Shown in pieces: positions 1-64,000 of a stretch of 64,000 nucleotides of DNA. Source of the stretch: Agathobaculum butyriciproducens (GTDB lineage: Bacteria; Bacillota; Clostridia; Oscillospirales; Butyricicoccaceae); assembly GCA_003096535.1 (NCBI GenBank), contig QEKJ01000006.1, positions 1-64,000 of the forward strand. Reading direction: 5' to 3'. The translations under genes were made by a program, and so were the position numbers. A model generated the notes under the pieces. The model worked only from the letters and a program-made list of their open reading frames with translations. It did not search any database and was not told the origin of the DNA. Each line of letters opens with the position of its first letter. Position 1 is the stretch's first letter.

Positions 1-8
1 TCGGACAT
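1..8 (-). CDS. Start of a leftward gene cut by the window edge
   Basis: On the minus strand an ATG lies at 8-6, followed by TCC, preceded by a GGAGGT ribosome binding site (complement of 15-20) at 6-7 bases spacing. Only the first two codons are inside the window, so nothing can be said about the product. It is divergent from the SLH gene at 223, with the hairpin at 44-78 between them. Confidence 0.45.
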
Positions 9-43
9 TTTTGCACCTCCATTCGGATTTTTTGTAATAAAAA

Positions 44-78
44 AACTTACCTCGAGGACTACTCCTTTGCGGTAAGTT
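44..78 (-). promoter_or_regulatory. Leader hairpin with T-run, copy 1
   Basis: An 8-bp perfect stem AACTTACC/GGTAAGTT closes a smaller inner GAG/CTC pairing. Read leftward it is followed by a run of seven T, so it has the form of an intrinsic terminator placed about 35 bases before the ATG of the leftward gene. The same outer stem recurs at 10881-10915 before smpB, also with a leftward T-run. An attenuator in the leader of the leftward gene is my inference. Confidence 0.5.
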
Positions 79-121
79 AATTATTGCATTTTGGGTCTGC
101 TGATATTACAAAGAATTGCTA

Positions 122-151
122 TTGCGGCCCACCCTGCCGCGGTGTTATAAT
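122..151 (+). promoter_or_regulatory. Promoter of the surface acylation operon
   Basis: TTGCGG (122-127), an 18-base spacer and a perfect TATAAT (146-151). It would place a start point about 65 bases ahead of the TTG start at 223. Confidence 0.5.
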
Positions 152-222
152 GATAAATTGTGAAAGTGTATAAACCACGCGCATGATTTTCTGCGCGAAA
201 ACAATCACGGAGGTTTACTCTT

Positions 223-2232
223 TTGAAAAAACATCGCTATACCGCGGCGGCCGTAATGCTCAGTCTTTCGATGCTGACCGGCGCCGCTGCCGCCGATTAT
301 TCCGATTTAAAGCCGCACTGGGCCGAGCAGGCCATGGAATTCGCCGTACAGTCCAATCTGATGGACGGCATTTCGGAATACACCTTTGCTGCAGATGCAC
401 CTGCGACCCGCGCCTGTCTGGTGCAGGCGCTGTACCGCATGGAGCACGCGCCTGCAGCTGACACAGTGCTTACCTTTCAGGATGTCGCGGAGGATGCGTC
501 CTTCCTGACCGCGGTTCAGTGGGGTGTGTCCAACGGCATCATCACCGGTTACAGCGACACGGTATTTCGCCCCGGCACCTCACTTACGCGCGAGCAGTTC
601 GCCGTTATGCTGTACCGCTTTGCCGAATACAAAAAGCTGGATGTGGCGGCACAAAGCGCTCTCTCCGGCTACACGGATGCTTCTTCGATTCATCCGTATG
701 CGCAGACCGCTATGCAGTGGGCCAACGCCGAGGAACTGATCACCGGCACGACCGCGACCACGCTGTCTCCGCAGCGCACGGTCTCCCGCGCACAGCTGGC
801 GACTATTTTGCAGCGTTTTGCGCCGATGGTCTCCTACCAGCAGCGGGAAACCGATGCACCGAAGCCGCCGCAGACCCATTCCTACACAGCCTTCACCACC
901 AAACTGGGCGACGTGACGCGCAGCGAGACCGAACAGGACCTGACCGAAGTCCATCGAGCGACCCGCCGCTACACGGACGGTCAGGGCTGCGCGGTTGAGA
1001 TGGGACACTCTGCCGCCGTACTGGATGCACCCGCGCACACAGCCGCGCAGTTTGAGATGAAGGGCACGTCCGGCACCGTTCGCTGGTACGACACCGCAGC
1101 GTCCTCGTGGAAACAGCAGCCGCTCACTGCGGGTACGCTGCCGAGCGGCATGTACTTCCTGCGGGTGGACGGCGTGGACAGCATTCTCGTCACGCCGATG
1201 ACCTATGCCGCGCGAGACAACGGCATGATCGAGTATTTTCCGGGCAAAAACGGCTCTCTGAAGATCGAGCGGACAGCTTCGGGCTTCCGGTTCTCCGTGC
1301 AGGTCGCGGCTCTTACGCAGGGCACCTACAGCGACTATCTGCTGCTGACTTCTCAGCAGACGCTCATCGACTGGAGCGACCCGTCCATGCTCAGCCGCTG
1401 GGCGAACTACAGCCTGATCGGCACCAACCGCTGGTGCTACAACGGCTACTACTATACCGCACCTTCAACCTACTATCCGTTCGACGAGAACTACTTCTAC
1501 TCACTTCCGGCGGCGCATATTGCCGGCAAGATGGCAAACGACACCGATCAGCCGGCCTCCCGCGCGATCGGTCTGGCGATGATCGACCTGATGCGCGAGC
1601 AGCAGAACGAGTACGGCTTTATCCCCTCTCAGGCGGGCAGCACATGGCTCAAGACGGATTACGGCATCGAACCCGGCTACTACGATACCCGCTTCAACAC
1701 GGATTTCTGGCTGGCGAACATCAACGCAGCCGAAAACTTCGGCGTGACCGGCTGGCTGGACAAGACCCGCAAGTATGCGGATTTTCTCGTCAGCTTTGCC
1801 GAGCAGCATCACTTCACCTTCGGGCCCGGCGATGACGAGGGATGGCTCGTGCAGGATTACTGGCACCCGAACGGAGAGTCCTCGCCGACACACGCTTCGC
1901 TCAACCATCATGCCGCCGAAGCCGAATTCCTGTACCGGATGGCAGACGCAGTTGATGAGGACAGCTACGCCGTCCTCGCTGACCGCATGGTGCGCGGCAT
2001 TGAGCAGAGCGAACTGCTGTGGTACAAGCCGGACGGTGATCTGAACTACTCCTACAAGCCGGACGGCACCTGTTCCGGGCAGGATTATCCGTATTTGACC
2101 TACAACGACCTGCTTGAGCTGCAGCGGCTGTATGCAGCCCGGCACGGTCAGGAAAATCCGGCGATCGCCCGTTTGCTGCAGGTCAAGCTGACCTGGATGA
2201 ATAAAAACGGCGTGACCGGCTACAACAAATAA
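223..2232 (+). CDS. SLH-anchored surface protein with C-terminal helical carbohydrate-type domain
   Basis: A 669-residue exported protein. The start is TTG at 223 with GGAGG at 209-213. Residues 1-24 form a signal peptide (MKKHR, then a hydrophobic run ending AAAA). Three SLH repeats (about residues 25-205; DLKPHWAEQAM, GYSDTVFRPG, ISRAQLATIL-like segments) should anchor it to pyruvylated wall polymer. The C-terminal half (about 340-669) is rich in Trp/Tyr and helices, with HHAAEAEFLYRMADA and a final WMNKNGVTGYNK, recalling alpha/alpha-toroid sugar epimerase or lyase folds; this is tentative. It is first in an operon with an MBOAT acyltransferase and an SGNH protein, so a role in modifying or binding the acylated surface glycan is likely. 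Confidence 0.8.
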   Translation: MKKHRYTAAAVMLSLSMLTGAAAADYSDLKPHWAEQAMEFAVQSNLMDGISEYTFAADAPATRACLVQALYRMEHAPAADTVLTFQDVAEDASFLTAVQWGVSNGIITGYSDTVFRPGTSLTREQFAVMLYRFAEYKKLDVAAQSALSGYTDASSIHPYAQTAMQWANAEELITGTTATTLSPQRTVSRAQLATILQRFAPMVSYQQRETDAPKPPQTHSYTAFTTKLGDVTRSETEQDLTEVHRATRRYTDGQGCAVEMGHSAAVLDAPAHTAAQFEMKGTSGTVRWYDTAASSWKQQPLTAGTLPSGMYFLRVDGVDSILVTPMTYAARDNGMIEYFPGKNGSLKIERTASGFRFSVQVAALTQGTYSDYLLLTSQQTLIDWSDPSMLSRWANYSLIGTNRWCYNGYYYTAPSTYYPFDENYFYSLPAAHIAGKMANDTDQPASRAIGLAMIDLMREQQNEYGFIPSQAGSTWLKTDYGIEPGYYDTRFNTDFWLANINAAENFGVTGWLDKTRKYADFLVSFAEQHHFTFGPGDDEGWLVQDYWHPNGESSPTHASLNHHAAEAEFLYRMADAVDEDSYAVLADRMVRGIEQSELLWYKPDGDLNYSYKPDGTCSGQDYPYLTYNDLLELQRLYAARHGQENPAIARLLQVKLTWMNKNGVTGYNK

Positions 2233-2256
2233 TTTTGGGGACGGAGAGAAATAAAC

Positions 2257-3687
2257 GTGACACCAAATTCATTCGCTTATATCGTCTTTCTGGTGATAGG
2301 CGCACTCATTTACCACCCACTGTCACAGAAGGCCAAGAAACCCTTCCTTCTGCTGCTGAGCATCTGGTTTTACGCCATCGGCGGTGTAAAATTTCTGCCG
2401 CTGCTGGCGCTGACCGTTGCCTTCAACTTCTTTGCAGCGCAAACGCTGGAACGCACCGAGCGTAAGCGCAGTCTGCTCACGCTGGTTCTTGTGCTCAACC
2501 TCGGCGCACTCGGGTTATTCAAATACCTCGGCTTTTTCGGAGAGCTGCTCGGCTGCACCGGTGTGCAGCTCAGTCTGCCGCAGCTGGCCCTGCCGATCGG
2601 CATTTCGTTCTATACGTTCGTCATCTGCGGCTATATGATCGACGTGTACCGCGGTCGTGAAGCCGAGCGCAATTTCCTCGATTTTGCGCTGTTCACCACC
2701 TTTTTTCCGGCGATCCTGTCCGGCCCGATCGAGCGCTCGAAGAGCCTGCTCCCGCAGTTCAAGCAACCGCGCCGCGCAAACGCGGACGATGTGCGCTTTG
2801 CCGCCGAACGGCTCATCGAGGGCACGGTCAAGAAGGTACTGCTCGCAGATAATCTGGCGATTCTGGTCAACACCGCATACGCTGATCCGGCGCAGTTTTC
2901 CGGTCTGGAGCTGGCGTTCGCCGCGGTGGCGTATGCCCTGCAGATCTACTGCGACTTTTCCGCCTACTCCGACATGGCGATCGGCTCCGCACGGCTGTTC
3001 GGCATTACGCTGATGGAAAACTTCCACGCACCGTACATGGCGCAAAGCTCCAAGGAATTCTGGCACAGATGGCACATTTCGCTGTCCACCTGGTTCCGCG
3101 ACTACTTATATTTCCCGCTCGGCGGCAGCCGCAAGGGCAAAGCGCGCACCTACATCAACGTGCTGATCGTGTTCGCACTGAGCGGCCTATGGCACGGTGC
3201 CGCCATGAAATATGTGCTCTGGGGACTGCTGTTCGGCGTTTTTCAGGTTATCGGCGGCCTGCTGACACCGGCAAAGCAGCGCCTGTGCGCCGCACTGCAC
3301 ATTCCGTGGGACGCAGGCTGGCTGCAGATCATCCGCGTGATTATCACCTTCGGCCTTTCCACGTTTGCGTGGATATTCTTCCGCGCGGATTCTGCTTTGC
3401 AGGCGTGTGCTATTATCAAACGCATTGTGACGGCGGCAGGCGCATGCTTCCCGCTTGACCTGACGCATCTCGGTCTGACCGAGCGTGCGCTGCATGTGCT
3501 TGCCGTGAGCCTCATCGGACTGGTGCTGACCGACATCATCGGTGACCGTTTTCCGCTGCGGGAAAAGCTGCTGGAGACCGTCTGGCTCCGGTACGCGGTC
3601 TGGGTTATCCTGCTGGCAGTGACGGCCGTCTGCGGCGCGTACGGCACCGGATTCAACCCGCAGGAATTCGTCTATTTCCAGTTTTAA
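2257..3687 (+). CDS. MBOAT family membrane O-acyltransferase (AlgI/DltB-like)
   Basis: A 476-residue polytopic membrane protein starting at GTG 2257, 24 bases after the SLH gene. It carries the MBOAT signature: HRWHISLSTWFRDYLYFPLG near residue 270 and the catalytic-type histidine in LSGLWHGAAMKYVLWG near residue 310. Proteins of this AlgI class pass acetyl groups across the membrane to extracellular polysaccharide. The following SGNH gene is the usual partner that completes transfer, as AlgX/AlgJ do for alginate. Acetylation of a wall or capsule glycan is inferred; the polymer is not identifiable from this locus. Confidence 0.88.
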   Translation: MTPNSFAYIVFLVIGALIYHPLSQKAKKPFLLLLSIWFYAIGGVKFLPLLALTVAFNFFAAQTLERTERKRSLLTLVLVLNLGALGLFKYLGFFGELLGCTGVQLSLPQLALPIGISFYTFVICGYMIDVYRGREAERNFLDFALFTTFFPAILSGPIERSKSLLPQFKQPRRANADDVRFAAERLIEGTVKKVLLADNLAILVNTAYADPAQFSGLELAFAAVAYALQIYCDFSAYSDMAIGSARLFGITLMENFHAPYMAQSSKEFWHRWHISLSTWFRDYLYFPLGGSRKGKARTYINVLIVFALSGLWHGAAMKYVLWGLLFGVFQVIGGLLTPAKQRLCAALHIPWDAGWLQIIRVIITFGLSTFAWIFFRADSALQACAIIKRIVTAAGACFPLDLTHLGLTERALHVLAVSLIGLVLTDIIGDRFPLREKLLETVWLRYAVWVILLAVTAVCGAYGTGFNPQEFVYFQF

Positions 3688-3699
3688 GGAGGAATCGCC

Positions 3700-4710
3700 G
3701 TGAAACACATTTTCAAGAGAGAACTGGCGGCCTTCCTTGCCGCTGCGGCAGTGCTCGGCGGTATCCTCGCCGGTGCGACCCATTATCTTACACCGCAGCA
3801 GCATGATTACGGCTCGGTCTGGGGCATGTACGAACAGGAGCAGACGGATTCGATCGATGTGCTGTTCTTCGGCTCGTCCGTCACCTACTGCGATGTGGTA
3901 CCTGCCGTATACTGGGAAAATTCCGGTCTGACCGCCTTTGTGCAGGCCGGACCCGAGCAGCCGCTTCCGCTGACGCTGGATTACTTAAAGGAAAGCCTGC
4001 GCACGCAGTCACCCAAAGCGGTTTTTGTGGAGTGCACCGGTATAGCGTTCCACAAATACATGGGCTTTACCAAGACCAACATCGGTCAGATGCCGTGGGG
4101 CATCAATCGTCTGCACGCGACCTTTTTTAATGCCGAACCCGAGGTCCGCAAGGGACTGCTGTTTCCGCTGTACTTCTATCACGACCGCTGGACGACCCTC
4201 AAGAGCGAGGACGTGCAGCCGTACACCGAGGATATGCTGGCCGGCTACACCTTTCTGTCCGGCGGCACGGACAAGGGTCCGGACGACTGCGAAACGGTTG
4301 ATATTGCCCCGGAGGACTGGGAACGAAACACGGACGCCCTCGAGGATATTTACGCGCTCTGCCGCAGGAACAATATTCAGCTGGTGCTGTACCGTGCTCC
4401 GACAAAGCGTCTGCACGACGCTGACTGGGACAGGCTGACCGCGCAGTTTGCAGGACGCGACGGCGTATCGACACTGAATTGCAACGACTACACCGCGCAG
4501 ATTGCCGCAGATCCGGAAAACGACTTCTACGACTCACTGCATTACAACTGTGTCGGTGCGGAGAAATTCAGTGCGTTTCTCGCGGACTGGACGAAGAACA
4601 ATCTCTCGATCTCGCCGGATGAACCGCAGGATACCATGCTGTGGACGGCACGCCTGCAGCATTTCCGCGATTTAACGGCAAATCCGCCGCAGGAGAACAC
4701 AAACGCATAA
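3700..4710 (+). CDS. SGNH-hydrolase-like/DltD-like acyl transfer protein
   Basis: A 336-residue protein from GTG 3700 with AGGAGG at 3687-3692, overlapping the end of the MBOAT gene. An N-terminal membrane anchor (about residues 8-28) is followed by VLFFGSSVTYCD, the Ser of which matches the first SGNH block, and a C-terminal DSLHYNCVGAEKF supplies the D-x-x-H pair. This is the arrangement of DltD and AlgX-type proteins, which act outside the membrane with an MBOAT partner to O-acylate polysaccharide. It is the last gene of the operon; a strong hairpin terminator follows. Confidence 0.8.
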   Translation: MKHIFKRELAAFLAAAAVLGGILAGATHYLTPQQHDYGSVWGMYEQEQTDSIDVLFFGSSVTYCDVVPAVYWENSGLTAFVQAGPEQPLPLTLDYLKESLRTQSPKAVFVECTGIAFHKYMGFTKTNIGQMPWGINRLHATFFNAEPEVRKGLLFPLYFYHDRWTTLKSEDVQPYTEDMLAGYTFLSGGTDKGPDDCETVDIAPEDWERNTDALEDIYALCRRNNIQLVLYRAPTKRLHDADWDRLTAQFAGRDGVSTLNCNDYTAQIAADPENDFYDSLHYNCVGAEKFSAFLADWTKNNLSISPDEPQDTMLWTARLQHFRDLTANPPQENTNA

Positions 4711-4711
4711 C

Positions 4712-4761
4712 AAAAAAGGACTGCTGCACAGGTTTTATCCTTGTGCAGCAGTCCTTTTCTT
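4712..4761. terminator. Bidirectional terminator
   Basis: AAAAAGGACTGCTGCACA pairs perfectly with TGTGCAGCAGTCCTTTT around an 11-base loop. A- and T-runs on both sides fit termination of both the rightward surface operon and the leftward symporter gene. Confidence 0.9.
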
Positions 4762-4767
4762 ATGCGC

Positions 4768-6183
4768 TTATTTCCAGAAATCAGTTTCTTCCTTGATGCC
4801 AATGTTCTTCGCGTGAAATACCGGATTCTCACCGCGCTTGCGGCTTGCAACGTAATCATTCAGGCACCTGATTGCCGTGCCGCCAAGAATCAGAATGGTC
4901 GGCACGTTGACTACGACGATCATACCCTGCAGCATATCCGCAGTATCCCAGACCAGACCGGCGTTTGCAATCGCACCGATGAACACGATGACCGTAGCAA
5001 ACAGGCGGAAGAGGAGCAGCTCATGCTTTTTGATGCTGCGGTGCAGGATGAACTCCAGACAGCCCTCGCAGTACGAGTAGTTGCCGAGCAGCGTGGTGAA
5101 CGCGAACAGCATCATCGCCACAGCAAGGAACACCGGACCTGCCGTGCCGAGCGTGGATGCGATAGCATTCTGTACATAAACCGCGCCGGCGATTTCCTCG
5201 GTTGGAACAACGCTGGTGGACAGACACATGAACGCCGTTGCCGTACAGATGAGCAGCGTGTCGATGAATACGGACAGCATCTGCACCAGACCCTGCTTGG
5301 CCGGATGGGAAACAGATGCGGTTGCGGCTGCATTCGGTGCAGAGCCCATACCTGCTTCGTTCGAGTACAGACCGCGCTTTACGCCGTACATGATGCAGCT
5401 GCCGGAGAAGCCGCCCATCACGGACTGGAAGTCAAATGCGTTGCGGAAGATGGACGCGAACATGCCCGGTACATTCCTGATGTTCAGGCAGATAATGAGC
5501 AGCGAAACCAGTACATACAGGATACCCATGAACGGAACAAGGATTTCGGTGATGCTTGCCAGACGCTTTGCGCCGCCGAGTACCATTACGCCGAACAGGA
5601 ACGCCAGAATGACGCCGATGAACGCCGGCGTGATAACCGGATGGTAGAACTTGAACACCGAGAACGTGGACTGCAGATTGTACGCCGCCAGCATGTTATA
5701 GCCAACTGCGTAGATCAGGATGATGAGCACCGAGAAGATGACACCCATCCAGCGCTTGCCGAGTGCATCGCGCATGTAGTACGCAGGACCGCCGTAGCAG
5801 CTGCCGTCCGGTGCACGCTTTTTGTAAATCTGCGCGAGCGTAGACTCGATGAAGGCGGTTGCACCGCCGAGCAGTGCGGTTACCCACATCCAGAAGATAG
5901 CGCCCGGTCCGCCGAGGCAGATTGCCGTGGATACACCGATGATGTTGCCCGTGCCGACACGCGACGCGGTGGAGATCATGAGTGCGCCAAACGAGGAAAT
6001 GCTCCCCTCGCTTTCCGGCTTCTCCATGATGACCTTGCACGCGTCCCTGAACAGACGAATCTGGATGAACCTGCAGCGGAACGTGAAGTAAATGCCGCTG
6101 ACTACCAGAAACAACGGCACAAACCACGGCTGATACAGTACATCCGATATCGCTGCGATAACGGAGTTGATCGTTTCCAACAT
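4768..6183 (-). CDS. Sodium:alanine/glycine symporter (AGCS family)
   Basis: A 471-residue transporter with about ten or eleven membrane segments. AGCS marks include SSFGALMISTASRVGTGNI near residue 65, GGPGAIFWMW and GSAPNAAATASVSHP. The family takes up alanine, glycine or related small amino acids with Na+. The length is normal. It is monocistronic: its own promoter lies at 6250-6278 and the terminator at 4712-4761 closes it. The leader holds a perfect hairpin (6213-6238; GTTATCGGTTG/CAACCGGTAAC) whose role is unknown. Substrate choice between alanine and glutamine cannot be settled from sequence alone. Confidence 0.93.
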   Translation of the reverse strand: MLETINSVIAAISDVLYQPWFVPLFLVVSGIYFTFRCRFIQIRLFRDACKVIMEKPESEGSISSFGALMISTASRVGTGNIIGVSTAICLGGPGAIFWMWVTALLGGATAFIESTLAQIYKKRAPDGSCYGGPAYYMRDALGKRWMGVIFSVLIILIYAVGYNMLAAYNLQSTFSVFKFYHPVITPAFIGVILAFLFGVMVLGGAKRLASITEILVPFMGILYVLVSLLIICLNIRNVPGMFASIFRNAFDFQSVMGGFSGSCIMYGVKRGLYSNEAGMGSAPNAAATASVSHPAKQGLVQMLSVFIDTLLICTATAFMCLSTSVVPTEEIAGAVYVQNAIASTLGTAGPVFLAVAMMLFAFTTLLGNYSYCEGCLEFILHRSIKKHELLLFRLFATVIVFIGAIANAGLVWDTADMLQGMIVVVNVPTILILGGTAIRCLNDYVASRKRGENPVFHAKNIGIKEETDFWK

Positions 6184-6212
6184 AATTTCTATTCCCTTTC
6201 CAAAGTACTTTT

Positions 6213-6238
6213 GTTATCGGTTGTAGTCAACCGGTAAC
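6213..6238 (-). promoter_or_regulatory. Hairpin in the symporter leader
   Basis: GTTATCGGTTG and CAACCGGTAAC form an 11-bp stem with a 4-base loop, one G-T pair, between the promoter and the symporter start codon. There is no T-run, so it is not a simple terminator. Confidence 0.4.
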
Positions 6239-6249
6239 ATTTATTTATT

Positions 6250-6278
6250 ATTATACAGGAATTCGACAGACTTCTCAA
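6250..6278 (-). promoter_or_regulatory. Sigma-A-type promoter of the symporter gene
   Basis: Read leftward: TTGAGA, 17-base spacer, TATAAT. Consensus spacing and a perfect -10. Confidence 0.7.
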
Positions 6279-6292
6279 GCACAAGTTATACC

Positions 6293-6925
6293 TTAATAAA
6301 ATAAGTGTTCCAGTACCCACGCAAACGCCTTTGCCGTGCGGCAGTCTGGCTGCTGAAAATGCCCGCCGCTGTTCCATTCCAGTGTGCAGCTTACGTTTTT
6401 CTCCTGCAGGAGCGCATACGCTGCCCGCATGCGGTCACCGACGGCAGCCATCACCGGATTGCGCGTCTTTTCCTCGCGGTTGCCCAGGCTGAGATAGACG
6501 GCAGCGCTGTGCAGATCATGCACCTGCATGTACTCCAGAAATTTCGGAAACCACAGCGACGGCGAGGCTGCCGCGATGCCGGAAAAACGGTCGGTCCGAT
6601 ATGCGCTCCACAGGGCAAACAGCCCTGCCATTGAGTATCCGCCGATGATGTATCGTCTGTCTGCGTCCTCACACAGCGGCAGGATTTCGCGGAGCAGTGC
6701 CGCAGCACCGTCTCCGAAGTCCTCATGGCCGAAAACCGCCGGTGCGCACCACGGAGACAGGTCGTCGTTCCACCTTTCAACCTTGACGGCAATCAAACGG
6801 AACGGCTGTGCAGTCAGCCGCTTGATCTCTCGGATTTCGTTCTCGATGGCTGGCAGGTCGTGGTCCCCAACCGGCTGCAGCAGCACGTTTTTCGCATTCG
6901 GCTCGCCGTATTCGTAAATCCTCAT
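6293..6925 (-). CDS. Small alpha/beta-hydrolase (putative esterase)
   Basis: A 210-residue protein when started at ATG 6925, which has AGAGGA at good spacing; an upstream in-frame start at 7018 has no site and overlaps the glpK promoter. The nucleophile elbow is GGYSMAG near residue 108 and the probable catalytic His is in GGHFQQ near the C-terminus. There is no signal peptide, so it is cytoplasmic. The fold resembles Fes/EstA-type esterases, but the substrate is unknown. It sits alone, divergent from glpK and 40 bases beyond the symporter promoter. Confidence 0.75.
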   Translation of the reverse strand: MRIYEYGEPNAKNVLLQPVGDHDLPAIENEIREIKRLTAQPFRLIAVKVERWNDDLSPWCAPAVFGHEDFGDGAAALLREILPLCEDADRRYIIGGYSMAGLFALWSAYRTDRFSGIAAASPSLWFPKFLEYMQVHDLHSAAVYLSLGNREEKTRNPVMAAVGDRMRAAYALLQEKNVSCTLEWNSGGHFQQPDCRTAKAFAWVLEHLFY

Positions 6926-6998
6926 GCAATCCTCTTCTTCTATGCATTTTCGCACTGATTTTACCACAAAATGCACCGCACCGTCAAATTTGCAGTGA

Positions 6999-7027
6999 TT
7001 GACAATCCGCGTCCGCAACGGTATGAT
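6999..7027 (+). promoter_or_regulatory. Promoter of glpK
   Basis: TTGACA, 17-base spacer, TATGAT: a near-consensus vegetative promoter 31 bases before the start codon. Confidence 0.8.
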
Positions 7028-7057
7028 AGATGCAAAGGGTAAAAAGGAGTTTCCGCT

Positions 7058-8545
7058 ATGGAAAAATATATACTGGCGCTCGATCAGGGCACGACAAGCT
7101 CGAGAGCGATCTTATTTGACAGCGAACAGAATATTCTCGCCATCCGGCAGCATGAGCTGACCCAGCATTATCCGCACGAGGGATGGGTCGAGCAGGACCC
7201 GATGGAAATCTGGTCCACGCAGTATGCAGCTATGCTCGAGGTGCTGGCTGCCGCCGATGTTTCTCCGTCCGATGTGGCGGGCATCGGCATCACCAACCAG
7301 CGCGAGACGACCATCCTGTGGGATAAAAATACCGGACGGCCGATTCACAACGCTATCGTCTGGCAGTGCCGCCGCACAGCGGATATTGTGGACAGGCTGG
7401 TGCAGGACGGTCTGTCCGGGCACATCCGCCGCACGACCGGTCTGGTTCCGGATGCGTATTTTTCGGGAACGAAAATCAAGTGGCTGCTCGACCATGTGGA
7501 GGGCGCACGAGAGAAGGCCGAGCGCGGAGAAATCCTGTTCGGCACGGTGGATTCCTGGCTGGTGTGGAAGCTGACCGGCGGCAAGGTGCACATTACGGAC
7601 GCGACCAATGCCGCACGCACGATGATCTTCGATATTCACCGTCTGGACTGGGACGATACCCTGCTTGAAGCGCTCGATATTCCCCGGGCGATGCTGCCGC
7701 GCGTGTGCTCCTCAAGCGAGGTGTACGGTTCTGTTTCCCTGCCGGGCGGCGATATTCCGATTGCAGGCATTGCAGGCGACCAGCAGGCGGCGCTGTTCGG
7801 TCAGACCTGCTTTGCGGCAGGCGATGCGAAAAACACCTACGGCACGGGCTGTTTTCTGCTGATGAACACCGGCACGACCGCCTGCGAGAGCAAAAACGGC
7901 CTGCTGACCACCATCGGCATTCAAATCAGCGGAGAGACGCAGTACGCGCTCGAGGGCAGCGTGTTTGTCGGCGGCGCCGTCATCCAGTGGCTGCGGGATG
8001 AGATGCGCTTTTTCTCCGAGAGCCGCGATGCGGAATACTATGCGGGCAAGGTGAAGGACACCGGCGGCGTGTACCTCGTACCTGCATTCACCGGTCTGGG
8101 CGCGCCGCATTGGGATATGTACGCACGCGGCTGTCTCATCGGTCTGACGCGCGGCACGACCCGCGAGCACATCATCCGCGCCGCACAGGAGTCCATCGCC
8201 TATCAGGTGAACGACCTGCTGACCGCCATGAAACGCGATACCGGCACTGCCCTCTCCTCCCTTTCTGTGGACGGCGGTGCTAGCCGCGACAGCTTCCTGA
8301 TGCAGTTCCAGAGCGATATTTCGGACTGCACGATTCGCCGTCCGGTCATCCGCGAAACAACCGCGCTCGGCGCATGCTATCTTGCCGGACTCGCGACCGG
8401 TGTGTGGCACAGCCGCGAGGAGCTGAAGCAGCTCTGGCGGTGTGATACGCTGTATGCGCCCTCGATGGACGAGAATAAACGCCGCAAGCTGCTCTCCGGC
8501 TGGGATAAGGCGGTTGGACGGTCGCTTGATTGGGCTGAGCATTAA
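7058..8545 (+). CDS. glpK: Glycerol kinase
   Basis: A 495-residue FGGY kinase that phosphorylates glycerol to glycerol 3-phosphate. The N-terminus [15 protein letters not shown] is the phosphate-1/ATP motif, [13 protein letters not shown] follows, and [13 protein letters not shown] and [14 protein letters not shown] are diagnostic of GlpK. Length is typical. The start ATG 7058 follows AAAGGAG. Unusually there is no glpF or glpD beside it. It has its own promoter (6999-7027) and a perfect terminator (8559-8600), so it is transcribed alone. The residue equivalent to the PTS-phosphorylated His is plausible, but I did not assign it. Confidence 0.97.
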
Positions 8546-8558
8546 AAACAGCAAAAAG

Positions 8559-8600
8559 TAAACCCGAAGTGCAGGTGTAAAACCTGCACTTCGGGTTTTG
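8559..8600 (+). terminator. Terminator of glpK
   Basis: AAACCCGAAGTGCAGGT pairs perfectly with ACCTGCACTTCGGGTTT around a 4-6 base loop and ends in TTTTG. Confidence 0.92.
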
Positions 8601-8605
8601 TATTT

Positions 8606-8640
8606 AAGGCAACACCGCACAATTAAAGCGGCGGCTCCTT
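8606..8640 (+). repeat. 35-bp terminal sequence of a MITE-like repeat (solo copy)
   Basis: This 35-base stretch matches 41543-41577 at 34 of 35 positions (AAGGCAACACCGCACAATT versus AAGGCAATACCGCACAATT, then an identical remainder ending GCGGCTCCTT). At 41543 it is the left end of a 233-bp element with an inverted right end; here no right end is seen, so this is a truncated copy at the edge of the accessory region. Confidence 0.7.
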
Positions 8641-8678
8641 AATCTGGTTTAGTCGTTCGCTTGAATCCATGCGGGCAG

Positions 8679-8957
8679 CTACTCGATATTCAGCAGCACA
8701 TCATCGGCTCCGGCCTCGAGGAACATCTGCCGCGCACGGTCAAGTGCGGCCTGCTTTTTCTCAGCGGAGAGTGCCTCATAGGCTGTCTGCGTCATGCCCA
8801 TCACACTGCTGCCCTCGAGCACGCCGAGCGAGCGGACACCGGCGTTCTTGCCCTCCCGGATGTCGGACACAGTGTCACCGACCTTGATGACCGTCTGTAC
8901 GGACGGCACCCCCCCTCGCTCACGAAAAGACGGGTTGTCAGAAAGCTGATAAGTCAT
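8679..8957 (-). pseudogene. 3' remnant of phosphonoacetaldehyde hydrolase (phnX)
   Basis: Encodes 92 residues from ATG 8957. From SVQTVIKVGDTVSDIREG to LEAGADDVLLNIE it matches the last third of PhnX, the haloacid-dehalogenase enzyme that splits phosphonoacetaldehyde; KVGDTVSDIREG is the Mg-binding motif IV. The nucleophile Asp and cap domain are gone, so it cannot be active. The first 20 or so residues (MTYQLSDNPSFRERGG) are not PhnX-like, and a strong AAAGGAGG site precedes them: a deletion seems to have joined another gene's start to the phnX tail. No other phosphonate genes are nearby. Confidence 0.75.
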
Positions 8958-8980
8958 CAATCGTCCTCCTTTGGGTCTGC

Positions 8981-8997
8981 GTGTTCCATTGGAACAC
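8981..8997. promoter_or_regulatory. 17-bp perfect palindrome, operator-like
   Basis: GTGTTCCATTGGAACAC is a perfect inverted repeat with one central base, 23 bases upstream of the start of the fused phnX remnant. Its size and symmetry suit a dimeric repressor site. The cognate regulator is not identifiable here. Confidence 0.4.
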
Positions 8998-9035
8998 ACT
9001 CGACTTGGTGATGTGTAAACGATACGACATTAACT

Positions 9036-9305
9036 TCACTCCATCGGCATATGAGCGATTTCATCGAACTGTGCTTGATACTTTGCAGCGCAGGCAGGGC
9101 AAATATGCTGTTCACCGATTTGCACACGAGTTGGCTTACCACAAAAGACACAAGCCGTTGAATGTTTTGCGACAATTACTTTCCCGTCAGCAGCGGAAAT
9201 TTCAACCTCCATGCCGATGGGCCAATTAAAGGTTTTCCGAAACTCCTTGGGAATGACTACGCGACCGAGATCATCTATCTTACGAACCGGACCCATTTCA
9301 GCCAT
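9036..9305 (-). CDS. AbrB/SpoVT-type regulator with C-terminal zinc ribbon
   Basis: An 89-residue protein. Residues 6-50 (VRKIDDLGRVVIPKEFRKTF) are a swapped-hairpin AbrB DNA-binding domain. Residues 52-75 hold CVFCG and CPAC, a four-cysteine zinc ribbon. It starts at ATG 9305 with AAGGAGA. AbrB proteins are transition-state repressors that bind DNA as tetramers; the zinc ribbon form is common in Clostridia. Its upstream region is bounded by the IS110 element, whose insertion may have separated it from the leader hairpin now at 10880. Confidence 0.85.
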   Translation of the reverse strand: MAEMGPVRKIDDLGRVVIPKEFRKTFNWPIGMEVEISAADGKVIVAKHSTACVFCGKPTRVQIGEQHICPACAAKYQAQFDEIAHMPME

Positions 9306-9349
9306 TTCACAGTATCTCCTTGTATTATAGAGTAGTAGTTATTAGATCC

Positions 9350-9548
9350 CCTCTCCAAGGGCTGTGCTACAATGTAAAGGATGCTGTGGATTGGTTCGCA
9401 ACTCCTACCGTCAGACGGTTCACGGAAGGCTCCGACCACAGCCCTTTACGGTATTGTTAATCAGTTAGATACCGCCAGACGGTTTATGTTGAACAAGGTT
9501 ACAAGAGTAAAGTGTTCTGTGGAACCGGCATCAAATAAACATATCGGA
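9350..9548 (+). ncRNA. Candidate IS110 bridge RNA
   Basis: Members of the IS110 group encode a bridge RNA in the noncoding end before the transposase, with one loop that pairs with target DNA and one with donor DNA. This stretch folds well: AGGGCTGTG (9358-9366) pairs with CACAGCCCT (9437-9445), and CGGTAT with ATACCG (near 9450 and 9469). Two similar loop segments, ACCGTCAGACGGT (about 9407-9419) and ACCGCCAGACGGT (about 9471-9483), look like the paired guide loops. Transcript limits are guesses. Confidence 0.5.
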
Positions 9549-9558
9549 GGTATTCATT

Positions 9559-10740
9559 ATGATTTGTGTGGGTATTGATGTTGCCAAGGATAAGCACGAT
9601 TGCGTTATCCTGAATTCGGAAGGGAAAGTCCTTGCAGGTGTATTCACCATTCCTAATAATGCAGATGGATTTGATACCTTGCTACAAAAGATTCACGGCT
9701 GCACAAGTCCAGATGACAAAATAAAAGTAGGACTTGAGGCTACTGGACATTACAGCTACAACATTCTCGGATTTCTGCTTAACCAAGGCCTGCCAACCTA
9801 TGTTATCAATCCGCTGCACACCAACCTTTTCCGAAAAAGTATGAGTCTTCGTAAAACCAAGACTGATCGGGTTGATGCTAAAACTATCGCAGCTATGCTT
9901 ATGTCTAATGTGGACCTCAAGTCCTACACAGATACAGCATACCACAACGAAGAGTTAAAGTCACTAACCAGATACCGATTTGATAAAGTTCAAGAAAGAG
10001 CTCAACTGAAACAATCGGTTTCTCGTTTGGTTACCATACTGTTTCCAGAGTTAGAAAAACTGGTGCCAACGCTGCATATGTCGTCTGTTTACGCACTTCT
10101 CATTGAATTTCCCGGAGCAAAGCAGATTGCCGAAGCTCATTTGACGCACTTGAAATCTCTCCTGAAAGATGCCTCTAAAGGCCGATATGGACGAGATATG
10201 GCAACAGAAATTCGTGATGCTGCCAAGCGTTCAATCGGTTCTGTTATGCCCGCTAAATCGCTTGAGTTGCGTCATACAATCCGCTTGATCCGTGAATTAG
10301 ATTCAGAGATTAAAGATATTGAAGCAGCTATTGAGGCCATCATGGAAGAACTTCAGTCTCCCATTACGACTATTCCCGGCATGGGTTTTCGCATGGCAGC
10401 TATGATCCTTGCCGAAATCGGTGATTTCTCCTTTTTCGATTCTCCAGACAAGATCCTTGCCTATGCAGGCATGTCACCGTCCACCTATCAATCAGGGCAT
10501 CTTTCATTGGCTGGAACCTACTCTCACATGGAGAAACGAGGCTCTCGCTACTTGCGCTATGCGCTTTACAACGCGACCAAGTATGTCTGCCATTGGGATC
10601 CGGGCTTTGCGGCTTACCTTGCTAAAAAGCGAGCTGAAGGAAAGCATTACAATGTTGCACTTTCTCATGCCGCTAAGAAATTGGTTCGGCTGATCTACGC
10701 CTTGGAGAAATCTCGGCAGCCGTACAGGCGTGCAGCTTAA
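9559..10740 (+). CDS. IS110-family transposase (DEDD recombinase)
   Basis: A complete 393-residue protein starting at ATG 9559 with GGAGG at 9545-9549. The RuvC-like N-terminal domain supplies the DEDD residues: D in VGIDVAKDKHD, E in GLEATGHY near residue 60, and two D in KTDRVDAKTI near 100. A coiled stretch is followed by the C-terminal Tnp_20 domain with ITTIPGMGFRMAAMI and the serine-containing YAGMSPSTYQSG near residue 310. These enzymes use RNA-guided, site-specific recombination rather than cut-and-paste. No frameshift or truncation is seen, so the element may be active. Confidence 0.95.
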   Translation: MICVGIDVAKDKHDCVILNSEGKVLAGVFTIPNNADGFDTLLQKIHGCTSPDDKIKVGLEATGHYSYNILGFLLNQGLPTYVINPLHTNLFRKSMSLRKTKTDRVDAKTIAAMLMSNVDLKSYTDTAYHNEELKSLTRYRFDKVQERAQLKQSVSRLVTILFPELEKLVPTLHMSSVYALLIEFPGAKQIAEAHLTHLKSLLKDASKGRYGRDMATEIRDAAKRSIGSVMPAKSLELRHTIRLIRELDSEIKDIEAAIEAIMEELQSPITTIPGMGFRMAAMILAEIGDFSFFDSPDKILAYAGMSPSTYQSGHLSLAGTYSHMEKRGSRYLRYALYNATKYVCHWDPGFAAYLAKKRAEGKHYNVALSHAAKKLVRLIYALEKSRQPYRRAA

Positions 10741-10879
10741 GTTCTTATAATAAGCTCAGTTAGGCGTCCGACGGACGTCAGCTTTGCCATACCTTTTTTG
10801 AATCGTCTGCATTATTTTCACCTTTCCACACATTTGGGGTTGACTTCTAATAGTTAGTCTTCCGTTATACAGATATAAA

Positions 10880-10916
10880 AAACTTACCTTTGAGGTGTGT
10901 TCCTCTTGGTAAGTTT
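10880..10916 (-). promoter_or_regulatory. Leader hairpin with T-run, copy 2
   Basis: AAACTTACC (10880-10888) pairs with GGTAAGTTT (10908-10916), with an inner GAGG/CCTC. Read leftward it ends in six T. The outer stem is identical to the hairpin at 44-78. It abuts the right end of the IS110 element; before insertion it would have stood just upstream of the AbrB-type gene. Rightward, a TATAAT at 10984-10989 leads into smpB. Confidence 0.5.
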
Positions 10917-11016
10917 AATATTACATTTTTCGTCGAAAAATGTAATGCGGTTGCCACTTTACAAAAACGGTATATCGTGGTATTATAATCTATACCACGG
11001 TAAGGGAGGTTTCGCC

Positions 11017-11487
11017 ATGGCTGTTGACAAAAAGGGCACAAAGCAGATTGCGGCCAACAAAAAGGCATGGCATGACTACTTTGTCGAGGAAAAGTATGAA
11101 GCGGGCATCGAGCTTGCGGGTACCGAGGTAAAGTCTATCCGTCTGGGACAGATCAATCTCAAGGATTCCTTCTGTTCGTTCAAGGACGGTGAGATTTTCG
11201 TGCGTGGCATGCATATTTCGCCGTACGAAAAAGGCAATATCTTCAATAAGGACCCGTTGCGCGTGCGTAAGCTGCTCATGCACAAGCGCGAGATCGTCAA
11301 CCTGTTCAGCAAGACCAAGCAGGACGGCTATTCGGTCATTCCGCTGGCGGTTTATTTCAAAAGTTCGCGCGTGAAGGTTGAAATCGGTTTGTGCAAGGGC
11401 AAAAAGCTGCACGATAAGCGTGACAGTATCGCCGCACGCGATGCAAAACGCGAGATGGACCGTGCGATGAAAGAGCGTAATCGTTAA
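11017..11487 (+). CDS. smpB: SsrA-binding protein
   Basis: A 156-residue protein that binds tmRNA and brings it to stalled ribosomes for trans-translation. ATG 11017 with GGGAGG at 11004-11009 is the right start; in-frame upstream codons lie in the promoter. The OB-fold motifs ELAGTEVKSIRLGQINLKDSF and GMHISPYEKGNIFN are present, and the basic tail KGKKLHDKRDSIAARDAKRE matches the segment that enters the ribosome. It lies just 68 bases before ssrA, so protein and RNA partner are neighbours. Confidence 0.97.
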   Translation: MAVDKKGTKQIAANKKAWHDYFVEEKYEAGIELAGTEVKSIRLGQINLKDSFCSFKDGEIFVRGMHISPYEKGNIFNKDPLRVRKLLMHKREIVNLFSKTKQDGYSVIPLAVYFKSSRVKVEIGLCKGKKLHDKRDSIAARDAKREMDRAMKERNR

Positions 11488-11555
11488 TCAAAAAATGGAA
11501 AAGCTGAGAGCAGAATCATTCGCTATTCTCAATTTTCCATTCTCCATTTCAAAAT

Positions 11556-11909
11556 GGGGCCGTAACGGGTTCGACGGGGGTGTTGAAGCCGGGATAGCGG
11601 GCCGCAGTGGGGATCTGCGATAAAAGCTCCAACTGTTTATAAATTAAACAACAACAATTATACTCTTCAGGCTGCCTAATTAGGCTTAGCCCGTCGGCTC
11701 AGAGAGGACCACGGCTCAGAGACCCGGCGTCGATTAGTGGTGAACGTGTACGAGGTAAGAGTTGCCCTCGTCATGTAAAATGACTCTACCAAAACGGTAA
11801 GCCTGTTTGCCGGCGTGCCGCGGCGGGAATCTTAATCGACAAACTGCGCCCGGAGAAGTCCCCGTGGATGCGCTTTCGGACAGGGGTTCAACTCCCCTCG
11901 GCTCCACCA
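11556..11909 (+). ncRNA. ssrA: Transfer-messenger RNA (tmRNA)
   Basis: About 354 bases. The 5' end GGGGCCGTAACGGGTTCGAC and the 3' end GGTTCAACTCCCCTCGGCTCCACCA form the tRNA-like domain: GGGGCCG pairs with CGGCTCC and CCA is encoded. The tag reading frame ends ...NNNNYTLQAA then TAA near 11681-11683, a degradation tag ending in two alanines. Pseudoknot pairings follow. The resume codon is not obvious because no GCN stands directly before the Asn run. It lies downstream of smpB and its 3' end is the likely attachment site of the broken integrative element next to it. Confidence 0.97.
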
Positions 11910-11919
11910 AAACCAACAC

Positions 11920-11955
11920 AAAACCGACGGTTTAGACCGTCGGTTTTGCTTTTAT
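11920..11955 (+). terminator. Terminator of ssrA
   Basis: AAAACCGACGG pairs perfectly with CCGTCGGTTTT around a 6-base loop, followed by GCTTTT, 11 bases after the CCA end. Confidence 0.9.
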
Positions 11956-12063
11956 CTGCAGCAAATAATATTTTTGTGAGAATGCGATTTTGCGTTGCAG
12001 CAATTTGCAGCCATTGACAGCCGCAAAATTCCATGGCATCGTTAAGCCACAGAGGTGAGGAGC

Positions 12064-13260
12064 ATGGCATATGGCAGCATTACACAGCGCGGCGACAAGT
12101 ACCGCGTGTGCTTTGACTACGGCGTTGACCGCGAGGGAAAGCGTGTTCGCAAATACCGGACGTTCGACACGAAACGCGACGCGATCCGTGCGTTCAACGA
12201 GCACAAGGTCAAGATGGACAGGGGACGCAGGTCATGCCGAGCGAATACGCGTTCGCGCAGTGGCTTGACTACTGGTACGATAATATTATCGTGCCACAGA
12301 TCGAGCAAACGACGTCATACGGTCATCAAGCATCATAATCTGCTGACGAACACGCTGAACGCGGCGGAGCGGCAGGAGTACATCACGAAAAATCCAATGC
12401 GTGCGGTATCGCCCCCGAAAAAGCGTCAGCGCGAGGCGAAGTTTTACACGCCCGAACAGCTTGGTGTTCTGCTCGCCAAGGCTGTCGGAACGCGGCTCGA
12501 GCTGCCGATGTTTATCTGTGCGTATCTCGGACTGCGCCGCGGCGAGCTGTGCGGCCTGCGGTGGAGCGATGTTGACCTTGAACACCATACCATCACGATT
12601 GAGAATACGCGCACGCAGGCCGGTAAAAAGGAAATCGAGAAGGGCACGAAAACGGCGTCCTCTACGCGCACGCTTTATCTGCCGGATACACTGTGCGATA
12701 TGCTGAAGGCAGCAAAGGAGCATCAGCAGGCGTGCAGGGCAACGTACAAGAACACTGTGATTGTGATGGAGGACGGCAGGCCGTTCCGGCCGAATTATCT
12801 GTCCGAGCTATTCGGAAAGTTCCTCGCGGACAACGACCTGCCGAAAATCGTGCTACACGAGCTGCGGCACACATTCGCGTCGCTGTCCAATCAGGCGGGC
12901 ATTCCGGCGTACAATATCGGTAAGGCGCTCGGCCATTCCACGCCGGCCACCACGCAGAAGATTTACACGCATCTGCTCGACCAGACGCACACGCAAGCGG
13001 TTGAAGGCGTGGCTGCAATCGCGGACGAGGCACGCCGGAAGGCAGGCAAGGAATATCTTTTACAGCTTGCGAAGGCGCTTATTGATGAAATCCGCGTGTG
13101 GGACCCGATGAAGTTCGGGGGACTGCAACGAGTACATGGAGGAAATCCAGTCAATCGGAGGGCGACTCGAGCCGCATACGGATGCGGCAGCACTCGGCAA
13201 TATGCTTTACGAGACGTTTCGCGCGTCCTTCGGCACCCGCTCGTTCCGGTGTACGATTGA
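12064..13260 (+). pseudogene. Phage-type tyrosine integrase, broken
   Basis: The catalytic domain is recognisable: ICAYLGLRRGELCGLRW, then LHELRHTFASL, GHSTPATTQKIYTH with R, H-x-x-R, H and the nucleophile Tyr. The N-terminal part is damaged. Near 12221 the frame moves: the expected PSEYAFAQWLDYWYDN of the core-binding domain is read in another frame, consistent with one missing G in a G-run. Near 12310 TTSYG jumps to TVIKHHNLLTNTLNAA, implying an internal deletion of roughly 45 codons. The natural C-terminus near 13090 runs into foreign sequence. It lies 155 bases after ssrA, a classic integration site for such elements. Start ATG 12064 follows GAGGTGAGG. Confidence 0.85.
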
Positions 13261-13309
13261 GGAATGCAAGGCAGTAGCGGAAAGAGCATTTGAGCAGGTG
13301 CAGAGGTGA
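13136..13309 (+). pseudogene. Remnant of a small mobile-element gene
   Basis: 57 codons from ATG 13136 (MEEIQSIGGRLEPHTDA to AERAFEQVQR) in a different frame from the integrase tail it overlaps. Its stop overlaps the GTG start of the next fragment (GGTGA), the spacing of coupled genes, so it is probably the end of the gene that originally preceded the HipA-like gene. I do not recognise a family. Its 5' part appears lost. Confidence 0.45.
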
Positions 13310-13608
13310 GGAACGCGACAGAGTATATCCTGATGAATAAGGATGTGCCGTATGCGCTGTTCTCCTGCGCGCAGGATGAATTTGGCGAGGAGAGTGCTAT
13401 TCTTCGTGAGTGGTATACCAACCTGCGGCCAATCGGCCTGCAATCGCTCACGGCGTGGCTTGAGAAGCGCAGAGCGCCCAAACGACGCAAACATATGGAG
13501 CAGCTTCTCGAGCAGTACGGCTGTGTCGGTCTGGAGGGCTTTCTGCGTGTGACGCATGCGCTGTCAGCGGCGTCAAGTAAAGTTCGCAAAAAGGCTCCTG
13601 AAAAATGA
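13306..13608 (+). pseudogene. N-terminal fragment of a HipA-like protein
   Basis: 100 residues from GTG 13306. ILMNKDVPYALFSC, EWYTNLRPIGLQSLTAWLEK and EGFLRVTHALS resemble the N-terminus of HipA-domain proteins carried by clostridial mobile elements, where LRVTHALS normally continues LNDTFWVK. Here the match ends at VTHALS and a short unrelated tail follows, so the kinase domain is gone. It abuts the IS256 fragment, whose insertion or a deletion likely truncated it. The family call rests on memory of such proteins. Confidence 0.55.
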
Positions 13609-13610
13609 AG

Positions 13611-13913
13611 TTAAGCTATGGTGGTCAGTGTGGCCGCAATGGATGCATGGCTTATGTAGGCTCTGGAAACAGACCAGTCCTCGGCGTATTCCATGAGATA
13701 CGCTGTCACCAGACGAACATAAGAACTTTCATTCGGAAAGATTCCAATCACGCGAGTACGTCTGCGGATTTCACGATTCAATCTCTCAATCATGTTGGAA
13801 GATGAAATCTTTCGCGCGTCCAGTATGGGGAATGCATAGAAGACCAGAGAATCTTCCAACCCCTCTTCAAGACACTGAACCGCTTTCGGAAAGCGCTTGG
13901 CATAGGAGTCCAC
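13611..13913 (-). pseudogene. C-terminal fragment of an IS256-family transposase
   Basis: About 100 residues on the minus strand: YAKRFPKAVQCLEEG, ILDARKISSSNMIERLNRE and RTRVIGIFPNESSYVRLVTA are the mutator-type transposase C-terminus, including the conserved N-x-x-E region (SNMIERLNRE). Residues SLVFYAFPILDARKI follow the usual FYxFPxxHWxxIRTTN layout but are diverged. The first two catalytic acidic residues lie in the missing N-terminal part. It is cut at 13913, where an oppositely oriented IS30 fragment begins. Confidence 0.8.
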
Positions 13914-13916
13914 ATC

Positions 13917-14108
13917 GAGTGGGGGTGCGGTTCTAATGAGAACGCTAACCGTCTAATCCGGCGATGGTTTCCAAAAGGTACTGACTTCTCCAAAGTGACG
14001 GCAGCACAGATCGCTGCCTTGCAGGACTGGATCAATAACTATCCACGCAAGGTTCTCAACTGGTCAATCTCCAATACAGTGTATGAACTGTATATGCAGC
14101 AGGAATAA
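13917..14108 (+). pseudogene. C-terminal fragment of an IS30-family transposase
   Basis: 64 codons without a start. Read from 13917: EWGCGSNENANRLIRRWFPKG, DFSKVTAAQIAALQDWINNYPRK and a final YELYMQQE. The N-E-N-x-N-x-x-x-R segment holds the last catalytic Glu of IS30 DDE transposases. Only the tail is left, joined within three bases to the IS256 remnant. An A+T-rich composition differs from the host genes. Confidence 0.8.
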
Positions 14109-14838
14109 ACCGTTCAAATCGCATATTTTCTCATTTTAGGAGTGGCGAAAAAAGTCACTCCTTATCGGCGCACTTAAAATACCGAAAAGCGTGATAATAC
14201 GGTGTATACAAGCCTAAAAAGCGAAGATATTGTATGCTTTATATATATTACCTAAATTATGCAACTCAGTTTTTGGCAAGTTTACTATTGCAACTCAGCC
14301 ATTTCATTTTTCGATGGGTTTCGCAGTCTCCCCTGTTTTTCTGCAACTTCGAAAAGGAGAACGGCAGTCGGGTTACTCTTGCGTTTGTTTCGTGAAATAT
14401 TCGCAATTCACAGATACCGTACTGCTACACATAGCGGCTGCTCTGCGCAACTCTTTTGTCTGGTGATCATGCACGGCGCCTGCGAATTATATTTATCAAC
14501 ACACTTTACCGTAGGATGCGACGACTCGTCACACCGTATGTAACTCATCTGCGCCTTGCCTAACCGCAGGGGCGCACCATGTGCGCCCGAGAACACGTTC
14601 GATATGGCGTTGCGTGGGAGCACAATGTTCTCCCCTACGATATAACATGTGCCAATCGTTCAATGCGGTGCGCCGAGTCGCCTCACCCTACGATATATGT
14701 AATATAAAACATGAAAAAGGGTAAACCATCGTTTCTCTTCACTCTCCGAAAACTCCTAACTCCTGTCTTTCATCTAATCCCCACTCCCGCAAACAAAAAG
14801 AGGAAGGCTCAACGCCTTCCCCTTTCAAACTTTCTATA
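14109..14838. other. 730-bp gene-free accessory tail with repeat debris
   Basis: No convincing gene. It holds a partial copy of the large palindromic repeat (14350-14458) and two short hairpins, GGGCGCACcatGTGCGCCC (14570-14588) and a GGGAGCACaatGTTCTCCC version (14616-14634) followed by CCTACGA, the same motif seen at 56413 and 62691. The last 90 bases lead into the xpt stop codon. The left part is A+T-rich like the IS30 remnant. Confidence 0.6.
14350..14458 (+). repeat. Partial copy of the large palindromic repeat
   Basis: From CGAAAAGGAGAACGGCAGTC through the segment ending ACTGCTACACA and CTCTGCGCAACTCTTT it matches the left half of the repeats at 22206-22617 and 56073-56502. The right half is missing, so this is a truncated copy. 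Confidence 0.75.
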
Positions 14839-15420
14839 TTACTGCTCTCTAAAGTGCACCTCACCGGTCTCAGCGTCCATGCCCTCCACGATAGCGAGCG
14901 ACTCAAGCTGATAGCCCAGATTGCGGATAATACGGCCGCCCTGCTGGAAACCCTTCTCCACGGCGATGCCGATGCCCTCGACCGTACCGCCGGCCTGTGC
15001 CACGATGGAGATCAGGCCCTGCAGCGCACAGCCGTTTGCCAGAAAATCGTCGATAACAAGCACATGGTCGTCCGGACCGAGGAACTTCTTAGAAACGATA
15101 ACCTGATTCTTACACTTATGCGTAAAGGATTCGACCTCGGCAACATAAACCTCACCGTCGATGTTGACGCTCTGGGTCTTCTTTGCAAACACAACCGGAA
15201 CACCGAAATGACGTGCCACAATGCAGGCAATGCCAATACCGGATGCCTCAATGGTAACGATCTTGTTGATCGGCTTGTCCGCGAAACGGCGCTTGAACTC
15301 CTCGCCCATCTGATCAAACAGGTTAATATCCATCTGATGGTTCAGAAAGCTGTCTACCTTCAGAATGTTGCCTTCCTTAACAACGCCATCCTTGACAATT
15401 CGTTCCTCTAAAAAGTTCAT
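14839..15420 (-). CDS. xpt: Xanthine phosphoribosyltransferase
   Basis: A 193-residue enzyme that converts xanthine and PRPP to XMP for purine salvage. ATG 15420 after GGGAGTGG is the natural start; an earlier in-frame codon lies in the leader. The PRPP-binding motif [14 protein letters not shown] is near residue 127, and [25 protein letters not shown] near 60-85 is typical of Xpt. The length equals the family norm. Promoter at 15487-15515. I looked for the purine riboswitch that often precedes xpt and do not see its conserved loops in the short leader. Confidence 0.95.
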
Positions 15421-15486
15421 GCTGCCACTCCCTGTTTTTTGCTTTATTTTCATCAGCTCTGCAATAGCTGCACTTGGTATTTTATC

Positions 15487-15515
15487 ATTGTACTATACTT
15501 CGACAGGTTTTTCAA
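15487..15515 (-). promoter_or_regulatory. Promoter of xpt
   Basis: Read leftward: TTGAAA, 17-base spacer, TACAAT, giving a leader of about 60 bases. Confidence 0.65.
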
Positions 15516-15530
15516 TCATTCGTGCGGAAA

Positions 15531-16142
15531 TTATTCCTCAATTTTCTCCACGTACTGCTGAATGATTTCCGCAACCTGCTCATGCGTGCCAACAGCGTTG
15601 ATAAACTCCAGCAGCGCATTGGCCGTCATGTGCGCGGGCAAATCCAGCGCGTGCAGCACGGCAGCGCGGCGTGCGGTGCTGTCGGGTCTGCCGGACAGTC
15701 CCCACTCGTAAAAATCCGCCTTGGTGATGACCGGATGCACCGGCATTTCGCTCTCGTCCTGCTGTGCAAAAGTTGCACCCGCTCGGCGGAGCGCATCCAG
15801 AATCACCTGCGGACGCATGCCCTCCACGCCTAGCTTGCCCTCCTTGGAGCCGTGTCGCTTGCGGCGTTCCTTGCCCGCGATATCAGGCACATACGCCTGC
15901 TTGACGCAGCCCTTCGGCAGCGCGCCCTTGAGATAGTTGCGGATGACAAAACCCGCACCGTCACTGTCGGTCAGCACAATGAGACCGCGCGTTTCCGCGA
16001 TACGGCGCAGCAGCTTGAGCTGGTCTTTATTGTTAAAAATGCGGAATCCGCCGCTTTCAAGCACCACGGTGTCCACCACCTGCCGGACGGTGTTCACATC
16101 ATACCGGCCCTCTACCAGAATTGCTTCCCTGATGCGTGTCAT
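15531..16142 (-). CDS. TOPRIM and DUF4093 protein, RNase M5-like
   Basis: 203 residues from ATG 16142, whose ATGA overlaps the holA stop codon, so it is translationally coupled to holA. The N-terminal TOPRIM fold shows AILVEGRYDVNTVRQVVDT (the Glu motif) and GLIVLTDSDGAGFVIRNYL (the D-x-D motif). The C-terminal part is DUF4093-like. RNase M5, which trims 5S rRNA precursors, has the same TOPRIM layout, but usually sits beside ksgA. Here the partners are holA and comEC. A nuclease role in rRNA processing is likely but not proven. Confidence 0.7.
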   Translation of the reverse strand: MTRIREAILVEGRYDVNTVRQVVDTVVLESGGFRIFNNKDQLKLLRRIAETRGLIVLTDSDGAGFVIRNYLKGALPKGCVKQAYVPDIAGKERRKRHGSKEGKLGVEGMRPQVILDALRRAGATFAQQDESEMPVHPVITKADFYEWGLSGRPDSTARRAAVLHALDLPAHMTANALLEFINAVGTHEQVAEIIQQYVEKIEE

Positions 16143-17191
16143 TTCTTTTCCCCCTTCAGCTCTGCCGCCATGGTGAGCAGCGTCAGCTCGATCTGCTTCT
16201 GCCGGTCTGCTGCGCCGCCCTTGAGTGCGGCATCGGTCTCCGCGCACAGCGACGCCGCCTTTCGCAGCCAGCTGAGCGGCACACGCCGTGCTGCATTCTG
16301 AATCTGCCTTGCGTAGTACGGCGATTTCGAGCCAATCATCTCCATCAGCTGTTTTTCGCCGCTGCGGTTCTCCGCGCACAACTTGGCAGCATACAGACGC
16401 TGGATGTGACGTGTGATGGCGGTGAAGATCATGACCTCGTTGTTCTTCTGCGCGAGCAGCTCCCCGACGAGTGCGACCGCCCGATCAAACCTGCCTGCGG
16501 TTACCGCGTCGGTCAGGTCGAACACGACTGCATCCAGCACCGGCGAGCATACCGCATCGATGTTATAGCGCTTGATAACGCCGGTCGTGGTGTGCGCGGC
16601 TGCCTTTTCCATCTCACCGGCGAGGTTGGTCATGGAATTGCCGCACAGGAAGATCATGTACGACGCATCTCCCGGTTCGATCATGCAGCCAAGCGCCTTT
16701 GCACGACGCTCGAGCCACGCCACCAGCTCCTGCTCCTCTGCGTGTGCGAACTCGGCAAAGCAGGCATGCTTCTCGAGCGTTTTGTACAGCTTGGTGCGCT
16801 TGTCCGGCTTGCCGTCCAGCACGTCGTAGTAGAACACGAGGCAGACGTACTCCGGCAGATCACCAAGTACGCTCGGCAGCACGTCTGCGAAACCGGCAGG
16901 CGGCTTGAACAGGTCGAAGTCCTTGACGATGATGAGCTTTTTATCTGCCATCGCGGGATAGCTGTCAATGGCTTCGGTCAGCATTTCCGGTGTCAGACCC
17001 TTGCCCTCGAACTCAATAAGATTGAAATCCGCAAAGGTCTCGTCCACCACCTTCTGCCGCAGCTGCCGCAGATAGTATTCCTTCATGTAGCTTTCCTCGC
17101 CCGAAATGATGTACAGCGTGGCAAATTCGCCGTTTTTCAGGTCGCGGATCAGCTGTGATTTTCCGTTTGGTTTGGTTTCTCTTGCCGCCAT
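16139..17191 (-). CDS. holA: DNA polymerase III subunit delta
   Basis: A 350-residue clamp-loader subunit that opens the sliding clamp. The N-terminal LYIISGEESYMKEYYLRQL and ADKKLIIVKDFDLF segments match HolA of Firmicutes, and C-terminal helices (ITRHIQRLYAAKL, SWLRKAASLCAETDAALKGG) are typical of domain III. It starts four bases after the comEC stop with AAGGAG, inside the comEC-holA-TOPRIM operon, a common Clostridia order for the first two. Confidence 0.93.
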   Translation of the reverse strand: MAARETKPNGKSQLIRDLKNGEFATLYIISGEESYMKEYYLRQLRQKVVDETFADFNLIEFEGKGLTPEMLTEAIDSYPAMADKKLIIVKDFDLFKPPAGFADVLPSVLGDLPEYVCLVFYYDVLDGKPDKRTKLYKTLEKHACFAEFAHAEEQELVAWLERRAKALGCMIEPGDASYMIFLCGNSMTNLAGEMEKAAAHTTTGVIKRYNIDAVCSPVLDAVVFDLTDAVTAGRFDRAVALVGELLAQKNNEVMIFTAITRHIQRLYAAKLCAENRSGEKQLMEMIGSKSPYYARQIQNAARRVPLSWLRKAASLCAETDAALKGGAADRQKQIELTLLTMAAELKGEKK

Positions 17192-17194
17192 GTG

Positions 17195-19417
17195 TTACTC
17201 CTTTTTGAACTGCCGTGCGATCTCGCCTTCCTTATAGGTGCTCTGCACGTCCAGTCCCTTGTGCGACCGCAGTCCCTTCTCCGAACTCGCCGCAATGATG
17301 ATATGCTGTGCGCCTGCCGCTTCGGCGTACTGTGCCATGCTTTCGCCGCTGCTCAGATGGTTCGCGCTGAGCACCAGCTCCGCTGCGGCAGGCAGCGTGT
17401 TTTGTTCCAAATAGGCCGAAAGCTGCTTCTCGGTCGGACTGTGCAGGATGAGCACCTCGTCCGCTATGCTTACGGCCAGTTTTCCCTCGGTGATCGGGAA
17501 AAGCTCCACCGGCGCGATCGGATTTGTGAGCGTCACCGGCTCGCTTACCTCCTGCGCCTCACGCTCGTGCACGAAGAAAAGCAAATCGGCGTTGGTCCTG
17601 CGCTCCTGACAGCCTGCGGGCATGAGCAGTTCCCCAACCTCGACCGTTTCCATCAGCTCCGGCAGGTTGCGCGCATGTCCCTGATCGACCGCGGTCAGCA
17701 CGACCGTATCCAGCCGCTTCAGACCATTCCAGCGCAGCCACTCGCGTACCTGACGCGCAGCGTTCCGGTAGCTGCCGCAGTCTATGAGCATCGCGTGTTC
17801 GGTGTCGCTCAGCAGAATGGCCTGACCGCTGCCGCACGGCAGATACGTCACCGTATACTGGCCGTTCTGGTGCTGCACCTCGGCAATACATAAGCCGATC
17901 AGCACCACCGCCAGACACGGCAGCACGGCTTTCCATTTGACGTGCTTTCCGGCAGTCAGCCACACGAGCAGCGCCGCGAACACGATGCCGAGCGCCGCCA
18001 GACCGAAGGTGTTGTTCGGGTGCAGCGTGCCGAAGCCGAGGTCCGCGATGATATTCGCTGACCAGAGCAGATAGCTTATGAGCGGACGCACCAGTCCGGC
18101 GAGCATCGGCACAAGCGCCGGACAGACGGCTGCTGCAACACACAGCACGAACCCGCCCACAAAGCAGAGCGAGGTCACGCCGACCGTCATCAGGTTGCTG
18201 ATGGGCGACAGCACGGACACCGCGCCGAACGAGGTCAGCAGAATCGGTACTGTAAATATCGTAGCGCAAACCGTGCAGCTGAGTGCGCTCGTGATGACCG
18301 CAAGCGCCTTGCGCACGAGTTTCGGCGCACCGGCAAACGGCTTTTCGAGCGCATGCTGCAGCTTCCCTGCGAACAGGATAAGACCGAGCGTAGACGCGAA
18401 TGAAAGCTGCAGACCCACACTTGCGATCGCGTACGGATTGACAAGCAGCAGAACAGCCAGTGCCATCAGCAGCGCGTTCAATCCGCCCGACCGGCGCCGG
18501 AGCAGAAATCCGCCTGCGGCCGTCAGGTACATCAGTGCCGCACGCAGCACGGACGGCGTGGCTCCCGCGACCGGCACAAACAGCAGCACCAGCGGGATGG
18601 ACACAACCGTTCCCCACCGTTTGCCGAACAGCAGCGTGCAGAACCCGACGAGAAAGCCGATGTGCAGTCCGGAAACAGCCACCAGATGGCTGAGACCCGC
18701 AATGCGGAACGCAGTCTGATCGGTGTCGCTCAGATTTTTGCTGCCGCCGACCAGCAGTCCGGTCAGCAGTCCGGCTTCGCGTTCCGGAAGGGCACGCTGC
18801 ACCGCATTTCGGCAGAACCGCGCGATCCTCTGCGGCGCAAAGCGCAGGCTGTCCCGTTTAGAGTCCAAGACCTCGAACTGCACCGCGTTGTGCTCCTCGT
18901 CGGTCGCATACGCGCCCGCGATATAGCAGCCCTCTGACGCCTGATACGCCGCACGGTCAAAGCCGCCGAGCGTGTCCGGCACATAAAGTGTGGCCATGAC
19001 GCGTACCCTGTCTCCTGCCAGCAATGGCGGTTCGGTTTCCGGCAAGTAGCACCGCAGGCGAAACCGCCTGCCGTCCGTTGTCTCCGCCGAGAGCAGTACG
19101 CGCTGGTCGGTGTCGTACACCTCGGCATCCCGCAGGGCGGCTGCGGTGATCTCCTGCGTTTCGCCGGCTAAAGCACGAATGGGCACGACCCGCAAATCCC
19201 GGAACACGGCAAAGCCGGTCAGCGCAAGAGCGGCAGCCGCCAGCACAGCAAACACATTCAGCAGACACTTGCGGCGGCGCAGAAACACAGCCGCAAGTAC
19301 CAGAAGAAGCGCGATCGGTGCAATGATATGCAGCTGCACCGGCAGCTCCAGGCAGACTGCCGCGTACAGCGCGGCAGCCATCGGCGGCACCAGATAAACC
19401 AGAGGGCGTTCTCGCAT
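17195..19417 (-). CDS. comEC: ComEC/Rec2-type DNA uptake channel
   Basis: 740 residues. An N-terminal DUF4131-like part with two or three membrane spans is followed by the Competence domain (GLLTGLLVGGSKNLSDTDQTAFRIAGLSHLVAVSGLHIGF, residues about 230-270) with many spans, then a C-terminal metallo-beta-lactamase-like domain from about residue 510. ComEC carries single-stranded DNA across the membrane during transformation. In the C-terminal domain the expected H-x-H-x-D-H is replaced by TAVDQGHARNL, so metal binding is doubtful here. No other com genes are present in the window. Confidence 0.92.
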   Translation of the reverse strand: MRERPLVYLVPPMAAALYAAVCLELPVQLHIIAPIALLLVLAAVFLRRRKCLLNVFAVLAAAALALTGFAVFRDLRVVPIRALAGETQEITAAALRDAEVYDTDQRVLLSAETTDGRRFRLRCYLPETEPPLLAGDRVRVMATLYVPDTLGGFDRAAYQASEGCYIAGAYATDEEHNAVQFEVLDSKRDSLRFAPQRIARFCRNAVQRALPEREAGLLTGLLVGGSKNLSDTDQTAFRIAGLSHLVAVSGLHIGFLVGFCTLLFGKRWGTVVSIPLVLLFVPVAGATPSVLRAALMYLTAAGGFLLRRRSGGLNALLMALAVLLLVNPYAIASVGLQLSFASTLGLILFAGKLQHALEKPFAGAPKLVRKALAVITSALSCTVCATIFTVPILLTSFGAVSVLSPISNLMTVGVTSLCFVGGFVLCVAAAVCPALVPMLAGLVRPLISYLLWSANIIADLGFGTLHPNNTFGLAALGIVFAALLVWLTAGKHVKWKAVLPCLAVVLIGLCIAEVQHQNGQYTVTYLPCGSGQAILLSDTEHAMLIDCGSYRNAARQVREWLRWNGLKRLDTVVLTAVDQGHARNLPELMETVEVGELLMPAGCQERRTNADLLFFVHEREAQEVSEPVTLTNPIAPVELFPITEGKLAVSIADEVLILHSPTEKQLSAYLEQNTLPAAAELVLSANHLSSGESMAQYAEAAGAQHIIIAASSEKGLRSHKGLDVQSTYKEGEIARQFKKE

Positions 19418-19486
19418 ACGGGGTCACTCCCTTGCCTTTTCTACTATTATAGCAAAGACCGGAACGCGCCGCAACCGCAGACCGCC

Positions 19487-20350
19487 TTACAGCGTACTTC
19501 TGCGGAACTGGGTCGGTGTTGCGCCGGTTTTCTCGGTGAAGGCTGTAATAAAGTTGACCTCACTGCGGTAGCCGACGCGGAACGCAATTTCCTTGACCGA
19601 AAGCGACGTGGACTGCAGCAGGGCCTTGGCCTCGTCAATCCGATGCAGCATGATGTACTCGTGCGGGGAAAATCCGGTCGTGCTGCGGAACAGCCGCGAG
19701 AAATGCGACGGACTCAGGCTGACCGCGTCCGCCACCTTCTCCACGGACAACGGTTCAAACAGGTGTTCTCCGATATACTTGACCGCCTGTGCAATGGCAT
19801 CGTTTTTCCGGTCGGGTCCCGCCTGCACCGGAAACAGCAGCGCGCACAGAATTCGGTAAATGCGCTGCGAGCGGTCCAGCTCGGTCATGTCGCCGGTGCG
19901 CAAGCCGGAAATGATCTGTGCCAGCTCCTGCTCGATGCGTAAATCCGCCGGCGGCGTAAGCACCTGCCTGCCGCCGCGGAACGCGAGTATCTGCTCGAAA
20001 AATGCCGCCGCATTTGCGCCGTCAAAGTGAATCCAGAGCGCTTCCGCGTCGCCCTTGGTATAAAAATGATGCGGTCTGCGGCAGTCCACCAGTCCGATCT
20101 GTCCGCGCTCGGCGCAGTAGAGCTGGTCGGTCTCGAAGTACATCGTACCCGAGCGAACGTAGGTCAGAAAGAGATTCTTGTGGCTTTCCAGATGGGCGAT
20201 GTCGCAGCTGTCGAGAAAATTATACCGCGCATCGTAGTAATAATGTCCCACGCGGGTGACATAGTAAAACAGCCGCCGAGCCGTTGCGGACGGCGTTGAG
20301 AAAAATCGTTCCGAGCGCGACAGCACACCCGGCTCACTGAAAACCTTCAC
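19487..20350 (-). CDS. AraC-family transcription regulator
   Basis: 287 residues from GTG 20350 after GAGGAGGG; the longer in-frame extension lacks a site. An N-terminal cupin-like sensor domain (residues about 20-150; SGTMYFETDQLYCAERGQIG) is followed by two helix-turn-helix motifs, VEKVADAVSLSPSHFSRLF and VKEIAFRVGYRSEVNFITAF, in the last 100 residues. Such proteins often sense sugars or other small ligands. It is divergent from the MATE gene and may control it; the shared 180-base intergenic region carries the MATE promoter and a leader hairpin. Confidence 0.92.
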   Translation of the reverse strand: MKVFSEPGVLSRSERFFSTPSATARRLFYYVTRVGHYYYDARYNFLDSCDIAHLESHKNLFLTYVRSGTMYFETDQLYCAERGQIGLVDCRRPHHFYTKGDAEALWIHFDGANAAAFFEQILAFRGGRQVLTPPADLRIEQELAQIISGLRTGDMTELDRSQRIYRILCALLFPVQAGPDRKNDAIAQAVKYIGEHLFEPLSVEKVADAVSLSPSHFSRLFRSTTGFSPHEYIMLHRIDEAKALLQSTSLSVKEIAFRVGYRSEVNFITAFTEKTGATPTQFRRSTL

Positions 20351-20412
20351 GGCATTCCCTCCTCTGCCTTCTATGATAGCACAAAATATGAATAGATTGC
20401 AGTATTTTGTTA

Positions 20413-20441
20413 TTGCCAAATCAAAGAAAATTCGGTATGCT
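20413..20441 (+). promoter_or_regulatory. Promoter of the MATE gene
   Basis: TTGCCA, 17-base spacer, TATGCT. It lies between the divergent AraC-type regulator and the exporter. Confidence 0.6.
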
Positions 20442-20456
20442 GTTAGCAGAAGTAAA

Positions 20457-20508
20457 AAAGCTGAACCGGAACGATAGATATTGCGGTTCGTTCCGTCCGA
20501 TCAGCTTT
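20457..20508 (+). promoter_or_regulatory. Long leader hairpin before the MATE gene
   Basis: AAAGCTGA (20457-20464) pairs with TCAGCTTT (20501-20508), and inside it GGAACG pairs with CGTTCC. There is no T-run, and the stem ends 20 bases before the start codon, close to the AAGGGG ribosome binding site, so an effect on translation is possible. Confidence 0.45.
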
Positions 20509-20528
20509 GAAGGCAAGGGGTTGTTGTA

Positions 20529-21896
20529 ATGATAAAGGAAAAGACGTTTTATAAATCCTTTATGGTGCTGGCACTGTCGCTGGCGCTGCAGAACCTGCTC
20601 ACCTACGGCGTAAACCTGATGGACACCATGATGCTCGGACGGTACAGTCAGGATGCCATGGGCGGCGTAAGCCTGTGCAATCAGGTGCAGTTTCTGCTGC
20701 AGATGCTGGTCGTCGGTGCAGGCGAGGGCGCGGTCGTTATGGGCTCGCAGTACTGGGGCAAAAACAAGCTGGAGCCGATCCCGCACATCATCGGTGTGGC
20801 TTTGCGCTTCGGCGGTTCACTGGCAGTGCTGATGTTCGGCATTGTACTGTTCTTCCCGCACCAGCTGCTGTCGCTGCTGTCCAACTCGCCAACGGTCATC
20901 GCGGAAGGTGAAAAGTATTTCCAGATCATCTGCTTTACCTATATTATCTTTACAATAACCAATATTCTGGTCGCATCCCTCCGCTCGATCGGTGTAGTAA
21001 AGATCGGTTACATGATCTCGGGTTCGACGCTCATCATCAACGTGTGCCTGAACTACTGCCTGATCTACGGCCACTTCGGGTGTCCGGAGCTGGGCGTGCG
21101 CGGTGCGGCTATCGCAACGCTGGTTTCCCGCTGTGTGGAGCTGCTCATCGTTATCTACTACCTGAAGTTTAAGGAGCACAAGCTGAACCTGAGCCTGCGC
21201 AAGCTGGTTCACATCGACACCAGCTATGTGCAGGATTACATGCACGTTTCCCTGCCGGTGCTCATCAATCAGGCGCTCTGGGGCATCGCGCAGATGGTAC
21301 AGACCGGTATCCTCGGTCATCTCGGCGGTGATGCCACGGCTGCCAATGCGATTGCGGTGCAGGTATATCAGGTTCTGTCGGTTGTCTGCTATGGCGCCGC
21401 GTCCGCATCCGGCATTGTGGTCGGCCGCACCATCGGCGAGGGCAACCAGCAGCGGCTGCGTCCGCTTGTACATACGCTGCAGGTCCTGTTCGTCTCCATC
21501 GGACTGTGCTCGGGTCTTTTGATCTTCCTTCTGCGCGTACCGATCCTTGCGCTGCTCGGCGGTACGCTCACCGAAACGGCGTACACGTATTCCCTGCAGT
21601 TCATGCTGGTGCTCGCCATCACAACGGTCGGCACCTCGTACCAGATGGCGTGCGATAACGGCATCATCCGCGGCGGCGGCGACACCAAGTTCAGCGCCAA
21701 GATGAATATCATCAGCATGTGGCTTATCGTTGTGCCGTTCTCGGCAATGGCGGCTTTCTGGTGGAAGTTCCCGCCGGTTGTCGTATTCTTCCTGCTCAAG
21801 TGGGATCAGCTGTATAAGATCATTCCCGTGGCTATCCGCCTGCACAGCTGGAAGTGGGTCAAGAAGGTGACTCGGCCGGATACCGCAGAAGGTTAA
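20529..21896 (+). CDS. MATE-family multidrug/cation exporter
   Basis: 455 residues with about twelve membrane segments in two similar halves. Typical MATE segments: VNLMDTMMLGRYSQDAMGGVS near residue 25, GAGEGAVVMGSQYWG, and NIIRGGGDT-like CDNGIIRGGGDTKFSAKMN near 375. MATE proteins export drugs or toxic metabolites using Na+ or H+ gradients. Expression is probably tied to the divergent AraC-family gene. The substrate cannot be named. The region after its stop is the palindromic repeat block. Confidence 0.93.
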   Translation: MIKEKTFYKSFMVLALSLALQNLLTYGVNLMDTMMLGRYSQDAMGGVSLCNQVQFLLQMLVVGAGEGAVVMGSQYWGKNKLEPIPHIIGVALRFGGSLAVLMFGIVLFFPHQLLSLLSNSPTVIAEGEKYFQIICFTYIIFTITNILVASLRSIGVVKIGYMISGSTLIINVCLNYCLIYGHFGCPELGVRGAAIATLVSRCVELLIVIYYLKFKEHKLNLSLRKLVHIDTSYVQDYMHVSLPVLINQALWGIAQMVQTGILGHLGGDATAANAIAVQVYQVLSVVCYGAASASGIVVGRTIGEGNQQRLRPLVHTLQVLFVSIGLCSGLLIFLLRVPILALLGGTLTETAYTYSLQFMLVLAITTVGTSYQMACDNGIIRGGGDTKFSAKMNIISMWLIVVPFSAMAAFWWKFPPVVVFFLLKWDQLYKIIPVAIRLHSWKWVKKVTRPDTAEG

Positions 21897-21918
21897 AATC
21901 GAATTTATCCTCTCTCTT

Positions 21919-22085
21919 TGGGGCTCGCTGCAAGGCGGGCTCCTTTTTCTGCACCGAGTTTCCGGGGCATACGAACTGCGTTAGCGTGTTCGCCCCTGCC
22001 GGGCGGCTCCTTTTTCTACACCGGCTGACCGAGGCACACGAACTGCCGCAGGCGAGTTCGCCCCTGACGGGCGGGGGTTTTTCGC
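21919..22085 (+). repeat. Tandem terminator-like repeat units (block A)
   Basis: Two full units of about 67 bases (21952-22017, 22018-22085) and a partial one before them. Each has CACCGRSTK...GGCA, a CGAACTGC..GCGNGTTCG hairpin, then a GCCC-loop-GGGC hairpin and a run of T. The same units occur three times at 55742-55943. The first units also serve as the likely terminator of the MATE gene. Confidence 0.75.
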
Positions 22086-22149
22086 TGAACCTCAGCGGGG
22101 AGTTGCGCTCTTCGGAGTGCGGAGATTCGCCGTACCCACGGCGAGGGGC

Positions 22150-22182
22150 AAGAGGGTAGACACCTACGGTTTCTACCCTCTT
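22150..22182 (+). repeat. Left flanking hairpin of palindrome A
   Basis: AAGAGGGTAGA and TCTACCCTCTT form an 11-bp perfect stem with the 11-base loop CACCTACGGTT. The same loop (CACCTGCGGTT) is found in the left flanking hairpin of palindrome B, on a different stem sequence. Confidence 0.8.
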
Positions 22183-22205
22183 AACTCCCGTTTCCCTTTA
22201 TTTCT

Positions 22206-22617
22206 TAGTCTGGCGCAGATTGCCGACATGTGACCGCTGCGAAATGGGGAACGGCAGTCGGGTTACTCTTGCGTTTATTTCATAAAATATTCGCAGTTCA
22301 CAGATAGCGTACTGCTACACATACGGGCAACTCTACGCTGGGTGCGGCATAACAGTGCCGCACAATTCTTTAGCGCGTTGTTATAGACAGGGCCTGCGAG
22401 AATAAATGCTGCCGAACGCCTACATTCGCAGGTGCCGGGCGTAACAACGTGCAAACGAATTGCGCGACACGGGTATGTCGCGCCTGCGCAGATGAAATCA
22501 CATGTGTAGCAGAACGGTATCTGACACTGCGAACAGGTTGCGAAAGATACAGAAGTAAAAATCCTCTGCCGTTCCCCATTTCGAAGCGGTCACATGTCGG
22601 TAATCTGCGCCAGACTA
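22206..22617. repeat. Large palindromic repeat, copy A
   Basis: A 412-bp imperfect palindrome. The ends TAGTCTGGCGCAGATT and AATCTGCGCCAGACTA are exact inverses; GAAATGGGGAACGGCAG pairs with CTGCCGTTCCCCATTTC; further in, CTGCTACACAT pairs with ATGTGTAGCAG, and the centre has CCTGCGA/TCGCAGG. The whole unit can fold into one long hairpin. It matches 56073-56502 in the same orientation and 14350-14458 in part. There is no convincing ORF inside. A nonautonomous foldback element or a long structured RNA are both possible. Confidence 0.85.
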
Positions 22618-22642
22618 TCTAACAAGGGAAAGGTAGGAGTCC

Positions 22643-22679
22643 AAAGAGGAAGGGAAACCGCAGGTGTCCCTTCCTTTTT
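22643..22679 (+). repeat. Right flanking hairpin of palindrome A
   Basis: A 13-bp stem (AAAGAGGAAGGGA with TCCCTTCCTTTTT, one G-T pair) closes the 11-base loop AACCGCAGGTG, the reverse complement of the left-hand loop. The stem sequence is that of the left flanking hairpin of copy B, so stems are exchanged between the copies while loops stay in place. Confidence 0.8.
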
Positions 22680-22766
22680 GCCCCCGCCGTGGGTACGGCG
22701 TCACCACCGCCGCGGGCGCGGCAGCCCCCCGCACACTCCGCAGAGCGCAACTTTCCGCGATTTCAG

Positions 22767-22795
22767 TTGACAACTGCCCGCAAAAGTGGCATAAT
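22767..22795 (+). promoter_or_regulatory. Promoter of alaS
   Basis: TTGACA, 17-base spacer, CATAAT, a strong vegetative promoter just ahead of the T-box leader. Confidence 0.8.
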
Positions 22796-22799
22796 AGAT

Positions 22800-23042
22800 A
22801 CGCAATACAGAAAATGCGATGAGGAAACGAGTTTTCCATCCGCCGTTCTTCAGAGAGAGGACATTCGCTGCAAGTCCTTGTCCGGTGCGGAAAACAGCCA
22901 CTTCCGAGCAGTCTGCAACTGAAACAGACCGTCCGATCCCCGATACCGGATTACCGAGATGGATATGGCATACCCATATTCAAATCAAGGTGGTACCGTG
23001 GAAGCATGCTTTCGCCCTTGAAGTCCGGGCGGAGGCTTTTTT
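22800..23042 (+). promoter_or_regulatory. T-box leader (alanine)
   Basis: A tRNA-sensing leader. The antiterminator bulge motif AAGGTGGTACCGTGG is at 22987-23001. Stem I begins near 22810 with a GATGAGGAAA K-turn-like segment; the specifier is best read as GCC (22897-22899), an alanine codon, placed before ACTTCCGAGC as in other T-boxes. The terminator (23008-23042) pairs GCTTTCGCCC with GGGCGGAGGC and ends in six T. Uncharged tRNA-Ala should favour the antiterminator and raise alaS expression. Confidence 0.92.
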
Positions 23043-23091
23043 CATTTTCTGTTTTATTTCCGTAAATTCTTTTTTGGAGGAATCAATTTAT

Positions 23092-25719
<2,628 letters not shown>

Positions 25720-25789
25720 ACCGTAAATCAGGGCAAAACCGCGGGAAATCCTCCCGCGGCACACCCATTCAGAAAGGAGCGATCATTCC

Positions 25790-26128
25790 ATGGAAGATTG
25801 TCTGTTCTGTAAGATCATCGCGGGCGATATCCCGTCGAGCAAGGTGTACGAGGACGACCTCTGCTACGCCTTCAATGACATTGACCCGCAGGCTCCCACG
25901 CATTTTCTCGTGATCCCGAAGCAGCACATCAAGTCTGTGGCCGCCGTTGATGCGTCCAACAGCGCGATTGTAGCGCACTGCTTTGAGGTCATTGCGAAGA
26001 TTGCCAAGGAGCGCGGCATGGACAGCTTCCGCGTGGTCTCCAACATCGGAGAACAGGCGGGTCAGAGCGTGTTCCATCTGCATTTCCACGTTCTTTCCGG
26101 ACGGGATATGACCTGGCCGCCGGGCTAA
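25790..26128 (+). CDS. HIT-family nucleotide hydrolase (HinT-like)
   Basis: 112 residues from ATG 25790 with AAAGGAG. The N-terminus DCLFCKIIAGDIPSSKVYED has the zinc-type C-x-x-C of Hint proteins. The HIT triad HLHFHVL is near residue 98. The family removes AMP from amine adducts such as aminoacyl-AMP, which suits a position right after alaS, 70 bases downstream, possibly by read-through. Confidence 0.94.
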   Translation: MEDCLFCKIIAGDIPSSKVYEDDLCYAFNDIDPQAPTHFLVIPKQHIKSVAAVDASNSAIVAHCFEVIAKIAKERGMDSFRVVSNIGEQAGQSVFHLHFHVLSGRDMTWPPG

Positions 26129-26137
26129 ACCTTCTTC

Positions 26138-26369
26138 TAAGGGGGACGCTGTCCCCCTTAGATACCCACAAAGTTCCGTAGAAACTTTGTGGGATATCCC
26201 CCTCTCGTCCGCACAACGGACGAGGCCGTGCCGCTGCGGCACGGGCAGTGGAGAAAAAGTCCGGCAGAGCCGGACTTTTTCAGGGAATTGAATCGGCGTA
26301 CTGCGGTACGCCGCTGCCTGCGCTTGCGCGAACGGCAGAAAAAAGGCACACCGTTTGGTGTGCCTTTTT
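26138..26369. repeat. Train of eight hairpins
   Basis: Consecutive, mostly perfect inverted repeats with short loops: 26138-26160 (TAAGGGGGAC/GTCCCCCTTA), 26165-26193 (CCCACAAAGTT/AACTTTGTGGG), 26204-26224 (CTCGTCCG/CGGACGAG), 26226-26244 (CCGTGCCG/CGGCACGG), 26254-26280 (AAAAAGTCCGGC/GCCGGACTTTTT), 26294-26313 (CGGCGTAC/GTACGCCG), 26314-26338, and 26339-26369. It fills almost the whole gap between the HIT gene and def. One hairpin resembles a unit of the arrays at 43094 and 47287. Confidence 0.85.
26339..26369. terminator. Bidirectional terminator, last hairpin of the train
   Basis: AAAAAAGGCACACC pairs with GGTGTGCCTTTTT around GTTT. A- and T-runs on both sides suit the convergent HIT and def genes. 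Confidence 0.85.
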
Positions 26370-26399
26370 GTATGCGTTGGTTTACGTTTTGCTTATTTC

Positions 26400-26810
26400 T
26401 CAGATGATAATACCCTCGCAATGGTCGATTTCGTGCTGGATAATCTGTGCGGTCCAGCCAGTGAAGGTTTTCAGTCTCGTCTGGAACTTTTCGTTCTGGT
26501 ACTGCACCTTGATGGATTGCCAGCGACGCGTTTTGCGCGTGCCGGTCAGCGACAGGCAGCCCTCCTCGGCCTCATAGCCGCCGGACTGCTTGACAATTTG
26601 CGGGTTGAACATCACCATGTACGTTCCCTCGTTATCGAACGCGATGATGCGCTTGTTCACGCCGATCATGTTCGCCGCCATGCCGACACAGCCGTCCTTG
26701 TGCGCTTCGAGCGTTTCCAGCAGGTCGGTTGCGGTTTGGATATCGTCCGGCGTGGCCTGCTCGGCCTTCTGCGCTAAAAATTTCTCGTCTTTGCAGATTT
26801 CCTGAATCAT
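26400..26810 (-). CDS. def: Peptide deformylase
   Basis: 136 residues. It removes the formyl group from new N-termini. All three metalloenzyme motifs are present: GMAANMIG (motif 1, usually GxGLAAxQIG), EEGCLSL with the metal-ligand Cys, and QHEIDHCEG with the two His and the catalytic Glu. It belongs to the shorter, clostridial-type deformylases. The next gene upstream is 10 bases away, so it is the last of a three-gene leftward operon with the hydrolase and M20 genes. Confidence 0.95.
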   Translation of the reverse strand: MIQEICKDEKFLAQKAEQATPDDIQTATDLLETLEAHKDGCVGMAANMIGVNKRIIAFDNEGTYMVMFNPQIVKQSGGYEAEEGCLSLTGTRKTRRWQSIKVQYQNEKFQTRLKTFTGWTAQIIQHEIDHCEGIII

Positions 26811-26820
26811 ATTGTGCTCC

Positions 26821-27507
26821 TTATTTATGTTTGCGTTCCCAGTCGGCCATAACGGCCAGCTGCTCCGGTGTGTGGAACCAGTGCTCGCCTTGCGGCACGA
26901 TGATCAGCTCCGCACCGGATTGTGCCGTGTAAGTGCGGATAGTCGCCAAGTCGGTCATGCTGTCATTTTCGCCGTAGAGAATGTACTGCGGGCAGTACCA
27001 GTCCTTTGCCGGATGCGCACGCACCCAGCAAAGGTAGTCCCACGAGAGCATATCCCCTTCCCTTGCGGGATACATGCCGCGCTCGCGCAGGATTTTCTCG
27101 GTAATGCCTGCCGCGCATATTCTGTCGCAGATCAAGCGCTCCATATCCACGATGGGCGACACGAACAACGCTTTTTCCGGTGCGGCAAACGCCAGCCGCG
27201 CAAAATACGCCCCGATACTGGTCGCGCGCACGTTTGTCGCGCGCCAGTGTGCTCTTGCGTAAGCCATCACGCGGGTGAGTTCAGGGGCGGCTGTCCATGG
27301 TGCAAATTCCTCATCCCGGTTTTGGCGTGTGCCGTGATTCGGCAGGTCGATGGACAAAACCTGTGCGTCCGGAGACATGATTTCGGCAAACGGCAGGGCT
27401 TCTTCCTTACAGCCGAATTGTCCGTGAACGAACAGCCACAGCGTGTCCGACGGCTCGCCGTACAGCACCGCCGGTGTGTTTTCGATGAAGAGTTGTTCGG
27501 TTTTCAT
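26821..27507 (-). CDS. Alpha/beta-hydrolase
   Basis: 228 residues. WLFVHGQFGCKEEA near residue 24 is the oxyanion-hole region, ATSIGAYFARLAF near 95 the nucleophile elbow (the first Gly of G-x-S-x-G is Thr/Ala-shifted), GENDSMTDL carries the acid and GEHWFH the catalytic His. No signal peptide is seen. Its ATG overlaps the stop of the M20 gene (ATGA), so the two are translated together. The substrate is unknown; a thioesterase or amide/ester hydrolase that assists the M20 enzyme is possible. Confidence 0.82.
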   Translation of the reverse strand: MKTEQLFIENTPAVLYGEPSDTLWLFVHGQFGCKEEALPFAEIMSPDAQVLSIDLPNHGTRQNRDEEFAPWTAAPELTRVMAYARAHWRATNVRATSIGAYFARLAFAAPEKALFVSPIVDMERLICDRICAAGITEKILRERGMYPAREGDMLSWDYLCWVRAHPAKDWYCPQYILYGENDSMTDLATIRTYTAQSGAELIIVPQGEHWFHTPEQLAVMADWERKHK

Positions 27508-28715
27508 GCGTTACCCTTGTCTGCCAGCCAGTTCAGCGCGCACCATGTGTGCAGTGCTGCGCCGCGCGGCAGGATATCCTCGTTGAACACGACCCTTTCG
27601 TTGTGCATCGGCTCACCGAACGCAGGATTTTCCTGTTTGGTGCCTGCACCGATGAGCAGGTATGCGCACGGTAAATCATAGGTGTAGGACGCGAAATCCT
27701 CCGAGCCCATGCCGCCCTCGTCCAGCCGATAGACCAGCTTTTCACCGAACAGCGCCCCGGCAAGGTCTGCCATACGATTGGTCAGCGCAGCGTCATTCCT
27801 GAGCGGCGGCGCGGACGCGATCTCTTCCGTGACGGCTGTGCCGCGGAACGCCTGTGCAGTGCACCGGGCGATTTCCCCGATGCGGGTGAAGAGCTGTGCG
27901 GACAGGTCGCGGTCAAAGCTGCGGATGGTGCCCTCGAGCACCGCGGTCTGCGGGATGATATTGGGCGCCTCACCGCCGGTCATGCGGCCGATGGTCACGA
28001 CAGCAGGCGTTTTTGCGCCGATCTCGCGGCTGATGATCTCCTGCAGCGACAGGTAAATGTGGCTTGCGATATTGAGCGGGTCCACGCCCTTTTCCGGCAT
28101 TGCGCCGTGGCATCCAACGCCGTTTACCGTAATGCGGAACAGCGTGCAGCCCGCCATAAACGTGCCGCGTCCGCACAGAACCAGTCCGGACGGCGTGCCC
28201 GAATTGACGTGCAGCGCAAAGCCTGCCTGCGGTGCCGGGTCTTTCAGCACGCCCGCCGAGAGCATGGCCTTCGCGCCGGTAAAGCCCTCCTCGTCCGGCT
28301 GAAACACCAGCTTGACCGTGCCGTTCAGCTCACCTTGGTACTCGCGCAGCAGCTTTGCCGCACCGAGCAGCATCGCCGCGTGCATGTCGTGGCCGCAGGC
28401 GTGCATGCAGCCGTTCGCGGATGCAAAATCCAGTCCGGTCTGCTCGGTCACGCGCAGCGCGTCCATGTCGGCGCGCAGGAGCAGACAGCGGCCGGTCTCG
28501 GTGCCGGTTATCTCCGCGACGACGCCGCCTGCCAGCTCGCGCGGCTGATAGCCCATCTCAAGCAGGCGTTTTTTGACGCAGGCTACGGTGTTCGGCAGGT
28601 CGGTGCCGACCTCGGGTGCAGCGTGCAGCGTCCGCCGGTCGCGGACAATATCCTCTCGGATGCGCTCTGCCGACGCAAGCACCTGCTCCGCCGTTATGGT
28701 TAAGGTTTGTGACAT
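27504..28715 (-). CDS. M20-family amidohydrolase (hippurate hydrolase/N-acyl amino acid type)
   Basis: 403 residues from ATG 28715 after GGGAGGT. The metal motif is HACGHDMHAAMLLGAAKLL near residue 100, with the catalytic FQPDEEGFTGAKAM near 135 and dimerisation domain from about 180 (GVGCHGAMPEKGVDPLNIA). These two-metal enzymes hydrolyse N-acyl amino acids such as hippurate or acetyl-diaminopimelate; an M20D type is clear but the substrate is not. It heads the operon with the hydrolase and def. Confidence 0.93.
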   Translation of the reverse strand: MSQTLTITAEQVLASAERIREDIVRDRRTLHAAPEVGTDLPNTVACVKKRLLEMGYQPRELAGGVVAEITGTETGRCLLLRADMDALRVTEQTGLDFASANGCMHACGHDMHAAMLLGAAKLLREYQGELNGTVKLVFQPDEEGFTGAKAMLSAGVLKDPAPQAGFALHVNSGTPSGLVLCGRGTFMAGCTLFRITVNGVGCHGAMPEKGVDPLNIASHIYLSLQEIISREIGAKTPAVVTIGRMTGGEAPNIIPQTAVLEGTIRSFDRDLSAQLFTRIGEIARCTAQAFRGTAVTEEIASAPPLRNDAALTNRMADLAGALFGEKLVYRLDEGGMGSEDFASYTYDLPCAYLLIGAGTKQENPAFGEPMHNERVVFNEDILPRGAALHTWCALNWLADKGNA

Positions 28716-28821
28716 AGTTGTACCTCCCTTGTTGGTGTTTCTGTATTGCCTTAAGTATACCATAAATTGCAGAAAAAAACCGCTCTGTTTTTATTTGGCG
28801 CAGCCATTTCCCGTATTTGCC

Positions 28822-28850
28822 TTGACGAAACGCGCTGTAAATTGTATCAT
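28822..28850 (+). promoter_or_regulatory. Promoter of the dicarboxylate-type symporter
   Basis: TTGACG, 17-base spacer, TATCAT. It leaves a leader of about 100 bases containing a possible GGCGG/CCGCC pairing (near 28883 and 28911). Confidence 0.7.
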
Positions 28851-28958
28851 ATAGGTATATCATTGTGTCCACATGGCAACTTGGCGGCAGCGTGACAGGC
28901 TGAGGGGAAATCCGCCGATGTCATCCAGATGCAACGCAAACAAAGGGAGTATGTAGGT

Positions 28959-30161
28959 ATGAAAAAAATTCTAAACAGCCTGCCGTTCAAGCTGCTGCTT
29001 GGCGTTGCGGTGGGCATCGTGCTCGGTCTGGTGGCGAACGAGGCCGTGATGAACGTGGTCGTAACGATCAAGCAGGTGCTCGGTCAGATCATCACGTTCT
29101 GTGTGCCGCTGATCGTTATCGGCTTTATTGCGCCGTCCATCACCAAGCTGGGCCACAACGCATCCAGAATGCTGGGCATTGCGCTCATTATCGCGTATGT
29201 GTCGTCGGTCGGCGCAGCGCTGATGAGCACGGCAGCCGGTTACGCACTCATTCCGCACCTGTCGATCGTATCGCAGGTTGACGGTCTGCGCGAGCTGCCC
29301 GAGGTACTGTTCCAGCTGGAGATTCCGGCGATCATGAACGTGATGAGCGCACTGGCTCTGTCGCTGATGGTCGGTCTGGCTATCACCTGGACCAAATCCA
29401 AGATGATGGAGTCCCTGCTTGACGAGGTGCAGAACATTGTCCTCGCCATCGTCACCAAGATCATCATCCCGATTCTGCCGTTCTTTATCGCGTCCACCTT
29501 CTGCGGTCTGGCGTATGAGGGCACGATCACCAAGCAGTTTCCGGTGTTCATCAAGGTCATCATCATCGTTATGATCGGTCATTATATCTGGATGGCGCTG
29601 CTCTATGGAGTTGCGGGCGCATACTCGGGCAAGAACCCGATCGAAGTAGTGAAGCACTACGGTCCGGCGTACATCACCGCAGTCGGCACGATGTCCTCCG
29701 CTGCGACACTGGCAGTTGCTCTGCGCTGCGCAAAGAAATCATCTGTACTGCGTAAAGACATGGTCGATTTCGGTATCCCGCTGTTCGCCAACATCCATCT
29801 GTGCGGCTCGGTGCTGACCGAGGTTTTCTTCGTCATGACAGTCTCGCAGATTCTGTACGGCAAGATTCCGTCTGTCGGAACCATGATCCTGTTCTGCGTG
29901 CTGCTCGGCATTTTTGCCATCGGCGCACCCGGCGTGCCGGGCGGTACGGTTATGGCTTCGCTCGGTCTGATCACCGGCATCCTGCTGTTTGACGGCACCG
30001 GCACCGCGCTTATGCTGACCATCTTTGCCCTGCAGGACAGCTTCGGCACCGCCTGCAACGTCACCGGTGACGGCGCGCTGACGCTTATTCTGACCGGCTA
30101 CGCGAATAAGCATCATATCGCGGAGGAAAAGCGTGAGGTTGAGGCAGCGGAAGTTCAGTAA
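28959..30161 (+). CDS. Dicarboxylate/amino acid:cation symporter (DAACS)
   Basis: 400 residues from ATG 28959, chosen over an earlier in-frame codon because the hydrophobic N-terminus MKKILNSLPFKLLLGVAVGIVLG is standard. It has eight membrane segments and two re-entrant loops. The serine-rich TMSSAATLAVALRCAKK is HP1, and LQDSFGTACNVTGDGAL is the HP2/TM8 region with the substrate-binding N-x-x-G-D. The family takes up glutamate, aspartate or C4-dicarboxylates, or serine/threonine, with Na+ or H+. It has its own promoter and stands alone. Confidence 0.93.
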   Translation: MKKILNSLPFKLLLGVAVGIVLGLVANEAVMNVVVTIKQVLGQIITFCVPLIVIGFIAPSITKLGHNASRMLGIALIIAYVSSVGAALMSTAAGYALIPHLSIVSQVDGLRELPEVLFQLEIPAIMNVMSALALSLMVGLAITWTKSKMMESLLDEVQNIVLAIVTKIIIPILPFFIASTFCGLAYEGTITKQFPVFIKVIIIVMIGHYIWMALLYGVAGAYSGKNPIEVVKHYGPAYITAVGTMSSAATLAVALRCAKKSSVLRKDMVDFGIPLFANIHLCGSVLTEVFFVMTVSQILYGKIPSVGTMILFCVLLGIFAIGAPGVPGGTVMASLGLITGILLFDGTGTALMLTIFALQDSFGTACNVTGDGALTLILTGYANKHHIAEEKREVEAAEVQ

Positions 30162-30262
30162 TCAAATGAGAAAAGGAGTCCGCTTCTGCGGGCTTCTTTT
30201 TGTACCGAGAGAAATGAGGTGTTCGGATGAGGAAAGCGTATTATGTCGCGTGCGCTTAGTGT

Positions 30263-30613
30263 ATGAGCGGATGTTTCTGCACGGAGAGCGTGTTTGCAGC
30301 GATTGTGATCGCTGTGCTGATCGGTTTTCTGCTCTCGCGTTGCGTGACACGCACGCCTGCGTTTCGTCCGGTCAAAGATTCGCTGCTGTGGCTGGGTACG
30401 GTTCTGGCAGCGCATTTGCTCGCGGATTGGCTGGGTCTGCCACTGTACATCGCGCCCCTGTGCGATGTGGAGATTCAGGAATCCGGGGCGCTCTCTGCTG
30501 CTGACGGATTGCTCGTCTTGATGGTAATGGCCGTGTTTGCGATGGGTTCTCTCAGCGTGTATGCGGTTTCGCTGGGGTTGACGGTGCGGTGGCGCTCAAA
30601 ACAAGCGGCATGA
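30263..30613 (+). CDS. Small membrane protein of unknown function with an upstream in-frame UAG
   Basis: 116 residues with three hydrophobic segments (about 9-29, 40-65, 80-105). The ATG at 30263 has no ribosome binding site. In the same frame an ATG at 30227 does have one (GAGG), but it meets TAG after ten codons (MRKAYYVACA, stop), 6 bases before 30263. Either the gene has suffered a nonsense change or the short upstream frame is a leader peptide. No homologue is recognised. Confidence 0.4.
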   Translation: MSGCFCTESVFAAIVIAVLIGFLLSRCVTRTPAFRPVKDSLLWLGTVLAAHLLADWLGLPLYIAPLCDVEIQESGALSAADGLLVLMVMAVFAMGSLSVYAVSLGLTVRWRSKQAA

Positions 30614-30646
30614 CGCAAATTTCCTTCAGGAATTTTCACAAAACAC

Positions 30647-30675
30647 TTGACTTTTCCCTCCGGATTTGGTATCCT
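30647..30675 (+). promoter_or_regulatory. Promoter of tRNA-Pro
   Basis: TTGACT, 17-base spacer, TATCCT, about 27 bases before the tRNA 5' end. Confidence 0.65.
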
Positions 30676-30707
30676 ATTTAGGCAAGGTTTGATAGACCGT
30701 TGCAAAT

Positions 30708-30783
30708 CCGGGTGTAGCGCAGCTGGTAGCGTGCTTGACTGGGGGTCAAGAGGCCGCAGGTTCAAGTCCTGTCACTCGGACCA
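30708..30783 (+). tRNA. tRNA-Pro (anticodon GGG)
   Basis: 76 bases with encoded CCA. Acceptor CCGGGTG pairs with CACTCGG; D-loop AGCTGGTAG; anticodon stem TTGA/TCAA with loop CTGGGGG, anticodon GGG, which reads proline CCC and CCU; T-arm GCAGG TTCAAGT CCTGT. All stems are intact. Confidence 0.96.
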
Positions 30784-30786
30784 GAT

Positions 30787-30821
30787 AAAGCCGTTCTTTC
30801 GTTGGAAAGAGCGGCTTTTTT
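30787..30821 (+). terminator. Terminator of tRNA-Pro
   Basis: AAAGCCGTTCTTTC pairs with GAAAGAGCGGCTTT around a 4-base loop and ends in six T, directly after the CCA. Confidence 0.88.
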
Positions 30822-30878
30822 GCAATTTATTTGGCGTTTTCAAAATCCTGAAAACTGCATTAAAATCCAAGCTGAAAC

Positions 30879-30919
30879 AAAACGGATGCCTCTCCAGGTA
30901 CAGAGAAGCATCCGTTTTT
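30879..30919. terminator. Terminator of the SLH/exporter operon
   Basis: AAAACGGATGC pairs with GCATCCGTTTT around a loop of about 18 bases; runs of T on both strands fit the leftward operon end and backup termination after the tRNA. Confidence 0.8.
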
Positions 30920-30967
30920 GCAATTTCAATTATTTAACAGAAAACTATAACCGCAGCACACAGCAAA

Positions 30968-33244
30968 TCACGAAGCGACGATCACACGGATTTTTCCGCC
31001 GTTTTCCGCTGTTTTATTGGCGTATACGCGGAAGCTCGTGTAGTTGGATTTCGCCGTCTGCAGCGAAACAAACCGGTTCTGCTCCGAGACGTAAACGCCG
31101 ATGTTCTCTGCCAGCTCGTAATAGCCGTCCTTGGTGCGGACACCGGAGGAACCGTCAAATGCCGACGGCTTTACCGTGTCAATCAATGTCAGCTTGAGCG
31201 TATCCAGCGAGGTATTGACGATGCTTTCATCGGTTGAGTACCCTCTGGGGACTGCAATCGGTACACCGCCCAGACCGCGCGGCAGCGTGAGTACACGGAA
31301 TGTGCTTTCCTCCTGTTTGGCTCCGTCCCAATGGCGGAGCACAACATATTCCGGAGAATTGCCATCTTCCTCATCCGTCTTATCCCGCTTGCCATAGCCA
31401 ATACCATAAATCCAGCTTTCTCCGGTCACATCGCCCAGAACAATATTCGTCACCGTACCTGCATTATCCTGCACGGTATACTTAATCTGCGAAGCCGGAA
31501 CCGAGGTCAGGTCAATATCGCTGACGTTGATCGCGTTCAGCGGTGCGCCGGAGAGCACCTCCTCATACACGCGCACCTTGGAGGAAACAGCGTTACTGCC
31601 CAGTTTGCCCTCCGCAACAGACCAGTTTCCGGCGGTCTTTCCGGAGAGCGTGCGGCGAATCAGGTCTGCCCCCTCACCGGACTGGCTGACCGTAACAAGA
31701 CGCCCCATCACATCGGTTTTTACGTCCTTGGCGATTGAAATATCCCGCAGTGTCAGACCGTTTGTCAGCGTGACCGTGGCCTTTTCCGCGTCAATCTTGG
31801 TTACAATGCCCTGCATCTCCGCGCTGACATCCTTTTTCGGGTACGCAGCCGCAACATTGCCGTCCGCGTCAAACAGCAGCGTGATGTAATCGTTCAGCTT
31901 CATATCCTTGAACGTTGCCGCCGCCTCGGAGGAAACCGAGAATTTCTGTCTCAGAATCTCCACCTGAGAGGGATGGCTGTACGTTGTCGAGTCGGTCTGA
32001 TATTTTCCGCTCAGCCTGGTATCCGAAACGATCGCCTGACGGTTTGCGGCATCGAGCGTCACAACATCGTACTTTTTCAGCTTGCTCGCGTCGATCTTCG
32101 CACCGTTTTTGATGATCGTATACTCCGCCGGAATCCGGCGCGAGGTCGCCAGACCGTAAACAAACGAGTGCGCGGCACCTGCTGTCGTTTTCGGCAGGAC
32201 TGCCATCAGCTGCAGCACGCCGTACTCGTTGTAGTACAGGGTCAGCGTGTCGCCGGACTGCAGGTTCGCCCATGCATTTTCGTACTCATTCATGACATGG
32301 TCGCGGCTGATATACAACTTAGTCTTGCGGTCCGGACGCAGTGTTCCGTTCGTGGTAACGATACGATCTGCTGCCGCATTGACAACCTCATAAGTTTCAG
32401 TCTTGTTGCCGTTCGGAATCACACCGACCGCAACCTTGCTGCTGCCCTTGCCGATAACGATTGTGCCGTACACGCCGATCATGCTGCTGTCCAGCGTACC
32501 GGCGGTCTTACGGGGAGATTCCGCATCCACAACACCGTCCTCATAGAACAATGCCGCATCTGCAGCAAGGCCGCTGTGTGTTTTTCCGGTCTCAAGCAGA
32601 ATGCAGTCCTTGACCGTCGAGGACGCGACCTTGTCAAGCAGTGTGCTGCCCTCTTCTCCCTTTTTATCCGTATTCAGAGCGTTCAGCAGAAGCACCGCCG
32701 CGTCTCCGCGCTTGACTGCGGCACGCGCATCCGTAATCGTGACGCCGTCCGTCAGACCGATGGCCTGTGCCTGCGCGATATAATCTGCAGGCCAGAACGG
32801 ACCGACATCCTCCTCTTTATAGCCCAGCATACGCAGCAGCATGGTGCAGACCTCGCCGTAGCTGACAATCTTATCCGGGCCGAAGCTGCCGTCCGCATAG
32901 CCGCGGATGATGGACTTTTCCTTCAGCTCCGGATGGCGTACTGCCGCGTTGATATACGGCGCTGCCCAGTGCGAATGCTTAACATCCGGAAAAATCGTGT
33001 AGCTGGCATACGGACTCACATCCGTCACACCCATGGCGGTAACCGCCAGCTTGCAGAACTGCGCCCGCGTCAGCGCCTTACCCGGCGCGAAGCTGCTGCC
33101 GCCTACGCCCTGCATGATACCCAGTGCATCCAGAACGGCGGCCGTCTGCGATACCCTGCTGTCTGAAATATCGGTAAACACCGCCGAAGCCGGTGCAACC
33201 ATGATCAAGCCTGCCAGACACAGGCTGACAAATCTTTTTTTCAT
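30968..33244 (-). CDS. SLH-domain surface protein, last gene of an exporter operon
   Basis: 758 residues. A signal peptide (MKKRFVSLCLAGLIMVAPASA) precedes three SLH repeats at about 22-75, 82-140 and 145-200 (DISDSRVSQTAAVLDALGIMQG, FPDVKHSHWAAPYINAAV, GYADGSFGPDKIVSYGEVC). The rest (about 210-758) is beta-rich with no known enzymatic motif and recurrent short segments about how values depend on charged turns, as in structural or carbohydrate-binding surface proteins. It lies 21 bases after the permease gene, so it is expressed with the MacB-like exporter and may be its cargo, its wall-side partner, or simply co-regulated. Confidence 0.85.
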   Translation of the reverse strand: MKKRFVSLCLAGLIMVAPASAVFTDISDSRVSQTAAVLDALGIMQGVGGSSFAPGKALTRAQFCKLAVTAMGVTDVSPYASYTIFPDVKHSHWAAPYINAAVRHPELKEKSIIRGYADGSFGPDKIVSYGEVCTMLLRMLGYKEEDVGPFWPADYIAQAQAIGLTDGVTITDARAAVKRGDAAVLLLNALNTDKKGEEGSTLLDKVASSTVKDCILLETGKTHSGLAADAALFYEDGVVDAESPRKTAGTLDSSMIGVYGTIVIGKGSSKVAVGVIPNGNKTETYEVVNAAADRIVTTNGTLRPDRKTKLYISRDHVMNEYENAWANLQSGDTLTLYYNEYGVLQLMAVLPKTTAGAAHSFVYGLATSRRIPAEYTIIKNGAKIDASKLKKYDVVTLDAANRQAIVSDTRLSGKYQTDSTTYSHPSQVEILRQKFSVSSEAAATFKDMKLNDYITLLFDADGNVAAAYPKKDVSAEMQGIVTKIDAEKATVTLTNGLTLRDISIAKDVKTDVMGRLVTVSQSGEGADLIRRTLSGKTAGNWSVAEGKLGSNAVSSKVRVYEEVLSGAPLNAINVSDIDLTSVPASQIKYTVQDNAGTVTNIVLGDVTGESWIYGIGYGKRDKTDEEDGNSPEYVVLRHWDGAKQEESTFRVLTLPRGLGGVPIAVPRGYSTDESIVNTSLDTLKLTLIDTVKPSAFDGSSGVRTKDGYYELAENIGVYVSEQNRFVSLQTAKSNYTSFRVYANKTAENGGKIRVIVAS

Positions 33245-33265
33245 TTTCCTACCTGTCCTTTCCTT

Positions 33266-34522
33266 TTACTGCGTCCGCAGCGCATCTACCGGCTGCAGGT
33301 TCGAGGCTTTATTGGCGGGATACAGTCCGAAGATGATACCCAGCAGCGCAGAAAACAGAAATGCGCCGATGACCAGTCCCGCAGAGGGCAGTACGGTGAA
33401 CTGCTCCACGGTCGGCATGTAGCTGTTCTGCGTTTTTGCGAGCAGCAGATTGCCCAGCACCGCCGAAAGAAAGCAGCCGAGCACAATGCCGATCACACCG
33501 CCGCAGCACGAGACCACCGAGGCTTCTACCAGAAACTGCCCGATAATATCCCGCTTGCGGGCGCCGATTGCCATACGGATACCGATCTCGCGGGTGCGCT
33601 CGGTAACAGACACCAGCATGATATTCATAATGCCGATACCGCCGACGAGCAGCGAGATTCCGGCAACACCGCCGCCGAGCAGCGCAAGCATGTTGTTGGA
33701 GGACTCGCTCTGCTCCTGCCACTGGCTGTCCGACGAAGCAGAAAAGTATCCGTTTCCCGCCTCGCAGCGGCCCTGCATAAAGCCCGGCAGAAGCTCGTCT
33801 GTCAGCTCGGCAATCACGTCCTTTTCCGCCGCCTTCACGATATACTGGCGGTCTGCCATGCCGTATACACTCATCATCGTGCTCTGCAGCGTGTACGGCA
33901 TCACAATCATCTGATCGTCTGTATTCAGCTTGCCGTCATACTTGCCGGCATACACGCCGATGACCTCAAAGCCCTTGCCGCCGATCTGCAGCTTCTGCCC
34001 GATCGGACTCATCGCCCCGAAGAAATACTTGCGCAGTGTTTCTCCGATCACGCAGACGCGGGCGCGCGTGCGGCAGTCCGCAGCGGAAATATCCCGTCCG
34101 GCGGAAAGCGCATGACTGGTCACCTCGCCGTAATGCTCGTTGCCGAAGTACATATAGGTGTAGCCGCTGTTGCTGTCGTTGTTATCCAGCCTTTTGGCCC
34201 GGTACTGGATGCCGCTGTTCTGCCAGTCGTAATACTGGCTCTGCGGCGACCATGCAGCGATTTTGTCGGACAGATCATTCGTCATATAGTCCTCAAACTC
34301 CTGCCAGTCGCGGTTTTTCGCACCGTATCCGTAAATGTCGATGCGGTTGACGCCCATCGCCTCATACTGCAGGCGCTGCAGCTTGCTCGTGCCCTGAATC
34401 GACGCCACGATAGCGATAACCGATGCCACACCGATGATGATGCCCAGCATGGTCAGAATCGAGCGAACCTTGTTGTTCAGGATGGACTTGAACGCCATAC
34501 GAACCGTCTGCATCCAATTCAT
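33266..34522 (-). CDS. MacB/FtsX-type ABC transporter permease
   Basis: 418 residues. Four membrane segments in the usual place: one near the N-terminus (ILTMLGIIIGVASVIAIVA), then a large outside MacB core domain (about 50-280), then three C-terminal spans with VSVTERTREIGIRMAIGA, a MacB/FtsX signature. The ATG overlaps the stop of the ATPase gene, which marks tight coupling. Such permeases do not move substrate through the membrane but power the transfer of peptides or lipids by a periplasm-like adaptor. Confidence 0.93.
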   Translation of the reverse strand: MNWMQTVRMAFKSILNNKVRSILTMLGIIIGVASVIAIVASIQGTSKLQRLQYEAMGVNRIDIYGYGAKNRDWQEFEDYMTNDLSDKIAAWSPQSQYYDWQNSGIQYRAKRLDNNDSNSGYTYMYFGNEHYGEVTSHALSAGRDISAADCRTRARVCVIGETLRKYFFGAMSPIGQKLQIGGKGFEVIGVYAGKYDGKLNTDDQMIVMPYTLQSTMMSVYGMADRQYIVKAAEKDVIAELTDELLPGFMQGRCEAGNGYFSASSDSQWQEQSESSNNMLALLGGGVAGISLLVGGIGIMNIMLVSVTERTREIGIRMAIGARKRDIIGQFLVEASVVSCCGGVIGIVLGCFLSAVLGNLLLAKTQNSYMPTVEQFTVLPSAGLVIGAFLFSALLGIIFGLYPANKASNLQPVDALRTQ

Positions 34523-35256
34523 ACGGACCCTCCTTTCGTGTCCGAAATGATCCTGCCGTCCTGTATCGTCACGATGCGTTTTGCCATCTGTGCAAGATGG
34601 TTGTCATGCGTGATGAGGATGATGGAGGTTCCCTGCTCATTGAGTGCAGTCAGCTTGCGCATAATATCCAGACCGGAGGCAGAATCCAGGTTGCCGGTCG
34701 GCTCGTCCGCCATGATGATCGGCGGCTTTGCCGCCACTGCCCGCGCGATCGCAACACGCTGCTGCTGTCCGCCGGACATCTCACCCGGACGGTGATCCAT
34801 GCGCTTTTCCAGTCCGACCGAGACCAGCGCCTCCTGCGCCAGACGGCGGCGTTCCTCCCGCGGCATACCGCGGTAGATGAGCGGCAGCTCGACATTTTCG
34901 AGCGCCGTCAGCGCCGGAATCAGATTAAAGCCCTGAAAGATAAACCCGATCTCCCGGTTGCGGATACCGGACAGCACAGACGGCTTCATATCGCTGACCG
35001 GCTGCCCGTTCAGATGATAGGAGCCGTAGGTCGGAATATCCAGACAGCCGAGAATGTTCATCAGCGTGGACTTGCCCGAGCCGGACTGTCCGAGAATGCA
35101 CAGAAACTCTCCCCAGGATACCTGCAGCGAGATATCATCCAGTGCACGCACTTCGTTTTCTCTTCCTTCGTTGTAAATCTTGCTCATGCGCTGAACGTCA
35201 ATCAACAATTCAGCGCGACGCTCCGTGTCAGGAGTCTGCGCCTTTCTTTCCCACAT
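34519..35256 (-). CDS. MacB/LolD-type ABC transporter ATPase
   Basis: 245 residues from ATG 35256 after GAGGAGGG. Walker A GQSGSGKSTLMNILG, Q-loop FIFQGFNLIPALTALENVELP, signature MSGGQQQRVAIARA, Walker B IIMADEPTGNLD and H-loop ITHD are all intact. The FNLIPALTALENVELP sequence and the LD after Walker B place it in the MacB/LolD/YknY group that pairs with FtsX-type permeases. It is second in the operon, between adaptor and permease. Confidence 0.95.
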   Translation of the reverse strand: MWERKAQTPDTERRAELLIDVQRMSKIYNEGRENEVRALDDISLQVSWGEFLCILGQSGSGKSTLMNILGCLDIPTYGSYHLNGQPVSDMKPSVLSGIRNREIGFIFQGFNLIPALTALENVELPLIYRGMPREERRRLAQEALVSVGLEKRMDHRPGEMSGGQQQRVAIARAVAAKPPIIMADEPTGNLDSASGLDIMRKLTALNEQGTSIILITHDNHLAQMAKRIVTIQDGRIISDTKGGSV

Positions 35257-35269
35257 AAGCGCGCCCTCC

Positions 35270-37219
35270 TCAACCGACTGACATGCCGTCATCCGACATA
35301 TCGGCGTACAGATCGCTCGGTCCGGCGAGGAATACCTCGGTGCCTTCTTCCAGACCGCCGAGGATTTCCGTGTTGGTCGAATCGGCAATGCCGGTCTCGA
35401 CCGGTACAAGCTGATAACCCTCCGGAATGCCTTCGGTACCCTCGGGAATCGGCAGGGTCTCTTCAAACGGAATCTCGTTTCCGTTCTCGTCCGTCAGCGG
35501 CTTGGCGAATACAGCTGTGCCGCTGTCCGTGTTGACGATAGCCGACGACGGTACCATCAGGCAGCCGTAGGACGAGGCCGTCGTGATTTTATATTCGATA
35601 GACATGCCGCTGTAAACTTTCTGTCCCTCCAGCGGATCCACCGAAATGACCGCCTTGAAGGTCGGCATGCTGCCCTGCCCATCACCGGAGCTCTGTGTCG
35701 GCTCCAGCGCTACCGACTGCACCTCGCCGGTCAGCGAAATCTCGGAGCCGTCCGACGCGTACATCGTCATAGTCGCCTGCTGTCCTTGCTGCACCGAGCC
35801 GATATCCATCGAGGAGACCTCGGCGTTGACGACAATATCATTCAAATCGGCAACCACAACGAGCGTCTCCGAGCCGGTCGCCTCCTGTCCTTCAACCGCG
35901 TTCAGGCTGACAACAATGCCGTCCATCGGAGAGGTAACAGTCGAGTTCTGAATCTGCTGCTGCAGTTCGGCAATGTGTGCCCGCTTTTCGTTTGCAGCCG
36001 TCTTTGCACTGTCAACCGTGCGGTTTGCCGCCGCAATACCATTCTGCGCGGCTGCAATCTCATCCTGAGAAGCGTCACTCGACAGGGACATGATAAGCGC
36101 ACCGCCGTTGTAGGTGCTGTAGCTTGTGCCGTTCAGCTTGATGATCTCGCCGCTCATCTGTGCGGTGACGGCTTCCTCGCGGCTGTATTCCAGTGTGCCC
36201 GCGTTCGCCGGATAGATCGCACCGAGGCGCCCGGCATTGATCGTCGCGGTGGCTGTCATGCCCTTTGTCAGCGAACCGGGGTTATTCACCGTAATGCCGA
36301 CGCGGATAACGCGCACACCCTCACTCGAAATCTGCTGTGCTGTCTCGACCGACGATACCGTACCGCTCACCTCGCTCATCGCAGAAGCGATGGATACCGT
36401 GGCCGACTGTCCGGTGCGAATGCTGCGGGCATATTCGGCGCTGAACGCCAGCGTCAGCTTCATCTGGCGGTCATTTACCATGTAGCCGATGACCTGACCC
36501 TCGCTCACCTGCTCACCGACACGGAAGGACACATCCTTGTCGTCCGAATCCTTGGCCGGAATCAGTTTGCCGGTAAACGGCGCCGTGATGTTCAGACGGC
36601 TCAGTTTTCTCTGCGCCGCGCTCAAGTCGGACTGTGCCTTGGAGACCTCCAGCTGCGCGTCCGAGACACCGCGTTCCGCCTCGGTCAGTTCCTTTTGTGC
36701 ATCCGCAAGTTCCTTGCGGGTTTCGGTCGGGTCGATCACCAGCAGCGGATCACCGGTGTGTACCTCGTCGCCCTCGGCGACCAGCACCTGTGTTACCTTG
36801 CCCTTAACCTCCCGGCCAAGTTCCTCGCGTTTTTTTGCAGCAGTAACGCCGCTTCCCTCTATGTAGGTCTCCAGATCGCCGCAGCTGACCATAGCCGTGG
36901 TCTGCGTCACGTCCTCCGTACCCGCATCGCGGGATTTCACCACGGCCCAGATGCCGCCGCCAAGCAGCAGCGCAACTGCCGCCGCCGTAATGCCGATACG
37001 CGCACCCTTGCTCAGTCTGCGCTTTTTGCGATTCATTTTGTCTGCGTATTTGTTGCGCTTGGGCAACACCTCGGCTGCAGGCTCTGCCGTGATTTCATCC
37101 TGTACCGCAGGCACCGCCTGCGTCTGCTCTAAAGGCGATTCTTCCTGTTTCTTGTGTCTGTCGAATAACCTCTTCTCGTTTTGGCTCAAACTATGATGTC
37201 CTTTCTGTTCTCTATCCAT
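35270..37219 (-). CDS. HlyD/YknX-type adaptor of the ABC exporter
   Basis: 649 residues. A charged N-terminal tail (about 1-70) precedes one membrane span (GARIGITAAAVALLLGGGIW, about 72-92). Then come a lipoyl/barrel-sandwich half (LGREVKGKVTQVLVAEGDEVHTG), a coiled coil (about 165-205, alternating KAQSDLSAAQRKLSRL), beta-barrel segments and a second lipoyl half (NSTVTSPMDGIVVSLNAVEGQ near 430). Such adaptors bridge MacB-type permeases to the outside. The N-terminal tail and overall length exceed the family norm, a feature of clostridial forms. First gene of the operon. Confidence 0.88.
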   Translation of the reverse strand: MDREQKGHHSLSQNEKRLFDRHKKQEESPLEQTQAVPAVQDEITAEPAAEVLPKRNKYADKMNRKKRRLSKGARIGITAAAVALLLGGGIWAVVKSRDAGTEDVTQTTAMVSCGDLETYIEGSGVTAAKKREELGREVKGKVTQVLVAEGDEVHTGDPLLVIDPTETRKELADAQKELTEAERGVSDAQLEVSKAQSDLSAAQRKLSRLNITAPFTGKLIPAKDSDDKDVSFRVGEQVSEGQVIGYMVNDRQMKLTLAFSAEYARSIRTGQSATVSIASAMSEVSGTVSSVETAQQISSEGVRVIRVGITVNNPGSLTKGMTATATINAGRLGAIYPANAGTLEYSREEAVTAQMSGEIIKLNGTSYSTYNGGALIMSLSSDASQDEIAAAQNGIAAANRTVDSAKTAANEKRAHIAELQQQIQNSTVTSPMDGIVVSLNAVEGQEATGSETLVVVADLNDIVVNAEVSSMDIGSVQQGQQATMTMYASDGSEISLTGEVQSVALEPTQSSGDGQGSMPTFKAVISVDPLEGQKVYSGMSIEYKITTASSYGCLMVPSSAIVNTDSGTAVFAKPLTDENGNEIPFEETLPIPEGTEGIPEGYQLVPVETGIADSTNTEILGGLEEGTEVFLAGPSDLYADMSDDGMSVG

Positions 37220-37778
37220 TATTGATAAAGCGGCATAGCCGCCTTATTCCCACGTAAATCTGTGCTTGCAAAAGGTTAAGCATCCTAATTTGAGTGAATA
37301 TGACTTTTTCAGCGGCACCTCCACTGCCGCTTCCGATCGCTGTCAGACTTTCTCGGAATTCGTTCCCGTGTCCGCATATTGTACATTTGTGCATCGGACA
37401 TATATCACCATCATATTAGCATATTGCACAAATCCTTGCAAGACATGTTTGCTTACAATTTAGTGAAAAACACATCCGGAGGCAGGTGACGGGCGGAAAC
37501 GATAAGTTAGAACAAGCTAACCCATCTGCAGTATATACCGTAACTAATAAGGCTGTATCTGTCTATGCTTTCCTTTATTATATGAGCAGAGCAGGTTTTA
37601 TGCGCTGTCCAAAAGCAAATTTTCAACGCTTGTTTTCCTGCGCTGGCAAAACGCGTTTGCTTATCATATTTTCTGGCTTCCGTCACAGCATTTGCATCTC
37701 ATATTTCGACCTTTGGTGCGCAACCTACTATCAGCAAAACCCAACACACCAAACCGAATCGAAAAGGAGCGAACAAAC
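37220..37778. other. Intergenic region between the exporter operon and the spore protein gene
   Basis: 559 bases with no supported gene. It contains the probable leftward promoter of the exporter operon at 37413-37441 and a short AAGGCGGC/GCCGCTTT-like pairing near 37228-37246. The right part is A+T-rich and leads into the spore gene; a forespore promoter is expected there, but I could not place its boxes with confidence. Confidence 0.5.
37413..37441 (-). promoter_or_regulatory. Promoter of the exporter operon
   Basis: Read leftward: TTGCAA, 17-base spacer, TAATAT. It leaves a leader of nearly 200 bases before the adaptor gene. Confidence 0.5.
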
Positions 37779-37994
37779 ATGACTAACACGAAAAATGGTT
37801 CTAATCAGGGCATGGTACCGGAAGCACGCGCGGCAATGGATCGCTTCAAAATGGAGGCAGCTGCCGAGGTCGGCGTAAACCTCAAGCAGGGCTATAACGG
37901 CGATCTGACCAGCCGTCAGGCCGGCTCCGTAGGCGGTCAGATGGTGAAGAAGATGATCGAATCCTACGAGCAGAATATGGCAAACCAGGGCTAA
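37779..37994 (+). CDS. Alpha/beta-type small acid-soluble spore protein
   Basis: 71 residues from ATG 37779 with AAAAGGAG. PEARAAMDRFKMEAAAEVGVN contains the E-x-A GPR protease site region, and GDLTSRQAGSVGGQMVKKMIE the DNA-binding helix of SASP. These proteins coat spore DNA and protect it from UV and heat. It is the clearest evidence in the window that the organism forms spores. Monocistronic, with its own terminator. Confidence 0.95.
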   Translation: MTNTKNGSNQGMVPEARAAMDRFKMEAAAEVGVNLKQGYNGDLTSRQAGSVGGQMVKKMIESYEQNMANQG

Positions 37995-38013
37995 ACGCTT
38001 CTCTTTCCTGCGT

Positions 38014-38047
38014 AAAAAGGGACACAGAATCATTCCGTGTCCCTTTA
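38014..38047. terminator. Terminator of the spore protein gene
   Basis: AAAGGGACAC pairs with GTGTCCCTTT around about 12 bases; A- and T-runs on both sides suit the convergent genes. Confidence 0.85.
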
Positions 38048-38048
38048 C

Positions 38049-38237
38049 TTATGCTTTCTCTGCCTGTCTGCGGAACAACTCATCGAGTGTTCTGCCGCTC
38101 TTGTCCTTCCATTCCGTCCAGCCGTTCGCGCTTGCGCCCAAAACGAAGCAGGCCGCCGCACTGGGCGAGGAAAACGACATGGATTTGCTCAGATAATGCT
38201 TGTTATCCTGATAAACGATATCCATTTTCCGATACAA
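38049..38237 (-). CDS. Isolated DUF4357-like domain protein
   Basis: Up to 62 residues; the first codon is TTG 38237, and an ATG five codons on is the alternative, neither with a strong ribosome site. SFSSPSAAACFVLGASANGW and GRTLDELFR fit DUF4357, a small domain usually found at the C-terminus of larger proteins such as GIY-YIG nucleases. Here it stands alone, between two terminators, so it may be a free-standing form or the last piece of a decayed gene. Confidence 0.5.
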   Translation of the reverse strand: MYRKMDIVYQDNKHYLSKSMSFSSPSAAACFVLGASANGWTEWKDKSGRTLDELFRRQAEKA

Positions 38238-38264
38238 GTCAATTTCTATCCATCCGAACAGTAC

Positions 38265-38299
38265 AAAGCCGCCGCTTCACAGGGAAACGGCGGCTTTTT
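38265..38299. terminator. Terminator hairpin after ptsI
   Basis: AAAGCCGCCG pairs with CGGCGGCTTT around 13 bases; five T follow on the plus strand and AAAAAG...CTTTG on the other. Confidence 0.7.
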
Positions 38300-38307
38300 A
38301 CTCTTAC

Positions 38308-40023
<1,716 letters not shown>

Positions 40024-40183
40024 GGGGTTTTCCTCCGTTTTTACGATTGTATTTTTATACAAATTTCGCAACCAAACCTATATTATATTGTACAACATCC
40101 CCATACTTTCGTCAAGCAAATAAAGTTTTTTCTGCAAACCGACATTTATTTTTGAAAAACGAGTGCCGTACTCGGGATTTGTC

Positions 40184-40192
40184 TGCTATAAT
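40184..40192 (+). promoter_or_regulatory. Extended -10 promoter of the DUF1015 gene
   Basis: TGCTATAAT, a TGn extension plus perfect TATAAT, 41 bases before the start codon; the -35 region is poor. Confidence 0.6.
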
Positions 40193-40232
40193 AGAGGCAT
40201 TCCACACTACTTCTACTGGAGGAAGGATAATT

Positions 40233-41543
40233 ATGGCTAATCGCTGCACTCGTATTCCCGAGATCATGTTTCCGCGTGAAGGCGTGGACCTGTCCAAGTG
40301 GGCAGTCATCGCCTGCGACCAGTACACCTCTCAGCCGGACTACTGGGCCGAGACTGACAAGACCGTCGGTGACGCACCCTCTACCCTGCGTCTGACCCTG
40401 CCGGAGGTTTATCTGGAGGACGCGGACGTTGCTGCCCGCACGGAGAAAATCCATCAGACCATGCAGCAGTATGTGCAGGACGGCACGCTGCGCACCCTGC
40501 CCGCCGGCGTCGTTCTGACCGAGCGCTGGTCCGGCGGCTCCTGCCCGCGCCGCGGCATCGTGCTGTCGGTCGATCTGGAAGCGTATGAATACACGCCCGG
40601 TTCCGCATCGCTCATCCGCCCGACCGAAAAGACGGTTGTCGAGCGTATTCCGCCCCGTCTCAAGGTTCGTCAGGGCGCGTGCCTGGAGCTGCCGCACATC
40701 ATGATCCTGATCGACGATCCCGACCGTCAGATCATCGAGCCGCTGTTCGAGCAGACCGCCTCTTATGACAAGCTGTACGATACCGACCTGATGCAGAACG
40801 GCGGTCATATCACCGGCTGGTTCCTGCCGAACGGTCCGGAGACCGAGGCCATCGAGGCCAAGCTCGAAGCACTCTGCGACCGCGAGACCTTCAACAAGAA
40901 GTACGGCTGCACGGACGCACAGGCGCTGCTGCCGTATGCAGTAGGCGACGGCAACCACTCCATGGCCACCGCAAAGGCGTACTGGGAAGAGGTTAAGAAG
41001 GGCCTGACTGCAGAGGAGCAGGAGAACCATCCGGCACGTTTTGCACTCGTTGAGGTTGTCAACATCCATGACGAGAGCCTGATCATCGAGCCGATCCACC
41101 GTGCCCTGTTCGGCGTAGACGCCGATGAGCTGCTCGGCGCACTGACCGACTTCTACAACGGCGAGGGCTGCAAGGCTTACGTTGCCGACGAGGCTCCCAA
41201 GAGTGAGAACGCGCACTTCTTCCCGTTCTGCTCGGCGAACAAGTCCGGCGTGTTCATTGTTGAGAACCCGAAGTGGGCCATTCCGGTCGCTACCATCCAG
41301 ACCGGTCTGGACGCTTATCTTGAGACCCACACCTCCGCGAAGATCGACTACATCCACGGCACGGACGTTGTTGTTTCGCTGGCGGAAAAGCCGGGCAACC
41401 TCGGCTTCATCCTGCCGGACATCGCCAAGAACGACCTGTTCCGCGGCGTTGTTTTCGATGGCGTTCTGCCGCGCAAGACCTTCTCCATGGGTGAGGCGCA
41501 CGAGAAGCGCTACTACATGGAGGCAAAGACCATCGTAAAGTAA
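40233..41543 (+). CDS. DUF1015 (COG4198) family protein
   Basis: 436 residues from ATG 40233 after GGAGGAAGG. The family is conserved in Clostridia and often beside serine biosynthesis genes, but its reaction is not established. Marks seen: REGVDLSKWAVIACDQYTSQPDYW at the N-terminus, PYAVGDGNHSMATAKAYWEE near residue 235 (a nuclease-like G-D-G-N-H-S motif), and NPKWAIPVATIQ. Codon bias suggests high expression. Its stop codon is partly inside the MITE-like repeat that follows. Confidence 0.85.
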   Translation: MANRCTRIPEIMFPREGVDLSKWAVIACDQYTSQPDYWAETDKTVGDAPSTLRLTLPEVYLEDADVAARTEKIHQTMQQYVQDGTLRTLPAGVVLTERWSGGSCPRRGIVLSVDLEAYEYTPGSASLIRPTEKTVVERIPPRLKVRQGACLELPHIMILIDDPDRQIIEPLFEQTASYDKLYDTDLMQNGGHITGWFLPNGPETEAIEAKLEALCDRETFNKKYGCTDAQALLPYAVGDGNHSMATAKAYWEEVKKGLTAEEQENHPARFALVEVVNIHDESLIIEPIHRALFGVDADELLGALTDFYNGEGCKAYVADEAPKSENAHFFPFCSANKSGVFIVENPKWAIPVATIQTGLDAYLETHTSAKIDYIHGTDVVVSLAEKPGNLGFILPDIAKNDLFRGVVFDGVLPRKTFSMGEAHEKRYYMEAKTIVK

Positions 41544-41775
41544 AGGCAATACCGCACAATTAAAGCGGCGGCTCCTTGTGCAGGCTCCGGTCGCACTGCC
41601 GCGGTGCTTTGCGGAAATTTTGTGTCCTGACTTTGGCTTCGGTTCCTTGCGCGAGTTCCGTCCGCGCTGCCGAAGTTTCACGGTAATACATCAAGTATTA
41701 CCGCAAAACTGTGCCTCGTCAGTACGCAAAATTTACTCGCAAATCACTCTTGTTCAATTATGCGGTATTACCTAA
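41543..41775 (+). repeat. 233-bp MITE-like element
   Basis: The left end AAGGCAATACCGCACAATT and the right end CAATTATGCGGTATTACCT are inverted copies (about 16 of 18 matching). An inner perfect hairpin CGGTAATAC/GTATTACCG repeats the same core. The left 35 bases recur at 8606-8640. No ORF is present. It lies between the DUF1015 stop and the stop of the next gene. Confidence 0.75.
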
Positions 41776-41777
41776 AG

Positions 41778-42305
41778 TTACGCCTTTTCAGAGGACGCAG
41801 CCGCATCGGCTGCGTCCTTTTTCCATTCCAGCACTGCCGTGTTTCCTTCTGTGCGGCAAAGCACAAAGGCGGGCGCCAGCGCGAACGGCTTTTTCGGGTC
41901 GAACGGACATTGCAGACGCAGTCCGGTCTCGGTCGGCTGAATCTGCACGTTTTCGTTGGATAGAAGCGCGTCCAGGACCGTATCTCCGGTGACAAGCGGC
42001 GGCTCGGGCGGCGCATTGCTCTGCGGCAAAGGCTCCGGCGCAGACGCGAGATAGAACCGTTCGGGTTCGCCCTCACAGCCAGTCTCATGCAGCATTTGCC
42101 GCGAGAGATGCCGGCGCAGGCGCAGACGGCCATGCTCCGGTGCAGGCAGACCAACCCGCAGGATGTTTCCGTTCACAACCGCATAGCAGCGCAGCAGTTC
42201 GTCCCCGCAGACGGCGCAGTCGAGATTGACCTGCACGCCGCAGGCATCCGGGGTCCAGTCGATCGTGCCGATTGGGTTGTTGTTACAGAATACGTCTGCG
42301 CGCAT
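41778..42305 (-). CDS. Hypothetical protein
   Basis: 175 residues from ATG 42305 with GAAAGGAG. I do not recognise the family. The N-terminal half (MRADVFCNNNPIGTIDWTPD) contains C-x-x-C in CAVCGDE, and the middle is proline-rich (PEPLPQSNAPPEPPLV). No signal peptide or membrane segment. The C-terminal 13 residues are alanine-rich. Neighbours give no hint of function. Codon use is like the host's. Confidence 0.7.
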   Translation of the reverse strand: MRADVFCNNNPIGTIDWTPDACGVQVNLDCAVCGDELLRCYAVVNGNILRVGLPAPEHGRLRLRRHLSRQMLHETGCEGEPERFYLASAPEPLPQSNAPPEPPLVTGDTVLDALLSNENVQIQPTETGLRLQCPFDPKKPFALAPAFVLCRTEGNTAVLEWKKDAADAAASSEKA

Positions 42306-42413
42306 GGGCGGTTCTCCTTTCTGTGCAAATTTGAATTTTACTACTTGCTAAAGCATATAAAATGGGAGCCAACCTTTGGCTGGGAGGTTCAAAAGGATAG
42401 ACACCAAGGTTTG

Positions 42414-42463
42414 CCCCTGCCGCGGGCGCGGCACGTTCCTGCCGTCCGCAGACGGCAAATCCC
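42414..42463 (+). repeat. Inverted copy of a palindrome-B arm segment
   Basis: CCCCTGCCGCGGGCGCGGC, then CACGTTCCTGCCGTCCGCAG, then ACGGCAAATCCC matches the reverse complement of 55958-56009 with few differences. It contains two hairpins (GCCGCGGGCGCGGC and TGCCGTCCGCAGACGGCA). Just before it AAGGATAGACACCAAGGTTT recalls the flanking hairpin loops of the palindromes. Confidence 0.65.
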
Positions 42464-42474
42464 AGTCTATACGC

Positions 42475-42512
42475 AAAAAGCGCATACCCCATAAAAAGGA
42501 TATGCGCTTTCT
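42475..42512. terminator. Terminator hairpin after the MazF-type gene
   Basis: AAAAGCGCATA pairs with TATGCGCTTT around 14 bases, bounded by A- and T-runs, 17 bases past the gene's stop codon. Confidence 0.8.
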
Positions 42513-42528
42513 CCCGCCGTTATACGGC

Positions 42529-42891
42529 TTACCCTTGCACCGAGCCGAGTCCGAAGCTGACTGCCAGTGCTTCATCGACGTGCCGCATGGCTTTTTCGTC
42601 GAGCGAGCCCATTTTCTCGCGCAGGCGGCGTTTGTCCAGCGTGCGGATCTGCTCGGTCAGGATGATGGAATCCTTGGTCAGTCCGTAGTTCGGCGCACCG
42701 ACCGTGATATGCGTCGGCATTTTCGCCTTGTTGATCTGCGATGTAATAGCGGCGGCGATCACGGTCGGACTGTACCGATTGCCGACGTTGTTCTGCACGA
42801 TCAGCACCGGACGGATGCCGCCCTGCTCACTGCCAACCACCGGACTGAGATCGGCATAGTAAATATCGCCTCGTTTGATGTTGCTATCCAC
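42529..42891 (-). CDS. MazF/EndoA-type endoribonuclease toxin
   Basis: 120 residues from GTG 42891 with GGAG 11 bases upstream. [31 protein letters not shown] is the classical MazF/PemK start, with the catalytic Arg in the GGIRP loop; the Thr of ITSQINKAK and [10 protein letters not shown] also match EndoA. These toxins cut mRNA at short sequences. The order alr - toxin is that of the Bacillus alr-ndoAI-ndoA locus, but the antitoxin gene expected between them is missing; a hairpin array fills that gap. Confidence 0.93.
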
Positions 42892-42993
42892 TTTGGTTCA
42901 CACTCCGATGAAATAGATTTACGGTGCTGCCTGATGTTTTTCCCGCAAACCTATTTTCCCCGTGTCACACAAAATTATAACTGTATAATGCAG

Positions 42994-43025
42994 AAAAGCG
43001 GAGAGAGAAAAATCTCCTCCGCTTC
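42994..43025 (-). terminator. Terminator of the alr operon
   Basis: AAGCGGAG pairs with CTCCGCTT around 13 bases; leftward it ends in TTTTC. Confidence 0.7.
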
Positions 43026-43030
43026 AAAGC

Positions 43031-43182
43031 TGTCGCGAAACTACAGTTTCGCCGACAAGCAGGAACGGACCGCAGGCCGTTCCAAAGTCGTCCGAAAGTT
43101 CCTGTTCAGAAACTTTCTCCCTCCAGAAGTAAGAAAACCGTGATACATGCTCCCGGTTTTCTTGCATTTGCAACGCAAATGC
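43031..43182 (-). repeat. Hairpin array, copy 1
   Basis: Five hairpins between the alr stop and the toxin gene: 43031-43057 (TGTCGCGAAACT/AGTTTCGCCGACA), 43062-43083 (GGAACGG/CCGTTCC), 43094-43117 (GAAAGTT/AACTTTC), 43133-43161 (GAAAACCG/CGGTTTTC) and 43164-43182 (GCATTTGC/GCAAATGC). In reverse complement the same order and spacing recur at 47185-47372. Paired stem changes between the copies keep base pairing. Confidence 0.85.
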
Positions 43183-43296
43183 TGTTTTAATAGCGCTGCC
43201 GCGCGATACTATCAAACTAACAGGATACCGACTTTGAGAGACAAATGAAGCGAGGGAAAATCCCTCGCTTCATCTTATGCACGCAATGTCAGTAAA

Positions 43297-44415
43297 TTAC
43301 CGATAGAAGCGCGGCACGCGCCGGCTGATGGCGCACAGCACCTCGTACGAGATGGTGCCCGCCGCGTCTGCTGCGTCCTCTGCCGTCCAGCCTTCAGGAC
43401 CGAACACGGTCACTTCGTCACCGCGATGTACGTCTACGCCCTCCGGAATACGCACCATGCACATATCCATGCAGATGCGGCCGAGCACGGGCGCTTTCAC
43501 GCCGCCGAGCAGCACCTGCGCCTTGCCCGAGCCTGTACGCAGATAACCGTCCGCATAACCCATTGAGATAACCGCCATATGGGTCGGCTCTGCCGTCTCG
43601 AAGGTGCGGCCATAGCTGATGGTCGTATTCGCCGGAATATCGCGCACCTGCACCACACGCGCCTTGACGGTCATGGCGGGTCTCAGATCGAGCACCGGCG
43701 GCACGGAGGCATCCGGCCGATAGCCGTACAAGATAATGCCCGCGCGGGTCATCGTGCAGTGCATCTTCTCGTAGGTTTGGATGGCGCCGCTGTTCGCACA
43801 GTGGCGCAGCGGCAGGTCAAGGCCGGCCGCTTGCAGACCCTCGCACACATCCGAGAAGCGCTTGTACTGCAATTCCGTGTACGCCTCGCCGGAGGGCACG
43901 TCGGCAACCGCAAAATGCGTGAAAATGCCTTCGCTGATCAGGCCCGGCAGCTTGGAGCACGCAAGGATATCCTGCACGGTCTGCTCACACTCCCACGACG
44001 GGAAGCCGAGCCGCGTCATGCCGGTATCCAGCTTGTAGTGTACGGTGACCGGCTTGCCGGTGCGCTCTGCTGCCGCGCTGATGAGTTCTGCGGTCTCGCG
44101 GTCGTACACCGGCACGGTGATGCCGTACTGTACCGCCGTGTCCATATCCTTCTCGTCCACATAGCCAAGGATGAGGATGGGCGTTTCGATGCCTGCTTCT
44201 CGCAGCTCCACACCCTCCGGAATGGTCGCTACCGCAAAATACGGTGCGTCCATCTTCTCCAGCCGCTTAGCCACCTGCACGGCACCGTGACCGTATGCGT
44301 CCGCCTTAACGACACACAGGACCGGCGCCTTTGCCTGCTCGCAGATCACGCGATAATTATGCTCGATCGCACCGAGGTCGATCTCCGCCCAAGTGCGGTG
44401 TTGATTTACTTCCAT
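43297..44415 (-). CDS. alr: Alanine racemase
   Basis: 372 residues from ATG 44415; the longer frame would overlap the preceding lipoprotein gene. It makes D-alanine for peptidoglycan with PLP. The PLP lysine is in APVLCVVKADAYGHGAVQV near residue 38, and the catalytic Tyr lies in the C-terminal barrel MGYADGYLRTGSG near 265. RTWAEIDLGAIEHNYR is the standard N-terminus. It lies downstream of nnrD and the lipoprotein gene in one leftward operon. Confidence 0.97.
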   Translation of the reverse strand: MEVNQHRTWAEIDLGAIEHNYRVICEQAKAPVLCVVKADAYGHGAVQVAKRLEKMDAPYFAVATIPEGVELREAGIETPILILGYVDEKDMDTAVQYGITVPVYDRETAELISAAAERTGKPVTVHYKLDTGMTRLGFPSWECEQTVQDILACSKLPGLISEGIFTHFAVADVPSGEAYTELQYKRFSDVCEGLQAAGLDLPLRHCANSGAIQTYEKMHCTMTRAGIILYGYRPDASVPPVLDLRPAMTVKARVVQVRDIPANTTISYGRTFETAEPTHMAVISMGYADGYLRTGSGKAQVLLGGVKAPVLGRICMDMCMVRIPEGVDVHRGDEVTVFGPEGWTAEDAADAAGTISYEVLCAISRRVPRFYR

Positions 44416-44453
44416 TGTTTTCGTCACTCCAACAGAACCGTTTGGTTCCTGAT

Positions 44454-45020
44454 TTACTGACAGGATTCCACCTGTATGGTCAGCACGCGCGCACCGTCCG
44501 CATACAGCTCGGCATAGACCGGCTGCAGATCGCTCTGCCGCAGCCACACCTGCTTTTCCACGCTGTCGTCTGCCTTCTCATAGCGCAGCACGAGCAGGCT
44601 CTCGCCGTTTGTGTGCTCGCTCCACACCTGTGCAGGCGCAGCGTACCGCAGATCGTTCAGCAAACAGAACCACGCGTCTGCCGGGGTCAGTCCGGTGTGT
44701 CGAGGAGCAATATCATCCAGCTGCAAGTCGTTGTACTGCAGCGTGAACGCGCCGTTCTCCTCACCCGAGATGCGCCCGCCGATACCGGCGACCGACTCCG
44801 GTGCGGTCAGCGTGAAGGAATCGCTGTCCTCTCTATTATAGACATAGTCGCTTTCAAATTCCAGTACAGATTCGTCCAAATCCGAGATTATTTTCAAATG
44901 CGCCGTACAGCTGTCCAACGATGCGAAATGCGCACGCACATCCTCAGCACTCATTTCCGCCGAGCGGCCGCAGCCGCAGAGCAGAACAAGCGCCGCCAAA
45001 CCACACAGCAGCCTGTTCAG
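44454..45020 (-). CDS. Lipoprotein of unknown function, probable CTG start
   Basis: 188 residues if started at CTG 45020, seven bases after AGGAG. That start gives MNRLLCGLAALVLLCGCG, a full lipoprotein signal with lipobox LCGC; the only standard alternative (TTG 44999) removes the positive charge and part of the hydrophobic core. The mature part (SAEDVRAHFASLDSCTAHLKI, VLEFESDYVY) resembles LolA/LppX-like or sigma-regulated outer lipoproteins of Clostridia that follow a helix with a beta-sheet half-barrel. It is between nnrD and alr in the same operon. Confidence 0.7.
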   Translation of the reverse strand: MNRLLCGLAALVLLCGCGRSAEMSAEDVRAHFASLDSCTAHLKIISDLDESVLEFESDYVYNREDSDSFTLTAPESVAGIGGRISGEENGAFTLQYNDLQLDDIAPRHTGLTPADAWFCLLNDLRYAAPAQVWSEHTNGESLLVLRYEKADDSVEKQVWLRQSDLQPVYAELYADGARVLTIQVESCQ

Positions 45021-45044
45021 ATTACCACTCCTTTGACCGGTTTA

Positions 45045-45911
45045 TCACCATGTTTTCGAGTTATATCGTTTCAGCAGAATCGGCAGCTGCGTCAGCATAT
45101 CGCTCGGCGTCATGCCGTATTCGCTCAGCGCATTCGCAGCCAGATCTCCGGCTCTGCCGTGCAGCCACGCCGCCGTACAGGCTGCCGAAACCGCGTCAAT
45201 GCCCTGTCCGCACAGCGAAACCAGCATGCCTGCCAGCACATCGCCGCTGCCGCCTTTCGCCATGCCGGGATTGCCCGAGGTATTGCGATAGCAGCCGCCG
45301 TCCGGCGTAAAAATGCGGGTGCGGTGTCCCTTGTAGAGCACGATGCACCGATAGTCCTGCGCGAACTGTGCCGCGTCCGCAGCGGTCGCATCCGGCTTGC
45401 CGCTGAGCCGTGCAAACTCGCCTGCGTGCGGCGTGAGCACGACCGGCTTTGCCGTTCGCCGCAATATATCCTTATGCCCGGTAATCGAATTTATGCCGTC
45501 CGCATCTAGCACAATCTGGCAAGCAGCTTTTTCAAGCAGGGTACACACGATTTCGGTCAGCGTATCCGAACGGCCGAGTCCGCACCCGATGAGCAGCGCG
45601 TCCGCCTTTTCGGCAAGCGCAAGCAGCTTCGACAGTGCGTCCATGGAAAACAGCCCGTTTTCATCCTGCGGCATGGGCCGCACGACCGGCTCATTCAGCT
45701 TGACCGCCAGCACCGGCCACGCACCCTGCGGAACTGCCAGCGTCACAACGCCGCTTCCCATGCGGACCGCGCCCTGTGCCGAAAAATATGCCGCGCCTGT
45801 ATATCCTGCCGAGCCGCACACGCACAGAATGCGGCCGTAGTCGTTTTTATTTGTCTCCGGATTGCGCGGATGCAGTACGCTGTCCACAAAATCCTGGTTT
45901 ATCTCTGTCAT
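45045..45911 (-). CDS. nnrD: ADP-dependent NAD(P)H-hydrate dehydratase
   Basis: 288 residues from ATG 45911 with AAAGGA. It repairs hydrated NAD(P)H. RILCVCGSAGYTGAAYFSAQGA at residue 35 and NPGMAKGGSGDVLAGM near 220 (nucleotide-binding G-G-S-G-D) are diagnostic of the ribokinase-like NnrD domain. The usual N-terminal NnrE epimerase half is absent; only the dehydratase is encoded here. nnrD next to alr is a frequent arrangement. Confidence 0.95.
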   Translation of the reverse strand: MTEINQDFVDSVLHPRNPETNKNDYGRILCVCGSAGYTGAAYFSAQGAVRMGSGVVTLAVPQGAWPVLAVKLNEPVVRPMPQDENGLFSMDALSKLLALAEKADALLIGCGLGRSDTLTEIVCTLLEKAACQIVLDADGINSITGHKDILRRTAKPVVLTPHAGEFARLSGKPDATAADAAQFAQDYRCIVLYKGHRTRIFTPDGGCYRNTSGNPGMAKGGSGDVLAGMLVSLCGQGIDAVSAACTAAWLHGRAGDLAANALSEYGMTPSDMLTQLPILLKRYNSKTW

Positions 45912-45922
45912 ATCGTTTCCTT

Positions 45923-46411
45923 TCAAGTCGAAGCCGCTGCCGCGTTCGCCTGCGCGTGCACTGCGTCGATTGCGAGGACGACCGCCAGCGCAAGCATCTC
46001 ATCCGCCGAATCTGCGATGTCCAGCGCGTAGCAGTCGCCCCATGTGAACCACTCCTTGGAGATGGACACGACCTCGCGGCCATTCTGCGTGATACGGTAT
46101 TCATGCGCCCAGAAATCGCCCTCGATTGTCCAGTCGAGACCCTCTATCCCGTACTTTTCGAAGAAAAACGTAAACCGCTTGACGATTTCCGCGCGTTCCA
46201 CGCCGTCCATGTACACAAAGAAGCGAGGCATCATGCTGAACACCTTCTGCTGGATGAATGCAGTTTCCCGGCCGGTCAGGTCGGTAACGTGCAGCTTCTT
46301 TCCCCACGAGAAAAATTCGCCCTCAACGTAGTATTTGTCCGCGCCGGTTTCATCAAACACGGTGAAGCGATCTACCCACGAAAAGACTTTCTGTTTGATG
46401 CATAGTTTCAT
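45923..46411 (-). CDS. LURP-one-related (Tubby-like) protein
   Basis: 162 residues from ATG 46411 after GGGAGGG. MKLCIKQKVFSWVDRFTVFD, VEGEFFSWGKKLHV and RETAFIQQKVF are the repeating beta-strands of the LURP-one/YxjI family, a 12-strand barrel around one helix. Bacterial members are of unknown function; a phospholipid-scramblase-like fold is known. The C-terminal helix (ADEMLALAVVLAIDAVHAQ) completes the barrel. It is 11 bases upstream of nnrD and likely in the same operon. Confidence 0.85.
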   Translation of the reverse strand: MKLCIKQKVFSWVDRFTVFDETGADKYYVEGEFFSWGKKLHVTDLTGRETAFIQQKVFSMMPRFFVYMDGVERAEIVKRFTFFFEKYGIEGLDWTIEGDFWAHEYRITQNGREVVSISKEWFTWGDCYALDIADSADEMLALAVVLAIDAVHAQANAAAAST

Positions 46412-46516
46412 AACTATCCCTCCCCCTTTTCTTACAGAATAACACGGCGTGTGCTGACCGTCAAGCACGGACGTTTCGCTGCACCGCCGCATAGGCTGAC
46501 ACGAGGAGGTGATACT

Positions 46517-47089
46517 TTGGCGATCAAGATTTTTGTCGATCAGGGACACAATCCGTCCGGTCCGAACACCGGCGCGGAAGGCAGCGGACTGCTCGAGCAG
46601 GATGTGACCTACGCGGTCGGCGTGTATCTGGCCGATCTTCTGCGGGCTGACCCTCGGTTTGAGGTGCGACTGAGCCGCAGCACACCCGAGGAAATCCTCG
46701 GCACAAGCAACGCCACCAGTCTGGCCGAGCGCGTGCGGCTGGCGAACGAGTGGCCTGCGGATTACTTCATCAGCATCCACTGCAACGCGAACGTAAATCC
46801 CGCCGTCAACGGCACCGAGGTGTATGTTTATCGGGAAAATACGCAGGCGTACTGGCTGGCGCAGCATGTGCTCGCCGGCATCGTTGCGCGTGTCGGCACG
46901 CGCGATAACGGCGTGCGCGTCCGTCCAAGCCTGTATGTCCTGCGGCGGACGCAGATGCCTGCGATTCTGGTCGAGCTGGCATACCTGACCAATACTTCCG
47001 ATGCGATGAAGCTGGAGAACGATCCGTTCGGGTTTGCACAGGGCATTTATAACGGTCTGCTCAGTTATTTTGATTTGGAACCGTATTAA
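46517..47089 (+). CDS. N-acetylmuramoyl-L-alanine amidase (Amidase_3)
   Basis: 190 residues from TTG 46517 with the strong AGGAGGTGAT site; the longer in-frame ATG at 46451 lacks one. Zinc ligands and catalytic Glu are intact: H in VDQGHNPSGPNTG, E in GAEGSGLLEQ, H in FISIHCNANVNP and the final E in ILVELAYLTN. These enzymes cut the amide linking muramic acid to the stem peptide. There is no signal peptide or wall-binding domain, so it may act in the mother cell (CwlD-like) or be released by another route. Single gene with its own terminator. Confidence 0.92.
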   Translation: MAIKIFVDQGHNPSGPNTGAEGSGLLEQDVTYAVGVYLADLLRADPRFEVRLSRSTPEEILGTSNATSLAERVRLANEWPADYFISIHCNANVNPAVNGTEVYVYRENTQAYWLAQHVLAGIVARVGTRDNGVRVRPSLYVLRRTQMPAILVELAYLTNTSDAMKLENDPFGFAQGIYNGLLSYFDLEPY

Positions 47090-47096
47090 ACAAAAA

Positions 47097-47122
47097 AACG
47101 AGAGGTCTTTTGACCTCTCGTT
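47097..47122 (+). terminator. Terminator of the amidase gene
   Basis: AACGAGAGGTC pairs perfectly with GACCTCTCGTT around four T, followed by CTATCTTT. Confidence 0.88.
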
Positions 47123-47184
47123 CTATCTTTCTTAACGCACTTTACTAACGTCGCAGCTTTTCGCGCGTTAGCGCGCATTTAATA

Positions 47185-47372
47185 GAATTTGCAGTGCAAA
47201 TTCCAAAAAAGCGGGAGCATGTATCGGCGCAGCGCGGCCGAGAAGCCGCGCAAGGATAGCGCAGGATTTTTTGACTTTGGGAGGGAGAAAGTTTCCGTAT
47301 GGGAACTTTCGAACGACTTTGGAACGGCCCACGGTCCGTTCCTCTTGTCGGCCAAACCGTGGTTTGGCGACA
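47185..47372 (+). repeat. Hairpin array, copy 2
   Basis: Hairpins at 47185-47203 (GAATTTGC/GCAAATTC), 47232-47251 (GCGCGGC/GCCGCGC, inside a wider A/T stem), 47287-47310 (GAAAGTTTCC/GGGAACTTTC), 47321-47342 (GGAACGG/CCGTTCC) and 47346-47372 (TGTCGGCCAAACC/GGTTTGGCGACA). It is the same series as 43031-43182 in opposite orientation. It ends six bases before the stop codon of the SDR gene. Confidence 0.85.
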
Positions 47373-47377
47373 GCATC

Positions 47378-48091
47378 TTAAAATCCTCCGGTGACGCCTA
47401 AAACCTGTCCGGTAATGAAAGACGACTTATCCGAGCACAGATACAGAATGCTGTCCGCGACCTCGGCTGCCGCGCCGACTCTTCCGAGCGGTGTCTGATC
47501 GGCAAGCTCCTGCATGGTATCCGCACTGTGCATGGCATTCATGTCGGTGTCGATCACGCCCGGCACAATGCAGTTGACCCGGATATTGCTCGGGCCAAGC
47601 TCCTGCGCGAGCGACTTGCTCAGGCCGATAATCGCAGCCTTGCTCGCGGAATAATGGCTCTCGCAGGACGCGCCGCACTCCCCCCACATGGACGACACCG
47701 TAACGATGCTTCCCTTGTGATTGTGCAGCATTTCAGGCAGCACAGCGCGGATGGTGCGTACCGTACCCATGAGATTGACATCCAGCATGCGCATCCAGTC
47801 CGCGTCGGTGATATTCTGGAACAGCTTTTGTTCGGCGATGCCTGCATTGCAGACCACGGCATCGATGGTGCCGAATCGCGCCTTGACCTCCGCCGCGGCC
47901 AGCTCGACCGCTGCGGTATCCTGCTGGTCGGCCAAAAGCGCCAGTGCGCCAGTCTCCCCAGCGAGCCTGTCCGCCGCCTCACGGCTTTTGCTGTAAGTAA
48001 ACGCGATATTCCATCCGTTTTCGGCAAACGTGCGCACACAGGCGGCACCGATGCCGCGCGAGCCTCCGGTGATGAGAACAGTCTGCGCCAT
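47378..48091 (-). CDS. Short-chain dehydrogenase/reductase (FabG-like)
   Basis: 237 residues from ATG 48091, one base after the pfkA stop. The NAD(P) fold has VLITGGSRGIGAACVRTF, NAGIAEQ, and the catalytic Ser-Tyr-Lys in VTVSSMWGECGASCESHYSASKAAI. C-terminal FITGQVLGVTGGF is the standard FabG ending. It may reduce 3-oxoacyl-ACP or another carbonyl; no fatty-acid genes lie nearby. It ends in the hairpin array. Confidence 0.93.
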   Translation of the reverse strand: MAQTVLITGGSRGIGAACVRTFAENGWNIAFTYSKSREAADRLAGETGALALLADQQDTAAVELAAAEVKARFGTIDAVVCNAGIAEQKLFQNITDADWMRMLDVNLMGTVRTIRAVLPEMLHNHKGSIVTVSSMWGECGASCESHYSASKAAIIGLSKSLAQELGPSNIRVNCIVPGVIDTDMNAMHSADTMQELADQTPLGRVGAAAEVADSILYLCSDKSSFITGQVLGVTGGF

Positions 48092-48092
48092 G

Positions 48093-49067
48093 TCAGATGG
48101 CAACCGTCTGCTGTGCCTCGAACAGGCACTGGTTCAGATCCTTGCTCTGTGCCAGACCCTCCTCAATGTCGATATCGGTAACAATGTTGTTATCCGAAAC
48201 AACAACACGATTGGCCTTGCCCTCCATCAGAGCACGAACCGCAGCATAGCCCATGCGAGTCGCCATAACACGATCCATAGCAGACGGAGAGCCGCCGCGC
48301 TGGATGTGACCAAGGATCGTTACACGGGTATCAATGCCGGTAGCCTCGTGAATCTGGTCTGCAACGGCCTGTGCGGAGCCATAGCCCTCGGCTACGATGA
48401 TGATATGGTGGTTGCGGCCCTTGATACGGCCGATACGCATTTTCTCTACGATCTCGGTGTCGAAATCCAGCTGACGCTCGGGCAGGCAGATCGCGGTCGC
48501 GCCGACTGCACAGCCAACCTGCAGTGCCAGATGACCTGCACGGCGGCCCATGACCTCTACGACCGAGCAACGCTCGTGGGACTGCATGGTATCGCGCAGC
48601 TTATCGATGCACTCGATCGCAGTATTGCAGGCGGTGTCAAAACCGATGGTGTAATCCGAGCAGCCGATATCATTGTCGATGGTACCCGGAACGCCGATGC
48701 ACGGAACACCCTTGCGGGAAAGCGCCTGTGCACCGCGGAATGTACCATCGCCGCCGCAGCAGATCAGGCCGTCAATGCCGAGGTAGCGGCAGGTGTCAGC
48801 CGCTTTCTGCAGACCTTCCTCGGTCAGCATCTCCTTGCAGCGTGCGGTGTACAGCATGGTGCCGCCCTTGCGGATAATGCCGTCTACACTGCGGGCACCC
48901 ATCTCGATGATGTCACCGTTGATGAGACCGCTGTAACCGCGGCGAATGCCGAGAACGGAAATATCGTTTGCGCTTGCGCTGCGGACTACCGAGCGAATAA
49001 GTGCGTTCATGCCGGGTGCGTCGCCGCCGCTGGTAAGTACGCCGATTCTGCGAATTTGTTTATCCAT
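48093..49067 (-). CDS. pfkA: ATP-dependent 6-phosphofructokinase
   Basis: 324 residues. It phosphorylates fructose 6-phosphate in glycolysis. GVLTSGGDAPGMNALIRSVV, GLICCGGDGTFRGAQALSRKG and GVPGTIDNDIGCSDYTIGFDTA with the catalytic Asp are the classic PfkA motifs; the Gly after GGD in GGDGT favours ATP over pyrophosphate. It lies 130 bases downstream of dnaE, an order (dnaE-pfkA) common in Firmicutes. Confidence 0.97.
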   Translation of the reverse strand: MDKQIRRIGVLTSGGDAPGMNALIRSVVRSASANDISVLGIRRGYSGLINGDIIEMGARSVDGIIRKGGTMLYTARCKEMLTEEGLQKAADTCRYLGIDGLICCGGDGTFRGAQALSRKGVPCIGVPGTIDNDIGCSDYTIGFDTACNTAIECIDKLRDTMQSHERCSVVEVMGRRAGHLALQVGCAVGATAICLPERQLDFDTEIVEKMRIGRIKGRNHHIIIVAEGYGSAQAVADQIHEATGIDTRVTILGHIQRGGSPSAMDRVMATRMGYAAVRALMEGKANRVVVSDNNIVTDIDIEEGLAQSKDLNQCLFEAQQTVAI

Positions 49068-49197
49068 GATAAAGCCTCCCTGTTGTCGGTTCTGTTTTCT
49101 TTCTTGGCGGCACGGTCAATGCCGCACTGACCTCTGTATTGCAGTTCTGTTTCCCTCTGCGGAAACCGTCTCTCTCCCCAAGGATAAACACAGTCTC

Positions 49198-52100
49198 CTA
49201 TTGTATTATAACATCTTCCTCGCGCAAGAGAAAGCGTAATTTTGTTAAAAATGCAATATCCGGTTTGCACCAGTACCGGCGGGCAGCGAGCGTCTTTTTC
49301 TTCGTGTCCATCGGGTAGAGATAGACCGGCGTATCACCGGGCTGTGTGCACAAAACCTCTTTAATCTGCGTCCATTCATCACTCTGCAGGCTGGAAATAC
49401 GCAGGAACAGCTTTTGCGGCGCCAGCTTTGCCGCCTGCGCATCGGTGTAGACCGACTTCTGCGTGCCCTTTTTCGGCTGCTGCAGGCTCTCCACTGCACT
49501 CTCGGTGAGCGGCTGCGCCTCGTTCAGCAGCACCTTGGGCGCCTCGTCCTCTCGTGCGTCGATCTTACCGGTAAGCAGGACTGCGCTGTCCTCGGTGAGG
49601 TATGCGCCGCACTGCTGCAGCGAACGCGGGAACACGACAAGCTCAATCGCCGCCGTGTCGTCCTCCGCGGTGACATACGCCATCATCGAGCCGTTCCTGG
49701 TCGATTTCAGACGCACCGCCGTGATAACACACGCAAGCCGGACGGTCATGCCGTCCTTGTAGACCGGCCTGCTGCTCTCGCCCGTCAGGTCGTCGATGAT
49801 CTGCTTGACGGAGGCCGCCTGCGCCTTCTGCGTCAGGCTGCGATACTCGTCCATCGGGTGACCAGAGAGGTACAGACCGGTGGTCTCCTTCTCCATCGCC
49901 AGCAGTTCCCGCTTGGGTACTTCCGGAATGTTCGGCATCGCAATCTGCGTGTCGCGCACCTCGTCGTTGCCCATGCCGAACAGGTCCATCTGACCCTCGA
50001 TGTTCTTCTTGCGGTTCTGGGCAATGGCATCTACTACGGGATTGACGATTTTCAAAAGCTGACTGCGGTAGTAGTGCATGGAATCGAACGAACCCGCCTT
50101 GATGAGACTTTCGAGCGCTCTGCGGTTGAGTTCGCGGTCATACATGCGCTCGCAGAAATCCTGGAACGAGGTAAACAGGCCGTTCGCCTCTCGCTCCTCG
50201 ACAAGCTGCTTCATAAACGAGCGTCCCACACCCTTGACGGCTGCCAGACCGAAGCGGATATTCTCTCCTGCAACCGAAAACTCATCGTAGGATTCGTTTA
50301 CGTCCGGCGGAAGCACCGCGATGCCCATATCACGCGCCGCCTGAATATACTCGGAGATCTTATCCGAAACATCCAGAACGCTCGTCAGCAGCGCCGCCAG
50401 ATATTCTCTCGGGTAGTGGCATTTGAGGTACGCCGTGCGGAACGATACGACTGCGTAGCATACGGCATGTGCCTTGTTGAACGCGTAGTTTGCGAAATCC
50501 ATGATCTCGTCAAACAGGCTTGCCGCAACAGCTTCAGGCACGCCGCGCTTGATGGCGCCGTCAATGCCCAGCTCCTCATTGCCGTAAATGAAGTTGACGC
50601 GCTCCTTTTCCAGCTCCTTCATCTTCTTTTTACTCATGGCGCGGCGCACCATATCTGCCTTGCCAAGCGAGTAACCAGCAAGGCTCTGGAACACCTGCAT
50701 AACCTGTTCCTGATAGATCATACAGCCGTAGGTGACGCTTAAAATCGGCTCGAGCAGCGGATGCTTGTACGTTACCTTTTCCGGATGGTGACGACACTCA
50801 ATGTAGCGCGGAATGGACTGCATCGGACCGGGTCGGTACAGCGCAACGACTGCGGTAATGTCCTCGATGGACTGCGGGCGCAGACCGGTAACGACGTTGG
50901 TAATGCCCGCGCTTTCCAGCTGGAATACGCCCATGGTCGAGCCCTTGCCGAGCATCTCGTAAGTCGCGGGGTCGCTCATATCCACGTTCTCGATGGAAAA
51001 ATCCGGCGTGTGACGGCGAATCAGCTTTTCCGCGTCCGCGATAACGGTCAGGTTGCGCAGGCCGAGGAAGTCCATCTTGAGCAGACCGAGTTCCTCGATG
51101 GTCACCATCGTAAACTGCGTTACCATCTGGTCGCCGTTGCGCGACAGCGGAACGTAGGTGTCCACGGGGTCCTTGGTGATAACCACGCCTGCCGCATGCG
51201 TCGATGCGTTGCGCGGCATGCCCTCGAGCGCACGCGCCGTATCAATAAGCTCTTTGACCTGCGGCTGCTCGTCGTACATCTTTTTCAGCTCCGCGTTGAT
51301 GGTCAGCGCCTTGTCGATCGTAATGTGCAGCTCGTTCGGCACCTGCTTGGCAACCGCGTCAACATCGTTGTACGGAATGTTGAGCGCACGGCCGACATCG
51401 CGGATGGCACCGCGGGCAGCCATCGTGCCGAACGTGACAATCTGCGCCACGCGATCCTTGCCGTACTTGCGGGTAACGTACTCGATGACCTCCGGACGGC
51501 GAACATAGCAGAAGTCCACGTCGATATCCGGCATGGAGACACGCTCCGGATTCAAAAATCGCTCGAAGTACAGCGAATAGTGAATCGGGTCAAGGTCGGT
51601 GATAGCGAGGCAGTACGACACGATCGAGCCTGCTGCCGAGCCGCGTCCGGGTCCGACCGGAATGCCCTGACTTTTTGCGTAGCCGATAAAGTCGGACACG
51701 ATGAGGAAGTAATCGACAAAGCCCATCTTGGCGATCATGTCGATCTCGTACTGCAGACGCTTGCGCACGGTGCCGTCATCGTTCGGATAGCGCCTTGCGA
51801 AGCCTTCATCGCACAGCTTCTGCAGATATTCGAGCGAGGTGTAGCCGTCCGGCACATCGAATTCCGGCAGGTGGTACTTGCCAAACTCAAACTCAACCTG
51901 ACAGCGTTCTGCGATCTTTACTGTGTTGGCGAGTGCCTCCGGGTGCTCCGGAAACAGCGCCGCCATTTCGTCCGCGTCCTTGATGTAGAACTCCTGCGTC
52001 TCAAACTTCATGCGGGTCGGGTCATCCACGGTCTTGCCCATCTGAATGGACATCAGCACGTCCTGAATGCGCGCATCCGCCTTAGTCAGATAATGCGCGT

Positions 52101-52716
52101 CATTGGTCGCCACCAGACCGATATTCAGCTCTCTGGAAAGCTGGTACAGACCCTCATTGACTTTCTGCTGCAGCGGAATGCCGTGGTCCTGAATTTCAAG
52201 GTAGAAATGCTCCCGGTCAAAAATATCGAGGAACTGCTCGCAGAGGTCATACGCGCCGTCCATATCACCGTCCGCCAGCGCACGCGGAATCGCGCCCGCC
52301 AGACACGCAGACAGACAAATCAGACCTTCGCTGTGCGCGCGCAGCAGCTCCATGTCGATACGCGGCTTCATGTAAAAGCCCTCGGAGAAACCGCACGACA
52401 CCATGTGGATGAGGTTGCGGTAGCCGGTCATGTTCTCGCACAGCAGGATGAGGTGCGTGTGCCACTCGCCGTTGATGTAGCTGCGATCAAAGCGCGAATG
52501 CGGCGCCAGATACACCTCGCAGCCGATGACCGGATGGATCCCCTTCGCCTTGCAGGCGCGGTAAAAGTCGATCACGCCGTACATGACGCCATGGTCGGTC
52601 AGCGCGCAAGAGGTCTGCCCCAGCTCTGCCACACGGTCCACCAGCTTTTCGATACGGCAGGCGCCGTCCAGCAGGCTGTATTCGCTGTGGACATGCAGAT
52701 GTGCAAATGGTACCAA
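49198..52716 (-). CDS. dnaE: DNA polymerase III subunit alpha
   Basis: 1172 residues. TTG 52716 with AGGAGG seven bases upstream is the best start. It begins with the PHP domain (FAHLHVHSEYSLLDGACRI). The polymerase core holds VGPGRGSAAGSIVSY and MPDIDVDFCYVRRPEVIEYV with the catalytic Asp pair. Near the C-terminus are a helix-hairpin-helix and an OB domain (VRLACVITAVRLKSTRNGSMM). It is the error-prone DnaE type that extends primers beside PolC. Its start is one base after the whiA stop. Confidence 0.97.
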   Translation of the reverse strand: MVPFAHLHVHSEYSLLDGACRIEKLVDRVAELGQTSCALTDHGVMYGVIDFYRACKAKGIHPVIGCEVYLAPHSRFDRSYINGEWHTHLILLCENMTGYRNLIHMVSCGFSEGFYMKPRIDMELLRAHSEGLICLSACLAGAIPRALADGDMDGAYDLCEQFLDIFDREHFYLEIQDHGIPLQQKVNEGLYQLSRELNIGLVATNDAHYLTKADARIQDVLMSIQMGKTVDDPTRMKFETQEFYIKDADEMAALFPEHPEALANTVKIAERCQVEFEFGKYHLPEFDVPDGYTSLEYLQKLCDEGFARRYPNDDGTVRKRLQYEIDMIAKMGFVDYFLIVSDFIGYAKSQGIPVGPGRGSAAGSIVSYCLAITDLDPIHYSLYFERFLNPERVSMPDIDVDFCYVRRPEVIEYVTRKYGKDRVAQIVTFGTMAARGAIRDVGRALNIPYNDVDAVAKQVPNELHITIDKALTINAELKKMYDEQPQVKELIDTARALEGMPRNASTHAAGVVITKDPVDTYVPLSRNGDQMVTQFTMVTIEELGLLKMDFLGLRNLTVIADAEKLIRRHTPDFSIENVDMSDPATYEMLGKGSTMGVFQLESAGITNVVTGLRPQSIEDITAVVALYRPGPMQSIPRYIECRHHPEKVTYKHPLLEPILSVTYGCMIYQEQVMQVFQSLAGYSLGKADMVRRAMSKKKMKELEKERVNFIYGNEELGIDGAIKRGVPEAVAASLFDEIMDFANYAFNKAHAVCYAVVSFRTAYLKCHYPREYLAALLTSVLDVSDKISEYIQAARDMGIAVLPPDVNESYDEFSVAGENIRFGLAAVKGVGRSFMKQLVEEREANGLFTSFQDFCERMYDRELNRRALESLIKAGSFDSMHYYRSQLLKIVNPVVDAIAQNRKKNIEGQMDLFGMGNDEVRDTQIAMPNIPEVPKRELLAMEKETTGLYLSGHPMDEYRSLTQKAQAASVKQIIDDLTGESSRPVYKDGMTVRLACVITAVRLKSTRNGSMMAYVTAEDDTAAIELVVFPRSLQQCGAYLTEDSAVLLTGKIDAREDEAPKVLLNEAQPLTESAVESLQQPKKGTQKSVYTDAQAAKLAPQKLFLRISSLQSDEWTQIKEVLCTQPGDTPVYLYPMDTKKKTLAARRYWCKPDIAFLTKLRFLLREEDVIIQ

Positions 52717-52717
52717 T

Positions 52718-53611
52718 TTAGTCCTCCTTTTCCGCAAGCTCAATGATCTTTTTCAGGCGGTGGCTCAGTCCCGGTTTGGAGATAGGCGGGTCAAAGCGCT
52801 GCGCCAGCTCGGACAGGCTGTCCGTCGGGTATTCCAGACGCAGGCGCACAGTCTCCCACAGGTTGCCCGGAAATGCATCCTCCCCCTGCCGGTCGATCAG
52901 CGCCTGAATCGCCGCGATCTGCCGTGCCGATGCATCGGCGGCCTTCATCATGTTCGCGGTCTCACAGTTGACCTGCCGGTTGATCGTGTTGCGCAGATTC
53001 TTCTCTACCTTCGCCTGCATCAGCTCCATCGCCGCGTGCGGCGCACCGATGCGCGTAAGGAAATCCTCCGCGCTTGCGCCGTCCTTAAAGTACAGCAGAT
53101 ACGCGCTGCCGCGCCGTGCCTGCTTGGGCGATAAACCTAAATCAAGCATCAGGCTTGTCTCCTCGCCCGACAGACTCTGGTGGGTGGTTTTCAGCTCGAG
53201 ATGGCTTTTCTTGTCCGGTCCCGCGACCGTGCCGCCCATGAGGAAGGCGCCGCGCAGGAAGGACGCAATGCAGCAGTCCTCCTCGAGCAGATTGCGGTTG
53301 ATGTGATAGGTGATGTGGCTCTTGCAGTCGTAGCCGAGCGCGTCAAACACGCGTCCGATCTGCGCCGGTTCGGTGAGCACAAGCTGCTGCTTGCGGCCTG
53401 CCTTCTGCGGCTCGCACTCAACAAAAAACGCGCGCTGCAGCAGCGCCTGCAAGCGGCGGACAACGGTCATGTTCTCCGCCGACAGCCGTATCTCCTTGTG
53501 CGAAAAAACCGAGGCATGGAGCAGTGCGCCGTAAACCTCGGCACGCGTGCAGCAGGCGCGCTGCATGGATACCCGGCACAGCTCGTTTTTGACCTCGGTT
53601 GAAAAAGACAT
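52718..53611 (-). CDS. whiA: DNA-binding sporulation/division regulator WhiA
   Basis: 297 residues with GGAGAG before ATG. An N-terminal LAGLIDADG-like fold contains SFLRGAFLMGGTVAGPDKKSHLEL; the C-terminal helix-turn-helix includes LSELAQRFDPPISKPGLSHRLKK. WhiA binds DNA and affects division and chromosome segregation in Firmicutes and sporulation in Streptomyces. It follows rapZ in the operon. In most Firmicutes a glmR/yvcK gene lies between them and is absent here. Confidence 0.96.
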   Translation of the reverse strand: MSFSTEVKNELCRVSMQRACCTRAEVYGALLHASVFSHKEIRLSAENMTVVRRLQALLQRAFFVECEPQKAGRKQQLVLTEPAQIGRVFDALGYDCKSHITYHINRNLLEEDCCIASFLRGAFLMGGTVAGPDKKSHLELKTTHQSLSGEETSLMLDLGLSPKQARRGSAYLLYFKDGASAEDFLTRIGAPHAAMELMQAKVEKNLRNTINRQVNCETANMMKAADASARQIAAIQALIDRQGEDAFPGNLWETVRLRLEYPTDSLSELAQRFDPPISKPGLSHRLKKIIELAEKED

Positions 53612-53663
53612 ATATTCTCTCCGTTCTGTACAGCACGCTTCGCCTGTCCGGAACGAAGCGGGT

Positions 53664-54521
53664 TTATCTCTGGTAATCGCGGTGCATGGTTACTACACCG
53701 TATTCCTGCCTGCGCAGGTGTTCGCTCAGCGCCTCGGTGATAGCGACCGAGCGGTGCTTGCCGCCGGTGCATCCGATGCTGATAATCAGATTCGCCTTGC
53801 CTTCCGCGATATAGCGCGGCAGCAGAAAGTCGATCATGCCCGTCAGGTATCGCATCAGCACATCCGCCGTACCGCCGCGGAACACATAATCGCGCACCTC
53901 CGGATCGGTGCCGTTGCGCTCGCGCAGGCTCATTTCATAATAGGGATTGGGCAGGAAACGCACATCGAACACAAGGTCGCTCTCGGGTGGAATGCCGTAC
54001 TTGAAGCCGAACGACTGTACGATGACCTCAAACACCTCTCCGCTCTCGGTTCCGGAAAACATCGTCAGCAGACGTTCGCGCAGACCGGCAGCAGACAGTC
54101 CGGTGGTGTCCACCACAAAGTCGGCACGGTCGCGCAGACCGGACAGCATTTCGCGCTCCTTTTCAATGGCGGCTGTCATGGACATGCCCTTTTCCATCAG
54201 CGGATGCTTGCGGCGCGTCTCCTTGTAGCGGCGGATGAGCGTCGGCGTGTCCGTGTTGAGGAACAGGATACGGTAATCGCAGCCCATGCTCTTGATCGAA
54301 TCCAGCGAATCAAACAGCTGCTGAAAATCGCCGCCTGCACGCACATCGGTGACGAGCGCCACACGTTCATAGCGTTCGGTTGCCGCCAGACAGATCTCCG
54401 CAAAGCGCGGTATGAGGGAGATCGGCAGATTATCGACGCAGTAATAGCCTAAGTCCTCAAGCGTGGCGACCGCGCGGCTCTTGCCTGCGCCCGACATACC
54501 GGAAACGATCAAAAAATACAT
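53664..54521 (-). CDS. rapZ: RNase adapter/nucleotide-binding protein RapZ
   Basis: 285 residues. The N-terminal P-loop is IVSGMSGAGKSRAVATLEDLGY, and the C-terminal domain has VFDVRFLPNPYY and IGCTGGKHRSVAI, family hallmarks (the UDP-GlcNAc-/glucosamine-6-P-sensing part in enterobacteria). In Firmicutes (YvcJ) it binds and hydrolyses nucleotides and affects competence. It is preceded by murB and followed by whiA. Confidence 0.96.
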   Translation of the reverse strand: MYFLIVSGMSGAGKSRAVATLEDLGYYCVDNLPISLIPRFAEICLAATERYERVALVTDVRAGGDFQQLFDSLDSIKSMGCDYRILFLNTDTPTLIRRYKETRRKHPLMEKGMSMTAAIEKEREMLSGLRDRADFVVDTTGLSAAGLRERLLTMFSGTESGEVFEVIVQSFGFKYGIPPESDLVFDVRFLPNPYYEMSLRERNGTDPEVRDYVFRGGTADVLMRYLTGMIDFLLPRYIAEGKANLIISIGCTGGKHRSVAITEALSEHLRRQEYGVVTMHRDYQR

Positions 54522-54581
54522 GTTACCTTTCCCCCTGCCCTGTGGTTCTGCTGTGATAACGCCGCCGAGCGGCGCTGCTGA

Positions 54582-55496
54582 TTATTTTACGATGCGCACC
54601 TCGCACTCCAGCTCCACGCCGAACTGCTCACGCACCCTGTTCTGCACCAGTTCGATCAGACGCAGCATGTCATCGCATGTTGCACCGCCGCGGTTGATGA
54701 GAAATCCTGCGTGTTTTTCCGAAACCTGTGCCGCGCCGACGCTCGTGCCCTTGAGACCGGCCTGCTCGATAAGCTGGCCCGCAAAGTGTCCCACGGGCCG
54801 CTTAAATGTCGAGCCTGCCGACGGGAAATTGAGCGGCTGTTTGTCGCGTCTGCGCTGCGCGAAATCGTTCATCTTATCCAGAATCGCCGCCGAATCGCCG
54901 TTCTGCAGCTGCATGGTCGAACGGAGCACCGTCCAGTCCGGATGCTTGCGGAACACGCTCGTGCGGTAGTCGAAGCCGTGCTCATCGCCCTTGAGGGTAC
55001 AAATATTGCCTTCGCCGTCCACGAACTCGGTCTCCTGCACAATACCGGCCATCGTGCCGTCATACGCACCCGCATTCATGTAAACCGCGCCGCCCAGACT
55101 GCCCGGAATGCCGCCGGCGAACTCGGCTCCGGTCAGACCGGAACGCTGTGCGCGGCGGGCAATGCGGCTGAGCAGCGCGCCCGCCTCGGCAGAGACGGTG
55201 TTATCCTCGTTTACGCGGACTTCATCCAGCTCGGATGTGCAAACAACCGCACCGCGGATGCCCGCATCGGCCACCAGCATGTTGGAGCCGTTGCCGAGCA
55301 GCAGGAACGGAATATTGCGCTCGCGCAGTACGGCAAGTGCCGCGGTCAGTTCCCTGCGGGTCTTCGGCTGCACGAACAGGTCCGCCGGTCCGCCGATGGC
55401 GAACGTAGTATGGCGGCGCATGAGTTCGTTTTCTGCAATATCTATTTCAGGTGCGGCCTCTCGCAATGCCGCGATGCAATCCTTAATATGCTCCAT
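54582..55496 (-). CDS. murB: UDP-N-acetylenolpyruvoylglucosamine reductase
   Basis: 304 residues. This FAD enzyme makes UDP-MurNAc in peptidoglycan synthesis. RRHTTFAIGGPADLFVQP at residue 28 and FLLLGNGSNMLVADAGIRGAV at 70 are the FAD-binding motifs, GIPGSLGGAVYMNAGAY contains the catalytic Tyr-type region, and SAGSTFKRP holds the Ser of the type II MurB. First gene of the operon, with promoter at 55653-55681 and a leader of about 150 bases. Confidence 0.97.
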   Translation of the reverse strand: MEHIKDCIAALREAAPEIDIAENELMRRHTTFAIGGPADLFVQPKTRRELTAALAVLRERNIPFLLLGNGSNMLVADAGIRGAVVCTSELDEVRVNEDNTVSAEAGALLSRIARRAQRSGLTGAEFAGGIPGSLGGAVYMNAGAYDGTMAGIVQETEFVDGEGNICTLKGDEHGFDYRTSVFRKHPDWTVLRSTMQLQNGDSAAILDKMNDFAQRRRDKQPLNFPSAGSTFKRPVGHFAGQLIEQAGLKGTSVGAAQVSEKHAGFLINRGGATCDDMLRLIELVQNRVREQFGVELECEVRIVK

Positions 55497-55652
55497 AAGG
55501 CGTTTAATCCTCCAAAAAATCTATATAAAAAAGTTTAAGTAGTATACCCTCGGAATTCCGGCCGCGTCATGCGGCGGTGCATCGAAGGTCCGGCACCGGG
55601 AGCAGGCTCCAGTTTGTCCTGCCGTGCCGTTTTGTTTTTTGCTTTACTGTTT

Positions 55653-55681
55653 ATTATAGCAAATACAAATGGGATAAGCAA
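55653..55681 (-). promoter_or_regulatory. Promoter of the murB operon
   Basis: Read leftward: TTGCTT, 17-base spacer, TATAAT. It should drive murB-rapZ-whiA-dnaE. Confidence 0.75.
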
Positions 55682-55741
55682 TCAGTCCAAGCGGGTTTCC
55701 GCAGATTTTTTCGGTTAAAAATCGGATTTTTCTCTATTCGG

Positions 55742-55943
55742 CACCGGCTGAGCGGGGCACTCGAACTGCCGCTGGCGGGTTCGCCCTATCCGGGCGGCAG
55801 CTTTTTTCAGCACCGGCTGACTGGGGCACGCGAACTGCGTCAGCGTGTTCGCCCTATCCGGGCGGCTCCTTTTCTTCACCGGCTGAGCGGGGTACTCGAA
55901 CTGCCACTGGCGGGTTCGCCCCTAACGGGCGGGAAGTTTTTCG
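55742..55943 (+). repeat. Tandem terminator-like repeat units (block B)
   Basis: Three units of about 67 bases (55742, 55810, 55877) of the type CACCGGCTGAGCGGGGCACT, then CGAACTGCC...GGCGGGTTCG, then GCCC-loop-GGGC and a T-run. They match block A at 21952-22085. Unit 2 of B is closest to unit 1 of A (both have TGCG...GCGTGTTCG), the others to unit 2 of A. Confidence 0.8.
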
Positions 55944-56010
55944 CTGAACTTCAGCGAGGGGATTCGCCGTCTGCGGACGGCGGGAACGTTGCGGCGCCCG
56001 CCGCGGGGGC

Positions 56011-56047
56011 AAAAAGGAAGGGACACCTGCGGTTTCCCTTCCTCTTT
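56011..56047 (+). repeat. Left flanking hairpin of palindrome B
   Basis: AAAAAGGAAGGGA pairs with TCCCTTCCTCTTT (one G-T type difference) around the loop CACCTGCGGTT. The stem matches the right hairpin of copy A; the loop matches the left hairpin of copy A. Confidence 0.8.
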
Positions 56048-56072
56048 GAACTCCTACCTTTCCCTTGCTTCC

Positions 56073-56502
56073 TAATCTGGCGCAGATTACCTACATGTGA
56101 CCGCTCCGAAAAGGAGTACGGCAGTCGGGTTACCGCAGCGTGTCTTTCTCCGCCTTTTCGCAGTTCACAGACAGCGTACTGCTACACATACGGGCTACTC
56201 TGCGCAGGCGCGGCATAACCGTGCCGCGCAATTCGTGAGCGCGTTATAATAGACAGGGTCTGCGAGAATAAATTGTACCAAACGTCTAAATTCGCAGGTG
56301 CCGTGCGTTACAACGTGCCAAAGAGTTGCGCGGCACTGCTATGCCGCGCCTGCGCAGGCTCTCCGGCCTGTGTAGCAGAACGGTATCTGGCACTGCGTAT
56401 AGGTTTCGGCATGGGAGCACACTGTGCTCCCCTACGGTAGAAAAAATCCTCTGCCGTTCCCTTTTTCGCAGCGGTCACATGTCGGCAATCTGCGCCAGAC
56501 TA
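56073..56502. repeat. Large palindromic repeat, copy B
   Basis: A 430-bp imperfect palindrome with ends TAATCTGGCGCAGATT and AATCTGCGCCAGACTA. The inner blocks match copy A in order and orientation: GACCGCTCCG, ACGGCAGTCGGGTTAC, GCGTACTGCTACACATACGGGC, GACAGGGTCTGCGAGAATAAA, GTGTAGCAGAACGGTATCTG. Copy B carries an extra GGGAGCACACTGTGCTCCC hairpin at 56413-56431. No gene inside. Confidence 0.85.
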
Positions 56503-56525
56503 TCCAAGGGAAAGGGGTGATCCAC

Positions 56526-56558
56526 AAGAGGGTGGAAACCGCAGGTGTCTACCCTCTT
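56526..56558 (+). repeat. Right flanking hairpin of palindrome B
   Basis: AAGAGGGTGGA pairs with TCTACCCTCTT (one G-T) around the loop AACCGCAGGTG. The stem is that of the left hairpin of copy A, the loop that of the right hairpin of copy A. A second TCTACCCTCTTGTGCCCCTG follows at about 56588. Confidence 0.8.
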
Positions 56559-56710
56559 GTGCGCCCGCGCGGCGTCAGCGCAGATGTCTACCCTCTTGTG
56601 CCCCTGCCGGGCAGGCAAGATTTCCTCGCTTCGCAAGCGACACTCTGCCATTCTGCACCTGAACGCAAAAGAGGAACACTGCTGCCTCGCAGTGTCCCTC
56701 TTTGCGCATA

Positions 56711-58057
56711 TTACTGGTTTTTGTTTTCCTGATTTTTCTGCTGTGCCGCACGGCGGCGCTCTTTTGCGCTCACCGGAGGCATAGTCTCCTGCGCTTCAAC
56801 GAACGCGTGTGTCTCCGGGTCGATGCGCTTATGCCCGCGATAGTCGTTCGTATCCACGGACAGACCGCGCTTTTTCAGCAGATGATTGATCTTCTCGGTC
56901 AACATGCTGTACAGCACGGCAAACAGCGGCACGCCGACCACCATGCCCGCGAAGCCCATCACGCCGCCGAACAGCAGAATGGCGAACATGACCCAGAAGC
57001 TCGACAGTCCGGTGGCGTTGCCGAGGATTTTCGGTCCGAGGATATTGCCGTCAAACTGCTGCAGCAGCAGCACAAAAATGACGAAATACAGCGCCTGCAC
57101 CGGACTGATGACCATGATCAGAATGGTGCTCGGAATCGCACCGATGAACGGCCCGAAAAACGGGATGATATTGGTCACGCCGATGATAACCGCAATCAGG
57201 AGCGCGTACGATGTCGGCATGGTCATCCAGCCGAACGAGATCATAAGACGCATACCGATAAAGCACAGCACGCCGATGATCGACGAGTCCATCAGTTTGC
57301 CGGTGATGAAGCCTCCGAACACGCGGTGGATATGCGCCACACGCGCCATGATGGCATTCGCCTTTTCAACCGCGAAAAGGCTGTACGTCATCTTTTTCGC
57401 CTGTGCACAGAAGGTGTCCTTGCTGTTGAGAATGTACAGCGCGATAATGACACCGATCAGCAGATTCATCAGCACGTTTACGGTCGTAACAACGCCGCTC
57501 ATCATGTTGCCGAGCTGCGGCAGCAGGTCATTCTGCGCCCAATTCATTATCTGTGCGGAGAACTGATCGTACAGGCGCATGAAGCTGTGCTCAATTTCCG
57601 GGTTGTTGTGCAGCAGCGACGCCACCCAGCCGGATATCTCGTTCATATACAGGTCCATCGAGTCTACCAGCGAGGTGATACTCGTGACCAGTTGCGGCAG
57701 CACCATCCACAGCAGCACGCCTACAACCGCCAGACCGAAGGCCAGCGTCAGCGCACTGCACAAACCCTTGGCAAGCCGTGTGCCGTTTTTAAATTTATGC
57801 GACATCGGCGGCTGCAGATTGCGGTACAGCATGTTGAACACCGGCATGAGCAGGTACGCCATCACAAAGCCGTAGATAAACGGGCTGAGGATGCTGAAAA
57901 ATTTCTTGATTACGCCCCAGATTATTGTCATGCGGAACAGCACGAACACGACCAGTACGCAGGCTACAATGACACCTAACGCAGTCAGCCCCCACTCAAT
58001 ATAGTGCGGCTGCAGGTCAAGCCGGGACTTTTTTTCCTGATTGGGATCTTCCAACAA
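56711..58057 (-). CDS. AI-2E/PerM-family membrane permease
   Basis: 448 residues. Two adjacent TTG codons (58057, 58054) follow AAGGAG; the second has better spacing. Seven or eight membrane segments: an N-terminal pair, a helical outside domain (about 130-210), then FGGFITGKLMDSSIIGVLCFIG and IGVTNIIPFFGPFIGAIPSTIL, both hallmarks of the family. Members export or import varied substrates (AI-2 in TqsA, Na+/H+ in others); the substrate is not known here. The C-terminal tail is charged and cytoplasmic. Confidence 0.9.
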   Translation of the reverse strand: MLEDPNQEKKSRLDLQPHYIEWGLTALGVIVACVLVVFVLFRMTIIWGVIKKFFSILSPFIYGFVMAYLLMPVFNMLYRNLQPPMSHKFKNGTRLAKGLCSALTLAFGLAVVGVLLWMVLPQLVTSITSLVDSMDLYMNEISGWVASLLHNNPEIEHSFMRLYDQFSAQIMNWAQNDLLPQLGNMMSGVVTTVNVLMNLLIGVIIALYILNSKDTFCAQAKKMTYSLFAVEKANAIMARVAHIHRVFGGFITGKLMDSSIIGVLCFIGMRLMISFGWMTMPTSYALLIAVIIGVTNIIPFFGPFIGAIPSTILIMVISPVQALYFVIFVLLLQQFDGNILGPKILGNATGLSSFWVMFAILLFGGVMGFAGMVVGVPLFAVLYSMLTEKINHLLKKRGLSVDTNDYRGHKRIDPETHAFVEAQETMPPVSAKERRRAAQQKNQENKNQ

Positions 58058-58108
58058 TAAACTCCTTCCTGTTAGCTGTCAGAGAATGAAAATGAAGATT
58101 GAATACGC

Positions 58109-58414
58109 TTAGTCCTCATCCTCATCAAAGAACACGCGCCACAGCAGGTACAGCCACGTTGCGGCAAACGCTGCGAAGATGATCGCGCGGAACTTCTTGA
58201 AGAATTTAGAGAAGCAGGTGCCCAGCCACAGACCGAACGACAGCAGGCAGGTCTCGTAGATGAAGAACTCGATGAGCGAGAAGCCGCGGATCTTTTCGGT
58301 CGTGGTGTTCATAAAGCGTCCTGCCTGATCGCAAGCGTTTCCTGCGGTGTGCAGCATCTGCTCGGCACGGCTGCGCAGTGCATCGCGGTCAATACTATCC
58401 AGATAGTTTTTCAT
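58109..58414 (-). CDS. Small membrane protein of unknown function
   Basis: 101 residues. An N-terminal amphipathic stretch (about 1-40) is followed by two membrane segments (about 47-67 and 73-92) and an acidic end FFDEDED. Its ATG overlaps the exonuclease stop codon (CTATGA), so it is coupled to the exonuclease gene. I recognise no family. Conserved synteny in related genomes would be the main hint to its role. Confidence 0.75.
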   Translation of the reverse strand: MKNYLDSIDRDALRSRAEQMLHTAGNACDQAGRFMNTTTEKIRGFSLIEFFIYETCLLSFGLWLGTCFSKFFKKFRAIIFAAFAATWLYLLWRVFFDEDED

Positions 58415-59079
58415 AGCTTGTTCTCTCCTTTTCGTTTTACCGTATTACGCGGACGCGCTGTCCGCCTGTGCTCCCTGGGTTTGGGGGCCCCGGCGATGCT
58501 GCACGGCGTTTTCCCCATCGGGGAAATACGGCCGAGCCGCATGCCGATTTTTTCTGCCAGTGCGTCGGCGTCCGCGCTGCTCGTCCTGCGCAGAGCCGCC
58601 TGCAGGATCAGTCCCGCAGCCCGCGCATCCGACCCGGCCTCGTGGTGGTTCAGGTCGATGTGCAGCGCGGCGGATACCGTATCCAGTTTATGATTTTCCA
58701 GCTCAGGCCATACCCGCTTGGACACCTTTACCGTGCATAAGTACCGGCATTCGGGCATTTTCAGTCCGTAATGCGCCAGACAGCTGCAAAGCACATTCGT
58801 ATCGAACATAGCGTTGTGGCACACGATGACGCTGCCCTCCGCGATGTCGGCGAGCGGCTCCCACACCTCGGCGAACGACGGTGCGTCCGCGACCATCTTC
58901 TCCTTGATGTGGTTGACGCGGACATTGCCCCAGTGGAACTTGCCCACGCATTCCGGCGGACGGATGAGCGAGATTTTCTCATCTACCAGCTGATTATCCT
59001 CAAACACGCTTGCGCCGAGTGCGCACGCGCTCAGCGGCGAGGCGTTTCCGGTCTCGAAATCCAGTGCAAGATATCTCAT
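58411..59079 (-). CDS. DEDDh exonuclease (DNA polymerase III epsilon-like)
   Basis: 222 residues. The four acidic residues and His are in place: D and E in YLALDFETGN (residue 6-8), D in VCHNAMFDTNVL near 93, and H-x(4)-D in NHHEAGSDARAAG near 147. It resembles stand-alone DnaQ-type 3'-5' exonucleases. The C-terminal tail from about 185 is basic, rich in K/R/P and probably binds nucleic acid. It overlaps both neighbours by four bases. Confidence 0.9.
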   Translation of the reverse strand: MRYLALDFETGNASPLSACALGASVFEDNQLVDEKISLIRPPECVGKFHWGNVRVNHIKEKMVADAPSFAEVWEPLADIAEGSVIVCHNAMFDTNVLCSCLAHYGLKMPECRYLCTVKVSKRVWPELENHKLDTVSAALHIDLNHHEAGSDARAAGLILQAALRRTSSADADALAEKIGMRLGRISPMGKTPCSIAGAPKPREHRRTARPRNTVKRKGENKL

Positions 59080-59777
59080 TGCAGCGCCTCCCGTCCGGCC
59101 GCGTCTGCGCGTTCCTTCGCCGCGAGCAGCAGTCTGTACAGCGGCGCAAGCTGCCGCATGGTCTTCAGCATGAACGGAACAAACGTGCCGTCCAGCACCG
59201 GAGCAAAGTCCTCACTGTTTGTGTAATCCACGCCGATCTCCTTGCGGTTCAGCCAGTCCTGATATTCCGGCTTTGCGTCCGGGAATTTCGGGCGCTTGTA
59301 CATCTCGCCCGCAAGGTGCACCTGCGGACAGCTGTTCACCGCACGAAAGGCGTCAAGGAACAGCCTGTCTTCTGCGAGGATCATTTCGCGCAGCGCTTCC
59401 ATTTCGCCTCTGCCCCACGCGCCCCAGCAGCCGAATGCCCAGTATTCGGGATGCAGTTCAAAGTAGTATGCGGGAACGGATTCGCGTTCCCGTCGTGCTC
59501 TGCGGAAGAACAGCCACATGTTCGCCCGGTAGAGCGTTTTATCCTTGGTATATCGGGTATCGCGCCGCACGCGGGATACCATGCGGGACGGCACAGTGAC
59601 GAACTGCGGGTCGATCTTGACCATCTCCGGCGTCATTTCCGCGATCAGTTCGTGAAAGGGCCGGATGGATAACCGCTTGATCTCGTCCTTGTGTGCATCG
59701 TAAAATTCTTTGCTGTTTTGCAGACGATTCAGTTGCAGAAGATCCACGCCTTCTGCGGAAAAACCGTGAAATGCCAT
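59076..59777 (-). CDS. DUF2461 family protein
   Basis: 233 residues. FHGFSAEGVDLLQLNRLQNSKEFYDAHK at the start, then RRDTRYTKDKTLYRANMWLFF near residue 85 and YYFELHPEYWAFGCWGAW are hallmarks of DUF2461 (TIGR02453). The family is widespread, of unknown function, with a fold of a three-helix and beta-sheet form. It is the first of three overlapping genes with the exonuclease and the small membrane protein. Confidence 0.85.
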   Translation of the reverse strand: MAFHGFSAEGVDLLQLNRLQNSKEFYDAHKDEIKRLSIRPFHELIAEMTPEMVKIDPQFVTVPSRMVSRVRRDTRYTKDKTLYRANMWLFFRRARRERESVPAYYFELHPEYWAFGCWGAWGRGEMEALREMILAEDRLFLDAFRAVNSCPQVHLAGEMYKRPKFPDAKPEYQDWLNRKEIGVDYTNSEDFAPVLDGTFVPFMLKTMRQLAPLYRLLLAAKERADAAGREALQ

Positions 59778-59962
59778 TTGTGTTGTTAGCCACCTTTTTG
59801 TTTTTGACGATTGTAAATCGTCGTTCAGGCATAGAAATACCTAAGTATATTTTACCGCGTTTTTTCATTTTCTGCAACAGGAGTTTGACAGTTTTCCGTT
59901 CATAACACGTTAATCTCCCTGTGTATTTGTGCAATTTGTTGACCGCCGCTTGACAGAAAGGG

Positions 59963-59991
59963 TTGTTCCCTGCCGAAAATTCTGGTATACT
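59963..59991 (+). promoter_or_regulatory. Promoter of pyrE
   Basis: TTGTTC, 17-base spacer, TATACT, 37 bases before the start. A better -35 (TTGACA at 59950) has too long a spacer. No PyrR-type attenuator is visible in the short leader. Confidence 0.5.
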
Positions 59992-60028
59992 GAGGATAAG
60001 TATATTGATAGAAAAAGGTGGAACGATC

Positions 60029-60691
60029 ATGCTTACTGCTGCTAAAAAGGAATTTATCGAATTTATGATGAGTGCCGACGTACTGCGCTTCGGCGATTTT
60101 ACAACCAAATCCGGCCGAAAGACCCCGTATTTCGTCAACACCGGCAACTACAAGACCGGTCTGCAGAACTCCCGTCTGGGTGAGTTTTACGCAGCTCTGG
60201 TCAAGGAGACCGTCGGCGATCAGTTCGACGCAATGTTCGGTCCGGCGTACAAGGGCATCCCGCTTGCTACCTCGGTTTCCGGTGCGCTGGCCCGCAATTA
60301 CGGCATCGACAAGCCGTTCTTCTTCAACCGCAAGGAGGCGAAGGACCACGGCGAAGGCGGCAATATCGTCGGCTACAAGCCGCAGGACGGCGACCGCGTG
60401 ATCATCATCGAGGATGTAATCACCGCAGGCACCGCTATCCGCGAGACCATGCCGGTGCTGCAGGCCTGCGCAGATGTGAAGGTTACCGATATGTTCATTT
60501 CGGTAAACCGCTGTGAGGTCGGCCAGAACCCAGGCAAGACCGCTGTTATGGAGGTCGGCGAGGAGTTCGGCATCAAGGTGCACGCACTTGTCACCGTGCA
60601 GGATATCCGCGAGTATCTTGCGGATAAGGAGGAGTATGCTCATCTGCTGCCGCTGATGGATGCTTATATGAAGCAGTATTGCGTATTTTAA
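60029..60691 (+). CDS. pyrE: Orotate phosphoribosyltransferase
   Basis: 220 residues from ATG 60029 after AAAGGTGG. It joins orotate to PRPP in UMP synthesis. The PRPP motif is DRVIIIEDVITAGTAIRE near residue 125, and FFFNRKEAKDHGEGG is the flexible loop with catalytic Lys. The protein is of normal length. It is alone here, away from other pyr genes. Codon bias indicates high expression. Confidence 0.97.
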   Translation: MLTAAKKEFIEFMMSADVLRFGDFTTKSGRKTPYFVNTGNYKTGLQNSRLGEFYAALVKETVGDQFDAMFGPAYKGIPLATSVSGALARNYGIDKPFFFNRKEAKDHGEGGNIVGYKPQDGDRVIIIEDVITAGTAIRETMPVLQACADVKVTDMFISVNRCEVGQNPGKTAVMEVGEEFGIKVHALVTVQDIREYLADKEEYAHLLPLMDAYMKQYCVF

Positions 60692-60714
60692 CTATCGCGG
60701 CACAATCGCATAAG

Positions 60715-60746
60715 AAAAAAGAACGCTCGATGGAGCGTTCTTTTTG
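60715..60746 (+). terminator. Terminator of pyrE
   Basis: AAAAAGAACGCTC pairs perfectly with GAGCGTTCTTTTT around a 4-base loop. A second hairpin, AAGCACCGCC/GGCGGTGCTT (60764-60790), follows and may serve the leftward aminotransferase gene. Confidence 0.92.
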
Positions 60747-60800
60747 TTTGCCTTTTTTCCACTAAGCACCGCCCATTTCGGGCGGTGCTTTCATTTTATC

Positions 60801-61982
60801 TCACTTTTCCGCCTGCAAAGTCTGCAAAAACTTACGCATCCTGCGGCAAGCCTCGCGCAGATGGTTCATCGAGTACGAATACGAAATACGCACATGACCC
60901 TCGCCGCTCTCGCCGAAGGCGCTGCCCGGAATGACCGCGACCTCCTGCTCGTGCAGCAGTCTCTCGCAGAATTCGTCACTCGACAGACCGGTGGACTCGA
61001 TCGACGGGAACATATAGAACGCGCCCTGCGGCTCAAAGCACTCAAGGCCCATGGAACGCAGCTCGCCGAGCAGGTAGCGGCGGCGCAGGTCATACTGCTC
61101 GCGCATGCGCTCGATGTCGTCCTCACCGGTGCGGATAGCCTCAATGCCCGCGAACTGCGCGGTCGTCGGCGCGGACATAATACCGAACTGATGAATCTTG
61201 CAGATGTGGCGCATCAGCTCCTTCGGACCCATTGCCCAGCCGAGACGCCAACCGGTCATCGCATAGGACTTGGAGAAACCGTCCACAACAATGGTGCGCT
61301 CCTTCATGCCGTCCAGCTCCGCAAAGCAGACGTGGCGATCCGGGCCGTAGGTCAGGCTGTTGTAAATCTCATCCGACAGCACGATGATATTCGTGTCCTT
61401 GATAACCGTCGCAATCGCCTGCAGCTCATCGCGCGTCATGATCGCGCCGGTCGGGTTGTTCGGGTACGGCAGGATGAGCAGCTTGGTGCGCGGCGTAATA
61501 GCGGCGCGCAGACTGTCCGCCGTCAGCTTGAACTGGTCCTCCGCGCGGGTCGGCAGCGGCACCGGAACACCGCCTGCCATCTGCGTCAGCGGCTTGTAGC
61601 ATACAAAACTCGGCTCCGGAATGAGCACCTCGTCACCCACGTTGACAATCGCACGGATGGTGTTGTCGATCGCCTCAGAGCCGCCGACCGTCACAAGGAT
61701 CTCCTTGTCCGCATCGTAGCACAGGCGGTACTTGCGGCGCACGAGCGCGGCAATCTGATTGCGCAGCTCGGCAAGACCCCAGTTGGAGGTATAGAAGGTC
61801 TGTCCTTTTTCCAGAGACTGAATGCCGGCGCGGCGAATCTGCCACGGCGTTTCAAAATCCGGCTCGCCCACACCGAGCGAGATCGCGTGCGGCATTTTAG
61901 CCGCCAGTTCAAAAAAGCGGCGAATGCCGGAAGGCTGTACCTCTTTTACACGCGCAGAGAGAATCTGCTCGTAGTTCACCAT
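60801..61982 (-). CDS. Class I/II aminotransferase
   Basis: 393 residues. The PLP-binding Lys is in VVDGFSKSYAMTGWRLGWAMG near residue 237; LILPYPNNPTGAIM near 170 and the N-terminal ISLGVGEPDFETPW are typical of AspC/PatA-like fold I enzymes. The RISYSYSMNHLREA ending carries the substrate-carboxylate Arg. It follows an Lrp gene with a 7-base overlap. Substrate is probably an aromatic amino acid, alanine or aspartate; the Lrp partner suggests regulation by an amino acid. Confidence 0.93.
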   Translation of the reverse strand: MVNYEQILSARVKEVQPSGIRRFFELAAKMPHAISLGVGEPDFETPWQIRRAGIQSLEKGQTFYTSNWGLAELRNQIAALVRRKYRLCYDADKEILVTVGGSEAIDNTIRAIVNVGDEVLIPEPSFVCYKPLTQMAGGVPVPLPTRAEDQFKLTADSLRAAITPRTKLLILPYPNNPTGAIMTRDELQAIATVIKDTNIIVLSDEIYNSLTYGPDRHVCFAELDGMKERTIVVDGFSKSYAMTGWRLGWAMGPKELMRHICKIHQFGIMSAPTTAQFAGIEAIRTGEDDIERMREQYDLRRRYLLGELRSMGLECFEPQGAFYMFPSIESTGLSSDEFCERLLHEQEVAVIPGSAFGESGEGHVRISYSYSMNHLREACRRMRKFLQTLQAEK

Positions 61983-62464
61983 GCCATGACCTCTCTCTTA
62001 TCGCTGTCTGCCGGGTCAAATTCCACACTGTTGTCCTTGTATTTTTTGAGGATGAAATGCGTACCGGTGGACAGCACGTTCTCCATCGGCGCCAGCTGCT
62101 CGGAGACAAAGCGGGCAACCTCGCGCATGGTGCGTCCCTTGATGATAACGGTCAGATCGAAGCCGCCGCTCATCAGATACACGCTCTCCACCTGATGGTG
62201 CGAATAGATCTGACGGGCGATCTCATCAAAGCCCATACCCTTCTGCGGGGTGATCTTGACCTCGATCAGCGCGGTTACGCTCTCCTTGGATGTTTTATCC
62301 CAATCGACCACGGTCTTGTAGCCGAGGATCGTCGAATTCTTCTCGTAGGCCTTGATCGCGGCAGCAACGTCCTCTTCGCTTTCGCCGAGCATCGCGGCCA
62401 GCTGTGCCGGAGTCAGGCGGGCATCCTGCGCCAGCAGATCAAGCAGCTTTTCAGGGTTTTTCAT
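61976..62464 (-). CDS. Lrp/AsnC-family regulator
   Basis: 162 residues. An N-terminal helix-turn-helix (LLDLLAQDARLTPAQLAAMLG) precedes a RAM ligand-binding domain with VTALIEVKITPQKGMGFDEIA and VYLMSGGFDLTVIIKGRTM. Members bind amino acids and form octamers. Its position and overlap with the aminotransferase point to autoregulation and control of that gene. Confidence 0.93.
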   Translation of the reverse strand: MKNPEKLLDLLAQDARLTPAQLAAMLGESEEDVAAAIKAYEKNSTILGYKTVVDWDKTSKESVTALIEVKITPQKGMGFDEIARQIYSHHQVESVYLMSGGFDLTVIIKGRTMREVARFVSEQLAPMENVLSTGTHFILKKYKDNSVEFDPADSDKREVMAW

Positions 62465-62562
62465 AATAAATGACCTCCCTTTTTCGTTTTTTAAGAATTA
62501 CTTTATTATAGCACTGCGGTGCAGTTCTGTCTATGCTTGGAGCAGAAATTTTGCGGCTGCGG

Positions 62563-62802
62563 AATGGAGAATTGAAAATGGAGGATGGAGAATGAACGTG
62601 ATTGGCAATCGGTGTACCGCACAAACGAATTTTCACGAACTGCATCGCAGGAGCGAACATTATTCGCCCACACCCATTTAACGGCAATGCGGGCGCACAC
62701 TGTGCGCCCTACGGGATAACCGATGCCGATGAATTGCCCAATCCATTCACACAAATGAAACCATCGAGTTAATTCTCCATTTTCTATTCTCAATTCTCCA
62801 TT
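62563..62802. repeat. 240-bp element with inverted GGAGAATT-type ends
   Basis: Left end AATGGAGAATTGAAAATGG (62563-62594 in full) and right end (62771-62802; ending TCAATTCTCCATT) are near-perfect inverted copies over about 31 bases. Inside lies GGGCGCACactGTGCGCCC (62691-62709) followed by TACGGG. A related half-element, ATTCTCAATTTTCCATTCTC, precedes ssrA at 11525-11549. There is no ORF of interest. Confidence 0.75.
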
Positions 62803-62811
62803 ACTCAGCAA

Positions 62812-62844
62812 AAAAGAAGTCCGAAAAACTTTCGGACTTCTTTT
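62812..62844. terminator. Terminator of ilvD
   Basis: AAAAGAAGTCCGAAA pairs perfectly with TTTCGGACTTCTTTT around three bases, 13 bases past the ilvD stop. Confidence 0.92.
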
Positions 62845-62857
62845 CATTACGCCAAAA

Positions 62858-64000
62858 TCAACGAACCACAGCGCCCTGATCCGCAGAGGTGACCAGACGC
62901 GAGTAGCGGTACAACCAGCCGGACTTGACATTCGGCTCACGCGGAACGTACTTGGCACGGCGTGCCTCCAGCTCCTCGTCGGAAACATTTACGTTTACCT
63001 TGCTGTTCGGGATATCGATGGAGATGATATCGCCTTCCTGCACCAGACCGATCTCGCCGCCGGAAGCAGCCTCCGGCGAAACGTGGCCGATGGATGCGCC
63101 GCGGGACGCACCGGAGAAACGGCCGTCGGTGATGAGCGCAACCGTGGTATCCAGCTTCATGCCGGCCAGCGCAGAGGTCGGGTTGAGCATCTCGCGCATG
63201 CCCGGACCGCCCTTCGGGCCTTCGTAGCGGATGACAACAACATCACCCGGCACGATCTTGCCGTTGTAGATGGCGGAAATTGCGTCCTCCTCGCAGTCGA
63301 ACACGCGTGCCGGACCTTCGTGCACCATCATTTCCGGTGCAACAGCCGAACGCTTGACAACACAGCCGTTCTTTGCGATGTTGCCCCACAGAACAGCGAT
63401 GCCGCCGGTCTGCGAATACGGATTCTCGAGCGGACGAACGACCTCCGGGTTCTTGTTGACAACGCCTTCGAGGTTCTCACCGACCGTCTTGCCGGTGCAG
63501 GTGATGAGCGACAGGTCGAGGAAATCGCGCTTGGTCAGCTCCTTCATGATGGCCGGAACGCCGCCTGCCATGTAAAGCTGCTCAATGTGATGCGGGCCTG
63601 CCGGAGCCAGATGGCAGATATTCGGCACCTTGCCGGACAGTTCGTTCAGGGTCTCAAGCTGCAGTGGAACGCCTGCTTCGTTTGCGATTGCCAGCAGGTG
63701 CAGAACCGAGTTGGTCGAGCAGCCGATCGCCATCTCGCAGGTCAGCGCGTTGCGGAATGCTGCCGGCGTGAGGATGTCGCGCGGCTTGATGTCCTTCTCG
63801 ATCAGCTCCATGATCTTCATGCCGGCGTGCTTTGCCAGATGAATACGGGCAGCCGAAACCGCCGGGGTCGTGCCGTTGCCCGGCAGCGCCATGCCGATCG
63901 CTTCGGACAGGCAGTTCATCGAGTTTGCGGTGTACATGCCTGCACACGAGCCGCAGCCCGGGCAGGAATTGCACTCGGCCTCGTAGAACGTTGCCTCGTC
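62858..64000 (-). CDS. ilvD: Dihydroxy-acid dehydratase, C-terminal two thirds
   Basis: 381 codons inside the window; the reading frame stays open to 64000, so the 5' end is outside. It makes the 2-keto acid precursors of valine, leucine and isoleucine. The Fe-S cysteines are in [20 protein letters not shown] just at the edge; [10 protein letters not shown]-like [24 protein letters not shown] near the C-terminus is the catalytic Ser region. Length of the visible part is consistent with the usual 550-residue enzyme. It is closed by its own terminator. Confidence 0.96.

What the first reader, a model, noticed from the sequence alone, without database searches (positions are those of the whole stretch)
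47185..47372. Modular hairpin array with paired compensatory changes, two copies in opposite orientation
The arrays at 43031-43182 (minus) and 47185-47372 (plus) hold the same series of hairpins. Between copies the stems change in pairs: TGTCGGCGAAACT/AGTTTCGC versus TGTCGGCCAAACC/GGTTTGGC (two double changes), GCATTTGC/GCAAATGC versus GAATTTGC/GCAAATTC. This is the signature of conserved secondary structure.
Basis: seen in the sequence. Interest (0 to 1): 0.76.

Follow-up and report, generated by a model that had tools for sequence, protein, structure and literature searches.

The report
Mobile hairpin array that duplicates terminators
The two hairpin arrays belong to a family of small mobile DNA elements in the gut bacterium Agathobaculum that insert at the stop signals of genes, leave a copy of the stop-signal hairpin on both sides, and keep the shape of their own hairpins while the letters change in pairs.

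Summary
The window copies are 2 of 73 covariance-model hits in the genome; all 25 genomes searched in the genus (Agathobaculum) carry 9-116 hits. Stems covary strongly (23 of 26 pairs with double changes; 0 of 500 shuffles reach the score). G.U pairs are nearly absent (1.1% of paired cells, 8.5% in a tRNA control), which suggests that pairing matters on both strands or as DNA.

Copies with intact surroundings are about 200-230 nt (to about 300 with inserts), end in CAGNCTGTCRAAA-type inverted repeats and are flanked by a direct repeat of 18-44 nt that in nearly all cases is a whole terminator-like hairpin. Five of eight insertions tested in one genome have the matching empty site, with one hairpin, in a sister genome: recent movement with whole-hairpin target duplication. 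Older copies lack terminator copy and ends but keep the array, often next to a stop codon.

None of three transposase families tested co-occurs with it; Rfam has no match. Best reading: a non-autonomous, structure-targeted mobile element moved in trans by an unidentified enzyme and retained at gene 3' ends. Closest precedent: the stem-loop model for IS1272, whose hypothetical pathway b predicts this duplication. New variant of a known kind.

The parts
43246..43272 (-). Copy A, terminator-like hairpin on the H0 side, downstream of the alanine racemase gene (TGAAGCGAGGGATTTTCCCTCGCTTCA); possibly a diverged duplicate of the one at 42996-43024
   Evidence: read; the similarity of the two hairpins is by eye, the gapless repeat finder scored only 8
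43192..43205 (-). Copy A, H0 hairpin (CGCGCGGCAGCGCT)
   Evidence: model hit 43131-43207
43164..43182 (-). Copy A, H1 hairpin GCATTTGC..GCAAATGC
   Evidence: covariation of this helix
43131..43163 (-). Copy A, H2 hairpin AAGAAAACCGGGAGCATGTATCACGGTTTTCTT
43094..43117 (-). Copy A, H3 hairpin GAAAGTTTC..GGAACTTTC
43062..43083 (-). Copy A, H4 hairpin GGAACGGCC..GGTCCGTTCC
43030..43057 (-). Copy A, H5 terminal hairpin TGTCGGCGAAACTGTAGTTTCGCGACAG
42996..43024 (-). Copy A, terminator-like hairpin on the H5 side
   Evidence: scan match within it
47095..47124 (+). Copy B, terminator-like hairpin, matched on both strands, after the amidase gene
47162..47176 (+). Copy B, H0 hairpin CGCGCGTTAGCGCGC
   Evidence: model hit 47160-47272
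47185..47203 (+). Copy B, H1 hairpin GAATTTGC..GCAAATTC
47204..47273 (+). Copy B, H2 hairpin, split by module M5
47227..47262 (+). Copy B, optional nested module M5 (GCGCAGCGCGGCCGAGAAGCCGCGCAAGGATAGCGC); present in 15 of 73 own-genome copies
47287..47310 (+). Copy B, H3 hairpin
47321..47342 (+). Copy B, H4 hairpin
47346..47372 (+). Copy B, H5 terminal hairpin, ending 5 nt before the stop codon of the convergent SDR gene
   Evidence: gene 47378-48103 (-) is PF13561/PF00106

Best explanation
A family of small mobile elements without an evident gene, each a fixed series of about six hairpins. SHOWN: copies with intact surroundings end in inverted repeats, sit at terminator-like hairpins and have a duplicate of the whole hairpin (18-44 nt) on both sides; two sister genomes show empty and filled versions of five sites; base pairing of the stems is kept while letters change on both arms; copies that lack ends and hairpin duplicates keep the array. 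INFERRED (about 0.5): an enzyme supplied in trans joins the element's ends to the two feet of an extruded target hairpin, so the length of the duplication is set by the hairpin, and the element's own fold is needed for mobilisation. INFERRED (about 0.35): old arrays are retained as two-way 3'-end structures in place of the terminator lost by deletion. The enzyme is not identified.
For: Census: 24 of 73 own-genome copies have a direct repeat scoring 18 or more, against 0 of 146 control positions (highest control 14); 23 of those 24 repeats have a stem score of 6 or more. Sister genomes: 15 of 18 elements located in 20 G010 loci and 17 of 21 in 20 G024 loci score 18 or more. Eight joined-flank queries from G010: five match contiguously at 98-100% in G024, each with one hairpin where the filled site has two. 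Loss by deletion: at one site shared by G010 and G024, G024 lacks 55 bases, the left hairpin copy and left end, so that the array follows a stop codon directly. Covariation. Few G.U pairs: 21 of 1,870 paired cells, 1 of 899 in H2, tRNA control 32 of 378. In-place paired changes between species at one orthologous site, L242/L175. Outside the genus the best hit of 12 of 13 genomes keeps the H2 hairpin with its apex, and one of them (L262) has an exact 32-base hairpin duplication.
Against: None of the transposase families tested is present throughout: PF13751 in 9 of 25 genus genomes, PF01797 in 5 of 25 (4 over cut-off), PF01609 in 2 of 6; no long element with such ends between hairpin repeats in 1.6 Mb of G010. 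49 of 73 own-genome copies, both window copies included, have no repeat scoring 18 (one of them scores 14). At another orthologous pair, L154/L041, stem changes are one-sided, as in decay. In the own-genome 3' halves the number of pair types does not exceed shuffles (309 of 500). No transcript or transposition data.
Confidence: 0.74

Rival explanations
1. A structured RNA acting in the 3' untranslated region (terminator, mRNA end protection or regulator), spread by duplication; mobility is incidental.
For: Order and fold of H0-H2 conserved across the genus; 72 of 73 own copies are not between two gene 5' ends; arrays persist where ends and hairpin copies are gone.
Against: G.U pairs are almost missing, unlike one-strand RNA; orientation to the gene is mixed (46 copies with a gene 3' end on the left, 53 on the right); many copies lie beyond an intact terminator-like hairpin, where transcription should be low (inference); no related Rfam match up to E 5 in six loci.
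Confidence: 0.2
2. The paired changes come from mutation, not selection: template switching within imperfect hairpins during replication copies one arm onto the other.
For: One-sided changes stay few at all distances and G.U intermediates are rare.
Against: Among the closest pairs (1-2 unpaired differences, 34 pairs of rows) one-sided changes are somewhat more common than two-sided ones (0.71 and 0.63 against 0.43 and 0.56 per pair), and only with distance do two-sided ones climb to 5.7 while one-sided ones reach about 1, as expected if single changes are purged or compensated. Hairpin duplicates that differ do so on one side or in the loop (by eye).
Confidence: 0.15
3. An IS1182/IS1272-type MITE in the strict sense: the ends are those of an IS of that family, which moved it by the stem-loop pathway.
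For: Ends resemble those of two PF13751 elements in the same genome (GGGACTGTCGCAC and GGCGCTGTTGACAAAGTC); IS1272 targets stem-loops, and the model of Wan et al. includes whole stem-loop duplication as pathway b (PMC5678879).
Against: PF13751 is found in 9 of 25 genus genomes and not in G010 (one contig), G022 or G013, which hold 60, 116 and 85 hits. IS1272 itself replaces the stem-loop and leaves no duplication.
Confidence: 0.25
4. A retroelement or group II-like RNA that inserts at terminators through an RNA intermediate.
For: Heavily structured; group IIC introns insert beside terminators (PMC8919778, passages).
Against: No Rfam group II match even at E 5 in six loci; inverted-repeat ends and duplication of the whole hairpin; few G.U pairs.
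Confidence: 0.07

Closest known systems
IS1272 (IS1182 family), stem-loop-targeting transposition, Wan et al. 2017 (PMC5678879; abstract, most of the discussion and passages read)
   Same: Targets inverted repeats by structure, not sequence; [quoted passage not shown] four of its insertions very near genes were immediately downstream of them (paper's words)
   Different: IS1272 encodes a transposase and deletes the stem-loop without duplication; here no gene is evident, the stem-loop is duplicated, and the element is itself a hairpin series
Bacterial MITEs (review PMC10969869, passages read)
   Same: Small, inverted-repeat ends, target duplications that wane with age, intergenic, folded
   Different: No parent element found; the target duplication is a complete 18-44 nt hairpin; stems shown to covary
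BOX, RUP and SPRITE repeats of Streptococcus pneumoniae (named in PMC10969869, passages; details recalled)
   Same: Hairpin repeats, elements nested in one another, terminator-like stems
   Different: No sequence relation was tested; I do not recall whole-terminator duplication for them
Group IIC introns (PMC8919778, passages)
   Same: Insert next to rho-independent terminators
   Different: Large ribozymes with a reverse transcriptase (recalled); no such core found here
REP/BIME palindromes with a Y1 (RAYT) transposase (recalled)
   Same: Palindromes near gene ends in many copies
   Different: Y1 transposase not found in the own genome and in 5 of 25 genus genomes; long target duplications

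Membership tests
MITE | Terminal inverted repeats | tested here: met
   CAGNCTGTCRAAA-type left ends and their complement on the right in copies with repeats; lost in many old copies
MITE | Target-site duplication | tested here: met
   24 of 73 own copies, 0 of 146 controls; five empty sites
MITE | Related autonomous element with the same ends | tested here: inconclusive
   none seen among TIR hits of five genomes (by eye) or between hairpin repeats in 1.6 Mb of G010; the rest of that genome was not examined
IS1182 / IS1272 | DDE transposase with PF13751 domain present with the elements | tested here: not met
   9 of 25 genus genomes; none in G010, G022, G013
IS1182 / IS1272 | Stem-loop target chosen by structure | tested here: met
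   different hairpin sequences at the sites
IS1182 / IS1272 | Stem-loop replaced, no duplication (as IS1272) | tested here: not met
   whole hairpin duplicated at five sites with an empty ortholog
REP/RAYT | Y1 transposase in the genome | tested here: not met
   none in own genome; 5 of 25 genus genomes
Group II intron | Conserved intron core recognised by Rfam | tested here: not met
   no group II match in six loci at E up to 5
Any Rfam family | Match at gathering score | tested here: not met
   only tmRNA and a tRNA in the window
BOX-type modular repeat | Fixed ends with a variable number of inner modules | tested here: inconclusive
   optional modules M3, M5 or a 44-nt insert occur in 21 of 73 copies; not compared in sequence with BOX

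The most novel reading that the evidence does not exclude
The unit that is inherited and moved is a fold rather than a sequence: an order-wide class of elements without genes in which stems are free to change as long as both strands pair, recognised by an unknown trans-acting enzyme through their hairpins and inserted at the feet of target hairpins, so that target and element are both read by shape. Old copies then become two-way gene ends.
Probability: 0.35. Interest if true: 0.85.

Novelty: new variant of a known kind. Interest (0 to 1): 0.7.

Why it matters
It gives a natural, recent and replicated case (five empty/filled pairs) of a target duplication whose length is set by a hairpin, which the IS1272 authors drew as a hypothetical pathway. 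It shows a mobile element under strong constraint for base pairing, apparently on both strands, and a route by which such elements may take over the ends of genes. The sister genomes make the missing enzyme a tractable search.

Tried and rejected
Autonomous partner: PF13751, PF01797 and PF01609 searches, inspection of L069, L070, L073 and L074, TIR hits in five genus genomes read by eye, arrays sought beside 23 transposase loci (two weak hits, both in L282) and a scan of 1.6 Mb of G010 for long elements between hairpin repeats: none found. Plasmid and phage collections: no match to copy B. Empty sites among loci already held: L048/L039 and L016/L212 were not clean and are not counted. Gene context by raw ORFs was noisy and was replaced by codon-scored calls; these still misread the amidase gene left of copy B (Pfam), so copy B is convergent although one search lists it as 5'/3'. 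A first reading of some order-level hits (and L255) used wrong offsets for loci cut short by a contig end; one search repeated L255, L257, L258 and L260: three of these four hold the H2 hairpin, L257 does not. Literature: five searches of the held library listed no paper on these arrays; that library lacks most subscription papers.

Full report
WHAT IS THERE. The two arrays lie at 43030-43205 (minus) and 47162-47372 (plus). Each is a series H0 to H5 (parts list). Copy A lies between the 3' end of an alanine racemase gene and the 5' end of a PemK/MazF-type gene; copy B between the 3' ends of an amidase gene and an SDR gene, ending 5 nt before the SDR stop codon. The named compensatory changes are correct. 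Folding z-scores are -4.56 and -2.67. Rfam shows nothing for the arrays at gathering score and nothing related at E up to 5 in six loci.

A FAMILY. BLAST with copy B gave 61 matching pieces in the own genome and mostly weak, partial matches in 13 other genomes, all of the genus (14 of 60 in the tally, own included). A covariance model of H0-H2 (77 positions, 26 pairs) found 73 hits in the own genome and hits in 25 of 25 genomes of the genus, 9 to 116 each (at most 150 candidates scored per genome). Ten of those 12 were read: short elements with the same kind of ends. In 295 genomes of the order, 19 had hits, 13 of them outside the genus and weaker (E 5e-10 to 5e-4). The best locus of each of the 13 was read: 12 (L252-L256, L258-L264) keep the H2 hairpin with its conserved apex, L257 does not. 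L262 also has an exact 32-base duplicated hairpin.

COVARIATION. On 76 aligned copies, 98.7% of cells pair, 23 of 26 pairs have a double change, 345 cells have one (shuffles 111.9), and slid structures score at most 0.122 against 0.490. These rows had passed a stem filter (115 candidates, 79 passed, 3 left out), which inflates the percentage but would not by itself create the double changes. On 31 own-genome 3' halves chosen without a pairing rule, 98.4% of cells pair (shuffles 95.0) and 35 cells have double changes (shuffles 6.8); the number of further pair types does not exceed shuffles (309 of 500). G.U pairs are 21 of 1,870 paired cells and 1 of 899 in H2 (pair 67-79, mostly G.T or A.T, left out), while 17 tRNAs from the loci held have 32 of 378. 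A G.U on one strand is an A.C on the other, so this points to a need for pairing on both strands or in DNA (inference). Close relatives show one-sided changes at least as often as two-sided ones; two-sided ones accumulate with distance. One orthologous site in two species shows in-place paired changes (L242/L175), another shows one-sided decay (L154/L041).

MOBILITY AND TARGET. In the own genome 24 of 73 copies are flanked by a direct repeat scoring 18 or more; 0 of 146 control positions reach that (highest 14). In 23 of the 24 the repeat has a stem score of 6 or more, for example AAAGAACCGATACCTTATGGTATCGGTTCTTT; 202-231 nt lie between the repeats in 15 and 249-296 nt in 9. In G010 15 of 18 and in G024 17 of 21 located copies score 18 or more, with 207-216 nt between repeats in all but one of these (227 nt). 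Ends read CAGNCTGTCRAAA or close to it on the left and the complement on the right, the right one being part of hairpin H5. Eight G010 sites were rebuilt without element and second repeat and sought in G024: five match contiguously at 98-100%, one (L357) matches in two pieces with a shorter insert, two (L341, L352) have no match there. At all five, G024 has one hairpin and G010 two. The five inserted elements are not identical: stems differ between some of them while staying paired, though L349 and L350 each show a stem mismatch by eye.

FATE OF COPIES. At one site the element is in both genomes but G024 lacks 55 bases, the left hairpin copy and left end, so that the array follows the stop codon directly. 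In the own genome 19 of 73 copies, none with a repeat scoring 14 or more and including copy B, have a gene's stop codon 94-118 nt beyond H2, about the length of the 3' half. In the 31 3' halves, the 22 classed as without repeat have 34 double and 19 single stem changes against consensus, the 9 with repeat 2 and 2. Codon-scored gene calls give 27 convergent, 41 tandem, 1 divergent, 2 with one side unknown and 2 flagged inside an ORF; they err at least once (copy B). In 1.6 Mb of G010 151 of 624 gaps are divergent by the same method.

NESTED MODULES. M5 sits in the H2 loop of 15 of 73 copies, M3 next to H2 in 4 (3 of them with M5), and a 44-nt insert in the H2 loop of 5. M3 occurs in the other orientation on the other arm of H2 in G010 arrays and in two other hairpin contexts, so it looks like a separate small element that also prefers hairpins (inference).

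MECHANISM. The variable length of the duplication, equal to the hairpin, is hard to get from a fixed-stagger transposase on linear DNA and follows directly if the two strand joins occur at the feet of an extruded hairpin (inference). Wan et al. (PMC5678879; abstract, first part of the discussion and passages read) drew this as pathway b, while their IS1272 deletes the stem-loop. The enzyme here is unknown: PF13751 is in 9 of 25 genus genomes, Y1 in 5 of 25, PF01609 in 2 of 6, and no long element with these ends turned up in 40% of G010.

VERDICT. A real, widespread, recently mobile hairpin array without an evident gene, under constraint for pairing. It works like a MITE aimed at stem-loops; membership in IS1182 is not shown. 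No paper on it was listed in the searches named.

Noticed in passing
window 8606-8640 and 41543-41577: A 35-nt repeat (AAGGCAACACCGCACAATTAAAGCGGCGGCTCCTT, 97% identical); a similar stretch lies left of the L002 copy. Possibly another dispersed element.
   Followed up: no
window 21934-22712 and 55734-56569: Two large related clusters of direct and inverted repeats (families D1-D5, I1-I8), about 33.8 kb apart.
   Followed up: no
window 62556-62602 and 62763-62809: Inverted copies of an ATGGAGAATTGAAAATGGAGGATGG-type repeat; the same motif flanks the copy in L014.
   Followed up: no
L165, L166, L172, L193, L197, L204, L220, L221, L235, L239: A Deltaproteobacteria MAG holds short elements with GAGACTGTCGATAATC...GACAGTCTC-type ends that seem inserted between the two arms of GC-rich palindromes rather than beside a duplicated one.
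   Followed up: partly
L261 (G138 contig 78) and L258 (G176 contig 35): Tandem units (about 183 nt apart) each holding the H2-type hairpin with apex GGGGACATGTGCC, nearly identical in two genomes.
   Followed up: no
L069 (own genome C23:2560-2961): An IS1182-type element about 4 bp after a stop codon, flanked by inverted arms AAATAAGG/CCTTATTT, as if inserted inside a terminator hairpin.
   Followed up: partly
L035 (A. desmolans) against L185 (Ca. A. pullistercoris): The same site holds arrays of different subfamilies with different hairpins beside them in two species: independent insertion or conversion.
   Followed up: no
G010 near 169 kb (L479): A CRISPR-like array with a 32-nt repeat holding a short palindrome; a loose analogy for hairpin-length duplications.
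   Followed up: no
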